Positions 1 to 39,196 of a stretch of 39,196 nucleotides of DNA are shown in pieces (position 1 is the stretch's first letter; every line of letters starts with the position of its first letter). This DNA comes from Dehalococcoidia bacterium. GTDB lineage: Bacteria > Chloroflexota > Dehalococcoidia > GIF9 > AB-539-J10. The DNA is taken from the NCBI GenBank assembly GCA_030615625.1, contig JAUWYX010000002.1, positions 146,722-185,917 on the forward strand. Reading direction: 5' to 3'. The notes beneath the pieces were generated by a model. That model was not told where the DNA came from. It worked only from the letters and a program-made list of their open reading frames with translations, and did no database searches. The position numbers were made by a program, and so were the translations under genes.

Positions 1-39
1 ACCGGCTCCCCGGTGAATTGACTGCCACCTCGGCGTAGT

Positions 40-441
40 TCATTCAGAGGTCTGTTCTTCTTCTTCCTCTTCTTGTTGAGGCATGGCTTGCTCTATTGCC
101 TTCTCCCGCCTTTCCTTAAGTCGAGCCCGCTTAGCACTGAGCCTGCGCATATAATAGAGCTTGGCTCGGCGCACCTTTCCATGCCTGAGCACCTCTACAT
201 TTTGCACCGAAGGGGATTGGAAAGGGAAGGTACGTTCCACTCCAATGCCGTAAGACACCCTCCTCACCATAAAGCTTCCACCATCAACGCCCTTCCTCAT
301 TTTAATCACCACTCCTTGGAAGTGTTGCAGTCGCTCTTTATCCCCTTCCATAGCCTTCAAACCAACCTTGACTGTATCGCCAGGGGAAATTTGAGGAATG
401 TTGGGGTTCATTTTGGGTCTAACAAATTCTCTAACATCCAT
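40..441 (-). CDS. rplS: 50S ribosomal protein L19
   Basis: This 133-residue protein is large-subunit ribosomal protein L19, which sits at the 30S/50S interface. The family core is clear: an N-terminal segment with PGDTVKV, then FQGVVI, a [15 protein letters not shown] block, and a basic C-terminal half with RRAKLYYMR. The acidic tail (a run of Glu after PQQ) is an extension beyond the usual length of about 115 residues. The gene is last in a two-gene unit with trmD, and its start lies inside the 3' end of trmD (34-base overlap). The trmD-rplS order is common in bacteria. Confidence 0.97.
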
Positions 442-1148
442 TTCCTTTCCTCATCGCAGAGATTGCCCTTCTCCAAGAGATCAGGGCGTCGTTTCGCCGT
501 TCGCAGGATAGCCTGACGGCGTCGCCATTGAGCAATTTCACCGTGATTTCCTGAAAGCAAAACCGAGGGTACTGACCAACCCTGATATACCTGAGGTCTT
601 GTATATTGGGGATATTCTAAAAGCCCGTTGCTATGAGAATCACTGCCGGCGGAATCCTGTGAGCCAAGCACTCCTGGTATAAGTCTAACGATAGCATCCA
701 CCACAACCAGGGCAGCTAATTCCCCTCCACTAAGTACATAATCCCCGATACTGATTTCATCAGTAGCTAAGTGCTCACACACTCTCTCGTCTAAACCTTC
801 GTAATGGCCACAAATTAACATAAGATGCGAGTGGAGGGCTAACTCCTGAGCAACAGATTGAGAAAAAAGCCTGCCCTGAGGAGTGAGTAATATGATAGGC
901 ATCTCACTTACACCAAGTTGCTGTTTTATTGCCTCTGCTGCCTCAAAGATAGGCTCGGGCTTGAGCACCATACCAGGTCCACCGCCGTAGGGATAGTCAT
1001 CCACAGTATGATGTTTGTCATGGGTGTAGTCGCGAATATCATGAATCACTATGTTCACCAATCCCTGTTCCTGAGCACGCTTGATGATGCTCTGGTTGAG
1101 TGGAGAGGCAAACATTTCAGGGAAGAGACACAAAATATCAATACGCAT
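408..1148 (-). CDS. trmD: tRNA (guanine-37-N1)-methyltransferase
   Basis: TrmD methylates G37 next to the anticodon using S-adenosylmethionine and prevents frameshifting. The SPOUT-type knot signature is present ([11 protein letters not shown], then [12 protein letters not shown]), as is the N-terminal [14 protein letters not shown] start at 1160 is possible, but the ATG at 1148 is preferred: GAGGG lies a few bases upstream and the resulting 246-residue protein begins [13 protein letters not shown] as in the family. It is transcribed away from mraZ, so 1149-1338 is a divergent promoter region. No clear promoter was assigned to trmD there. Confidence 0.96.
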
Positions 1149-1338
1149 GGATTCCCTCAATAAAAACCTTCAAAGTGCATATCTTACCATGCAGGCGGTG
1201 ACAAAAGAAAGTCTCGTGCTTACCAGCGACTTTGGCTCTCAGGGAGCAGTGTATCCCCTGGGCTATATTTATTACCACCCTGTTCTCAATCCCCAAGACG
1301 AAATTTGTTCGAAAATTCAAAAAAATCGCCAAGGGGTA

Positions 1339-1366
1339 TTGACAAAATAAGGATAAGGTTTATAAT
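1339..1366 (+). promoter_or_regulatory. Sigma-70-type promoter for the mraZ-ftsZ operon
   Basis: A perfect -35 hexamer TTGACA (1339-1344) and a perfect -10 hexamer TATAAT (1361-1366) are separated by 16 bases. Transcription would start around 1373, just where the MraZ boxes begin. This is the strongest promoter-like sequence in the window. Confidence 0.85.
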
Positions 1367-1373
1367 AGAATTG

Positions 1374-1398
1374 TGGGGAAAAGTGGGGAAAGGGGGTA
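1374..1398 (+). promoter_or_regulatory. MraZ operator (TGGGG repeats)
   Basis: TGGGG occurs at 1374-1378 and 1384-1388, exactly 10 bases apart (5-base boxes with 5-base spacers). A degenerate third box (GGGTA) is in register at 1394-1398. MraZ of E. coli and other bacteria is known to bind TGGGN direct repeats with 5-base spacers upstream of its own gene and repress it. The position, at the start site of the promoter at 1339-1366 and upstream of mraZ, matches that autoregulation. Confidence 0.75.
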
Positions 1399-1468
1399 AG
1401 CAAGGGTGTGAGAGGTGAGGTAAACAAGGCAAGAGTGGTGGGCTTTGTGGAGAACCGAGGAGAGCAAG

Positions 1469-1894
1469 ATGTTTTTTGGTGAGTATCCATATAAGGTTGA
1501 TGAAAAGGGAAGAGTGCCTCTGCCGCCAAAATTCAGGCGACAGATGAGGGAGGGCGTGATATTAGCCAAGGGGATGGGAGAGAAATGCATTGCTGTTTAC
1601 CCTGTAGCTGAGTGGAAAAGGTTGTCCGATAGCCTGGCTGCCAAGGCAGTAACTCCAGCTAACTTGAGGAAGTTGAATCGCGCTATCTTCGGCTCTGCCT
1701 TCAGTGCCTCCTTCGATGGGCAAGGCAGGATAACATTGCCATTTCCCCTGCGCGAGTACGCCGGGATTGGTGACACAGCGATTGTTGTCGGTGCCAATAA
1801 CTGTGTTGAACTCTGGTGCGAAGGTGAATGGAAGGCTGAGAAAACATCGGCCGAAGAGCAGGCATCACAGATAATTGAGACTTTTGGAGCATAG
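1469..1894 (+). CDS. mraZ: Transcriptional regulator MraZ
   Basis: This 141-residue MraZ has two tandem SpoVT/AbrB-like DNA-binding halves: EKGRVPLPPKFR near the N terminus and GQGRITLPFPLREYA in the second half. MraZ forms a ring-shaped oligomer and represses the division operon. The ATG at 1469 is chosen over a TTG at 1445 because GAGGAG lies just upstream and MFFGEYPYKVDEKGR is the family N terminus. It is first in the operon mraZ-rsmH-ftsA-ftsZ, with its own TGGGG boxes in the 5' region, so it is probably autoregulated. Confidence 0.95.
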   Translation: MFFGEYPYKVDEKGRVPLPPKFRRQMREGVILAKGMGEKCIAVYPVAEWKRLSDSLAAKAVTPANLRKLNRAIFGSAFSASFDGQGRITLPFPLREYAGIGDTAIVVGANNCVELWCEGEWKAEKTSAEEQASQIIETFGA

Positions 1895-1908
1895 TGGGAG
1901 CATAGTGA

Positions 1909-2847
1909 ATGATCGTCACCATGTCCGTGCCAGTCCACGTGCCTGTTTTGCTTGATGAAGTTATAGCAGGGCTACAGGCTCAGCGAGGAGCTTACTTCGT
2001 TGACTGCACTGTTGGTCTGGGGGGGCACGCGGCAGCGATACTGAAAAAAATTTCACCCTCAGGAAGGCTTTTAGGCATTGATACTGATCCTGAAGCCATC
2101 AAAGTAAGTCAAGATAAACTTAGCGACTATGGCGAAGCAGTTACTTTGGTTAATGACAACTTTATTAACCTTGAGGCTATCTGCAGAAGATACCATTTTC
2201 ATCCAGTTGATGGTATTCTTTTCGACCTTGGTGTTTCTTCTCTGCAACTGGATACAGCCGAACGCGGCTTCAGCTTCCACCTCGATGCTCCCCTAAACAT
2301 GAGGTTCAATCCCGGGCAAGGGTTAACCGCATCGGATATCGTTAACAGCTTCTCTGAGCAAGAGTTGGCTAAGCTCATAGAAAAATACGGTGAAGAGCGT
2401 CACAGCCGGCGGATAGCGCGGTACGTCGTTCAAAATCGCCCTATCGCTACCACCGTGGAGCTTGCCCACCTGGTAGAGCAAGCTTCAGGCGGCAAGCGTG
2501 CCAAAATTCACCCTTCCACGAGAACCTTTATGGCTCTTCGCATCGCGGTCAACAGTGAACTACAGAATCTGGAGCTGGCTCTCAAACAAACTATTAACCT
2601 CCTTCGACCGGGGGGGAGATTAACAGTCATCAGTTATCATTCTCTGGAAGACCGTATAGTTAAACAATTCATGCGATACGCAGCCAGCAACTGCCTATGC
2701 CCCCCGGGAACAGTAATATGTCGCTGTGGGCATGTGCCCACCTTGAAGCTCATTTCACGGAAGGTTATTAAACCTACCTCGTTGGAGATAGAATCCAACC
2801 CACGCAGCCGTAGCGCCAAATTAAGGATAGCCGAGCGACTCAACTAG
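1909..2847 (+). CDS. rsmH: 16S rRNA (cytosine-1402-N4)-methyltransferase
   Basis: RsmH (MraW) methylates the N4 position of C1402 in 16S rRNA near the P site. The 312 residues show the SAM-binding segment VDCTVGLGGHAAAIL, the DGILFDLGVSSLQLD motif, KRAKIHPSTRTFMALRIAVN and the C-terminal ISYHSLEDRIVKQF. Two in-frame ATGs (1909 and 1921) are possible. The first is preferred because GGGAG ends about 8 bases upstream. It follows mraZ by 14 bases. Confidence 0.95.
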   Translation: MIVTMSVPVHVPVLLDEVIAGLQAQRGAYFVDCTVGLGGHAAAILKKISPSGRLLGIDTDPEAIKVSQDKLSDYGEAVTLVNDNFINLEAICRRYHFHPVDGILFDLGVSSLQLDTAERGFSFHLDAPLNMRFNPGQGLTASDIVNSFSEQELAKLIEKYGEERHSRRIARYVVQNRPIATTVELAHLVEQASGGKRAKIHPSTRTFMALRIAVNSELQNLELALKQTINLLRPGGRLTVISYHSLEDRIVKQFMRYAASNCLCPPGTVICRCGHVPTLKLISRKVIKPTSLEIESNPRSRSAKLRIAERLN

Positions 2848-2877
2848 GCAGCATCCTCATCAAAAAAGGAGGTGAAC

Positions 2878-4095
2878 ATGGCAAAGAAAATCATTTCAGC
2901 TATTGACGTGGGCACAACTAAAGTAGCCACCATCGTGGCTAATGTCAAGGCGGAAGACGACATTGAAGTTTTAGGAGTGGGAGTCGTTCCCTGTCGTGGC
3001 CTACATAAAGGCATCGTTGTCAATATGGATGAAGCCAGACAGTCCATTGCCGCATCAGTGAAGGAAGCTCAAAGAATTAGCGGCATACGTATAGATTCTG
3101 CCTATGTTGGGGTTACCGGCAGGCACATAAGCAGCCTGAATAATCGGGGGGTGGTAGCTATCCCCCGAGACGATCGATTAGTGCGTACTCAGGACCTTAA
3201 ACGGGTGCTATCTGCGGCTCGTAATATCACCGTCGCTGAGGGAAAGAAGGTGCTCCACGCCATTCCTCGCTCTTACGCCCTAGATGGACAGGAGGGAGTG
3301 AGACAGCCAGTAGGCATGCATGGGTCCAGGTTAGATGTAGAAACCCATATCGTCACTGCTTCAGTAACTTCGATACAAAACTTGGCCAAATGCATCCGCG
3401 GTGTCGGCGTTGATGTTGATGACCTCATCCTCGAGCCTCTGGCTAGTGGAGAAGCAACATTGACTCCGGAGGAAAGAGAATCAGGTGTTATCATGGCTGA
3501 CATCGGGGGCGGTACCACAGATATAGCGGTATTTAAGAATGGCAGCATCTATCACACCGGTATCCTTCCAGTAGCCGGTTACCAGGTAACCAGCGACATC
3601 TCCATAGGCTTGGGCCTGCCTTTTAATATTGCGGAAAAGATGAAGAAGAGATATGGCAATGTCACACCTACTTTAGATATGGACCAAATGGTCCAAGTGG
3701 GTATCGAGAATGGTCATAGCGCCTCTTATAAAGACCTATGCAGTATTATCCGGGCTCGAATGGAGGAGTTGCTACAACTCATATTGCTGGAGATGCCCAC
3801 CAGCGATTATCAGACCCTGGCGCCTTGTGGTTTAGTGCTCACCGGTGGCACATCCAATCTGTCCGGGCTTGACGAGTTAGGGCAGTCACTGTTGCGAATT
3901 CCGGTGCGCAAAGGCCGGCCTTTGAGTATGGGCATCTATGGCATTTCCGATATCCTGCATGATCCGTCTTATGCTACCACCCTGGGACTGATCCTATGGC
4001 AGGTGCGAGGCAAAGAAGGGTCAACTTATAGAGAAAAAAGGGCTGGTACTTGGAGCAGCTTTATAAGTCTCGTTAGAAAGCTGTTTCGTGCCTAA
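2878..4095 (+). CDS. ftsA: Cell division protein FtsA
   Basis: This is an actin-like ATPase that tethers FtsZ filaments to the membrane. It has the phosphate-1 loop SAIDVGTTKVATIVA at the N terminus, a 1C-like segment in the first third, the phosphate-2 motif ADIGGGTTDIAVF near residue 210 and an adenosine motif LTGGTSNLSGL. The last residues (WSSFISLVRKLFRA) look like the amphipathic membrane-targeting helix. The ATG at 2878 follows AGGAGGT at 2867-2873; an in-frame GTG at 2872 would lie inside that ribosome site. It is followed by ftsZ after 19 bases. No ftsL, ftsQ, ftsI or ftsW lies nearby. Confidence 0.92.
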   Translation: MAKKIISAIDVGTTKVATIVANVKAEDDIEVLGVGVVPCRGLHKGIVVNMDEARQSIAASVKEAQRISGIRIDSAYVGVTGRHISSLNNRGVVAIPRDDRLVRTQDLKRVLSAARNITVAEGKKVLHAIPRSYALDGQEGVRQPVGMHGSRLDVETHIVTASVTSIQNLAKCIRGVGVDVDDLILEPLASGEATLTPEERESGVIMADIGGGTTDIAVFKNGSIYHTGILPVAGYQVTSDISIGLGLPFNIAEKMKKRYGNVTPTLDMDQMVQVGIENGHSASYKDLCSIIRARMEELLQLILLEMPTSDYQTLAPCGLVLTGGTSNLSGLDELGQSLLRIPVRKGRPLSMGIYGISDILHDPSYATTLGLILWQVRGKEGSTYREKRAGTWSSFISLVRKLFRA

Positions 4096-4114
4096 CTTGT
4101 GAAAGGAGGTTAGA

Positions 4115-5245
4115 ATGGCAAAACAAATTTATACTCCAACTCCAGCAAAAATCAAAGCCATTGGCATTGGCGGCGGCGGTTGCAATGCCATTACTCGCAT
4201 GGTCCGTGAGGAGATAAAGGGCGTTGACTTCATGGCCATGAATACCGATGGCCAGGCGCTGGCTCTGGCTGAAGCTCCTACCAGAATTCAACTGGGTGAG
4301 AAATTGACCAAGGGTTTGGGCGCCGGTGGCGACCATAAGCTTGGAACCAAAGCAGCCGAAGAAAGTCGCAGCATAATTGAAGACCTTGTTGAGGGTGCTG
4401 ATATGGTGTTTATTGCCGCTGGCATGGGCGGTGGCACAGGCACAGGTGGCATTCCTGTAGTGGCTGAGATAGCTAAGCAGAGTGGCGCTCTCACCATTGC
4501 AGTTGTGACCAAGCCCTTCACCTTCGAGGGGACGCATAGAGCCAAAGTATCCGAGGAAGGGCTGGTCACCCTCTCGGAAAAGGTTGATACACTTATCATC
4601 ATACCTAATGATCGCCTTCTTCAGCTCTGCGATGCCAAGACGAGTGTGGAGAATGCCTTTAGGCTAGCAGATGATGCTCTTCTGTTGGGAGTTCAGGCTA
4701 TCTCCGAAGTAGTTACCGTCCCGGGACTGATCAACTTGGACTTCGCCGATATTAAATCGGTAATGAAAGACGCGGGCCCAGCTTGGATGTCTGTGGGTAA
4801 AGCCAGCGGGCAAAGTCGCGCTGCTGAAGCGGCTAAGGCTGCTCTGGCTAGCCCCTTGCTCGACGTATCCGTAGACGGAACTACGGGGGTGCTGTTCAAT
4901 ATTACTGGTGGCCCAAGTCTCACTCTGTTTGAGTGTAATGAGGCTGCCCAGGTAATCAGCCAAGCAGTGGACCCCAACGCCAACATAGTCTTCGGGGTGG
5001 TGTTTGACCCCAAGATGGATAGCGAGGTTCGAATTACCGTTATCGCTACTGGCTTCGCTAAGCAACAAGGCAGGGGAATATACAGCGCCGAGGAGCTTCG
5101 TCGCCTGATAAGAGGCAGCAGCGATGCTCTTGACGTACCCTCTTTCTTACGCCGTGCTCAGCATTTTCCTGCCTCCCATCTGGAGAGTGGCTCCAAAACT
5201 CCCGCAACGGTTATTCCAGAGCCGACCAAAATATCTCGACAGTAA
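4115..5245 (+). CDS. ftsZ: Cell division GTPase FtsZ
   Basis: FtsZ is the tubulin-like GTPase that forms the division ring. The 376 residues contain GIGGGGCNAI near the N terminus, the tubulin signature GMGGGTGTGG and the T7 synergy loop (NLDFADIKSVMKDAG). A C-terminal peptide LDVPSFLRR (about 339-347) matches the family's FtsA-binding tail. The linker between the globular core and this peptide is very short (about 22 residues after ATGF), and about 29 residues follow it, so the peptide is not at the extreme C terminus. The start has AGGAGG just upstream. It is the last gene of the operon. Confidence 0.96.
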   Translation: MAKQIYTPTPAKIKAIGIGGGGCNAITRMVREEIKGVDFMAMNTDGQALALAEAPTRIQLGEKLTKGLGAGGDHKLGTKAAEESRSIIEDLVEGADMVFIAAGMGGGTGTGGIPVVAEIAKQSGALTIAVVTKPFTFEGTHRAKVSEEGLVTLSEKVDTLIIIPNDRLLQLCDAKTSVENAFRLADDALLLGVQAISEVVTVPGLINLDFADIKSVMKDAGPAWMSVGKASGQSRAAEAAKAALASPLLDVSVDGTTGVLFNITGGPSLTLFECNEAAQVISQAVDPNANIVFGVVFDPKMDSEVRITVIATGFAKQQGRGIYSAEELRRLIRGSSDALDVPSFLRRAQHFPASHLESGSKTPATVIPEPTKISRQ

Positions 5246-5267
5246 ACCTAAACCTCATTAGGGATTA

Positions 5268-5301
5268 GGGGAAAAGGGTAGCGCAAGCTACTCCTTTCCC
5301 C
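5268..5301 (+). terminator. Strong hairpin after ftsZ, possible terminator
   Basis: A 15-base arm (5268-5282) pairs with 5287-5301 across a GCAA tetraloop, with one mismatch and one G-U pair. GNRA loops stabilise such stems. No T tract follows directly, so it may act as a transcript-end stabiliser or a weak terminator between ftsZ and the pyr operon. Confidence 0.45.
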
Positions 5302-5410
5302 TACGATATTGTAACAAATTCCCTTTTTCAAAGGTCTAAGGAGGGCTTAAGGGCAATACTCCAGGATTTTCACCGCCCAACAGTTGACAGTTATTGGGTC
5401 CGGGCAAAAG

Positions 5411-5439
5411 TTGCATTATTTTTACAATTGTGGCATAAT
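5411..5439 (+). promoter_or_regulatory. Promoter of the pyr operon
   Basis: TTGCAT (5411-5416) and CATAAT (5434-5439) are 17 bases apart, with a TG extended -10 dinucleotide at 5431-5432. The predicted start near 5446 gives a leader of about 110 bases containing the PyrR-responsive structures. Confidence 0.65.
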
Positions 5440-5450
5440 GATTAATTAGA

Positions 5451-5557
5451 CCTTTAAATCAGTCCAGTGAGGCTGGTAAGGGGAAATATGCTTAAGCATA
5501 CCGCAATAGAAGCAATAGTTGAGACCTCTTGCCAGTTTGAAGGCAGGAGGTTTTTTA
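5451..5557 (+). promoter_or_regulatory. PyrR-binding attenuator leader of the pyr operon
   Basis: Three mutually exclusive structures can be read. (1) The PyrR-binding anti-antiterminator: AGTC (5461-5464) pairs with GGCT (5471-5474) around a CAGTGA loop, which fits the CNGNGA hexaloop known for PyrR sites; CCTT (5451-5454) pairs with AAGG (5478-5481) as the lower stem. (2) The antiterminator: 5473-5483 (CTGGTAAGGGG) can pair over 11 bases with 5525-5535 (CCTCTTGCCAG). (3) The terminator: CCTCTTGCC (5525-5533) pairs with GGCAGGAGG (5542-5550), followed by six T. The terminator stem also contains the pyrR ribosome site (AGGAGG 5545-5550). UMP-bound PyrR should favour structure 1 and hence termination. 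A small palindrome, TATGCTTAAGCATA, lies at 5487-5500. Confidence 0.88.
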
Positions 5558-6121
5558 ATGCCTGAAAAGGTTCTCCTGACCTCAAGGGAAGTAGGGCGGG
5601 CGTTAGCTCGCATTGCTCACGAGATTGTAGAAAAGAATAAGGGTGCGGAAGGTGTTGTGCTCGTAGGCATGCGAACTCGGGGAGTGCCTTTAGCCAAGCG
5701 CATAGCTGAAATAATCGAGGACTTCGAAGGAACCCCGATCCCCGTTGGTACTCTAGACATTGGCCTTTATCGCGATGACATTTCACCTTCAGAATTAAAG
5801 CCAGCGAACCAGAGCCACACTGATATACCCACTAGTATCGCCGATAGGCGAGTAATCCTGGTTGACGATGTTCTCTATACTGGACGAAGCATTCGTGCCG
5901 CTATGGATGCCCTGATGGACATGGGACGTCCGAGGTCTATTCAATTAGCTGTACTTATCGACCGTGGCCATCGAGAGCTTCCCATCCGGGCCGATTATGT
6001 CGGTAAAAATATACCAAGCTCCAAAGATGAGGAGATACAGGTTCAACTTGAAGAGATTGATGGTGTAGATGAGGTGGTAATCGGGAATCTGGCCAACAGG
6101 CAGCTAATTAGAGGAAATTGA
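5558..6121 (+). CDS. pyrR: PyrR, pyr operon RNA-binding attenuator / uracil phosphoribosyltransferase
   Basis: PyrR binds the pyr leader RNA when UMP is high and also has uracil phosphoribosyltransferase activity. The 187 residues show the PRPP-binding motif [20 protein letters not shown], the [15 protein letters not shown] segment and LYRDDI. The reading frame opens earlier (TTG at 5519), but the ATG at 5558 is right: AGGAGG ends 7 bases upstream and the protein then starts [16 protein letters not shown] at family length. It is the first gene of the pyr operon, directly behind its own RNA target. Confidence 0.95.
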
Positions 6122-6135
6122 AGGGGGGAGACGTC

Positions 6136-7539
6136 ATGAATCTAGCAAATAGAAATCTGGTGACCATAGACGATTTATCCAACGGGGAAATCGAAGCGCT
6201 GTTTTCCCTGGCAGACGAGATGGCGAACTCCCCAAATGAGCAGTCCGGACTATGCCAGGGGAAGATCATGGCCAGCTTGTTTTTTGAGCCAAGCACCAGA
6301 ACGAGGCTGTCTTTTGAAGCTGGGATGCTCAGGCTCGGGGGGCGTGTCATAAGTGCAGTGGACATAGGGGCAAGCTCCCTGGCCAAAGGCGAAAGCATTG
6401 CTGATATGGCGAAAGTGCTCGGGAGCTATGCCGATATAATTGTTATCAGACATCCGTGGGAAGGAGCAGCCAGGGTGGTTGCCGACTATGCTGGCGTCCC
6501 CGTGATAAATGCTGGTGACGGGAGCCATGAACATCCCACCCAAACCTTGTGCGACTTCTACACCATTAGAAAAGAACGGCAGACCGTTAAGGGACTCAGA
6601 ATTGCTCTGTGGGGAGACTTGAAACACGGGCGAACAGTGCATTCCCTGATCTATGCCTTAGCTAGGTTTGGTGCCACTATCCTTTTCTGCCCCGGCCCAG
6701 GGCTTGAGATGCCGGAGCATGTCCTAAGGAGACTAAGCACAGAATATAAAGGTGAGCTGCAAAGATGCAGGGATCTGAACCAAGAACCTGAAAGGAGGCT
6801 CTTCCCTATCGATGCCATATACATGACTCCAAGCAGCCCACATCAACTTGCCATGCTGCCTGACATAAGTATCCGAGTGGAACTGAAGGCGGGGGTTGAC
6901 GCCCTTTATGTCACCAGGCTTCAAAAGGAAAGGCAAGCGCCCACGGTGGAGGAACAGGAGTTGAAAAAAGGCTACCCGGTGGTAGATAAAAAACTCCTTA
7001 AAGGAAAGGAGTTTAAGAAAACACTTGTTATGCATCCGCTACCCCGTGTTGATGAGTTGACCCATGAGCTGGATGCTGACCCCAGGAGCATGTATTTCAA
7101 GCAGGCAGCTTACGGGATGCCCGTCAGAATGGCGCTCCTGGCCCTCTTATTGGGCGCCAAGGAAGTCACAATTCCTGAAGAAGAAGATTCCTTTGTCCGG
7201 AAGATAGATTATCCCGTTTATAAGCGAGATTCCGGGGTTAAGTGCCCTAATAGAAACTGTGTCTCAAACCAGGAAACAGAAGTAAGATACATAAAGCCTG
7301 AGTTCAAAATAGTAAGTCGCGAGCCTTTAACGTTGCGGTGTGTCTATTGCGACCATGAGCTTCATCCTCGATATGTCGCCAGTTCAGAGTGGCATCAACG
7401 TAAGTTGGAGAGCAAGAAATATCACAGCGCTGATAGCCATTTTGCTTGGAAGATTAACCCAGAAAATCTGATTATTTTTGCTTCGGAAAAGGAAGCTCAG
7501 GCTCAGCAATTTAAGCCCAGCAGCTATGCCAGACAATGA
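6136..7539 (+). CDS. pyrB: Aspartate carbamoyltransferase with fused PyrI-type zinc domain
   Basis: This enzyme catalyses carbamoyl phosphate plus aspartate to carbamoyl aspartate. Catalytic-chain motifs are intact: FEPSTRTR (50-57), SSLAKGES (80-87, Lys84 equivalent), EHPTQ (132-136) and MHPLPRVDE (299-307). At 467 residues it exceeds the usual 310. Two additions account for this: roughly 30 extra residues around 212-253, before the conserved DALYVTR, and about 120 C-terminal residues. The tail has CPNRNC (Cys370, Cys375) and CVYC (Cys402, Cys405), matching the four zinc ligands of the PyrI regulatory chain. The nucleotide-binding allosteric domain of PyrI is not present. The ATG at 6136 is preferred over TTG 6118. 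It overlaps pyrC by 4 bases. Confidence 0.93.
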   Translation: MNLANRNLVTIDDLSNGEIEALFSLADEMANSPNEQSGLCQGKIMASLFFEPSTRTRLSFEAGMLRLGGRVISAVDIGASSLAKGESIADMAKVLGSYADIIVIRHPWEGAARVVADYAGVPVINAGDGSHEHPTQTLCDFYTIRKERQTVKGLRIALWGDLKHGRTVHSLIYALARFGATILFCPGPGLEMPEHVLRRLSTEYKGELQRCRDLNQEPERRLFPIDAIYMTPSSPHQLAMLPDISIRVELKAGVDALYVTRLQKERQAPTVEEQELKKGYPVVDKKLLKGKEFKKTLVMHPLPRVDELTHELDADPRSMYFKQAAYGMPVRMALLALLLGAKEVTIPEEEDSFVRKIDYPVYKRDSGVKCPNRNCVSNQETEVRYIKPEFKIVSREPLTLRCVYCDHELHPRYVASSEWHQRKLESKKYHSADSHFAWKINPENLIIFASEKEAQAQQFKPSSYARQ

Positions 7540-8894
7540 ATAAGGAAGCTATCTTTCTGCTTATCCGTGGCGGCCATATAATTGACCCCAGCCAGAGCAT
7601 AGACCAGATTGGTGACCTGCTTATTGCTGAGGGCAAGATTTTGCAGGCCGGGGGCACTGTCCCTCTGAGCAAGGCGCAGAATTTAGATGCCACGGGACTA
7701 GTTGTCTGCCCCGGCTTTATAGACCTCCACTGTCACCTCCGGGAGCCAGGTTTTGAGGATAAGGAAACAATCGCTACGGGGACAAAAGCAGCCGCCATAG
7801 GTGGTTTTACAACTGTCTGTTGTATGGCAAATACGGAGCCTCCTTTAGATACTCCGGCTGCTGTAGATTGGGTGAAGCAAAAAGCAAGCAGGGATAGCTT
7901 GGTTGCCGTTCTTCCCATAGGCTGTATCACTAAAGGTAGAAAGGGCGAGGAATTAACCAATATGAGCGAACTGGCTGAAGCCGGGGTGCTTGCTTTTAGT
8001 GACGATGGCGACCCAGTGACAAGTTCGCAGCTTATGCGTCGTGCCATGGAGTATAGCCGAGACCTGGGCTTGCCAATCATTGACCATTGTGAGGATAAGA
8101 CGCTGAGTGACAATGGAATCATAAACGAAGGTCAGATGTCTGCTCAGTTGGGAATAAAAGGAATTCCCGCAGCCGCCGAAGAGGCTATGGTAGCCCGTGA
8201 CCTGATTCTGGCAAAGCGGACCAATGCCAGGCTTCACATTGCCCATGCGAGCACCAAAGGCTCTGTGGAGCTTATTCGCCATGCTAAGGAAGAAGGGATT
8301 TCGGTAACCGTCGAGGTCACACCCCACCACCTGACCTTAACCGAGGAAAGGATTATGGGTAAAGCTTCAAACGAACCCTTTGATACCAATGCCAAGGTGA
8401 ACCCACCCCTGCGCACTAAAGAGGATGTCCAAGCCTTAATTAAGGGACTCACAGGCGGGGTAATCGACGCTATCGCCACTGACCATGCACCACATACCCT
8501 GGCGGACAAAAATTGCGGGCTAGAGCTAGCTGCTTTTGGCATCAGTGGCTTTGAAACCGCTTTTGGCTGTCTCATGAGCTTGGTGCACCAAGGAGAAATA
8601 AGCCTTACTCGGCTTATTTCCAAGCTAACCTGCGAGCCAGCCAAAGTCATTGGTAGAAATGGTGAACTAGGCACCTTAAAGGCAGGCACTCCGGCTAATA
8701 TCACCATACTTGACCCTGACCGAGAATGGGTAGTAAACAGCAGCAGCTTCGCCTCTAAAGGCAAAAATACTCCTTACGATGGTTATAAGTTTAAGGGCAA
8801 GGTAATGGCGACCATAGTGAGCGGCAGGATAGTTTATATAGATGATTCCTTGTTATCCCCTGCCCTCTCCCTTGAAAGAAGGGGGCATAAGTGA
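7536..8894 (+). CDS. pyrC: Dihydroorotase
   Basis: This is a zinc amidohydrolase that cyclises carbamoyl aspartate to dihydroorotate. The 452 residues are of the class-I type: FIDLHCHLREPG (metal ligands His65 and His67), IDHCED, LHIAHAS, EVTPHHL and ATDHAPH carry the remaining ligands and the catalytic Asp. It starts in an ATGA overlap with pyrB, implying translational coupling. The last dozen residues (SPALSLERRGHK) are encoded by low-complexity, repeat-like DNA (8860-8894), so the ancestral C terminus was probably a little shorter. Confidence 0.95.
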   Translation: MNKEAIFLLIRGGHIIDPSQSIDQIGDLLIAEGKILQAGGTVPLSKAQNLDATGLVVCPGFIDLHCHLREPGFEDKETIATGTKAAAIGGFTTVCCMANTEPPLDTPAAVDWVKQKASRDSLVAVLPIGCITKGRKGEELTNMSELAEAGVLAFSDDGDPVTSSQLMRRAMEYSRDLGLPIIDHCEDKTLSDNGIINEGQMSAQLGIKGIPAAAEEAMVARDLILAKRTNARLHIAHASTKGSVELIRHAKEEGISVTVEVTPHHLTLTEERIMGKASNEPFDTNAKVNPPLRTKEDVQALIKGLTGGVIDAIATDHAPHTLADKNCGLELAAFGISGFETAFGCLMSLVHQGEISLTRLISKLTCEPAKVIGRNGELGTLKAGTPANITILDPDREWVVNSSSFASKGKNTPYDGYKFKGKVMATIVSGRIVYIDDSLLSPALSLERRGHK

Positions 8895-8924
8895 GGGTGA
8901 TTAGCAAAGCGAAGCAAACGGGTT

Positions 8925-8951
8925 CCCTAAAAATTCGCAGAATTTTTAGGG
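8925..8951 (+). promoter_or_regulatory. Perfect hairpin overlapping the carA ribosome site
   Basis: CCCTAAAAATT (8925-8935) and AATTTTTAGGG (8941-8951) form a perfect 11-base-pair stem with a 5-base loop. The 3' arm ends in AGGG, the only ribosome-site-like sequence ahead of the carA ATG at 8961. The stem could therefore limit carA translation or mark a processing site. Function is inferred from position only. Confidence 0.5.
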
Positions 8952-8960
8952 TGAAGTCTC

Positions 8961-10085
8961 ATGGCTAAGAAAGCGCTTTTAGTTCTCGAAGATGGGTCGG
9001 TCTACGAAGGCCATTCCTTTGGCGCCGAGACCACTACCTACGGTGAGGTTGTATTCGACACCAGCATGACCGGTTATCAGGAAATGCTTACCGACCCATC
9101 GTTTGCCGGTCAAATCTTAGTTGCTACGTATCCTTTGATTGGCAACTATGGCATCAACGAATCCGATTTTGAATCCAGACAAATTCAGGTGAGAGGCTTT
9201 GTTGTTCGGGAATACTGCTCCCAGCCCAGCCACTGGCAAAGCACCCGTACTTTGCACGAATTTCTGCTGTCCTATGGCATTCCTGGCATCAGCGACATAG
9301 ATACCCGTGCCTTAACTCGTCACTTGCGCTTGGAAGGAGCCATGATGGGAATTGTCACTTCGGAAATGACGGCTGAGGAGGCATTAAAAGAGCTAAAAAC
9401 CTTGCCCAGATATGATGTTACTGATTTCGTTCACCAGGTTAGCACCGAGAAAGCATATGAGTGGCAATCCAATGCGCCTGCCACTGTGACCCTGCCTTCT
9501 CTGTCATTGCGAGGAGCGTCAGCGACGAAGCAATCTCGTATCGCGGTTATCGACTATGGCTTGAAATACAACATACTGCGCATCTTGAGCCAGCTTGGCT
9601 GCCAGGTGACTGTGTTTCCTTGTCATGCCTCGGCTGAGGATATCCGGTCATTAAATCCCGGGGGCGTTGTCCTGTCGCCAGGTCCAGGCAATCCTGCTCT
9701 CGTTGATCCCATAGTGGATACGGTGAAAGGGCTTTTAGGTCGGAAACCAATTATGGGAATCAGCCTGGGGCATCTGCTTATAGGCAGAGCCCTGGGCGCT
9801 GAGACATTCAAGCTCAAGTTTGGGCATCGAGGCAGTTATCCTGTTCAAGATTTAGCCACTGAAAAAGTGCATATCACCGCCCAGAATCATGGCTATGCCA
9901 TAGATGCTGATACTTTGAAGCAGGGATTGGAGGTAAGCCACATAAACTTAAACGATGGCACGGTGGAGGGACTCCGCCACCGAGACTTGCCCATCCTATC
10001 CATTCAATACCACCCCGAAGCTTCCCCCGGCCCACTGGATAATATGTATCTATTTGAAAGATTTCTGGAGATGGTGAGGAGCTAG
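8961..10085 (+). CDS. carA: Carbamoyl phosphate synthase small subunit, glutaminase Cys replaced by Ser
   Basis: CarA normally hydrolyses glutamine and feeds ammonia to CarB. The N-terminal domain (LEDGSVYEGHSFG, MTGYQEMLTDPS, SDIDTRALTRHLR) and the C-terminal class-I amidotransferase fold (LSPGPGNP, QNHGYAID, YHPEASPGPLD) are complete over 374 residues. The nucleophile motif, normally GICLGHQ, reads GISLGHL here: Ser268 (codon AGC, 9762-9764) replaces the catalytic Cys and Leu272 the glutamine-binding Gln. His351 and Glu353 of the triad remain. Animal ammonia-dependent CPS1 carries the same Cys-to-Ser change. Residues 181-193, in the interdomain linker, come from a dispersed repeat. Confidence 0.93.
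   Translation: MAKKALLVLEDGSVYEGHSFGAETTTYGEVVFDTSMTGYQEMLTDPSFAGQILVATYPLIGNYGINESDFESRQIQVRGFVVREYCSQPSHWQSTRTLHEFLLSYGIPGISDIDTRALTRHLRLEGAMMGIVTSEMTAEEALKELKTLPRYDVTDFVHQVSTEKAYEWQSNAPATVTLPSLSLRGASATKQSRIAVIDYGLKYNILRILSQLGCQVTVFPCHASAEDIRSLNPGGVVLSPGPGNPALVDPIVDTVKGLLGRKPIMGISLGHLLIGRALGAETFKLKFGHRGSYPVQDLATEKVHITAQNHGYAIDADTLKQGLEVSHINLNDGTVEGLRHRDLPILSIQYHPEASPGPLDNMYLFERFLEMVRS
9502..9537 (+). repeat. Dispersed repeat copy inside carA
   Basis: This copy begins TGTCATTGCGAGGAGCG and ends GACGAAGCAATCTC. The same ends recur at 34220-34256, 38770-38808 and, in a shorter form, 14111-14139. Here it is translated in frame as SLRGASATKQS in the linker between the two CarA domains and introduces no stop codon. 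Confidence 0.85.
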
Positions 10086-10102
10086 AATAGAAAAGAGAAG
10101 AT

Positions 10103-13100
10103 ATGTCCAAAATATCTAAGGTCTTAGTAATTGGCTCGGGGCCGATAATCATCGGGCAGGCGGCGGAGTTTGATTATTCCGGAACTCAGGCATGCCGCGC
10201 TCTACGGGAGGAAGGCGTGACCACGGTTCTGGTGAACTCGAACCCGGCCACCATCATGACCGACGAGGGCATTGCTGATATCGTTTATATCGAGCCGCTC
10301 ACCGTGGAAGTGCTGGCCCGCATAATTGAAAGAGAGCGTCCCGATGGGCTATTGCCCACCCTCGGGGGGCAAACAGGGCTCAACCTGGCAGTGGAATTAG
10401 CCGATGCCGGCATACTGGATAAATATGGTGTGCGGTCTCTGGGCACACCTATAGAAACGATAAAAAAGGCCGAAGAGAGGTCTTTATTCAAGCAGCTTCT
10501 TGTTGATATTGGCGAGCCTGTGCCTGAGAGTGCCACCGTGAAGTCGGTGAAGGAAGCGATAGAACTGGCAAAATCTATTGGCTTGCCTCTAATTATCCGC
10601 CCCTCTTACACCTTAGGCGGCACCGGCGGCGGCATCGCCCACACTATGAAAGAGCTTGAACAGATTGTTGCTAATGGTCTGGATTCCAGCATGAGCCATG
10701 AAGTCCTGGTGGAGCAATGCGTCTTAGGTTGGAAAGAAATTGAATACGAAGTCATGCAAGATGCTGCCGACAACTGCATCGCCGTCTGCATCATGGAGAA
10801 CATTGACCCCATGGGTATACATACCGGGGATAGCATCGTAGTAGCTCCCAGCCAGACTCTCACCGACAAAGAATACCAGATGCTCAGGTCGGCCAGTTTG
10901 AAAATCATAAGAGCGTTGAAAATCGAGGGTGGCTGCAATATACAATTTGCCTTGACCCCCAGTCCCATAGTTGCGGAAAAATGGGCCCCGGACCAGAAGG
11001 GAGTTGCGAGAAGCGAATACCACGTAATTGAAGTCAATCCACGTGTCAGCCGCAGCTCGGCTTTAGCCAGTAAAGCCACTGGCTATCCTATTGCTCGAGT
11101 GGCTGCCAAAATAGCCATAGGCAAGAGGCTCGATGAGATCCCTAATAAGGTTACGGGCAAGACGTCGGCCTGTTTCGAGCCAGCCATAGATTACTGCGTA
11201 GTCAAGATTCCCAGATGGCCCTTTGATAAATTTGCTTCAGGTGACCGAAAAATTGGCAGCCAGATGAAAGCCACTGGTGAGGTAATGGCCATTGACAGGT
11301 GTTTTGAGGCTGCTCTACAAAAGGCGGTGCGCTCCCTGGAATTCGGCAAACGCACCCTGCTTTGGGAAGACCCCGGCTGGAGTAAAGGGAAAGGGCTTAA
11401 TTCCTACCCGCTTCACCCTAACGACTTAAGACTATGGGCGATTATGGCGGCGCTGCGAAGAGAAGCCACGCCCGAAGAACTTTCCCAGGTCACTGGGATA
11501 GACCCCTGGTTTATTTATAAGTTCCAGAATATTGTGGACATGGAGAGGAGGCTTCTTTCCGAACCGTTGAAACCGGAGCTCTTATGGGAGGCGAAGAGGC
11601 TAGGCTTTTCCGATGAGCAAGTGGGCACTTTAGCCGATAGGTTGCCGGAGCAGGTAAGACAGGCTCGCCACCAATGGCAAATCCGCCCGGTGTACAAGAT
11701 GGTGGATACCTGTGCTGCCGAATTTGATGCTGAGACCCCTTATTTCTACAGCACTTATGAGAAAGAGAATGAAGCTGAACCCTTGTCAGAGAAGAAAGCC
11801 GTGGTTATCAGCAGTGGGCCTATACGCATCGGGCAGGGAATTGAGTTTGACTATTGCTGCGTCCATTCAGCCTGGGCTCTTCAAGAGATAGGAATAAAGA
11901 GCATCTTGGTCAATTCTAATCCCGAGACAGTCTCCACCGATTTCGACACTAGTGATCGCCTCTACTTCGAAGCTTTGGACGAGGAAAGCATCCGAGATAT
12001 ACTTGAGAATGAGAGTAATAACGGTTCTGCTCCAGCATCTATTGTCCAGCTCGGTGGACAAACACCCATTAATCTGGTTGGGCTCTTAGCTCGCAACAAT
12101 CTACCAATACTCGGCTCGAGTGCCGAAGCTATAGACATCGCTGAAGACCGCCGTCGCTTTGAAGATTTCCTGGACAGATTAGGTATTCCTCAGCCGCCGG
12201 GGGCTGGAGTGACATCCGTTGAAGAGGCATTAAATGTAGCCAGGAACCTAGGCTATCCTGTCTTAGTGCGCCCTAGCTATGTTCTGGGGGGCCGGGCTAT
12301 GGAAATCGTGTACAACGAACCTGAGTTAATCCGCTACCTGACACTAGCTCTGGAGATGGATAGCCAGCATCCTGTGCTTATTGATAAATATTTCCAAGGT
12401 AAAGAAGTCGAGGTAGATGCCATTTGCGACGGGGAAAAGGTTCTTATTCCTGGCGTGATGGAGCATATTGAAAGAGCTGGCGTACATAGCGGTGATGCCT
12501 TGTCTATCTACCCGGGAATCAATCTCACTGAAGACGAAGTAAATGCCATGGTGGATTACACCACCAGAATTGGACCAGCTCTGGGAATTAAAGGGTTGAT
12601 GAACGTCCAGATGGTAATCATGAGGGAAAATGGTCGCTCAACGGTATATGTTTTTGAGGTAAATCCCCGCGCCAGCCGAACCGTGCCTTTTATCTCCAAG
12701 GTAACCGGCGTGCCCATGGTAAGAATTGCCACTAAGGTAATGGCTGGGATTAGCCTCAGGGAGCAAGGCTATGAAGGTGGGTTATGGAGGAGACAAAACT
12801 TGGTAGGTATAAAGGCTCCCGTTTTCTCCATGTCCAAATTGATTGGAGTGGATAGCTACCTTGGTCCTGAGATGAAGTCCACAGGCGAGGTCATGGGGAT
12901 TGATTACAGCTTTGAGGCAGCCTTGGTTAAGGCACTTTTAGCTGCTGGATTGATGCTGCCTCAAGGAGGTAGTCTGCTACTTAGTATTGCAGACAAGGAT
13001 AAAGCTGAATCCTCGCCTCTGATTAAGCAATTGCATTCCCTTCACCACGAGCTCTACGCCACGGAGGGGACCGCAGCTATGATTGAGTCTATGGGGCTCC

Positions 13101-13381
13101 CGGTAAAAATGGTGACCAAGAAGCTAAGCGAGGGGCATCCTAACGTTATTGATGTTATTCAAGATAATTCTGTGAGCGGAGTGATTAATACTATCACTGG
13201 AGGGCGCATTCCGCTAAAAGATGGGTTAGATATCAGGCGTGCCGCGGCAGAAAAGAGGATACCATGCTTCACCTCATTAGATACTGCTCGGGTAGCTATA
13301 GGAGCGTTAGCAAATAGTGGCCAAATCTTTAACGTTCAACCACTCAGGGAGTATCTAAAGAGCGAAAATAACGCAAAATGA
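10103..13381 (+). CDS. carB: Carbamoyl phosphate synthase large subunit
   Basis: CarB makes carbamoyl phosphate from bicarbonate, ammonia and two ATP. The 1092 residues hold two homologous ATP-grasp halves. The first begins [21 protein letters not shown] and has [13 protein letters not shown] and [20 protein letters not shown]. The second begins [19 protein letters not shown] and has [12 protein letters not shown] and [14 protein letters not shown]-terminal MGS-like allosteric domain follows ([21 protein letters not shown]). A short insertion of about 12 residues lies just before the first EVNPR. It follows carA by 17 bases. If CarA lacks glutaminase activity, this enzyme would have to use free ammonia. 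Confidence 0.95.
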
Positions 13382-13384
13382 CAG

Positions 13385-13473
13385 GGCAAAAATCGAAAAT
13401 GGACATTAAGCAAACCACAGATTTTTACATTTTAACCTGTCATTTTGACTTTTGATTTTGTTTAGGTTTTAGC
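13385..13473 (+). repeat. AT-rich repeat before pyrK
   Basis: This AT-rich spacer shares words with the spacers before hisC and hisD (read on the opposite strand: CTAAAACC, CAAAAGTCAAAATG, TTAAAATGTAAA, ATTTTCGATTTTTGC). As in those, it ends in GGTTTTAG directly ahead of the start codon. Confidence 0.65.
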
Positions 13474-14301
13474 ATGAAACAAACCTTATGCTCCGTAGCT
13501 TCTAATGTGGAGGTCATGCCCGGCATACACCTCATGTGGATTGAGGCACCAAATATAGCTTGTTCAGTTCTGCCGGGGCAATTCATCACAGTGCGGTGTG
13601 GAGATTTTACATTACGTCGCCCTCTCAGCGTCCATCAAGTTTCATCCCGAGAGATTGCCCTCCTGTTCAAGGTAACGGGCAAAGGCACCCTCTGGCTGTC
13701 ACAGCGACAGAAACGTGACAGGATAGACATTCTAGGCCCTTTGGGCAGGGGTTTTAGTATCGAACCGAGAGCAAGGAACTTACTGCTGGTAGCTGGGGGA
13801 ATTGGCATTGCTCCGCTCGTTTTCTTGATGCAGTGTGCTTCATCACAGCACCAGATAACTTTAATTCATGGGGCGAGCACTGCTGCTCAACTCTATCCCT
13901 CGGCCATGCCCAAGATAGGCCCTTCTTCTGCGGGCAAGAAGCGAAGCAAAGTATCGCCTTTACCAAAAGGAGTTCAATTTATTCCCGTCACCGAGGATGG
14001 CAACATGGGCAAGAAAGGCATGGCCACGGATATTCTGCCTGATTTCTTAGACTGGGCTGACCAGGTGCATGCCTGTGGTCCAGCGGATATGTATAAGGCG
14101 ATGGCAGGGATGTCATGGCGAGCGAAGCGAAGCAATCTCAAACTAAGAAAATGTCAGGTTTCCCTTGAGGTGAGGATGGGGTGTGGTTTCGGAGCTTGCT
14201 ATAGCTGCACTATAAATACCAAGAAAGGCTTAAAACAGGTATGCCGCGATGGACCTGTATTTGAGTTAGACGATATCATATGGCAGGAGGTAAGGATATG
14301 A
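13474..14301 (+). CDS. pyrK: Dihydroorotate dehydrogenase electron transfer subunit
   Basis: PyrK carries FAD and a 2Fe-2S cluster and passes electrons from class 1B dihydroorotate dehydrogenase (PyrD, encoded at 37029-37970) to NAD. The 275 residues show the FAD motif RRPLSV (48-53), the nucleotide-binding LLVAGGIGIAPL (104-115), CGPADMYKAM (201-210) and the cluster ligands Cys237, Cys242, Cys245 and Cys257. Two insertions stand out: residues about 147-166 (with GKKRSK) and 213-221 (MSWRAKRSN). The second is encoded by a dispersed repeat. Its stop overlaps the next start as ATGA. Confidence 0.9.
   Translation: MKQTLCSVASNVEVMPGIHLMWIEAPNIACSVLPGQFITVRCGDFTLRRPLSVHQVSSREIALLFKVTGKGTLWLSQRQKRDRIDILGPLGRGFSIEPRARNLLLVAGGIGIAPLVFLMQCASSQHQITLIHGASTAAQLYPSAMPKIGPSSAGKKRSKVSPLPKGVQFIPVTEDGNMGKKGMATDILPDFLDWADQVHACGPADMYKAMAGMSWRAKRSNLKLRKCQVSLEVRMGCGFGACYSCTINTKKGLKQVCRDGPVFELDDIIWQEVRI
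14111..14139 (+). repeat. Short dispersed repeat inside pyrK
   Basis: TGTCATGGCGAGCGAAGCG followed by AAGCAATCTC is a short member of the family seen at 9502-9537. It is in frame and encodes MSWRAKRSN just before the KCQVSLE segment that leads into the iron-sulfur loop, a position where other PyrK proteins have a variable linker. Confidence 0.8.
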
Positions 14302-14717
14302 CTGTAGTCACTAAAGACATCTCCCTTCAATCAAAAGGTAATTGCGACATTATCGATATAACCTCTCAGGTGGCAAAGAATGTAGAGGAATCTGGGGTTA
14401 ATAGTGGAATAGTCACTCTGTTTATAGTCGGTTCAACGGCCGGAATAACCACTATAGAGTATGAGCCAAATCTAGTTTCCGATTTTAAGAATATGTGGGA
14501 TAGAGTGATACCCCAGAATATTCCTTATGAGCATAATAAAACTTGGGGGGATGGGAATGGCCATTCCCATGTGCGCGCCTCCACGCTCGGAGCTTCACTA
14601 ATAATACCTTTTGTGAACAAGAGGTTAACTCTGGGCACCTGGCAGCAGATAGTTTTCGTAGATTTTGATAACCGCTCCAGGTCCAGAAAGATTACTATTC
14701 AGATATTAGGTGAGTAG
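14298..14717 (+). CDS. yjbQ: YjbQ/UPF0047 family protein
   Basis: This is a 139-residue protein of the YjbQ family. E. coli YjbQ has weak thiamin phosphate synthase activity, but the physiological role is unsettled. Family motifs are STAGITTIEYEP, HSHVRASTLGASLIIPF and LGTWQQIVFVDFD. The ATG at 14298 is chosen over 14280 because AGGAGG (14285-14290) precedes it and it makes an ATGA overlap with pyrK. It probably ends the pyr transcript. Its last 78 bases are duplicated at 17315-17392. Confidence 0.88.
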   Translation: MTVVTKDISLQSKGNCDIIDITSQVAKNVEESGVNSGIVTLFIVGSTAGITTIEYEPNLVSDFKNMWDRVIPQNIPYEHNKTWGDGNGHSHVRASTLGASLIIPFVNKRLTLGTWQQIVFVDFDNRSRSRKITIQILGE

Positions 14718-14718
14718 G

Positions 14719-14969
14719 CCACGTCGTATACACATTCGAGATAGATTCGTGCTAATATCCGTGACACGAAACTTCATACCTTTGAGAAATCTCGGCAATA
14801 AGTCCAGAGAATCTTTCTGCAGCTAGTCCCGTTATAAAAAGGTAGCTGGCACATCATGTTTAGCAAGAATTTCTAGCATTAATGGTAACCCTTTCTCTAC
14901 ACCCTGCCATGTGTTGAGAAAGGGTGGAGCGTCTTGTTCAACGTCAATGGTGAGAGCAACTTGAGGCAT
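14719..14969 (-). pseudogene. Polysaccharide deacetylase remnant
   Basis: On the minus strand an ATG at 14969 opens LTIDVEQDAPPFLNTW, then GVEKGLPLMLEILAKHDV and PATF, the N terminus of a NodB-type polysaccharide deacetylase. A frame change in the T run (around 14837-14841) is needed to continue as FITGLAAERFSGLIAEI, then YEVSCHGY. An in-frame TAG follows before HES. The homology stops at the yjbQ stop codon. So the gene is frameshifted, interrupted and cut off at its 3' end. Its start overlaps the glycosyltransferase gene, so it was the next gene of that operon. Confidence 0.8.
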
Positions 14970-16095
14970 TTTCTTGTAATACTTCTTCATAAACTCGGAG
15001 TGTCCGCTCGGCAGCCATTTCCCAGGTAAATCTGCTAGCGGTTTCTACGGCGTTTGCGCTAATCGTCTTTGCTAGCTCCCTATCTTGGATCAGACAAATT
15101 ATTGCCTTTGCCATAGCATTATCATCTCCTGGGGGATATAGGAGCGCATTGAAACCGTCTTGGAAAACTTCGGGAACTCCACCTGCGTTTGAGCATACTA
15201 CTGGCACACCCGCAGCTGAAGCTTCCAGCAGTGACAGTCCAAAGGATTCCATTTTAGAGGGTAAAACAAAAACATCAGCCGCTGCCATGAGCTGAGCGAC
15301 TTTTTCTTTCGGCAGTTTTCCCACCATGAATACGGAATTTATAATGTTCAAGCCCTTGATTTGGCGAGACAAATTATCCTCTTCCCGACCAGAGCCAGCG
15401 ATAACCAGCTTTGCATCTGGAACGACTTTCAAGACCCTGGCAAATGCTGATATGAGCAGATCTGGGCTTTTCCGCTTGATCAGACGCGACGCTGTCACTA
15501 CAAGGGGCTGGTCACCAATACCCAATTCCTCTCGCATTACAACAGCATCTACTTCCCCATTGAAGCACGATAGATCAACACCATTTTGAACAACGGTTAT
15601 TCTTTTTTCGGGAAAGCCCAACAAATGGGAGAAGCGCGCCGATGCCCGACTTACAGCTATTAGACGGTCAGCCTTGCTGGGTGCCAAGCCCATGGAACGC
15701 TGCAGGAATATTGAAAAAGGTGACTCAATCACAGAGTGGCAGGTTATGACACAAGGGATTCGGTGTCTGTGCACAAAACGAATCACCATTTGCGCCATAG
15801 AGGAATAAACATCCAACCCATGGACCACATCAAATTTCCCATCCAGGATATACTTATGACAGCGGCGAAAAAGAAGTAGCGAGGCGGCACGGTGGGGATT
15901 ATTTAGAACCAAGCCTTTCACCCGTTTGATTTTAACCCCAGCAATTTCTTCCTCTTCAGGTTGGCCAGGATGCGCATGGGTGATCACCACGGCTTCTATA
16001 CCTAACTTAACCAACTGAAGGCTTATCTCAAAAGCATAACGAGCAGCACCACCTATATCAGGGTAATACTCGTCGCCAACTAATGCTACACGCAT
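14944..16095 (-). CDS. GT4-family glycosyltransferase
   Basis: This 383-residue GT-B glycosyltransferase of the GT4 type is probably cytosolic and membrane-associated, transferring a sugar to a lipid or polysaccharide acceptor. The N-terminal domain has GDEYYPDIGGAARYAFEIS and the gap segment FDVVHGLDVYSS. The C-terminal domain has TVVQNGVDLSCF, VTASRLIKRKSPDLLI, and the E-x7-E region ESFGLSLLEASAAGVPVV followed by GGVPEVF. It lies 6 bases after the membrane-protein gene and ran into a deacetylase gene that is now broken. The acceptor cannot be told from sequence. Confidence 0.9.
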   Translation of the reverse strand: MRVALVGDEYYPDIGGAARYAFEISLQLVKLGIEAVVITHAHPGQPEEEEIAGVKIKRVKGLVLNNPHRAASLLLFRRCHKYILDGKFDVVHGLDVYSSMAQMVIRFVHRHRIPCVITCHSVIESPFSIFLQRSMGLAPSKADRLIAVSRASARFSHLLGFPEKRITVVQNGVDLSCFNGEVDAVVMREELGIGDQPLVVTASRLIKRKSPDLLISAFARVLKVVPDAKLVIAGSGREEDNLSRQIKGLNIINSVFMVGKLPKEKVAQLMAAADVFVLPSKMESFGLSLLEASAAGVPVVCSNAGGVPEVFQDGFNALLYPPGDDNAMAKAIICLIQDRELAKTISANAVETASRFTWEMAAERTLRVYEEVLQENASSCSHH

Positions 16096-16101
16096 CTTTG
16101 C

Positions 16102-17181
16102 TTAGTTTTGAACTTCAGGTTTTGCTGCCATTTTGACTCCCAGATAGGAGAAGACTCCAGCCCCTACTATAGTGCTCAGAACAAACGAGATCCCACGCTC
16201 GATCACTGTTGCTGCCATTGCCAGATTTAGAGGAACACCGAAAAGGGCAAAAATCGAAATTAATGACCCTTCAATAAGAACTAAGCCTCCTGGTAGAAAT
16301 GGAATAAGACCAACGATAGTCGGAAGTGAGGAGGCAACTAAAAGCATGGAAAATTTAGGATGATAGCCCAAGGCTAGGAATATAGTGTAAAGTCGAAAAA
16401 CATCAAGCGCTCCAATTGATAATGTCAAACTCCCTATCAACAATACCTTCTTCCATTTGTCTATCGTAGCATAGGTGCTTGAATAGAAAGTCTCAATTCC
16501 TTCTATTATTTCTTGAGTATTCCCGCGCTTTCTAAACCAACCGAGAACATGGTTTGTAATGCTGCTTATACCCCTGACTGCAATCCTTTTCTTGAAAAAG
16601 AGGCGGGGAATAAAGATTGTTCCGAGAGCGGCTAAAACCCAGGCTGCTATAAGAATCGAACCTAACTGGAGTGACCCTTTCCCAAATTGCAAAAACAAGC
16701 CCGCCATTAAAAACGAGACAACAACCAAGGGAGTAAGAGCGCGCTCACCAAATAAGGAAGCCATACCCGACGAATAACTCGTATTCTCCAGCCTATGCAT
16801 CATATAAACTCTTCCGAATGGGTCGCCACCAACACGTGCTCCAGGAGTAATATTATTAAGGAAAATGGCTGCGCAAAGTATCAGGTAACGAGTACCGAAG
16901 CTTATTCTACAGTTTATGAAAGAAAGTGCAGCTTGCCAGCGGGTGGCCCAAAGCCCCACGCTAAGAAAATATATGGCTATGGCTAATGCGATAAGTAAGC
17001 GGTTAGCACTCCTGACAGCTTCAAACATTTGATAAAAATTCTCATGTGCTAGAAGCCATCCAGCTACTGCCATGAGAATAATAGCGATAGCCACCAAGAA
17101 AACCGACTTACGCAGGTTTATCTTCGGCTTATATTCATTCACGCTGACACCAAATTTACCAGCAGCGCCAAATTTTGGCAA
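16102..17181 (-). CDS. YbhN/LPG-synthase-like integral membrane protein
   Basis: This 359-residue polytopic protein resembles the membrane domain of lysylphosphatidylglycerol synthases (UPF0104/YbhN/AglD group). Hydrophobic segments begin at about residue 28 and recur to the C terminus. The family-like stretch NNITPGARVGGDPFGRVYM sits about a third of the way along, and PFLPGGLVLIEGSL near the C terminus. Such genes often travel with GT4 glycosyltransferases and deacetylases. The start is uncertain: the reading frame opens with TTG at 17181, and a GTG at 17142 would also work; neither has a good ribosome site. Confidence 0.82.
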   Translation of the reverse strand: MPKFGAAGKFGVSVNEYKPKINLRKSVFLVAIAIILMAVAGWLLAHENFYQMFEAVRSANRLLIALAIAIYFLSVGLWATRWQAALSFINCRISFGTRYLILCAAIFLNNITPGARVGGDPFGRVYMMHRLENTSYSSGMASLFGERALTPLVVVSFLMAGLFLQFGKGSLQLGSILIAAWVLAALGTIFIPRLFFKKRIAVRGISSITNHVLGWFRKRGNTQEIIEGIETFYSSTYATIDKWKKVLLIGSLTLSIGALDVFRLYTIFLALGYHPKFSMLLVASSLPTIVGLIPFLPGGLVLIEGSLISIFALFGVPLNLAMAATVIERGISFVLSTIVGAGVFSYLGVKMAAKPEVQN

Positions 17182-17208
17182 CAGTCGGTTGAAAATATGA
17201 ACAACATA

Positions 17209-17314
17209 TTACTCTTTAGGTAGAGCCCAAAACAACGGCCAACGCTTCAGAGTTACTTTGTCGAAGAAGCCTAGAGAATACTCTGGTGTCACGATTAGTT
17301 TCTCAATTATTCGA
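17209..17314 (-). pseudogene. C-terminal remnant of an unidentified gene
   Basis: On the minus strand an open stretch reads RIIEKLIVTPEYSLGF, FDKVTLKRWP, LFWALPKE and then a stop at 17209-17211. It has no start and breaks off exactly where the duplicated yjbQ end begins. Its composition looks protein-like and it lies upstream of the membrane-protein gene on the same strand, so it is probably the 3' end of another gene of that cassette. The family was not recognised. Confidence 0.4.
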
Positions 17315-17392
17315 TGGCAGCAGATAGTTTTCGTAGATTTTGATAATCGTCCCAGATCCAGCAAGATTGCTATTCAGATATTGAGTGAGTAA
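17315..17392 (+). pseudogene. Duplicated 3' end of the yjbQ gene
   Basis: These 78 bases repeat the end of yjbQ (14640-14717) with about eight differences. They encode WQQIVFVDFDNRPR, then SSKIAIQILSE and a stop. No start or upstream part is present. Most differences are synonymous or conservative, so this looks like the end of a once-functional second copy. With 14640-14717 it forms direct repeats around the glycosyltransferase cassette. Confidence 0.8.
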
Positions 17393-17569
17393 GCAAAATT
17401 ATAGGATCAGATTTTCATTGTCATAAACTTAATAGGCAGAGGTGATGCGGCAACAATCTGATTGCACATTCTGAGGGATTATTAATTCTTCCCTTTTCGA
17501 TTGCCTGAATGTCTTGCTTTTTCCTTGCCTGAGTTGTCAGTATGAGTGAAAACTGCTAGATTTATGCCA

Positions 17570-18682
17570 ATGTCTTACCATCGAATAGTGGCTAAATTCG
17601 GCACCGGCCTTATTACCTCGGGCACTGACCATCTCGACTTGCAAGTTATGTCAAGTTTGGTGGAGCAGCTAGCCCGACTCCACGGCCAGGGGAAGGAGAT
17701 AATAATAATCTCTTCCGGAGCTATTGCCTCGGGAAGACAGAAGCTTAAAAAAGTTCCAGAACGCAAGAACACCCCTTTTAAACAAGTCCTGGCTTCGGTG
17801 GGGCAAAGCCACCTCATGTATACCTATGAACAACTTTTCAGCCAGTATGATATAACCGTAGCCCAGGCATTGCTCACGAAGGAAGACCTCTCGGACCGTA
17901 GTGGCTATCTTAATGCTCGTAATACCTTGCTGGCCCTTATCGAGCTTGGCATAATCTGCATTGTCAATGAGAATGACATTGTCGCCATCGATGAGATTGA
18001 AGGGCTCAAATTCGGGGATAACGATAATCTTTCCGCCATGGTGGCCAACCTGGTTGATGCTGACCTTTTAGTCATGCTCACCGATATCGGAGGCTTATAC
18101 ACTGCCAACCCACATTACAATCCTCAAGCTCAACTTATTCGCCGGGTGGATAAAATTGACGCCGAAATTGAACGCATGGCTAGTGATACCGCCAGTCGCC
18201 AGGGGATTGGCGGCATGGCAACCAAGATTGAAGCAGCCAGGCTAGCTACCTCTTCAGGGGTAAACGTAGTCATTGCCGATGGGCGAGAACCTGACATACT
18301 GGTGAGGATTAGCCAGGGAGAAGACATAGGCACTTTCTTTCCCACGCAGGTGAACAAGCTGGAGAGCAAAAAGAGGTGGATGCTCAGCGGGCTGGCTTCC
18401 AAAGGCAAGGTCACGGTGGACAAAGGCGCCGTCTTAGCCCTCAAGGAGCAAAATAAGAGCCTGCTCCCTGCGGGGGTTATGAAGGCGGGGGGGGAGTTTC
18501 AGCGCGGCGATATTGTGGATATCCTGGACGAGCAGGGCAAACGCATTGGCTATGGTATTTCCAACTATAGCTCTTCTGATTTAGCTATAATCGGAGGGAA
18601 ACATTCCGATGAAATCTTCAGCCTCCTCGGCTACGATTATGGCGACGAAGTGGTTCACAGAAATAATATGGTGATGGTGTGA
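17570..18682 (+). CDS. proB: Glutamate 5-kinase
   Basis: ProB phosphorylates glutamate, the first step of proline synthesis. The amino-acid-kinase domain shows IIIISSGAIASGRQKL, IVNENDIVAIDEI, FGDNDNLSAMVA and LTDIGGLYTANP. A complete PUA domain forms the C terminus (GKVTVDKGAVLALKE, LPAGVMKAGGEFQRGD). Starts at 17546 (GTG), 17564 and 17570 (both ATG) are in frame without a clear ribosome site. 17570 is chosen because MSYHRIVAKFGTG aligns with the family N terminus. The spacer 17393-17569 shows no gene. Confidence 0.92.
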   Translation: MSYHRIVAKFGTGLITSGTDHLDLQVMSSLVEQLARLHGQGKEIIIISSGAIASGRQKLKKVPERKNTPFKQVLASVGQSHLMYTYEQLFSQYDITVAQALLTKEDLSDRSGYLNARNTLLALIELGIICIVNENDIVAIDEIEGLKFGDNDNLSAMVANLVDADLLVMLTDIGGLYTANPHYNPQAQLIRRVDKIDAEIERMASDTASRQGIGGMATKIEAARLATSSGVNVVIADGREPDILVRISQGEDIGTFFPTQVNKLESKKRWMLSGLASKGKVTVDKGAVLALKEQNKSLLPAGVMKAGGEFQRGDIVDILDEQGKRIGYGISNYSSSDLAIIGGKHSDEIFSLLGYDYGDEVVHRNNMVMV

Positions 18683-18916
18683 GGAAACTGACAATGAGTA
18701 ACTAGTATATAAAAATTAGCTCCCGGTGGTAGCAGCCCACGCCTCTACAGACGCTGCCATCTTTATCAGATGACCAACCGTTTTCCAGGAGCTTTTCCTA
18801 CTGCTCCCAAATTTATAGTAAAATGTTATAGTTTTGTCAACATCTCATTGGCATTTCGAAGAAGGTGGAGTTAGACATGGGCGATAACTAAAACCATCAA
18901 TAGAAGAGCGTAAATT

Positions 18917-20191
18917 ATGGAATCAGCCGTAAAAGAATTAAAGGAAAAGGGGAAGGCAGCTAAGGCAGCCTCAAGGAGGCTGGCTTTCCTTTCCACCGAA
19001 ACTAAGAACAAGGCGTTGGTCAATACTGCTGAAGCTCTTATCACCAAAAAGGATGAAATTCTGGCAGCCAACAAAATTGATTATGAGGAGGCGAAGGCTT
19101 CGGGGATGAGCGAAGCCATGCTCGATAGGCTTATGCTATCGCCATCCCGCCTTGAGGGCATAGCTCAGGACACAAGAACAGTGGCTGCACTGCCTGACCC
19201 CGTAGGCGAGGTGTTTGAGATGCGAACTCTGCCCAATGGTTTGCAGATAGGCAGGAAGCGAGTCCCCTTGGGAGTTATCGGTGCGATATACGAAAGCCGC
19301 CCCAATGTTACCATAGACATATCAAGCCTGTGCCTTAAATCGGGCAATGCTGTTATCCTTCGGGGTGGCAAGGAAGCCATAAATTCCAACACTGCCCTAG
19401 CCAGGGTAGCCCAGGAGGCCTGCAACCAGGCTGGTGTGCCTCAGGGAACAATCCAACTTATTGAGTCCACAGAACGGACTTTAGTGAACCAAATGCTCAA
19501 GATGAAGGGAATAATTGACCTGATGATTCCCCGTGGCGGTACTGGTTTGATAAAGCTCGTCTCGGAAAATGCCGCTATGCCCGTACTTACCGGCGGCATC
19601 GGTGTTTGCCATACCTACGTGGATAAGAGTGCTGACCTGAATAAGGCGGTAGCCATTGCTTACAATGCCAAAGTCCAGCGTCCCACCGTTTGCAACGCTC
19701 TGGATTGTCTCCTAGTCCATAATCAAGTTGCTCAAGCTTACCTGCCTGCTATTGCCAAGGAGTGGGCTAAAGCCGGGGTGGAAATGCACTGCGATGAGCG
19801 AGCCATGGCTATACTTAAGCCCATTCCATCCCTGAAGCTGGCCCCGGCAACGGACGAGGACTGGGGGAAGGAATACCTATCGCTAAGAGCGGCTATTAAG
19901 GTGGTTAATTCCCTGGACGAAGCCCTGGAGCACATTGAGAAATACGGCTCAGGGCACTCCGAAGCTATCGTTACCGAAGACTATTCGGCAGTAACGCGCT
20001 TTCTCAACGAAGTGGACGCCGCCTGTGTCTACGCCAATGCCAGCACCCGTTTCACCGACGGGAGCCAGTTTGGATTAGGTGCCGAGATAGGCATAAGCAC
20101 CCAAAAATTTCACGCCCGTGGTCCCATGGCTTTGAAAGAGCTAACCAGCTACAAGTGGATTATCCAAGGCAATGGTCAGGTCCGGCCTTAG
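18917..20191 (+). CDS. proA: Glutamate-5-semialdehyde dehydrogenase (gamma-glutamyl phosphate reductase)
   Basis: ProA reduces gamma-glutamyl phosphate with NADPH to the semialdehyde, following ProB. The 424 residues have the family motifs VPLGVIGAIYESRPNVT, NAVILRGGKEAINSN, MIPRGGTGLI and the catalytic-Cys region QRPTVCNALDCLLVH. FTDGSQFGLGAEIGISTQK lies near the C terminus. A spacer of 234 bases separates it from proB, with no second gene. The proA stop faces the stop of the convergent gene at 20217. Confidence 0.95.
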   Translation: MESAVKELKEKGKAAKAASRRLAFLSTETKNKALVNTAEALITKKDEILAANKIDYEEAKASGMSEAMLDRLMLSPSRLEGIAQDTRTVAALPDPVGEVFEMRTLPNGLQIGRKRVPLGVIGAIYESRPNVTIDISSLCLKSGNAVILRGGKEAINSNTALARVAQEACNQAGVPQGTIQLIESTERTLVNQMLKMKGIIDLMIPRGGTGLIKLVSENAAMPVLTGGIGVCHTYVDKSADLNKAVAIAYNAKVQRPTVCNALDCLLVHNQVAQAYLPAIAKEWAKAGVEMHCDERAMAILKPIPSLKLAPATDEDWGKEYLSLRAAIKVVNSLDEALEHIEKYGSGHSEAIVTEDYSAVTRFLNEVDAACVYANASTRFTDGSQFGLGAEIGISTQKFHARGPMALKELTSYKWIIQGNGQVRP

Positions 20192-20216
20192 CCTCCGTGT
20201 CACTAAAGCACAAGCA

Positions 20217-20795
20217 TTACGAGACCGAGCCGTGTATTCTCAAGAGTTCAGCCCGGGAAAGCCAAACCGCCTTAACTTTCACGGATTTACGAGAGGTGAT
20301 ATGCTTCTTAAACCAGGGGGTATGATGTGACTGCATTAGTGCGGCGATGTGGAGCCGGGCCAGCTTTATCCTCAGGGTGTTCGGCAGATCAATGACCTGG
20401 AATCCCAACCGTCTAGCGTGAGCATGAAAGGCAGTCCATCCATACACTGCAACGATGCTCCCATATTTTCCATCGGCTACTTCGGTGGCAAGGAGTTGCA
20501 ATCCATCTTTGAAGTAGTAGAAGAGTCCCCGGGGGAAGCCTCTTGTCCCTGACCCTGAGCTTGGCCGCAGTCTCTCAGCAATCCAAGCATCATTGAAATG
20601 GAGTTTGATGACAGGGTCGCCCGGCCCGATCTCACAACCATCCTCCAGCTTGATAGGACAGCCCCTGTGACGTCTCACCTCAATGCAGATGAGGCTGTTT
20701 TTTTCCAGAGGCTTGATATCAAGAACCATTGTGTGAACTTTGTTTATGATGGGCAACATAGCTCGTATAATAGTTCTTAATAAAGAAGAGGCCAT
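20217..20795 (-). CDS. YkoP-like protein
   Basis: This is a 192-residue protein with a basic, mildly hydrophobic N terminus. The region from about residue 34 to 75 (ICIEVRRHRGCPIKLEDG, IGPGDPVIKLHFND) resembles the YkoP-like family of Bacillus, whose function is unknown and whose relatives sit among glycosyltransferase and envelope genes. The ATG at 20795 has AGGGTG upstream. It lies about 100 bases downstream of the PaaK-like gene on the same strand. The family assignment rests on recall of this motif, so confidence is moderate. Confidence 0.55.
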   Translation of the reverse strand: MASSLLRTIIRAMLPIINKVHTMVLDIKPLEKNSLICIEVRRHRGCPIKLEDGCEIGPGDPVIKLHFNDAWIAERLRPSSGSGTRGFPRGLFYYFKDGLQLLATEVADGKYGSIVAVYGWTAFHAHARRLGFQVIDLPNTLRIKLARLHIAALMQSHHTPWFKKHITSRKSVKVKAVWLSRAELLRIHGSVS

Positions 20796-20892
20796 GTATC
20801 ACCCTGGGAACTCATTTTCCCACCTAACCACTCGGCATCCGCAGGCATAGCTTTCTGGAACGCGCGGCAATCCGGTCGCTAATAACTCACGG

Positions 20893-22290
20893 TTATTGTA
20901 CTGACTGATTTACGTTGGAGATGATGTTCTTCCACTTCCCCATATGACGGGAGCGGTCTTCCAGCGTGGTTACCAGTTCAACACGAATAGACGGGCGATC
21001 AACGCCCAGGGCATGTAACTTCCGTGTCAGTTGTTCCCTGACGCTACAAGCTGTGTTTTCATTCCCTTCCTCGAACATCAGCCGCAAACAGATACCGTCT
21101 GGTTCATGTACCACCTGGTACTGCCGTATATCCGCGAAGCTTTCCAGAACGTTCCAAAAATGGACAGGATGAACAGCAACCTGTCTCCCTCCTTGACCTT
21201 GAAGGTAGAGAACATCGTCATTCCTGCCGTTGATGGCAAGAATACGTCGGAATGGTTGGCCACACGGGCACGGCTCCGGAGCCAGTACCATCATATCGGA
21301 TATTTCGTAGCGGATGACGGGCTGAGTGAAGCCGAAGAGACTGGTGAACAGAATCTTGTGTCCTAGAGTCCCGTCGGGCACATGGCGGTTGTCCTCATCT
21401 ACTACCTCAACAATGCCCAAATCTTCGAAGATGTGCATCCCTTGGCCAGGGTTGCACTCCATAGCGCGGAGTCCCTCCTGAGTGCCATAGATGTCAAAGA
21501 CAGAACTTTGCCACGCAGCCTGGAGTTGCTTCCTCAATTCGCTGGGCAGTGGTTCACCACCGCCGGCGATAATACAGGGATTGATATGCAAGCGCCCTTG
21601 AAGTTGTTCTGTCACAAGCAGCCCAAGCATGGATGGAAAACCCCGAAGGATGTGGGGTTGAAGGGAATTTAACCGCTGAACCAGCTCTTCGATAGGAGCA
21701 GTAGCCGGTAACACGTGAAACCGGTAAAGGCCGATATCCATGCTCAGGGGGAGGCGATAACTATCGTGCAGAGGGCTGGGAGAGCCGATGGTAACAATCG
21801 TGGGGCGTCTCCTTGAGAAGGGAACCACTCCCATCATGGCTGCAATCCGCATACTTGCCGCCTCCTGAATACTCCATTCTTTTCGATTGAATACTACCAC
21901 CGTTTTATGCCCGGAGCTACCCGCCGTAGTAAGCACACGATACTCGTTCAGGTAATACTCATCCCCGGAAACATGGGCCATATGTTCCTGTAGTTGGGAG
22001 AGGCGCAACCGAGGGTCAGTGACAATTTCGTCGAAGTGTTTCATGTAGGCTTTTTTGTCCATGATAGGGAAGTCTTGGAGACTATAGGGCTGCCTCATCC
22101 GGTGTGTGCTGCATAACTCGCGGTAAAAGGGAGACTGTTGAGTTACCCAATCAAGAAGCCTGGCTAGCCGGCGCTGCTGCAACTCCTCAATCTTGGCGCG
22201 GGGCCAGCACTCATGTTTGATTAACGCCTGCCGATAAGCGATGGCTCGGGCCAGGTCTCCCAAGCGACGCAGCGTATGCGGCTCCTTCAT
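20893..22290 (-). CDS. PaaK-like adenylate-forming enzyme
   Basis: This 465-residue protein belongs to the phenylacetate-CoA ligase/F390 synthetase branch of adenylate-forming enzymes. It has LLDWVTQQSPFYREL near the N terminus, a glycine/serine-rich nucleotide motif TTAGSSGHKTVVVF, an acidic tyrosine motif FDIYGTQEGLR, IRYEISDMM and a PCPCGQPFRRI segment as in PaaK. The ANGRNDDVL stretch and the C-terminal lid follow. The substrate is unknown; nothing in the neighbourhood indicates phenylacetate catabolism. Pairing with a YkoP-like gene suggests an envelope or lipid role, which is inference. Confidence 0.8.
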   Translation of the reverse strand: MKEPHTLRRLGDLARAIAYRQALIKHECWPRAKIEELQQRRLARLLDWVTQQSPFYRELCSTHRMRQPYSLQDFPIMDKKAYMKHFDEIVTDPRLRLSQLQEHMAHVSGDEYYLNEYRVLTTAGSSGHKTVVVFNRKEWSIQEAASMRIAAMMGVVPFSRRRPTIVTIGSPSPLHDSYRLPLSMDIGLYRFHVLPATAPIEELVQRLNSLQPHILRGFPSMLGLLVTEQLQGRLHINPCIIAGGGEPLPSELRKQLQAAWQSSVFDIYGTQEGLRAMECNPGQGMHIFEDLGIVEVVDEDNRHVPDGTLGHKILFTSLFGFTQPVIRYEISDMMVLAPEPCPCGQPFRRILAINGRNDDVLYLQGQGGRQVAVHPVHFWNVLESFADIRQYQVVHEPDGICLRLMFEEGNENTACSVREQLTRKLHALGVDRPSIRVELVTTLEDRSRHMGKWKNIISNVNQSVQ

Positions 22291-22624
22291 CCAGCATTAT
22301 CCTCGAATTACCTTCAGGAGCCCATGTCACCTCAGCTGTCCCCCAAGCGCTCATCGGCTCCAGGTAATCCTTGGTTTTTAAAAACTACATCGTATTACTA
22401 GGTATTTTGCATTATAAACTGGTCAGTAGTTACTGTCAAGTGCGTCGGGAATTTTTGCATTAGAAACACTGCTACCAGGATAATGGCTTAATGGAGGAGT
22501 AGTTTGGGAAATAGAAAAAACCTTCTCTTTAGCTCGGGTGGACAGCAAAGACATTCTGGATAAGGAGACTTTGAGGACGAAGAGAACTTTGCAAAAAGCA
22601 GCAGGCTGGGAATACTTCGTGAGA
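22291..22624. other. Gene-free stretch upstream of the PaaK-like gene
   Basis: No convincing gene is seen here. A perfect 12-base palindrome, GTTTTTAAAAAC, lies at 22374-22385. A plus-strand open frame of about 50 codons without a start codon runs from about 22500 into the MscS gene end; it may be a gene relic or chance. Promoters for the minus-strand PaaK-like gene could lie here but none is clear. Confidence 0.4.
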
Positions 22625-23503
22625 CTAATCCTCCTTCTTAGGAAAATCTGGTAAAGGACTGCCAAAATACACTTTGGTATGGGGCCAGGGTATTTCTATA
22701 CCCTCGGCATCAAAAGCTTTCTTGAGGCGAAGCCTCAACTCCCCCATCACTGCCCACTGCTCTATAGGTTTAACATCGCCCAAAATCTTGATATCTATTC
22801 CGGAGTCGCCCAGATTATCAACCCTCAGCGCCTGGGGAGGACTTTTGATTACTTTACGCCATTTTTCATCCTCAGCAAGTTCCTGCCCTACGCGATTTAT
22901 CACGCTTATGGCATGGTCGAGGTCAGTGTCATATGCTACCGAGACATTGAGATTGACCCTACCAAAGTGTCTGGTGAAGTTGCTGGCTATCCTGATTTCA
23001 CCATTGGGTACATGGTGGACTATACCATCCAGGTCACGGAGCACCGTCTTTCTCAAAGTTACCTCCTCCACCAAACCAGCGACGTCGGCTACCCTGGCTA
23101 CATCTCCCACCCTGTACTGGTTCTCCAAAATGATGAATATGCCAGCAATGAGGTCTCTTATCAAGTACTGAGCGCCGAAGCCGATGGCTATGCCGACGAT
23201 GCCGAAGCCAGCCAGAACTGGCGCGACGGGTAGTCCCACCTCAGACAGGACCATCATTATGGCAACTATGCCAATGAATACCCGCCCCATCCCCTTGAAG
23301 ATAGATAGAAGGGTATTCGTCCTCTTCTCTATCCCCTCTTTGCTTTCCTTATATTTGGTTCGGGCTACGCTACGGCGCACAATAGGCGGGAGAAACTTAT
23401 TTAAGGCAAACCACAACACTGCTCCCACCACCACTATGATAAGGATGCGGGTGCCATGGTCTATCAACCAAGTGACTACGGTGGCCCAACTCAATTCCGG
23501 CAT
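22625..23503 (-). CDS. MscS-family mechanosensitive channel
   Basis: This small-conductance mechanosensitive channel opens under membrane tension to release solutes. The 292 residues show an N-terminal transmembrane segment (IDHGTRILIIVVVGAVLWF), a second one around 70-90 and the pore helix with alternating Gly/Ala (GFGIVGIAIGFGAQYLIRDL). The beta domain (YRVGDVARV) and alpha/beta C-terminal domain complete the standard MscS core. The start at 23503 has a strong ribosome site (GGAGGT). It stands alone between the envelope pair and the his operon. Confidence 0.92.
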   Translation of the reverse strand: MPELSWATVVTWLIDHGTRILIIVVVGAVLWFALNKFLPPIVRRSVARTKYKESKEGIEKRTNTLLSIFKGMGRVFIGIVAIMMVLSEVGLPVAPVLAGFGIVGIAIGFGAQYLIRDLIAGIFIILENQYRVGDVARVADVAGLVEEVTLRKTVLRDLDGIVHHVPNGEIRIASNFTRHFGRVNLNVSVAYDTDLDHAISVINRVGQELAEDEKWRKVIKSPPQALRVDNLGDSGIDIKILGDVKPIEQWAVMGELRLRLKKAFDAEGIEIPWPHTKVYFGSPLPDFPKKED

Positions 23504-23622
23504 TTGTTACCTCCGCTGCTCTACACTTTCTACATAGACTAACTCTATATTATTTTAAACATAATTGAGCCCGCTGTATAGCTGCACTCCTTGAGAGCCT
23601 TGAGACTGAATCAGATGTCTTT

Positions 23623-24213
23623 CTAACCTTCAATAACCTCTTTTGTGCTGGGCACCCTGCCCAGGATTCGCTCGTCAATGCGGGTAGCTGTATCCAGGGC
23701 TCGGGCCAGGGCTTTGAATAAGGCTTCGGCTTTGTGGTGGTCGTTGATGCCGCTGAGCACTTTGGCGTGGAGGTTGACTTTGGCTTCGGAGGCAAGGGAG
23801 ACTAGAAAATGGCGGACTAAATCAGCGTCCAGGTCGCCTATGTTGGCTTCGTTAAAGTCTGCCTCGATTACACTGTAGACTCTGCCTCCAATATCCACAG
23901 CCACCGCTGCCAGAGCTTCATCCATAGGTACGATAGCATGGGCCATACGAACAATGCCTTGCTTTTCTCCCAGTGCCTGGTTAAAAGCCTTGCCCAGCGA
24001 AATAGCCACATCCTCCACTACGTGGTGCTGGTCGGGACCCGAGGCTGAGATTTTTATGTCGAATACTCCGTGCTGAGCTAGCTGGGTAAGGAGATGGTCG
24101 AACATTCTCATGCCGGTGGTGATTTGAAATTGTCCGCTGCCGTCAATGTTGAGCTCCACCCTGACATTCGTTTCGGCAGTCTCACGGGCAACTGTTGCTT
24201 TTCTTTCAGTCAT
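23623..24213 (-). CDS. hisB: Imidazoleglycerol-phosphate dehydratase
   Basis: HisB converts imidazole glycerol phosphate to imidazole acetol phosphate using manganese. The 196 residues form the monofunctional enzyme with metal-binding motifs MFDHLL (38-42), DQHHVVEDVA (61-70, with His63, His64, Glu67) and, in the second repeat half, NDHHKAEALFKALARAL. There is no fused phosphatase. It overlaps the end of hisC by 8 bases and is the last gene of the his operon. Confidence 0.97.
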   Translation of the reverse strand: MTERKATVARETAETNVRVELNIDGSGQFQITTGMRMFDHLLTQLAQHGVFDIKISASGPDQHHVVEDVAISLGKAFNQALGEKQGIVRMAHAIVPMDEALAAVAVDIGGRVYSVIEADFNEANIGDLDADLVRHFLVSLASEAKVNLHAKVLSGINDHHKAEALFKALARALDTATRIDERILGRVPSTKEVIEG

Positions 24214-25294
24214 ATTTAACCTCCTTTAATGCCTTAACCAGAGCATCAGTATCCTCAGGTCTGCCCACGCTAATTCGCAGGCAGTCTTTCAATCTAGGAG
24301 TATCAAAATGGCGAACAAAGATGCCCTTTTTTTGCAGTTGGCGCCAGATTTTTTTGGCCTTTCCGTCGGGCAGAGAACAGAGGATAAAGTTTCCCTGGGA
24401 GGGGTAAGGCCTTAGCCAATTCAGTTCCTTTAGTTTGCTAAATAATCGCTTCCGCTCCATAACTATCTTGGTAACATTAGCACGAAGATATTCTATATCT
24501 GCCAGGGAAGCTAGCACCGCAGCCTGAGCTGCGGCATTGGCGTTATAGGGCTGCTTAATCTTCATCAGGTAACCAGCAATTTCTACGGGGAAAAATCCGT
24601 AGCCTATCCTTAAGCCGGCTAGCCCGGCCCATTTGCTGAAGGTGCGTAAAACTATCAAGTTAGGGTAAGAGGGCACTAGGTTGGCCATGGTTACATTGCT
24701 GAATTCAAAATAGGCTTCGTCCACGACAACAATTTTTCCGGTCCCAACAAGCTCCATAATTTCCTTCTCGGTGGCGGTGTCGCCGGTGGGATTATTGGGC
24801 GAGGCAACAAAGATGGCCTTTGTTCTCCTGGTCAATGCCTTCTTCATACCGACCATATCAAGGGCAAAATCTTCAGCTCTAGGCACATCAACCACCCTGC
24901 CTCCACAAACATCGGTGCTAAAGGGGTACATACCGAATGTCGGTGGAAAATTGATAACTTCGTCTCCGGGTTTGAGGAAAAGCCTGAGGATAAGGTCGAT
25001 AAGTTCATCGCTGCCCATGCCGCAAACAATGTGCTGGCGGCCCAGGCCAGTATATTTCTCTAAAGCCTTCCGTAGCTCTCTTTGCTCCGGGTCGGGGTAA
25101 CTATGATAATAGGGATAAGTGGCTAGAGCTTGATAGACCTTTGGGGAACACCCATAAGGATTCTCGTTACCATCAAGCTTTATTACCTTATTCGAAGGCA
25201 ATTCAGCCCGTTGGCTCAAAACTTCTGTAGGCTCGATAGGGATGTAACCCTTCATGGTCACGAGCTCAGGCCTTATAAGTTTTTTTATGTCCAT
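24206..25294 (-). CDS. hisC: Histidinol-phosphate aminotransferase
   Basis: This is a PLP-dependent fold-type-I aminotransferase that makes histidinol phosphate from imidazole acetol phosphate and glutamate. Motifs are KLDGNENPYGCSPKV, ASPNNPTGD, VVDEAYFEF and TFSKWAGLAGLRIGYG with the PLP lysine. The reading frame extends 12 codons upstream, but ATG 25294 gives the family start MDIKKLIRPEL, so 362 residues. The extra upstream part lies in an AT-rich repeat. The ribosome site is weak. Confidence 0.95.
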   Translation of the reverse strand: MDIKKLIRPELVTMKGYIPIEPTEVLSQRAELPSNKVIKLDGNENPYGCSPKVYQALATYPYYHSYPDPEQRELRKALEKYTGLGRQHIVCGMGSDELIDLILRLFLKPGDEVINFPPTFGMYPFSTDVCGGRVVDVPRAEDFALDMVGMKKALTRRTKAIFVASPNNPTGDTATEKEIMELVGTGKIVVVDEAYFEFSNVTMANLVPSYPNLIVLRTFSKWAGLAGLRIGYGFFPVEIAGYLMKIKQPYNANAAAQAAVLASLADIEYLRANVTKIVMERKRLFSKLKELNWLRPYPSQGNFILCSLPDGKAKKIWRQLQKKGIFVRHFDTPRLKDCLRISVGRPEDTDALVKALKEVKYD

Positions 25295-25397
25295 TTCAAC
25301 TAAAACCAAAAACCAATAATAAGAAATCAAAGTGACAAGTCAAAATGCAAAACTTTTTATTTTTGCTCTGTATTTTTGCATTTTGCATTTTAATCTT
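25295..25397 (-). repeat. AT-rich repeat between hisD and hisC
   Basis: The spacer shares CAACTAAAACCAAA (next to the hisC start), CTCTGTATTTT (25366-25376) and GCATTTTAAT with the spacer before hisD. Inverted copies of AAAATGCAAAA-like words allow an imperfect fold. Read along the his transcript, it ends in GGTTTTAGTTGA just ahead of the start codon. Confidence 0.7.
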
Positions 25398-26720
25398 TTA
25401 TTTAGCTCTCGTCCTTCTTTCTATTGCCTGGGCGTGGGCATCGAGCCCTTCAGCTTTAGCTATTACCACAGCGGCCTGGCTCAGTTCTCGCATGGCGGGC
25501 TTGTCCAAGGCGATGATATTGGTAACCTTGAGGAAGTCCATAATACCCAGAGGAGAACCGAAACGAGCGCTGCCTCCGGTGGGCAATACATGGCTGGGAC
25601 CGGCAACATAATCGCCTAGAATGACAGGCGAATTCTCGCCTATGAAAATACAGCCGGCATTGCGAATTTTGGGGATTAAAGTTGAAGCGTCGGATGCCAT
25701 AATGGAGAGGTGCTCCGGAGCGAAGAGATTGACCAACTCCACTGCTTGGGCCATGTCATCGACAAGCACAAGCATTCCTGCATCAACAGCCGTTCCAGCA
25801 GTGGAGCGCCGCTTTAATTTTCCCAGTTGTATCTCAATTTCCTTGTCTACCTGGTCAGCCAGGTCAGCCGAAGTGGTGATTAAAATTACTGAAGCCAGGG
25901 GGTCATGTTCAGCCTGGGCCAGGAGGTCGGCGGCACAAAGGCTGGGATCGGCTTTCTCATCGGCTACAATTACTATCTCGCTGGGACCCTTGAGACCATC
26001 GAGGTCCACTGTGCCATAAACCATTTTCTTAGCCAGGGTCACGAAGATGTTCCCCGGACCGCAAATCTTATCCACTCTGGGTATCGATTCAGTACCAAAA
26101 ACCAATGCAGCAATAGCTTGAGCGCCGCCAAGTTTAAAAATGCGGTTGACCTTGGCAATGTCGGCAGCTACCAACGTGGGTGCAGGAATCCTGCCATCCT
26201 TAGCAGGCGGTGAAACCATAACGATTTCCCCAACACCGGCCACTTTGGCTGGTATGGCCATCATCAGCACTGTGGATGGATAGGCAGCGGTGCCACCAGG
26301 CACATATAGGCCAACCCTTTGTAAGGGCAGAACCTGTTGCCTTAAGTGCTTATCGATGGGGATTAGGCCGACTTTGTGTCCACAGGCAAGATGGAAGTCC
26401 CGTATTCTTCTGGCTGCGAACTCAAGGGCCGAGACAAGTTTCTTGTCTATCGTGTCATAAGCGGCAACAACTTCCTGTCTGTCTACTTCCAGGGAATCCA
26501 GTCGGACTCCATCCAATTTTTCGGTGTAATCAAAGAGGGCTTTATCACCTTTGTCCCGAACCTCACCGATGACACGGTCGACCACTTCTTGAACTGAAAG
26601 CTCTTCGCCAAAGACTTGCTTTATTTGAACTCCTAGTCCCGGTGGCGTGGTGAAATGCTCCCAGAAATTTTCCCTGGTCAGTAATTGGCTTGCCTTATTA
26701 AATCCTTTGACTTTTTTCAC
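25398..26720 (-). CDS. hisD: Histidinol dehydrogenase
   Basis: HisD is a zinc enzyme that oxidises histidinol to histidine in two NAD-dependent steps. Motifs are [53 protein letters not shown] (zinc ligands), FAPEHLSI (catalytic Glu-His) and [15 protein letters not shown]. The frame opens with TTG at 26735; the GTG at 26720 is preferred because the five codons before it belong to the AT-rich repeat. That gives 440 residues. Confidence 0.95.
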
Positions 26721-26806
26721 GTCAACTAAAACCAAAAGTCAAAAATTAAAATGTAAATTTTTTATTTTTCCTCTGTATTTTCGATTTTTGCATTTTAATT
26801 TTTTAT
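26721..26806 (-). repeat. AT-rich repeat between hisG and hisD
   Basis: This is the same module as at 25295-25397: CAACTAAAACCAAA beside the start codon, CTCTGTATTTT at 26771-26781, GCATTTTAAT near the far end. AAAAATTAAAATG and CATTTTAATTTTT are inverted copies near its two sides, so the RNA can fold into a long AT-rich hairpin. Confidence 0.7.
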
Positions 26807-28237
26807 CTACTTTAGCCCCGCTCGCAATTTCTGTGTAAGAAACTCCATTTTCTCTTTTTTATCGGAAGATGCAAGACTATCTTTGTTCGCAATTAGACAA
26901 GCCGAAGACCGGAGGAGCACATCAATAATCTTTAATTTGTGCTTCTTGAGGGTCTTCCCTGTCTGGACATTATCAATAAGCATATCGGCATCCTCGGGTA
27001 AAAAAGCCTCGCTCGCCCCCCAGGTTGGAATTAGCTTGTATGGGTTAATGTGATTGTCCCGAAGATACCTGTCGGCAATATCTATGTACTCCGAGGCTAC
27101 TTTTAGAGGAGCGAACTTGTTGCTCTGAACAAGTGACCTCAATTCATCAATGTCGGCCACAGGCATTTCCTGGCTCACGGCAGCGACAATTTTGACGGTG
27201 CCAAAGCCGAGAGCAAACAATTTCTTTACCGGGCTTGAGGGGAAGCGATAGAGGTGTTCCAGCAGCCAATCCTCACCGGTTATGGCTAAGTCGAAATTGC
27301 TATTAGCCACTTGCAGAGGCATATCCTGGGGCCTGATTACTTTAATGCCAAGCCAGTCTAAATCAGCGGAGGGTCGGCGGCTCACTACCTCTTCAGAATA
27401 CCCCTGGAGTGCCAGCCCGGCTCGCTTCAAAAACTGCGCAGTAGGTGCTTGCTGATGTCCATCAGGTAAAGCCAGGTTGATTTCCTTTGCCGGCCACAAG
27501 GGACGAGACCCCTTTAGTTCCTCAGAGATGTCAAGCCCATTTTCTATTGATGTCTGCGGCTCAGCGGTAAGCTTGGAGCTAAAACACATCAATATCTGGC
27601 TCAAATCCTTGTTCTCCAGGCTTTCTCGATTGGCTATTAGAAAGGCAGTAACGGGGAGTAATCTTTCGAGAGGAATTAAGCCTTGAGTTGCTATATGCGC
27701 TCCACTCTTTCCCCAGAGCACCGCCAGGTCAGCATTTTCCGGGGGATAAGCTTCAGCAGCTCCCCACACCGGGAAAATCCTGAACCTTCTCATCCTGAGA
27801 TTTAAGGCAAAAGCCTCAGCCAGATTAGGATACTCACTTACTATACGATAATCATTGCTCCCGGCTGATAACTCATTGAGATTAGCTATCCCCACTTCAG
27901 CACTGGCAACCACGTGTATACTGCCTTCACCATAATTTAGACTCGATATTTTTACCAGAGCTCCTGCTGGATATTTCACCAGGAATTCTTCAATCCAATC
28001 CAAACCACAAATACCCAGGTCGTAATTCCCTACGGCCACCTGTATGGAAATATCTTTTTCTTGAAGTATTTTAGCGGAAAGACTGGGAAACCTTGCCGAG
28101 CGAAGGCGATATTGCTTTGTTTTATCACTATAATCCTGGAATCCCAGGCCTATCCCGGCAAGCAAGCTAGCTGTAGGCGATAGAAACCTGCCTTTGGGGA
28201 GGGCGAGTTTTATGTAGCCGGCTTGGTAGTCCTTCAT
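26807..28237 (-). CDS. hisG: ATP phosphoribosyltransferase, tandem double-domain HisG
   Basis: HisG joins ATP and PRPP, the committed step of histidine synthesis. This 476-residue protein contains two short-form HisG domains in tandem: residues 9-223 and 253-471. Equivalent landmarks are IKLALPKGR (9-17) and INLALPDGH (253-261), and FPVWGAAEAYPPENADL and IPTWGASEAFLPEDADM, then FLIANRESL and CLIANKDSL. The first copy keeps the N-terminal LPKGR but has SGAHI (178-182) where the PRPP loop belongs. The second lacks KGR but keeps TGKTL (426-430). Short-form HisG needs HisZ, which lies directly upstream with a 4-base overlap. Confidence 0.88.
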   Translation of the reverse strand: MKDYQAGYIKLALPKGRFLSPTASLLAGIGLGFQDYSDKTKQYRLRSARFPSLSAKILQEKDISIQVAVGNYDLGICGLDWIEEFLVKYPAGALVKISSLNYGEGSIHVVASAEVGIANLNELSAGSNDYRIVSEYPNLAEAFALNLRMRRFRIFPVWGAAEAYPPENADLAVLWGKSGAHIATQGLIPLERLLPVTAFLIANRESLENKDLSQILMCFSSKLTAEPQTSIENGLDISEELKGSRPLWPAKEINLALPDGHQQAPTAQFLKRAGLALQGYSEEVVSRRPSADLDWLGIKVIRPQDMPLQVANSNFDLAITGEDWLLEHLYRFPSSPVKKLFALGFGTVKIVAAVSQEMPVADIDELRSLVQSNKFAPLKVASEYIDIADRYLRDNHINPYKLIPTWGASEAFLPEDADMLIDNVQTGKTLKKHKLKIIDVLLRSSACLIANKDSLASSDKKEKMEFLTQKLRAGLK

Positions 28238-29478
28238 CCCTCACTTACCACTTTAAGAATCTCTGCCATAGAAGCGGCTTCTCGCCGTCGCCTTTGTATA
28301 CAATCCGTGAGCACAAACGGAGAGGGCTCCTTTCCAGAAACCAGGACGACCCACCTATAATTAGATTCTTCTCGACCTATGAAGTCAAGCTCTGCTGGGT
28401 ATCCGGCGTCACGAAGCGATTCCGCCACAGTAAAGCACATCTTTACTATTTTCGGAGCCAATTCCTTACCTTTAACCAGGATTCCACATTCGCCCTTTTG
28501 CTCTTCCTCCAGCGGAAGCAATTTCATTATAGGGTCCACATATAAGGCAAATCCGCAGGCGGGGATGTCCTCTCCATTCATAAGAGGCACAAGGTTATCA
28601 TATCTTCCTCCGCCACCTATTTTTTCCCCAGCAGCCAGGAACTGAAAACAGATTCCAGTATAGTACTCAAAACCATGTATCGCTGCGATATCAATTTTAT
28701 AGCTGCAACCCAGGTTATCCAGTAATGTGGCGATGTTGATGAGGTCCTCCAGGCTGGACTTGAAGTCCTGTGAAGCTTTGGGGAATGAAGTTCTTACATT
28801 GTGTAGAAAGCTGCTCGATTTTCCCTTGAGGCCCAATAACGAAGCCATGAGCTTGTCGATTTCGGGGGTAGTGGATTTCGCCTTGGTCAATGCTTGCCAA
28901 TTTCCTTCCAAAATGCGGTTTGTCATCTTAGCTTCCTCACCGGGACTGAGCTTAAACTCTTTGAGCAAGGCCTTCACCAAGCCAGCATGGGACAATTGCA
29001 GTGCAATGTTGCTGAGACCAAGTCTGCGGATAACCTCTTTAGCCAGCAGGATTATCTCCACATCCGGAGCAGATTTGGCACCACCGAAAAACTCAGCACC
29101 ACATTGCCATCGCTCCCTGTTCTCTTTCCCGGTTCCCTCAAAAGCGAAGATATTAGTCACATAGAAAAGCCTGGCTAATTCTTGTCCACTTAGATTGTCG
29201 ATGTAGAGTCTGGCTACAGGAATAGTGCCATCTGGCCTCAAGACGACCCGCTCACCACTCCAGCCATCCCAATCGAGAAAGGAATATACCTTGCTTAACA
29301 TGCTCGGGGTGAGTGTTCCCGTAGCTGTAAACAAATAGAGGTATTCTAAGGTTGGCGTCCTCACCTCCTGGTAGCCCCAGTTACGACAACAAGTCCGGAA
29401 GACATCTTCAATACGGCGAAAGCGTAACATGTCCTCGGGGAGCAAATCCTGCATTCCCTTACATTTCTGGTTTTTCAT
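28234..29478 (-). CDS. hisZ: HisZ, regulatory subunit of ATP phosphoribosyltransferase
   Basis: HisZ is a catalytically inactive paralogue of histidyl-tRNA synthetase that assembles with short HisG. The 414 residues begin KCKGMQDLLPEDM as in the HisS/HisZ fold. They keep motif-2-like VVLRPDGTIPVARLY and a class-II core, but the tRNA-synthetase motif 2 loop (normally YERPQKGR) is replaced by FEGTGKENRERW. The C-terminal part is a reduced anticodon-like domain. Position next to hisG supports HisZ rather than HisS. It is the first gene of the his operon. Confidence 0.88.
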   Translation of the reverse strand: MKNQKCKGMQDLLPEDMLRFRRIEDVFRTCCRNWGYQEVRTPTLEYLYLFTATGTLTPSMLSKVYSFLDWDGWSGERVVLRPDGTIPVARLYIDNLSGQELARLFYVTNIFAFEGTGKENRERWQCGAEFFGGAKSAPDVEIILLAKEVIRRLGLSNIALQLSHAGLVKALLKEFKLSPGEEAKMTNRILEGNWQALTKAKSTTPEIDKLMASLLGLKGKSSSFLHNVRTSFPKASQDFKSSLEDLINIATLLDNLGCSYKIDIAAIHGFEYYTGICFQFLAAGEKIGGGGRYDNLVPLMNGEDIPACGFALYVDPIMKLLPLEEEQKGECGILVKGKELAPKIVKMCFTVAESLRDAGYPAELDFIGREESNYRWVVLVSGKEPSPFVLTDCIQRRRREAASMAEILKVVSEG

Positions 29479-29487
29479 CCTTAGCCT

Positions 29488-29516
29488 ATTCTACACTAAG
29501 CTGTGTCCAGCTTCAA
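29488..29516 (-). promoter_or_regulatory. Candidate his operon promoter
   Basis: On the minus strand TTGAAG (29511-29516) and TAGAAT (29488-29493) are 17 bases apart. The predicted start, about 29481, falls only a few bases before the hisZ ATG at 29478, so the message would be almost leaderless. Confidence 0.5.
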
Positions 29517-29791
29517 TGGTGTGTACTCGTCCAATATCTTAGTGTTACACCGCCTTTCACAGTTTTATGCCATTGTAATGTTATATATGAATGTAGGGGC
29601 GAACACAGAAAAATAGGCAGATTTCTCTCCAGTGTTATACATATAAGCCCGAATTCGGTTGCAGTTGGGGACAAATTTGTTCAATAGCACTACAGATGAG
29701 CTGATATTCTTGGTGTAAGGGTTGTTCATTCTTAAAGTGCTGTTAAAGGAATCTTTCAAAACGTATTAAGGGCTGGGAGGAGGAAGTAAAA

Positions 29792-30076
29792 ATGGCTGCC
29801 GCAACAGAAAAAGCTCCGATGATAGTAAGAATGGATGGTAAAGATGGCATGCTATTGTCCAGGATTTCCCATTTCAACCCGCTCAACTCAGGATACCCAT
29901 CTGAAGACCAGTTATGCCTGCTTTCCGCTTTGCCTTGGATTTCCCGGTACTTTTGCGCCAACAACATCTTTGGTCTGGATTTTCAAGGGTCTGGATTTCG
30001 TCCAGAAGAAACCGCGTTCGTATCTCTCAAAATCAAGCCTGAACACAAATTCAATCTTACTTATTACGTAGCATAA
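29792..30076 (+). CDS. Orphan open frame with strong ribosome site, probably a truncated gene
   Basis: An ATG at 29792 is preceded by GGGAGGAGG (29775-29783), one of the best ribosome sites in the window. The first 40 codons (MAAATEKAPMIVRMDGKDGM and on) lie in otherwise empty DNA. The remaining 54 run antisense to the end of the glycosyltransferase gene and are probably chance. The simplest reading is the 5' end of a gene cut off by that neighbour. No family is recognised. The rest of 29479-29911 holds only the his promoter. Confidence 0.3.
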   Translation: MAAATEKAPMIVRMDGKDGMLLSRISHFNPLNSGYPSEDQLCLLSALPWISRYFCANNIFGLDFQGSGFRPEETAFVSLKIKPEHKFNLTYYVA

Positions 30077-30958
30077 GACCCACATCAGTCCGCAGAAAGG
30101 ATGGCGAAGAAGGCTCGACATGATCGTTCGCCACAGACCGGGAACACTCATATCCCTGCCTATCAATTCTTTGCCGAAGTATTGATGCGATTTATTGGTG
30201 TAGAAGAAGTACCTGCTCCACTGGTGACTGAAGTCTGCAATCGACTCGGGCGGCCCATAGTAGAATATAGCGTCGTCAGCCCATACAAACTTGCGACCCT
30301 GTTGAATGCAGGAATAGAAGATAAACTGGTCATCGGCGAGAGAGAGTGGCAAAACAAGCTGTTGGTAAAAGTCTCTTGATAGGGCCATTACCCGCCCATC
30401 TATGCTCCACCAGGAGATAGCTTTTCTGCTTCTGATCTTGTCTACTAGGATCCAGTCAAAATACGCCGCCTGCTTCGCCGGATTGAGAGTAAAGCCAGGG
30501 CAGGGGCGGACAAGGCCACCCTGAGCCATTGCAGCCTTACCATCACGAAGGTGTTGTACCAGCTTGGCTATGCTATGTTCATTCGCTAACCGGACATCGG
30601 CATCAATAAAAACAATAAGTTCGGCGTTGGTGATTGAGAAGGCCAAGTTTATTGAGTCGATCTTGCCCTTTCTTTCCGCTTTAGTGATTAGCTTTACCCT
30701 TCGGTCTCTGGCAGCTATTTGTTGCACGATGTCATCCGTTTGATCCGTCGATGCATCCGAAATCACGTAGATATTCTGGATTTGAAACCAGTCATCCTGC
30801 ATTGCCATCATCACATCATGCAGCAAGCGTTCAATACAGCTTTCTTCATTGAACGCAGGAATGACTACATCAATGGTTATCTCTGCCCGCAGGGGCTCCT
30901 CCCTAGTCATATCCGGGGGGAAAAGTTCTAGCGCCTGTGATGTGCTCCCATGTGCCAT
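29912..30958 (-). CDS. GT2-family glycosyltransferase
   Basis: This 348-residue GT-A glycosyltransferase has the family-2 start VVIPAFNEESCIERLL, YVISDASTDQTDDIV, the nucleotide/metal motif FIDADVRL, the acceptor-side acidic LADDQFIFYSC and a QWSRYFFY motif. A C-terminal hydrophobic stretch (PFCGLMWVLCYVISKIEFVF) suggests membrane association. The frame opens at 31000, but the ATG at 30958 has AAGGAGG immediately upstream and is taken as the start. Sugar and acceptor are unknown. Nearest same-strand neighbours are a small membrane protein upstream and hisZ downstream. Confidence 0.88.
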   Translation of the reverse strand: MAHGSTSQALELFPPDMTREEPLRAEITIDVVIPAFNEESCIERLLHDVMMAMQDDWFQIQNIYVISDASTDQTDDIVQQIAARDRRVKLITKAERKGKIDSINLAFSITNAELIVFIDADVRLANEHSIAKLVQHLRDGKAAMAQGGLVRPCPGFTLNPAKQAAYFDWILVDKIRSRKAISWWSIDGRVMALSRDFYQQLVLPLSLADDQFIFYSCIQQGRKFVWADDAIFYYGPPESIADFSHQWSRYFFYTNKSHQYFGKELIGRDMSVPGLWRTIMSSLLRHPFCGLMWVLCYVISKIEFVFRLDFERYERGFFWTKSRPLKIQTKDVVGAKVPGNPRQSGKQA

Positions 30959-31149
30959 GTGTGCCTCCTTCTCGCTATCTTGGTTTGCTGATACTCCCAT
31001 GGTTGAAATGCTAGTGCAATTACCAGGAGTAAGAGCCCAACCAGTTTCCTAACGGAAACTCCACTTCCTTTTGCTCTAGTTCCGGCTGCTTAGATAATGC
31101 ACCGATGCATGCGTCATCCAAGACTGGTTTCTCCGCCGCGAGGAAGTAA

Positions 31150-31437
31150 TTAGTAGTGGGCCAAGTGTGGTTCTGCCGTAATCTTGATTTTACCCAGATT
31201 TTTTAGGTTTCTTTCCACTGTGCCGGTCGCTCCAAAAATGGGGCTCCTCTTAACCACATCCCAAACATTTCCCGCTGTTTCCTGTATAGCTATAATTTTC
31301 TCCTTGACAGTGGATAATTCACCCTTGATATCTGTTCGGAACGCTCGCAACCCAAAGAATATGGCAACAGCTATTCCTGTGAAACCAAGAAATATCCCAA
31401 TAGCTATTGCGATGTATCCCATAAAGATAGAATCCAC
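31150..31437 (-). CDS. Small single-span membrane protein, function unknown
   Basis: This is a 95-residue protein with one N-terminal transmembrane segment (YIAIAIGIFLGFTGIAVAIFF), followed by a polar, partly coiled helix (ELSTVKEKIIAIQETAG). The GTG start at 31437 has GAGGG about 10 bases upstream; an ATG at 31422 is the alternative. No family is recognised. It could be an accessory to the glycosyltransferase downstream, but the 190-base gap makes this uncertain. Confidence 0.6.
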   Translation of the reverse strand: MDSIFMGYIAIAIGIFLGFTGIAVAIFFGLRAFRTDIKGELSTVKEKIIAIQETAGNVWDVVKRSPIFGATGTVERNLKNLGKIKITAEPHLAHY

Positions 31438-31616
31438 TACCTAATCCCTCTAGGCCCTTTCATCAGTCCCGCCACTAAATTTCTGCTTTCCAACTAACAT
31501 TATAGCACTTATTGAAACCTTTAGTGTAGCTTGGGATACAGAATTCTGGGAACAGTAACGGAGTTATGTAGAATCAGCTTTGGGAAGAGTTTCGCATATC
31601 CCTATGAACCCTAAGT

Positions 31617-31645
31617 TTGTTGCTTTTGATTGCTTAGTTTATAAT
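31617..31645 (+). promoter_or_regulatory. Candidate promoter of the nfeD-stomatin operon
   Basis: TTGTTG (31617-31622) and a perfect TATAAT (31640-31645) are 17 bases apart, ending 20 bases before the ATG at 31666. A ribosome site (GAGGATAA) follows at 31652. Confidence 0.55.
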
Positions 31646-31665
31646 TAACTTGAGGATAATGCGAG

Positions 31666-32982
31666 ATGCTTAGAATTGGGCTCAGGATTTTTTTCCTTGC
31701 TTTGCTTGTGATTCCCGTAGCCGCGGGTTTAGGAGGCAGCCTGATCGCTGCCGCCAGCCCTACTACTGTGGAAGTTCTTACCGTGGATGGCACCATTGTG
31801 CCCGTGATAGCGGACTATATTGATCGGGGTATCAGCCAGGCGGAGGAGAACGGCGCTACCGTCTGTATAATTGAGCTAGATACCCCGGGTGGGCTTCTTG
31901 ACTCAACCGAGAAGATAGTCCAGAAGATTATGAATGCCGACGTGCCCATCGTGGTTTACGTCTCACCTAAAAGTGCCTGGGCTGCATCAGCGGGAACCTT
32001 CATTACTCTATCTGCTCATATAGCAGCGATGACGCCGGGCACGACCATCGGTGCTGCCCATCCTGTATCTGCTGGAGGAGAGGAAATACCAGAAGACCAG
32101 ATGCAAAAAATAGTCGAGTTCTCGGCTAAGTGGATGAGGACTATAGCTGAGGAGCGTGGCCGCAATATGGAAGAAGCCGAGCTAGCAGTTACGGAAAGTA
32201 AATCATTCACCGATGTTGATGCCCTGGGATATAACCTTATCGACCTGCGAGCTGATAATTTGGAAAGCCTTATTTCCCAAATCAATGGCTGGGAAGTCAC
32301 CTTAGCCAATGGCGAGGAAGTTATCATTGATACCGCAGACTATGTTCAAACTAGAAACGAAATGAATGCTATTGAAAAATTCCTGCAGACCCTCAGCGAC
32401 CCCAACATTGCCTACATCCTGTTTACCCTGGCTACAATAGGGTTAATTACTGAGATTTCCAACCCGGGGATGGTCTTCCCCGGGGTGGCTGGCGGCATCA
32501 GCCTACTCATGGCGTTTTACTCCCTGGGTGTGCTTGATGCTTACTGGGGAGGCATAGCACTTATTTTACTGGCCGTGGGACTTTTTATCGCCGAGTACTT
32601 CACCGCCAGTTTTGGGCTATTGACTGCCGGAGGTATAATCTCACTGGTCATGGGCTCACTGATATTGTTCAGCCACAGCCCGGGGATAGAGGTAAGTAAG
32701 GGGCTAATTGCCGGGGTTACGGCAGGCGTTACCGCTTTCGCTATCTTTGTCGTCGGCGCCATTATCCGCGGGCAAAGGCGACGCAAGGCTACCGGTGCTG
32801 AGGGAATGATTGGGGCAACAGCCATAGCCAAAACACCTCTCGACCCTACGGGCACGGTTCTCGCTCAGGGAGAATTATGGACGGCAGCATCGGAAGGCGG
32901 CAGAGTAGCACGGGGTGAAGAAGTGATAATAACCAAAGTGGAAGCATTGAAATTATGGGTGACAAAGAAATCAAAGGAATAG
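31666..32982 (+). CDS. NfeD-family membrane-bound serine protease (long form)
   Basis: This 438-residue protein has a signal peptide (residues 1-30), a ClpP-like serine protease domain, four or so transmembrane helices (about 245-360) and a C-terminal NfeD OB-fold. The catalytic Ser is Ser108 in SAWAASAGTF. A Lys near 148 would be the dyad partner by analogy with Pyrococcus PH1510, whose Ser97-Lys138 spacing is similar. PH1510 cleaves the C-terminal part of its stomatin partner, and a stomatin gene lies two genes downstream. It is therefore likely to act in membrane quality control. Confidence 0.92.
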   Translation: MLRIGLRIFFLALLVIPVAAGLGGSLIAAASPTTVEVLTVDGTIVPVIADYIDRGISQAEENGATVCIIELDTPGGLLDSTEKIVQKIMNADVPIVVYVSPKSAWAASAGTFITLSAHIAAMTPGTTIGAAHPVSAGGEEIPEDQMQKIVEFSAKWMRTIAEERGRNMEEAELAVTESKSFTDVDALGYNLIDLRADNLESLISQINGWEVTLANGEEVIIDTADYVQTRNEMNAIEKFLQTLSDPNIAYILFTLATIGLITEISNPGMVFPGVAGGISLLMAFYSLGVLDAYWGGIALILLAVGLFIAEYFTASFGLLTAGGIISLVMGSLILFSHSPGIEVSKGLIAGVTAGVTAFAIFVVGAIIRGQRRRKATGAEGMIGATAIAKTPLDPTGTVLAQGELWTAASEGGRVARGEEVIITKVEALKLWVTKKSKE

Positions 32983-32995
32983 GAAGGTAACGTTT

Positions 32996-33316
32996 ATGGA
33001 TTTTATGGATTTCGAAATGACTGGCCCAATTATCATAGCCATAGTTTTTGCCGTCGCTTTTATCATTTTCGTTATTTATGCCATCGTAAAAGGCCAGAGG
33101 CGAAAACTCTCGGCTGGTATAGAAGACATGATAGGGAAAGAAGCTGTGGTGCAAACGGCCCTCAATCCCAGGGGCACGGTTCTGGCTGAAGGAGAATTAT
33201 GGACAGCCATAGCCGAAGGTAGTAAAATAGAAACCGGAGAGGAGGTGATAATAACCAAAGTAGAAGGATTGAAACTCTGGGTGACTAAAAAATCTAAAGA
33301 AAAGGAGGAAAAATGA
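32996..33316 (+). CDS. Short NfeD-family protein
   Basis: This 106-residue protein has one transmembrane helix (IIIAIVFAVAFIIFVIYAIV) and an OB-fold. The OB-fold closely repeats that of the previous gene: VLAEGELWTAIAEG against VLAQGELWTAASEG, and EEVIITKVEGLKLWVTKKSK against EEVIITKVEALKLWVTKKSK. It appears to be a tandem duplication of the C-terminal domain. Short NfeD proteins pair with stomatin-type SPFH proteins, and its stop overlaps the stomatin start as ATGA. Confidence 0.9.
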   Translation: MDFMDFEMTGPIIIAIVFAVAFIIFVIYAIVKGQRRKLSAGIEDMIGKEAVVQTALNPRGTVLAEGELWTAIAEGSKIETGEEVIITKVEGLKLWVTKKSKEKEEK

Positions 33317-34080
33317 ACGTTTTTATCTATGTTGTTATCGCAGTAGCAGTACTAATACTTCTGTCGGCAGCTATCAAGATCGTTCGAGAATATGAAAGAG
33401 GGGGCGTTTTCCGACTGGGTAGATTCGTGGGCCTTAGAGGACCGGGCCTGGTCTTGATTATACCTTTCGTTGAGAATATGCGGAAAATTGACCTTCGGGT
33501 AATCACCATGGACGTCCCCCAGCAAGAGTGCATCACCCTGGACAATGTTACTGTCAGGGTTGACGCCGTAATTTACTTTCGGGTGGTCGGTGCAGATGAT
33601 GCTATTCTCAAGGTGCTCGACTATGTCAAGGCAACCTCGTTGCTTGCCGCTACCACCTTAAGAAATGTTGTCGGACAATCTACGCTGGATGAGTTATTAG
33701 GCCAGCGGGACAGGCTCAACGAAAAGATACAGGGGGTGGTTGATGAAGGCACTAATCCCTGGGGTATAAAAGTGAGCATGGTGGAGGTTAAGGATGTGCA
33801 ACTGCCGCAAACAATGCAGAGGGCTATGGCAGCCCAAGCTGAGGCTGAGCGAGACAGGAGAGCCAAGGTGGTTCACGCCGAGGGTGAAGCCCAGGCGGCA
33901 GAGAAATTGGCCCAGGCTGCCAAAGTTATTTCCAGTCAGCCTTCAGCTCTACAGCTTCGCTATTTGCAGACATTGGCAAGCATTGCCACAGAGAGAAGCA
34001 ACGTTATTCTGTTTCCTTTGCCCATGGATATACTGGCTCCCTTTTTGGGCAAGCTTAGTGGGTCAGAGAAAAGTAAATAG
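33313..34080 (+). CDS. Stomatin-like SPFH-domain protein
   Basis: This 255-residue stomatin homologue scaffolds membrane microdomains. It has an N-terminal hairpin helix (YVVIAVAVLILLSAAI), then REYERGGVFRLGRF, GPGLVLIIPF, IDLRVITMDVPQQE, VRVDAVIYFRV and an Ala/Glu-rich coiled helix (AEAERDRRAKVVHAEGEAQ). The C-terminal VILFPLPMDIL matches the site type cleaved by PH1510-like NfeD proteases. Translationally coupled to the short nfeD. Confidence 0.93.
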   Translation: MNVFIYVVIAVAVLILLSAAIKIVREYERGGVFRLGRFVGLRGPGLVLIIPFVENMRKIDLRVITMDVPQQECITLDNVTVRVDAVIYFRVVGADDAILKVLDYVKATSLLAATTLRNVVGQSTLDELLGQRDRLNEKIQGVVDEGTNPWGIKVSMVEVKDVQLPQTMQRAMAAQAEAERDRRAKVVHAEGEAQAAEKLAQAAKVISSQPSALQLRYLQTLASIATERSNVILFPLPMDILAPFLGKLSGSEKSK

Positions 34081-34128
34081 TATGACATACTCCGTGTCAA
34101 TAGCACATAGCGAGAGCGTTTAGTGACG

Positions 34129-34208
34129 TCATTCTGAGAGTCCAAATGGGGTTGGAAGACGAAGAATTTCTAGCCACCATCCTGAGCTATGCGCAGGGCT
34201 CAGAATGA
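34129..34208. repeat. Inverted-repeat element, type B
   Basis: TCATTCTGAG (34129-34138) and CTCAGAATGA (34199-34208) are perfect 10-base inverted ends of an 80-base noncoding element. A partial relative (TCAGGATGAC ... GCTCAGAATGACA) lies at 34381-34415. No coding capacity is seen; it resembles a MITE or REP-type element. Confidence 0.65.
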
Positions 34209-34219
34209 TACCTCAATTC

Positions 34220-34256
34220 TGTCATTGCGAGGCTACGATAGTGCCGAAGCAATCTC
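34220..34256. repeat. Dispersed repeat, type A
   Basis: Starts TGTCATTGCGAGG and ends GCCGAAGCAATCTC. Same family as 9502-9537 (inside carA) and 38770-38808. Confidence 0.8.
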
Positions 34257-34264
34257 CCCCTCGT

Positions 34265-34366
34265 GTCGTTGCGAGGAGCGAGATTCCTCGCTTATGCTTC
34301 GGAACAGGCTCCGCAATCTCGGTGGGGCAGATGATTGCCACGCACCTTTCAGGTGCTCGCAACGAC
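34265..34366. repeat. Inverted-repeat element, type A ends
   Basis: GTCGTTGCGAG (34265-34275) and CTCGCAACGAC (34356-34366) are perfect 11-base inverted ends of a 102-base element that contains GCAATCTC in its middle. It probably represents two head-to-head type-A units. With the neighbouring copies it fills the gene-free stretch 34081-34504. An operator-like palindrome, CCAGGT-AAT-ACCTGG, follows at 34443-34457. Confidence 0.7.
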
Positions 34367-34504
34367 AAAAAGTGAATGCCTCAGGATGACAAGATGCGAA
34401 GGGCTCAGAATGACAGGTGGAGGTTATTAATCCATTTTCAGCCCAGGTAATACCTGGACCCGAGAGAGTCCATTGGACAAATTTTCTTAACTCAGGGGGT
34501 AGCT

Positions 34505-36160
34505 ATGGCCAATAAAACTAAGCAAGAATGGCGTGAAACTACATTGGCTTCGGCTTTAAAGCGTGCCGCCGAGCGCCAGGAGAAGTTTGAAACCAGTTCT
34601 GGCCTGGAAATTGATACTGTTTACGCACCGGAGGACTTGGTAAATTTTGACTACACTCGAGATTTAGGCTACCCCGGAGGGTATCCCTTTACTCGGGGTG
34701 TCCAAGCAAATATGTATCGGGGTAGAATATGGACAATACGCCAGTACGCTGGCTTTGGTACTGCTGAGGAAACTAACCAGCGGTACCGTTATCTCTTAGA
34801 GCAAGGGCAGACTGGCCTGAGCATAGCCTTCGACCTGCCCACACAAATTGGTTATGACTCTGACCATCCCTTAGCTAAAGGCGAAGTGGGCAAGGTTGGT
34901 GTTGCCATAGACAGTCTCCAGGATATGGAGATTCTTTTTCAGGATATACCTCTGGATAAGGTAAGCACTTCCATGACCATAAATGCCACTGCCCCGATTC
35001 TCCTTGCCATGTATATTGCCCTGGGTAAGAAACAAGGAGTCGAGCCAGCTAATTTAAACGGCACTACTCAAAATGACATACTTAAGGAGTACATCGCTCG
35101 AGGTACTCACATCTTCCCGCCCCGTCCTTCCATGAGGTTGGCCACTGATATATTTGCTTATTGTGCTGAGCAGGTCCCTCGCTGGAATACCATCAGTATC
35201 AGTGGTTACCACATACGAGAAGCTGGTTCCACTGCGGCTCAAGAAATTGGCTTCACCCTCGCTAACGGTATTGCTTATGTTCAGGCAGCTATTGATGCTG
35301 GGCTTGATGTAGATACATTCGCTCCCAGATTATCATTCTTCTTCAATAGCCATATCAACTTTTTTGAAGAGATTGCCAAATTCAGGGCAGCACGACGCCT
35401 CTGGGCGAAGATTATGAGAGAGAGGTTCGGGGCTAAAGAGTCACGTTCCTGGATGCTTCGCTTCCATACTCAAACTGCTGGATGTAGCCTCACTGCACAG
35501 CAGCCGCATAATAATATTGTGCGGACAGCCCTAGAAGCCCTGGCTGCGACATTAGGAGGTACTCAATCGCTGCATACTAACTCCTTCGACGAAGCTTATG
35601 CTCCGCCTTCTGAAGAAGCAGTGACCATAGCTGTGCGGACTCAGCAAATATTGGGCTATGAGAGTGACATTACTGCTGTCGTCGATCCTCTTGGTGGCTC
35701 TTATTACATAGAGCATCTAACCGACAGCCTGGAAAAGGAAGCCGGGGAGTATATCACCAAAATTGATAGCATTGGTGGTGCCGTAGCTGCCATAGAGCAA
35801 GGATATCAGCAGAGGGAAATTCAAGACTCTTCTTACCGCTACCAGAAACAAATTGAAAGCGGTAAACGTACCGTGGTAGGGGTAAACAAATTCGTCTCTC
35901 CCTATCCTAAAATAGTGGGCCTGCTTCGAGTCAAGCCAGAAGCGGAAAAAAAGCAGAGGGAGAGGACTGCCCAGGTTAGGAAAGACAGGAACACCAGCAA
36001 TGTCAACCAGGCGCTTAAGCGATTGGAAGATGTCGCCCAAAGCAAGGATAATACCATGCCCGCCTTTCTTGAATGTGTGGAAGCTTACGCCACCGTGGGT
36101 GAGATATGTGATGTACTTCGTAAGATTTTTGCCACCCAAAAGGAATTCCTGGTTTTTTGA
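34505..36160 (+). CDS. Methylmalonyl-CoA mutase, large (catalytic) subunit
   Basis: This is the TIM-barrel subunit of the adenosylcobalamin-dependent mutase that interconverts methylmalonyl-CoA and succinyl-CoA. The 551 residues include [74 protein letters not shown] and [18 protein letters not shown], all typical of the substrate-binding subunit. The B12 domain is absent from this chain and is encoded at 36619. The start has AGGGGG upstream. This is the two-chain architecture found in many archaea and anaerobic bacteria. Confidence 0.95.
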
Positions 36161-36205
36161 GAGACAGCCTTCAAGATTTATGATACCGGCTTTTAAGGAG
36201 GTGAA

Positions 36206-36604
36206 ATGGCCAGAAAAGTTGACCACATCGGTATTTTAGTCAGCAACCTCGATGAAGCGATAAAGCTTTATAAGGATTGCTTCGGCGCTGAGGTTGACAA
36301 GATTGAAACCATCTCAGAGCAAGGAGTAAAGGCAGCCATCCTTTCCTTAGCCCAGGGCGCCAATCTGGAACTTTTAGAACCACTTCCCGGCAGTAATATG
36401 GCTAAAGCCCTGGAGAAAAGAGGGGAGGGCCTTCACCATATAACGTTTGAAGTTGACAATGTAGATAAGGAGCTTAGCCGCCTCTCTGAAAGGGGAATTG
36501 AATTAGTTGATAAGAAGTCGCGCCCTGGCTTAGAGGGCATGGTAGCTTTCATTCACCCCAAATCGCTTAGAGGAGTGCTTGTTGAGCTTTGTCAGAAAAT
36601 CTAG
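36206..36604 (+). CDS. mce: Methylmalonyl-CoA epimerase
   Basis: This 132-residue vicinal-oxygen-chelate enzyme racemises (S)- and (R)-methylmalonyl-CoA for the mutase. Metal ligands fit the family: His7 in VDHIGI, one of His77/His78 in GLHHITFEV, and Glu127 in VLVELCQ. AGGAGG sits directly upstream of the ATG. It lies between the two mutase subunits, 45 bases after the large one, so the three genes form one functional unit. Confidence 0.95.
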
Positions 36605-36618
36605 AGATGGAGCAAACT

Positions 36619-37020
36619 ATGAACAAAGGTAGGATTCGTGTTCTGCTAGCCAAGCCTGGTTTAGATGGGCATGACCGAGGTGCTAAAGTGGTAGCAAGAG
36701 CTTTGCGGGATGCCGGCATGGAGGTAATCTATACTGGTATCCGACAAACTCCCGAGATGATTGTCAAGGCAGCTATCCAGGAGGATGTAGATGTTATTGG
36801 GTTGAGCATCCTATCGGGAGCTCATTTAGAGCTTTTTCCACCAATCATAGAAGGATTAAGAAAAAAAGGAAGAGAAAATGTCCTGGTTATCGCTGGTGGC
36901 ATAATACCCGAGGATGATATTCCCACCTTACAACAAATGGGTATAAAAGCTGTTTTTAGCCCGGGCACTTCCACAGAGGACATCATCAGCTTCATCCAGA
37001 AGGAAGCGACCGCCAAATAG
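36619..37020 (+). CDS. Methylmalonyl-CoA mutase, B12-binding subunit
   Basis: This 133-residue Rossmann-like cobalamin domain carries the adenosylcobalamin cofactor. The DxHxxG motif is DGHDRG (16-21, His18 as lower axial ligand), followed by GLSILSGAH and [11 protein letters not shown]. The reading frame opens earlier (TTG 36589, ATG 36607), but the ATG at 36619 has TGGAG upstream and yields the family N terminus [17 protein letters not shown]. Its stop is only 8 bases from the stop of the convergent pyrD. Confidence 0.94.
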
Positions 37021-37028
37021 CAGCTTTC

Positions 37029-37970
37029 TCAGGGCTTATCCCGGGCAACGCCAATAAGATCAGTGAGATTTTTAATTCCCTTTTCCTGTAAAAAACGCTC
37101 TATCCCCTCCAGTATAGTAAGACAGATATCAGGACTAGTCAGGCTGGCTGTGCCAATCTGCACAGCGGTAGCCCCAGCCATAATAAACTCCAGGGCATCC
37201 TCAGCACAAGCAATGCCGCCACATCCTATCAATGGAATACGGACCACCCTGGCTGCCTCGAATACCATATAAAGAGCAACAGGCTTGATAGCGGGACCAG
37301 AAAGTCCGCCTGTAATATTCCCTAAGCGTGGCTTTCTCTGGTCTATATCGATTGCCATGCCCTTCAGTGTATTAATCAGGGATATGGCATCAGCTCCAGC
37401 TTCTTCCACGGCTAAAGCGATTTCCTTAATATCGGTTACATTGGGACTCAACTTAACGATAACCGGTAAGGTGGTGGCAGCTTTAACCGCTGAAGTCACC
37501 CGAGCGGCAGGCTCGGGGTCGACACCAAATTCTATCCCTCCTGCGGAAACATTGGGGCAGCTAATATTTAGCTCAATGCCGCTGATCCCGGGCACGCCTT
37601 CTAACTTGCTGGTCACAGCCACATATTCGTCCATTGTTTCCCCGGCAACGTTAACAATAACCGGAACTCGCCATCCTGCCCATACAGGCGCTTTTTCTCC
37701 AATCAGGGCGTCAACACCGATATTTTCCCAGCCCACCGAATTAAGCAGACCACCAGCGGTTTCCACCAGTCGTGGTTGGGCATTACCATCTTTGGGCATA
37801 AGGGTCGTCCCTTTACAGACAATGGCGCCCAATTTTTGTATATCAGCAATTTCAGCATACTCTATGCCATAGCCAGCTATGCCAGCGGCTATCATCACAG
37901 GATTAGACAGGATTAGTCCCTTAGGGTGCCGGGGGGCTAATTGCACACGGAGGTTGGGTAAGTTTCTCAT
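37029..37970 (-). CDS. pyrD: Dihydroorotate dehydrogenase, class 1B catalytic subunit
   Basis: This FMN enzyme oxidises dihydroorotate to orotate. The 313 residues are of class 1: SNPVMIAAGIAGYG, CKGTTL with Lys53, the catalytic-base Cys138 in ELNISCPNV, GGLSGPAIKPVALYMV and IGCGGI for FMN phosphate. Class 1B (NAD-linked) is implied by Cys as base and by the presence of pyrK, which lies 23 kb away in the pyr operon. It is not under the PyrR leader described here. The ribosome site is poor. Confidence 0.94.
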   Translation of the reverse strand: MRNLPNLRVQLAPRHPKGLILSNPVMIAAGIAGYGIEYAEIADIQKLGAIVCKGTTLMPKDGNAQPRLVETAGGLLNSVGWENIGVDALIGEKAPVWAGWRVPVIVNVAGETMDEYVAVTSKLEGVPGISGIELNISCPNVSAGGIEFGVDPEPAARVTSAVKAATTLPVIVKLSPNVTDIKEIALAVEEAGADAISLINTLKGMAIDIDQRKPRLGNITGGLSGPAIKPVALYMVFEAARVVRIPLIGCGGIACAEDALEFIMAGATAVQIGTASLTSPDICLTILEGIERFLQEKGIKNLTDLIGVARDKP

Positions 37971-38011
37971 TGTCTAAAACTTTATCACTGCTCGGGGCAA
38001 AAAAGAAAGGA

Positions 38012-38737
38012 CTAACCAAGGGGCACAATTCTCACCCTGCCCCAGACACTCATTTTGTCGCCCACAATAATAACCACACCACGTAGCCCCTCAATACTCC
38101 GGGCTTTTTCAATTGCTTTAGGAATATCATCTGCGGCCTTGACTATATTGCCTAGCGCTGTGGCTGCGGCATCGGCTAAAGCTGCCGAGGATGAAAGGGC
38201 AATAACGGCATCAGCGCTGCCCAGGCTTAAAGAATGCCCTACGGTTCCTGAAGACGTACCTATGCCCAGTGGTGTTTCTCCGGGCATAATTTCCAGGGCA
38301 ATTTTCTTGGTAAAAGATGATTGCCCGGCGTAGATGCCCACCAGCCTCTTCTTAGATATTTTCAGAAAAATATCGCCACCATTTTCCACAATTATCTCCG
38401 GCGAGAAAACGAGTAAATCCCTGCCTACCGCTTCAGCAATAGCGCCAGCTACCGCCGCCATAGGACCAACACCTGTTAGCTGAGATACTCTGGCCATTTC
38501 TTTGACGATGGCCGGGGCTTCAGCTTCAGATTGGTAAGTGTCCAATGTAGTCAGGAAAAGAGGATGACGCTCAATATATGCTTCTAGAGAGCCACGGTGC
38601 TTCAGCACGGAATTAAGGGCTTTATCCTTCGGATTACGCTGAGCGCGGATGTATAGGTCTGTCTGCGCCACCACTACATTAAAGGAAATTAACCCGCTGT
38701 CCTTAATCCAGTGGCGGTAGAAGCGTGGCTCATGCAT
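38012..38737 (-). CDS. UPF0280/COG2122 family protein (ApbE-like fold)
   Basis: This 241-residue protein of the UPF0280 family is distantly related to ApbE flavin transferases. Family features are YIERHPLFLTTLDTY, GVGPMAAVAGAIAEAVGRDLL, EIIVENGGDIFLK and GIGTSSGTVGHSLSLGSADAV. The Methanosarcina member (MA1715) supports growth on sulfide as sulfur source and is linked to homocysteine formation. Here it follows a NIL-domain ferredoxin, the partner type in that pathway. The ATG at 38737 has GGGGAAG upstream. Confidence 0.88.
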   Translation of the reverse strand: MHEPRFYRHWIKDSGLISFNVVVAQTDLYIRAQRNPKDKALNSVLKHRGSLEAYIERHPLFLTTLDTYQSEAEAPAIVKEMARVSQLTGVGPMAAVAGAIAEAVGRDLLVFSPEIIVENGGDIFLKISKKRLVGIYAGQSSFTKKIALEIMPGETPLGIGTSSGTVGHSLSLGSADAVIALSSSAALADAAATALGNIVKAADDIPKAIEKARSIEGLRGVVIIVGDKMSVWGRVRIVPLG

Positions 38738-38769
38738 GGATTCTTCCCCTTCACGGAGCCTGCCCCTTC

Positions 38770-38808
38770 TGTCATTGCGAGGCTGACGAAGTTAGCCGAA
38801 GCAATCTC
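38770..38808. repeat. Dispersed repeat, type A
   Basis: Begins TGTCATTGCGAGGCTGACG and ends GCCGAAGCAATCTC, with GGCT/AGCC forming a small internal stem. It sits 5 bases after the ferredoxin stop, inside the ferredoxin-UPF0280 transcription unit. Confidence 0.8.
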
Positions 38809-38812
38809 GTGA

Positions 38813-39196
38813 TCAGAAATACAATATCATCGCTCGAGGAGGACAAGCCTTAACACACAGCCCACAGACAACACACTTATTATGGTCAAAGAGCACTTCC
38901 CTCGTTTTTGGCTCCAGAAAAAAAGCCTCTGCCGGGCAAATGGTGATACAAGCTCCACAATGAGTGCACCGGGATTCGTCACGGACAACATCCTGGCTTA
39001 AGGACTGGATTTCTACTCCGGTCTCGGTGAGGTATTGGATACCCTTGTCGTAGTTTTCCTGCTTACCACTTAGCTCCATGACCAGCAATCCTTCTTGCCC
39101 TGGTGATACTGAAGCTTTGAGGATATTAAAGGTGAGGCCAAAATCCTTAACCAGGCGGTAAACGACTGGCTGCCCTGTTATGTTGGGCGGGAAGTG
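38813..39196 (-). CDS. NIL-domain ferredoxin (partial, 5' end outside window)
   Basis: The visible 127 residues run off the window edge. The N-terminal part reads PNITGQPVVYRLVKDFGL, then TFNILKASVSPGQEG and LLVMEL, a NIL domain. It is followed by two 4Fe-4S motifs: CTHCGACITICP and CVVCGLCVKACP. Such NIL-ferredoxins (MA1822 in Methanosarcina) work with a COG1900 protein in reductive sulfur transfer to make homocysteine from aspartate semialdehyde. The open frame continues upstream of the first in-frame ATG at 39088, so that ATG is not the start. Confidence 0.9.
   Translation of the reverse strand, partial: HFPPNITGQPVVYRLVKDFGLTFNILKASVSPGQEGLLVMELSGKQENYDKGIQYLTETGVEIQSLSQDVVRDESRCTHCGACITICPAEAFFLEPKTREVLFDHNKCVVCGLCVKACPPRAMILYF

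Follow-up and report, generated by a model that had tools for sequence, protein, structure and literature searches.

A glycan gene block at the 3' end of yjbQ in a Dehalococcoidia genome and its relatives

We analyzed a 39,196-nt stretch of DNA (the window) on contig 4 of a Dehalococcoidia genome comprising 1.62 Mb in 19 contigs. Between the housekeeping genes yjbQ and proB, the window carries a decaying block of glycan genes bounded by two copies of the yjbQ 3' end (Table 1). Comparison with the sequences of relatives (numbered G001 onward) supports reading this block as an insertion at the 3' end of yjbQ. In three genomes of the same genus (G017, G011, and G016), only a short spacer separates yjbQ from proB; this is the uninterrupted junction that the initial annotation of the window had proposed looking for in relatives. 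That annotation saw no integrase, and searches with Pfam and PHROGs likewise identified no integrase-like gene in the block. As an example of gene insertion, the locus is clear but of a familiar, ordinary type.

Table 1. Features of the yjbQ-ykoP region, in window coordinates
Feature	Position	Strand	Evidence
yjbQ (UPF0047), intact, 145 aa	14280..14717	+	Pfam PF01894, E 2.2e-35; G017 protein 95% identical; left repeat copy is its final 78 nt
Left repeat copy, 3' end of working yjbQ	14640..14719	+	Identical to G010 across 80 nt
Left flank of insert, 28 nt	14718..14745		Common to G010; diverged form in G007 and G015
Remnant of NodB-like polysaccharide deacetylase, covering about 82 N-terminal residues and containing a 1-nt frameshift	14746..14990	-	Frameshift and truncation common to G010; intact in G005 and G019; Pfam PF01522 on intact G005 copy
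GT4 family glycosyltransferase, 383 aa	14944..16095	-	Pfam PF00534, E 1.6e-46
LPG_synthase_TM membrane protein, 359 aa as listed	16102..17181	-	Pfam PF03706, E 1.3e-43
Operon leader, no gene	17182..17314		Aligns to G005, G006, and G019 leaders with frame-breaking indels
Right repeat copy, a fragment left from the displaced native 3' end of yjbQ	17315..17394	+	73/78 to G017
Native yjbQ-proB spacer	17393..17545		145/153 identical to G017; adjoins yjbQ directly in G017 and G011
proB, glutamate 5-kinase, right neighbor	17546..18682	+	Pfam PF00696 and PUA
ykoP-domain gene, conserved far edge of variable interval	20217..20795	-	Pfam PF22790; adjoins yjbQ in G002

The direct repeat and the empty site

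The two repeat copies match over 80 nt at 89% identity, close to the figure of about 90% given in the initial annotation, and a blastn comparison of one copy to the other within our set of loci returned an E value of 7e-25. Their initial 32 nt contain no differences, and all nine differences (9/78 positions) fall within the next 46 nt of yjbQ, including the stop codon. The ends of the block had been described as duplicated yjbQ genes; the duplication is limited to the final 78 nt of yjbQ, and the right copy is a fragment rather than a second gene. From the spacing of the copies, the insertion measures 2,675 bp.

Allele identity does not tell which copy is native, given that the left copy matches G017 at 72/78 positions and the right copy at 73/78; in these alignments, it is the flanks that point to the native one. 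When the window flanks are joined (left through 14639, right from 17315), they align to the empty site of G017 with 780/826 positions identical and to that of G011 with 691/796. The spacer that follows the right copy matches G017, whereas the sequence 3' of the left copy aligns to G017 at merely 8 positions, the remainder being gaps. We therefore identify the right copy and spacer as the native yjbQ 3' end, which makes everything between this native tail and the left copy the insertion.

The order carB-pyrK-yjbQ is kept across the loci that we fetched from the genus. Thirteen genomes have a contig running past yjbQ: six carry the block (this genome, G005, G006, G010, G015, and G019), three have the bare yjbQ-proB junction (those named above), and four have other neighbors (G002, G003, G007, and G009). 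This count omits four genomes whose fetched contig ends too near yjbQ (G004, G013, G014, and G018) and three without a yjbQ match (G001, G008, and G012).

Genes, decay, and age of the block

As initially annotated, two minus-strand envelope genes lie between the repeats. Both the GT4 gene and the LPG_synthase_TM gene are intact, and their matches are far beyond the Pfam cutoffs; the start codon of the latter is probably located some 35 to 40 nt inside the listed open reading frame. A complete four-gene operon is found between yjbQ and proB in G005 and G019, consisting of genes for a NodS-like methyltransferase, a NodB-like deacetylase, the GT4 glycosyltransferase, and LPG_synthase_TM. The intact polysaccharide deacetylase of these two genomes has 246 residues. 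Pfam was run on the G005 copies of the methyltransferase and deacetylase, and the methyltransferase matches NodS as well. Given the gene families, the operon would produce a lipid-linked or exported glycan. The methyltransferase is absent from the block in this genome, in which the glycan is probably made without the deacetylation and methylation steps.

The genes at the ends of the block had been described as cut exactly at the repeats, with a deacetylase on the left and an unknown C terminus on the right. We found a different arrangement on both sides: the deacetylase stump, already frameshifted, is recognizable only as far as 14746, which is 28 nt past the yjbQ stop, and the right-hand stretch of 34 residues has no Pfam match and aligns to the noncoding leader upstream of the LPG gene. 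We rejected this stretch as a gene.

The deacetylase frameshift and truncation point are the same in G010, the sister of this genome on the rpoB and rplB loci. The deacetylase is mostly lost in G006 and nearly entirely lost in G015. At the right edge, the yjbQ remnant before proB is 80 nt long in this genome and 37 nt long in G005, and no remnant is present in G006 or G019; in G005, which has the intact operon, the remnant and the same kind of native spacer precede proB. The LPG leader is shorter in this genome than in G005, G006, and G019. The variable remnant length among carriers and the short leader in this genome point to probable trimming of the right edge, whose sharp boundary is then not a signature of recombination.

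Relatives that share the arrangement but have intact flanking genes and lack the repeat had been named in advance as evidence against the initial interpretation. G019 fits this description in part, with its intact four-gene operon extending from yjbQ to proB without a repeat. The G019 block therefore indicates that the repeat was left over from the event and is not required to keep the block in place.

We compared the divergence of the block with that of core genes. Identity between this genome and G010 is 91.1% for the cassette, 94.7% for the rpoB and rplB loci, and 90.5% for carB-pyrK-yjbQ. In the same order, the values are 91.5%, 93.5%, and 91.0% for G019; 85.1%, 86.5%, and 84.8% for G006; and 84.1 vs 86.6/83.5 for G015. 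Over the six carriers, cassette divergence approximately equals core-gene divergence, and because the one tracks the other, we consider the block old rather than recently foreign. The block had been proposed to be foreign or rearranged, and a recent foreign origin is not borne out by these identities. Composition is mildly AT rich (GC3 of 0.430 for GT4, 0.397 for the LPG gene, and 0.432 for yjbQ, compared to 0.511 with a standard deviation of 0.043 for the 29 other genes in the window); we rejected this as an argument for recent foreign origin, since it is weak, yjbQ being AT rich as well, and is contradicted by the divergence.

One pair departs from this pattern: G005 and G006 are 92.5% identical in the rpoB and rplB loci, 85.6% in the cassette, and 83.2% in the flank. 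The carB-pyrK-yjbQ flank rejects the pairing of G005 with G006 at an AU p value of 0.044, which is weak, and G005 is listed as 7% contaminated. Tree topologies differ between the flank and the rpoB and rplB loci, and species trees of 20 and 13 taxa disagree on the placement of G015 and G003. Carriers and empty genomes are interleaved on the tree, so several losses or transfers are needed. In two outgroup genomes, the LPG_synthase_TM-GT4 pair and the start of a deacetylase also occur away from yjbQ (locus L092 of G009, 7396-9681, and locus L093 of G004, 3568-5835).

Possible origin of the insertion

We favor, with moderate confidence, an insertion by recombination that was anchored in yjbQ and had an illegitimate second end. 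An ancestor of the clade would have taken up DNA in which the glycan operon lay beside a yjbQ 3' end, with homologous recombination inside yjbQ forming the left joint and an illegitimate joint forming the right. The resident yjbQ would have retained its 5' part and acquired the incoming 3' end, and the resident 3' end and native spacer would have been pushed beyond the block, to a position before proB. Afterwards, the block would have been inherited and lost from some relatives, the methyltransferase and most of the deacetylase would have been lost in the lineage of this genome and G010, and the right edge would have been trimmed differently in each lineage. An insertion with one homologous end fits the locus because a gene tail is replaced on one side and the native tail is moved to the other; in both this genome and G005, the native 3' end is found downstream of the insert, still joined to its native flank. 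We infer the arrival of the left 3' end with the insert, the route of uptake, the one-sided homology, and one insertion rather than several. In G006 and G019, which carry the block and lack a yjbQ remnant, either the remnant was deleted or the insertions differ. The sequence at 17215-17314 has no detectable match to the sequence upstream in the yjbQ of G017, and the right joint was possibly trimmed later.

The strongest rival is a duplication followed by deletion, which we regard as possible but distinctly less probable. A yjbQ segment would have been duplicated, either in tandem or through integration of a circle by a single crossover, and deletions would have left the last 80 nt of the second yjbQ. 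The series of remnants (80 nt, 37 nt, and none) looks as though a longer copy were being trimmed, and the short LPG leader in this genome suggests that its right junction is probably a deletion endpoint. However, none of the 20 genomes searched has a longer second copy of yjbQ on the same contig.

The 3' ends of tRNA genes serve as attachment sites for many islands, and a mobile element could have used the yjbQ 3' end in the same way and since lost its integrase. The geometry is what such an element would leave, with a rebuilt 3' end at one edge, a second copy of it at the other, and an identical 32-nt stretch at the boundary, but this stretch is generally well conserved in the yjbQ genes of relatives, and we consider the scenario doubtful. 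Besides the lack of an integrase among the block genes, a degenerate 35-base yjbQ pattern matched nothing in viral contigs, which also yielded no relative of the LPG protein. In a self-search, an extra 3' end was detected in 2 of 21 loci, several of which have little downstream sequence; we disregarded a third match, in G034, which is 18 nt long and inverted. The crossover point is not constant, as remnants start at offset 1 in this genome and 44 in G005 and are missing from G006 and G019, although later trimming could blur this, and the right junctions in these four genomes suggest scatter along yjbQ and the spacer. The window contains no tRNA genes, an Rfam search near the block gave one unrelated match only, and among titles and abstract openings we found no paper describing yjbQ as an integration site. 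With nothing recovered by the mobility gene, tRNA, Rfam, and viral-contig searches, we rejected an integrative element with a yjbQ attachment site.

In a single step, recombination between the two 80-nt copies would remove the operon and bring back an intact yjbQ-proB junction. We nevertheless think it improbable that the empty sites of G017, G016, and G011 are products of such scarless excision and that the block is a switchable surface-glycan module.

An artefact of assembly or binning is very improbable: all eight LPG-gene-carrying relatives named by record are Chloroflexota/Dehalococcoidia metagenome-assembled genomes (MAGs), and the right junction (17314/17315) is present solely in this genome, the G010 contig ending inside GT4, but G010 also has the left junction, G005, G006, and G019 carry the same block between yjbQ and proB, and the 9/78 differences between the copies make a collapsed repeat unlikely.

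The locus has parallels in three published systems. Insertion intervals that lack integrases and show recombination in the core genes beside them have been documented (Oliveira et al. 2017, PMC5635113). Our locus resembles these hotspots in its conserved flanks (carB-pyrK-yjbQ and ykoP), content that varies by species, and block without a mobility gene; it differs in that the comparison covers a few MAGs of separate species rather than strains and tests flank recombination weakly. At T6SS effector and Rhs loci, displaced 3' ends have been attributed to homology-facilitated illegitimate recombination (Kirchberger et al. 2017, PMC5361080). In both cases, the 3' end of a gene gives way to that of an arriving module, and the former end is orphaned downstream; the gene in our window, however, is a housekeeping gene with an undiversified 3' end, and the module carries a glycan operon. 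Variable segments bounded by short direct repeats are also in print (PMC2884548). These resemble our locus as segments present or absent between direct repeats that could also excise them, but we compared species rather than strains, and our repeat is the 3' end of a gene.

General knowledge of gene transfer is unchanged by this locus. It provides a well-documented case, from an uncultured lineage, of a block that entered beside a housekeeping gene with no visible integrase, with occupied, eroding, and empty states within one genus and before-and-after relatives that are unusually clear.

The variable interval between yjbQ and ykoP

In the outgroup G002, a ykoP-domain gene begins approximately 75 nt after yjbQ; in our window, the ykoP gene follows proA. 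The content of the yjbQ-ykoP interval differs by species between conserved flanks: nothing in G002, a 280-residue gene in G009, proB-proA in genomes such as G011, and the glycan operon with proB-proA in this genome and G005. No integrase or transposase was found among the genes searched, namely those of the block and several neighboring inserts. In G007, proB is preceded by Pro_CA_2, a putative carbonic anhydrase. The yjbQ-ykoP interval is a place to seek lineage-specific genes in Dehalococcoidia.

A search of 20 genomes of the genus for proB returned matches in 11, including a weak 25% hit in G010, and no match at an E value of ≤0.001 in nine (G001, G002, G004, G008, G009, G012, G013, G014, and G018). 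Since most of these nine do not belong to the window's clade, proBA could also be an addition to the interval.

A gene that we take, from its sequence, to be a PolX-type DNA polymerase immediately follows yjbQ in G003 (L032, 5200-7095) and the glycan block in G015 (L036, flipped, 4661-6388). In this genome, the PolX-type gene is approximately 70 kb away on the same contig (G000:C4:90686-92449), and we rejected it as the gene missing from the right end of the block.

The gap between proB and proA contains a match to the Rfam DUF3800-VII RNA (RF02967, 42.8 bits, window 18709-18797, minus strand). This family also matches L042 of G017 and L088 of G003 and has no match in the other five loci searched. 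In G005, proB and proA are separated by a gene for an N6/N4 DNA methylase whose C terminus gives an Mrr-like match (L033, 6637-8262).

Follow-up and report, generated by a model that had tools for sequence, protein, structure and literature searches.

A tandem HisG of Dehalococcoidia as a probable one-site pseudo-dimer of the HisZ-dependent ATP phosphoribosyltransferase

How does a HisG protein work when one chain carries two HisG domains, and the PRPP-binding loop of the family is present only in the second of them? The question is raised by a gene in the stretch of DNA analysed here (39,196 nucleotides of contig JAUWYX010000002.1 from the Dehalococcoidia bacterium assembly GCA_030615625.1, hereafter the window). 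The gene is a 476-codon reading frame on the minus strand at 26807-28237, with an ATG start and a TAG stop, as seen from the frame and its translation. Pfam PF01634 (HisG, E 2e-62) and NCBIfam TIGR00070 (E 3.5e-70) each match two stretches of it in tandem. The first-pass annotation, made from the sequence alone, had read two full HisG domains in this chain and quoted LPKGR and SGAHI from the first and LPDGH and TGKTL from the second; the profile matches bear out the domains, and the motifs are correct. Both halves share the sequence family and the fold of HisG. A C-terminal regulatory domain is absent, as the Pfam matches are HisG stretches only and reach near the C-terminus. We compared the protein with 106 distinct tandems (31 family-level groups of Dehalococcoidia) and 52 usable single-domain HisGs. 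Domain 1 (D1) is proposed to be the partner half and domain 2 (D2) the catalytic half. The features of the gene are as follows.

26807..28237, minus strand: tandem hisG gene, 476 aa with two HisG domains (ORF, Pfam, NCBIfam)
27569..28216, minus strand: D1, residues ~8-223, HisG fold without the PRPP loop (profile and structure match)
28187..28201, minus strand: LPKGR motif of D1, residues 13-17, which varies in a deep subclade
28115..28117, minus strand: Lys41 of D1, at the position of Arg56 of P. arcticus HisGS (sequence alignment)
27692..27718, minus strand: degenerate PRPP-loop position of D1, LWGKSGAHI, residues 174-182 (loop in 0/106 D1)
27485..27568, minus strand: linker between D1 and D2, residues 224-251, largely predicted to be disordered (pLDDT <50 at 227-244)
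26825..27484, minus strand: D2, residues ~252-471, HisG fold with the substrate-binding residues (profile and structure match)
27455..27469, minus strand: LPDGH motif of D2, residues 257-261, nearly invariant in the 106 tandems
27371..27379, minus strand: Arg-Arg-Pro of D2, residues 287-289, at or near the Arg56 position depending on the alignment
27332..27334, minus strand: Arg302 of D2, equivalent of Arg73 (contact with the ATP gamma-phosphate), Arg in 106/106 D2
26948..26974, minus strand: PRPP loop of D2, DNVQTGKTL, residues 422-430 (pattern in 106/106 D2)

The short form of HisG is a single domain of ~200-230 aa that forms a symmetric homodimer. The window protein has 476 aa and two unequal domains, and thus counts as a variant of the short-form type. 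The HisZ partner of the short form is encoded next door, as the first-pass annotation had stated, and the order downstream of hisG is hisD, hisC and a putative hisB.

28234..29478, minus strand: hisZ, regulatory subunit gene, directly upstream of hisG with a 4-base overlap with its start
25398..26735, minus strand: hisD, histidinol dehydrogenase (TIGR00069, 507 bits)
24206..25330, minus strand: hisC, histidinol-phosphate transaminase (TIGR01141, 345 bits)
23623..24213, minus strand: ORF read as hisB, imidazoleglycerol-phosphate dehydratase (assigned by eye)

The window HisZ scores under the curated cut-offs of both the hisS and the hisZ models (217/286.75 and 214/271.65 bits, respectively), and a true histidyl-tRNA synthetase, with 477 bits for hisS, is encoded on another contig; HisZ is a HisRS-like protein distinct from the latter. 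A hisZ homologue adjoins hisG on the same strand in 105/106 tandem loci, and at the sole exception the contig extends merely 38 bases upstream. The HisZ proteins beside the tandems retain the HisRS-type motifs FEYYTG and GGGRYD, which makes histidine sensing by them plausible. The source genome (1.62 Mb, 97% complete) also encodes hisF and hisD, and a search for the separate hisG that the first-pass annotation had thought worth looking for found no second HisG elsewhere in it. As the only HisG of a genome with hisF and hisD, the tandem most simply performs the HisG step, and we infer that it catalyses PRPP + ATP -> PR-ATP in its host. Two RNA elements were also found in the window, a PyrR binding site (RF00515, 5447-5559, plus strand, above the gathering score), a leader expected for pyrimidine genes, and a DUF3800-VII RNA motif (RF02967, 18709-18797, minus strand, 42.8 bits vs a cut-off of 36.2).

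Most of the Dehalococcoidia sampled share the tandem arrangement. At the order level 60 genomes, ranging from genus to order, were surveyed and HisG was found in 46. Two HisG matches occur in 43 of these; the remaining three have one match each, cut off at contig ends, so that the tandem is present in every order-level relative whose match is complete (43 of 43). The three cut-off matches had been candidates for a single-domain HisG in close relatives and were rejected on this ground. Complete single-domain HisGs at this place in close relatives, named in the first-pass annotation as the finding that would speak against its reading, were not seen in this survey. An even sample of the class has HisG in 114/118 genomes, 77 of them with at least two matches and 37 with one (hand count from the table). 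Within the sample of the phylum Chloroflexota the tandem is seen in the class Dehalococcoidia only; outside Chloroflexota the genome search covered 14 named controls. Open frames of 600-956 aa at GC-rich loci, which looked like HisZ-HisG-HisG fusions, have no in-frame HisZ match and were discarded as read-through ahead of the true start.

A tree of 68 domains places all D1 in one clade (SH-aLRT 99), all D2 in another (96), and all single-domain HisGs in a third group (99). Since D1 and D2 are each monophyletic, a single duplication is indicated, and the same main subdivision is seen within both clades. The tree fits one ancient duplication and fusion, after which D1 changed at the higher rate.

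Three observations on individual genomes belong here. At one locus (L194, contig 322 of G088, about 2327-3693) D1 and D2 follow hisZ as separate overlapping frames of 232 aa, where D2 could begin at GTG. The locus nests within the fused clade, which makes it either a later fission or an indel from sequencing; a real split would show the halves at work as two subunits. The genome G147 (L116, L198) has a tandem hisG with hisZ and, on a different contig, a single hisG unrelated to the tandem, and some relatives of the same family have only the single-type hisG, so one hisG type may be in the process of replacing the other in this family. Six genomes of the same genus as the source genome (G004, G006, G009, G013, G014 and G018, 90-95% complete) are without hisG and hisD, and, except for G006, without hisF above the cut-off. 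Next to sister species that have the his genes, these six appear to be histidine auxotrophs.

What does each half retain? With positions numbered as in P. arcticus HisGS, the pattern of the PRPP loop is found in 106/106 D2, in 0/106 D1 and in 51/52 single-domain HisGs. Arg73, which in P. arcticus contacts the ATP gamma-phosphate (PMC10795190), is Arg in 106/106 D2 and in 19/106 D1, 17 of the 19 belonging to the deep GC-rich subclade. As judged from these alignments, the PRPP loop of D1 is lost everywhere, and its Arg73 appears to have been lost later or not at all. Arg56 of P. arcticus HisGS extends into the site of the other subunit, where it bridges to the pyrophosphate of PRPP (PMC9734150). 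Its position in D1 is filled by Arg in 95 of the 106 tandems and by Lys in 11, including Lys41 of the window protein. The results for D1, the PRPP loop and Arg73 are the same under three alignment modes. For D2 the Arg56 position is less firm. With D1 included in the alignment, D2 shows Leu, Gly or Val there and the Arg-Arg-Pro stands 2-3 residues further on; with D1 excluded, the Arg-Arg of D2 lands on Arg56/Lys57, and the Arg56 of the single-domain proteins leaves the column. Hence the loss of Arg56 from D2 depends on the alignment and is not certain, and a perfect swap of Arg56 between D1 and D2, considered as a candidate, is weakened. Glu98 is invariant in single-domain HisGs and in D1 and mostly Asp in D2, and Arg at position 185, present in 92% of single-domain HisGs, is gone from both halves. 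Among the residues that are invariant or nearly so in the tandems and atypical of single HisGs are Y72 and R148 of D1 and H261 and R287-R288-P289 of D2 (window numbering).

The first-pass annotation had described complementary losses in the two halves and suggested one composite site or an active/regulatory pair. The complementary conservation in 106 tandems, all of the same layout when the motifs are compared by half and thus far from a chance occurrence, points to one composite site or an active/inactive pair and not to a redundant duplication. The asymmetry is firm for the PRPP loop, for the Arg73 equivalent and for the Arg or Lys of D1 at the Arg56 position; it fails for the N-terminal motif, where LPDGH is a fixed variant and LPKGR is not the complementing element.

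The two halves are also predicted to have a fixed mutual position. The AlphaFold2 model of the window protein, built with 97 tandems, has pLDDT 90.3 and pTM 0.88 and is poor in the linker and at the N-terminus only, and that of a deep-subclade tandem ~39% identical to it has pLDDT 92.2 and pTM 0.88. Halves without a fixed mutual position should score much lower in pTM, so these values indicate a defined packing, and D1 and D2 are predicted to pack firmly in a defined way. In a comparison with single chains residues 3-227 (D1) match B. subtilis HisG 2vd2 (Z 20.5) and residues 249-476 (D2) match P. arcticus HisGS 5m8h (Z 18.5); D2 matches short- and long-form HisGs alike with Z about 19. The packing of D1 against D2 would be that of the known HisG dimer.

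We suggest that the tandem is probably a HisZ-dependent short-form ATP phosphoribosyltransferase in which the HisG pair has become an intramolecular pseudo-dimer, where D2 houses the single active site and D1 completes it. The HisG homodimer would have been turned into one chain when its gene was duplicated and fused, once and long ago, and the halves would pack as a pseudo-dimer. D2 alone would bind PRPP and ATP and perform the chemistry. D1, with its PRPP site gone, would lend D2 the crossing Arg (or Lys) that reaches the leaving pyrophosphate. It would also complete the platform on which HisZ is expected to dock, and HisZ would activate the enzyme and exert feedback control by histidine, as it does in other enzymes of the short form.

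The one-site pseudo-dimer is suggested by the PRPP loop being in D2 only, by Arg73 being kept in all D2 and mostly lost in D1, by Arg or Lys in every D1 at a position known to cross the dimer, and by the equal pTM of two divergent tandems. Both halves have the HisG fold, D1 and D2 are each one clade, and D1 is not decaying, as it has invariant residues of its own (Y72, E84 and R148 in the window protein). The separate D1 and D2 frames of L194 are what is expected of paired subunits, and a sole HisG with a conserved adjacent hisZ counts for a working, HisZ-linked pair. Four points weigh against it. The window protein has Lys41 instead of Arg, and the R56K exchange is costly in P. arcticus (about 24-fold, partly restored by HisZ, as compared with 42-fold for R56A, both published). 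The Arg-Arg-Pro of D2 may occupy the Arg56 column, the Arg of position 185 is missing from both halves, and the L194 split, seen in a single draft genome, may be due to a sequencing indel.

Alternatively, D1 could be chiefly regulatory. Its emptied pocket would then bind another ligand, such as AMP, ADP or histidine, or D1 would be an adaptor for HisZ docking; the fusion would serve control, and D2 would be an ordinary HisG, perhaps forming D2-D2 dimers between chains. In D1, Y86, R150 and C91 (P. arcticus numbering) are conserved at 96-100% and are not found in single HisGs. These residues point to a selected role of D1, which a regulatory domain would explain; the Arg-Arg-Pro of D2 could likewise serve a D2-D2 dimer. 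However, regulation is already supplied by the linked HisZ with its histidine-binding-type motifs, a crossing Arg or Lys in every D1 is unneeded for pure regulation, and the pTM favours firm packing of D1 against D2. We therefore regard a chiefly regulatory D1 as unlikely.

Still less probable is a composite site of the kind first proposed for this gene, with LPKGR given by D1 and the PRPP loop by D2. PKGR is present in D1 of 60/106 tandems, the window protein included, D2 has the DGH variant, and the motif Arg matters in P. arcticus, where R32A costs 25-fold (published). In the deep subclade of 21 members, however, D1 has LPTGD-type motifs in place of LPKGR with the layout unchanged, which led us to reject LPKGR as the complementing element for the whole clade. 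The motif Arg is present in merely ~19% of the single-domain HisGs sampled. The D2 motif is DGH in 105/106 tandems and NGH in one (D 99%, G 100%, H 100%); being nearly invariant, LPDGH has been changed and fixed, not lost, and is presumably functional itself.

That both halves are independently active HisGs and the fusion doubles the dose is very improbable, as the HisG fold is present in both but the PRPP loop in no D1. An assembly artefact, or a recent or decaying duplication, is rejected, given that D1 and D2 of the window protein share 33% protein identity (BLASTP 1e-40) and no meaningful DNA similarity (one 14-base match at E 0.5, a chance hit, and not the near-identical halves that the first-pass annotation had named as a sign of artefact), and that the same layout recurs in 106 proteins of 31 family-level groups, several of them from complete single-contig genomes of 1.4-1.9 Mb.

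Returning to the one-site pseudo-dimer, what is usually a symmetric pair appears to have been turned into an asymmetric pair with one site. On balance we lean towards a naturally asymmetric enzyme present in most sampled Dehalococcoidia families, in which a catalytic half works with a trans-acting PRPP-free half, the complex with HisZ has half the usual number of sites, and the D1 pocket may bind a regulatory ligand. Two tandems make four HisG domains, and with four HisZ they could form a complex like the known octamer in which the number of active sites is halved. The stoichiometry with HisZ, expected from the first reading to differ from the usual one, could thus be unchanged when counted by domains, and the number of chains alone would be altered.

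The HisGS-HisZ enzyme is a model system for the control of catalysis by a distant regulatory subunit, which acts via an arginine reaching across the HisG dimer. In the tandem, as a natural variant, the donor of this residue and the substrate site would be in different domains, where each can be mutated alone, which is impossible in a symmetric homodimer. In addition, hisG joins the his genes with a history of duplication and fusion, and tandem hisG is a lineage marker for most Dehalococcoidia. A review of gene elongation covers hisA, hisF, hisB and hisD, and fusions of hisD, B, N, I, E, F and H, with hisG in neither group (PMC7284861), and hisG is likewise unmentioned in a gene-fusion survey of 2007 (PMC1963479). 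In the open-licence literature we found no description of a tandem HisG and no paper joining ATP phosphoribosyltransferase with Dehalococcoid. The tandem is a genuine and conserved variant of the short-form enzyme, apparently undescribed so far, with a function predicted from sequence.

The closest system for comparison is the short-form HisGS-HisZ (P. arcticus 5m8h, A. baumannii 8oy0, L. lactis 1z7m, T. maritima 1usy). The tandem shares with it the HisG fold, the lack of a C-terminal regulatory domain and the adjacent hisZ, as well as the PRPP loop and the ATP-contacting Arg, here in D2, and the filled crossing-Arg position, here in D1. However, short-form HisGS has identical subunits and two equal sites per dimer, while the tandem has diverged fused domains and one PRPP loop. 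Long-form HisG (E. coli 1h3d, C. jejuni 4yb6) has a catalytic core homologous to that of the tandem. Unlike the tandem, with its second HisG core and HisZ, it combines one core with a C-terminal regulatory domain and works without HisZ. The elongation of hisA, hisF, hisB and hisD (PMC7284861) is an event of the same kind, duplication, fusion and divergence within one his gene; tandem hisG differs from these in being restricted to a class and in having one module without the substrate loop. A dead paralogue paired with an active copy is also known from trypanosomatid AdoMetDC/prozyme (PMC5201418). This is an analogy only: that enzyme is unrelated, its two copies are separate chains, and activation proceeds via relief of autoinhibition.
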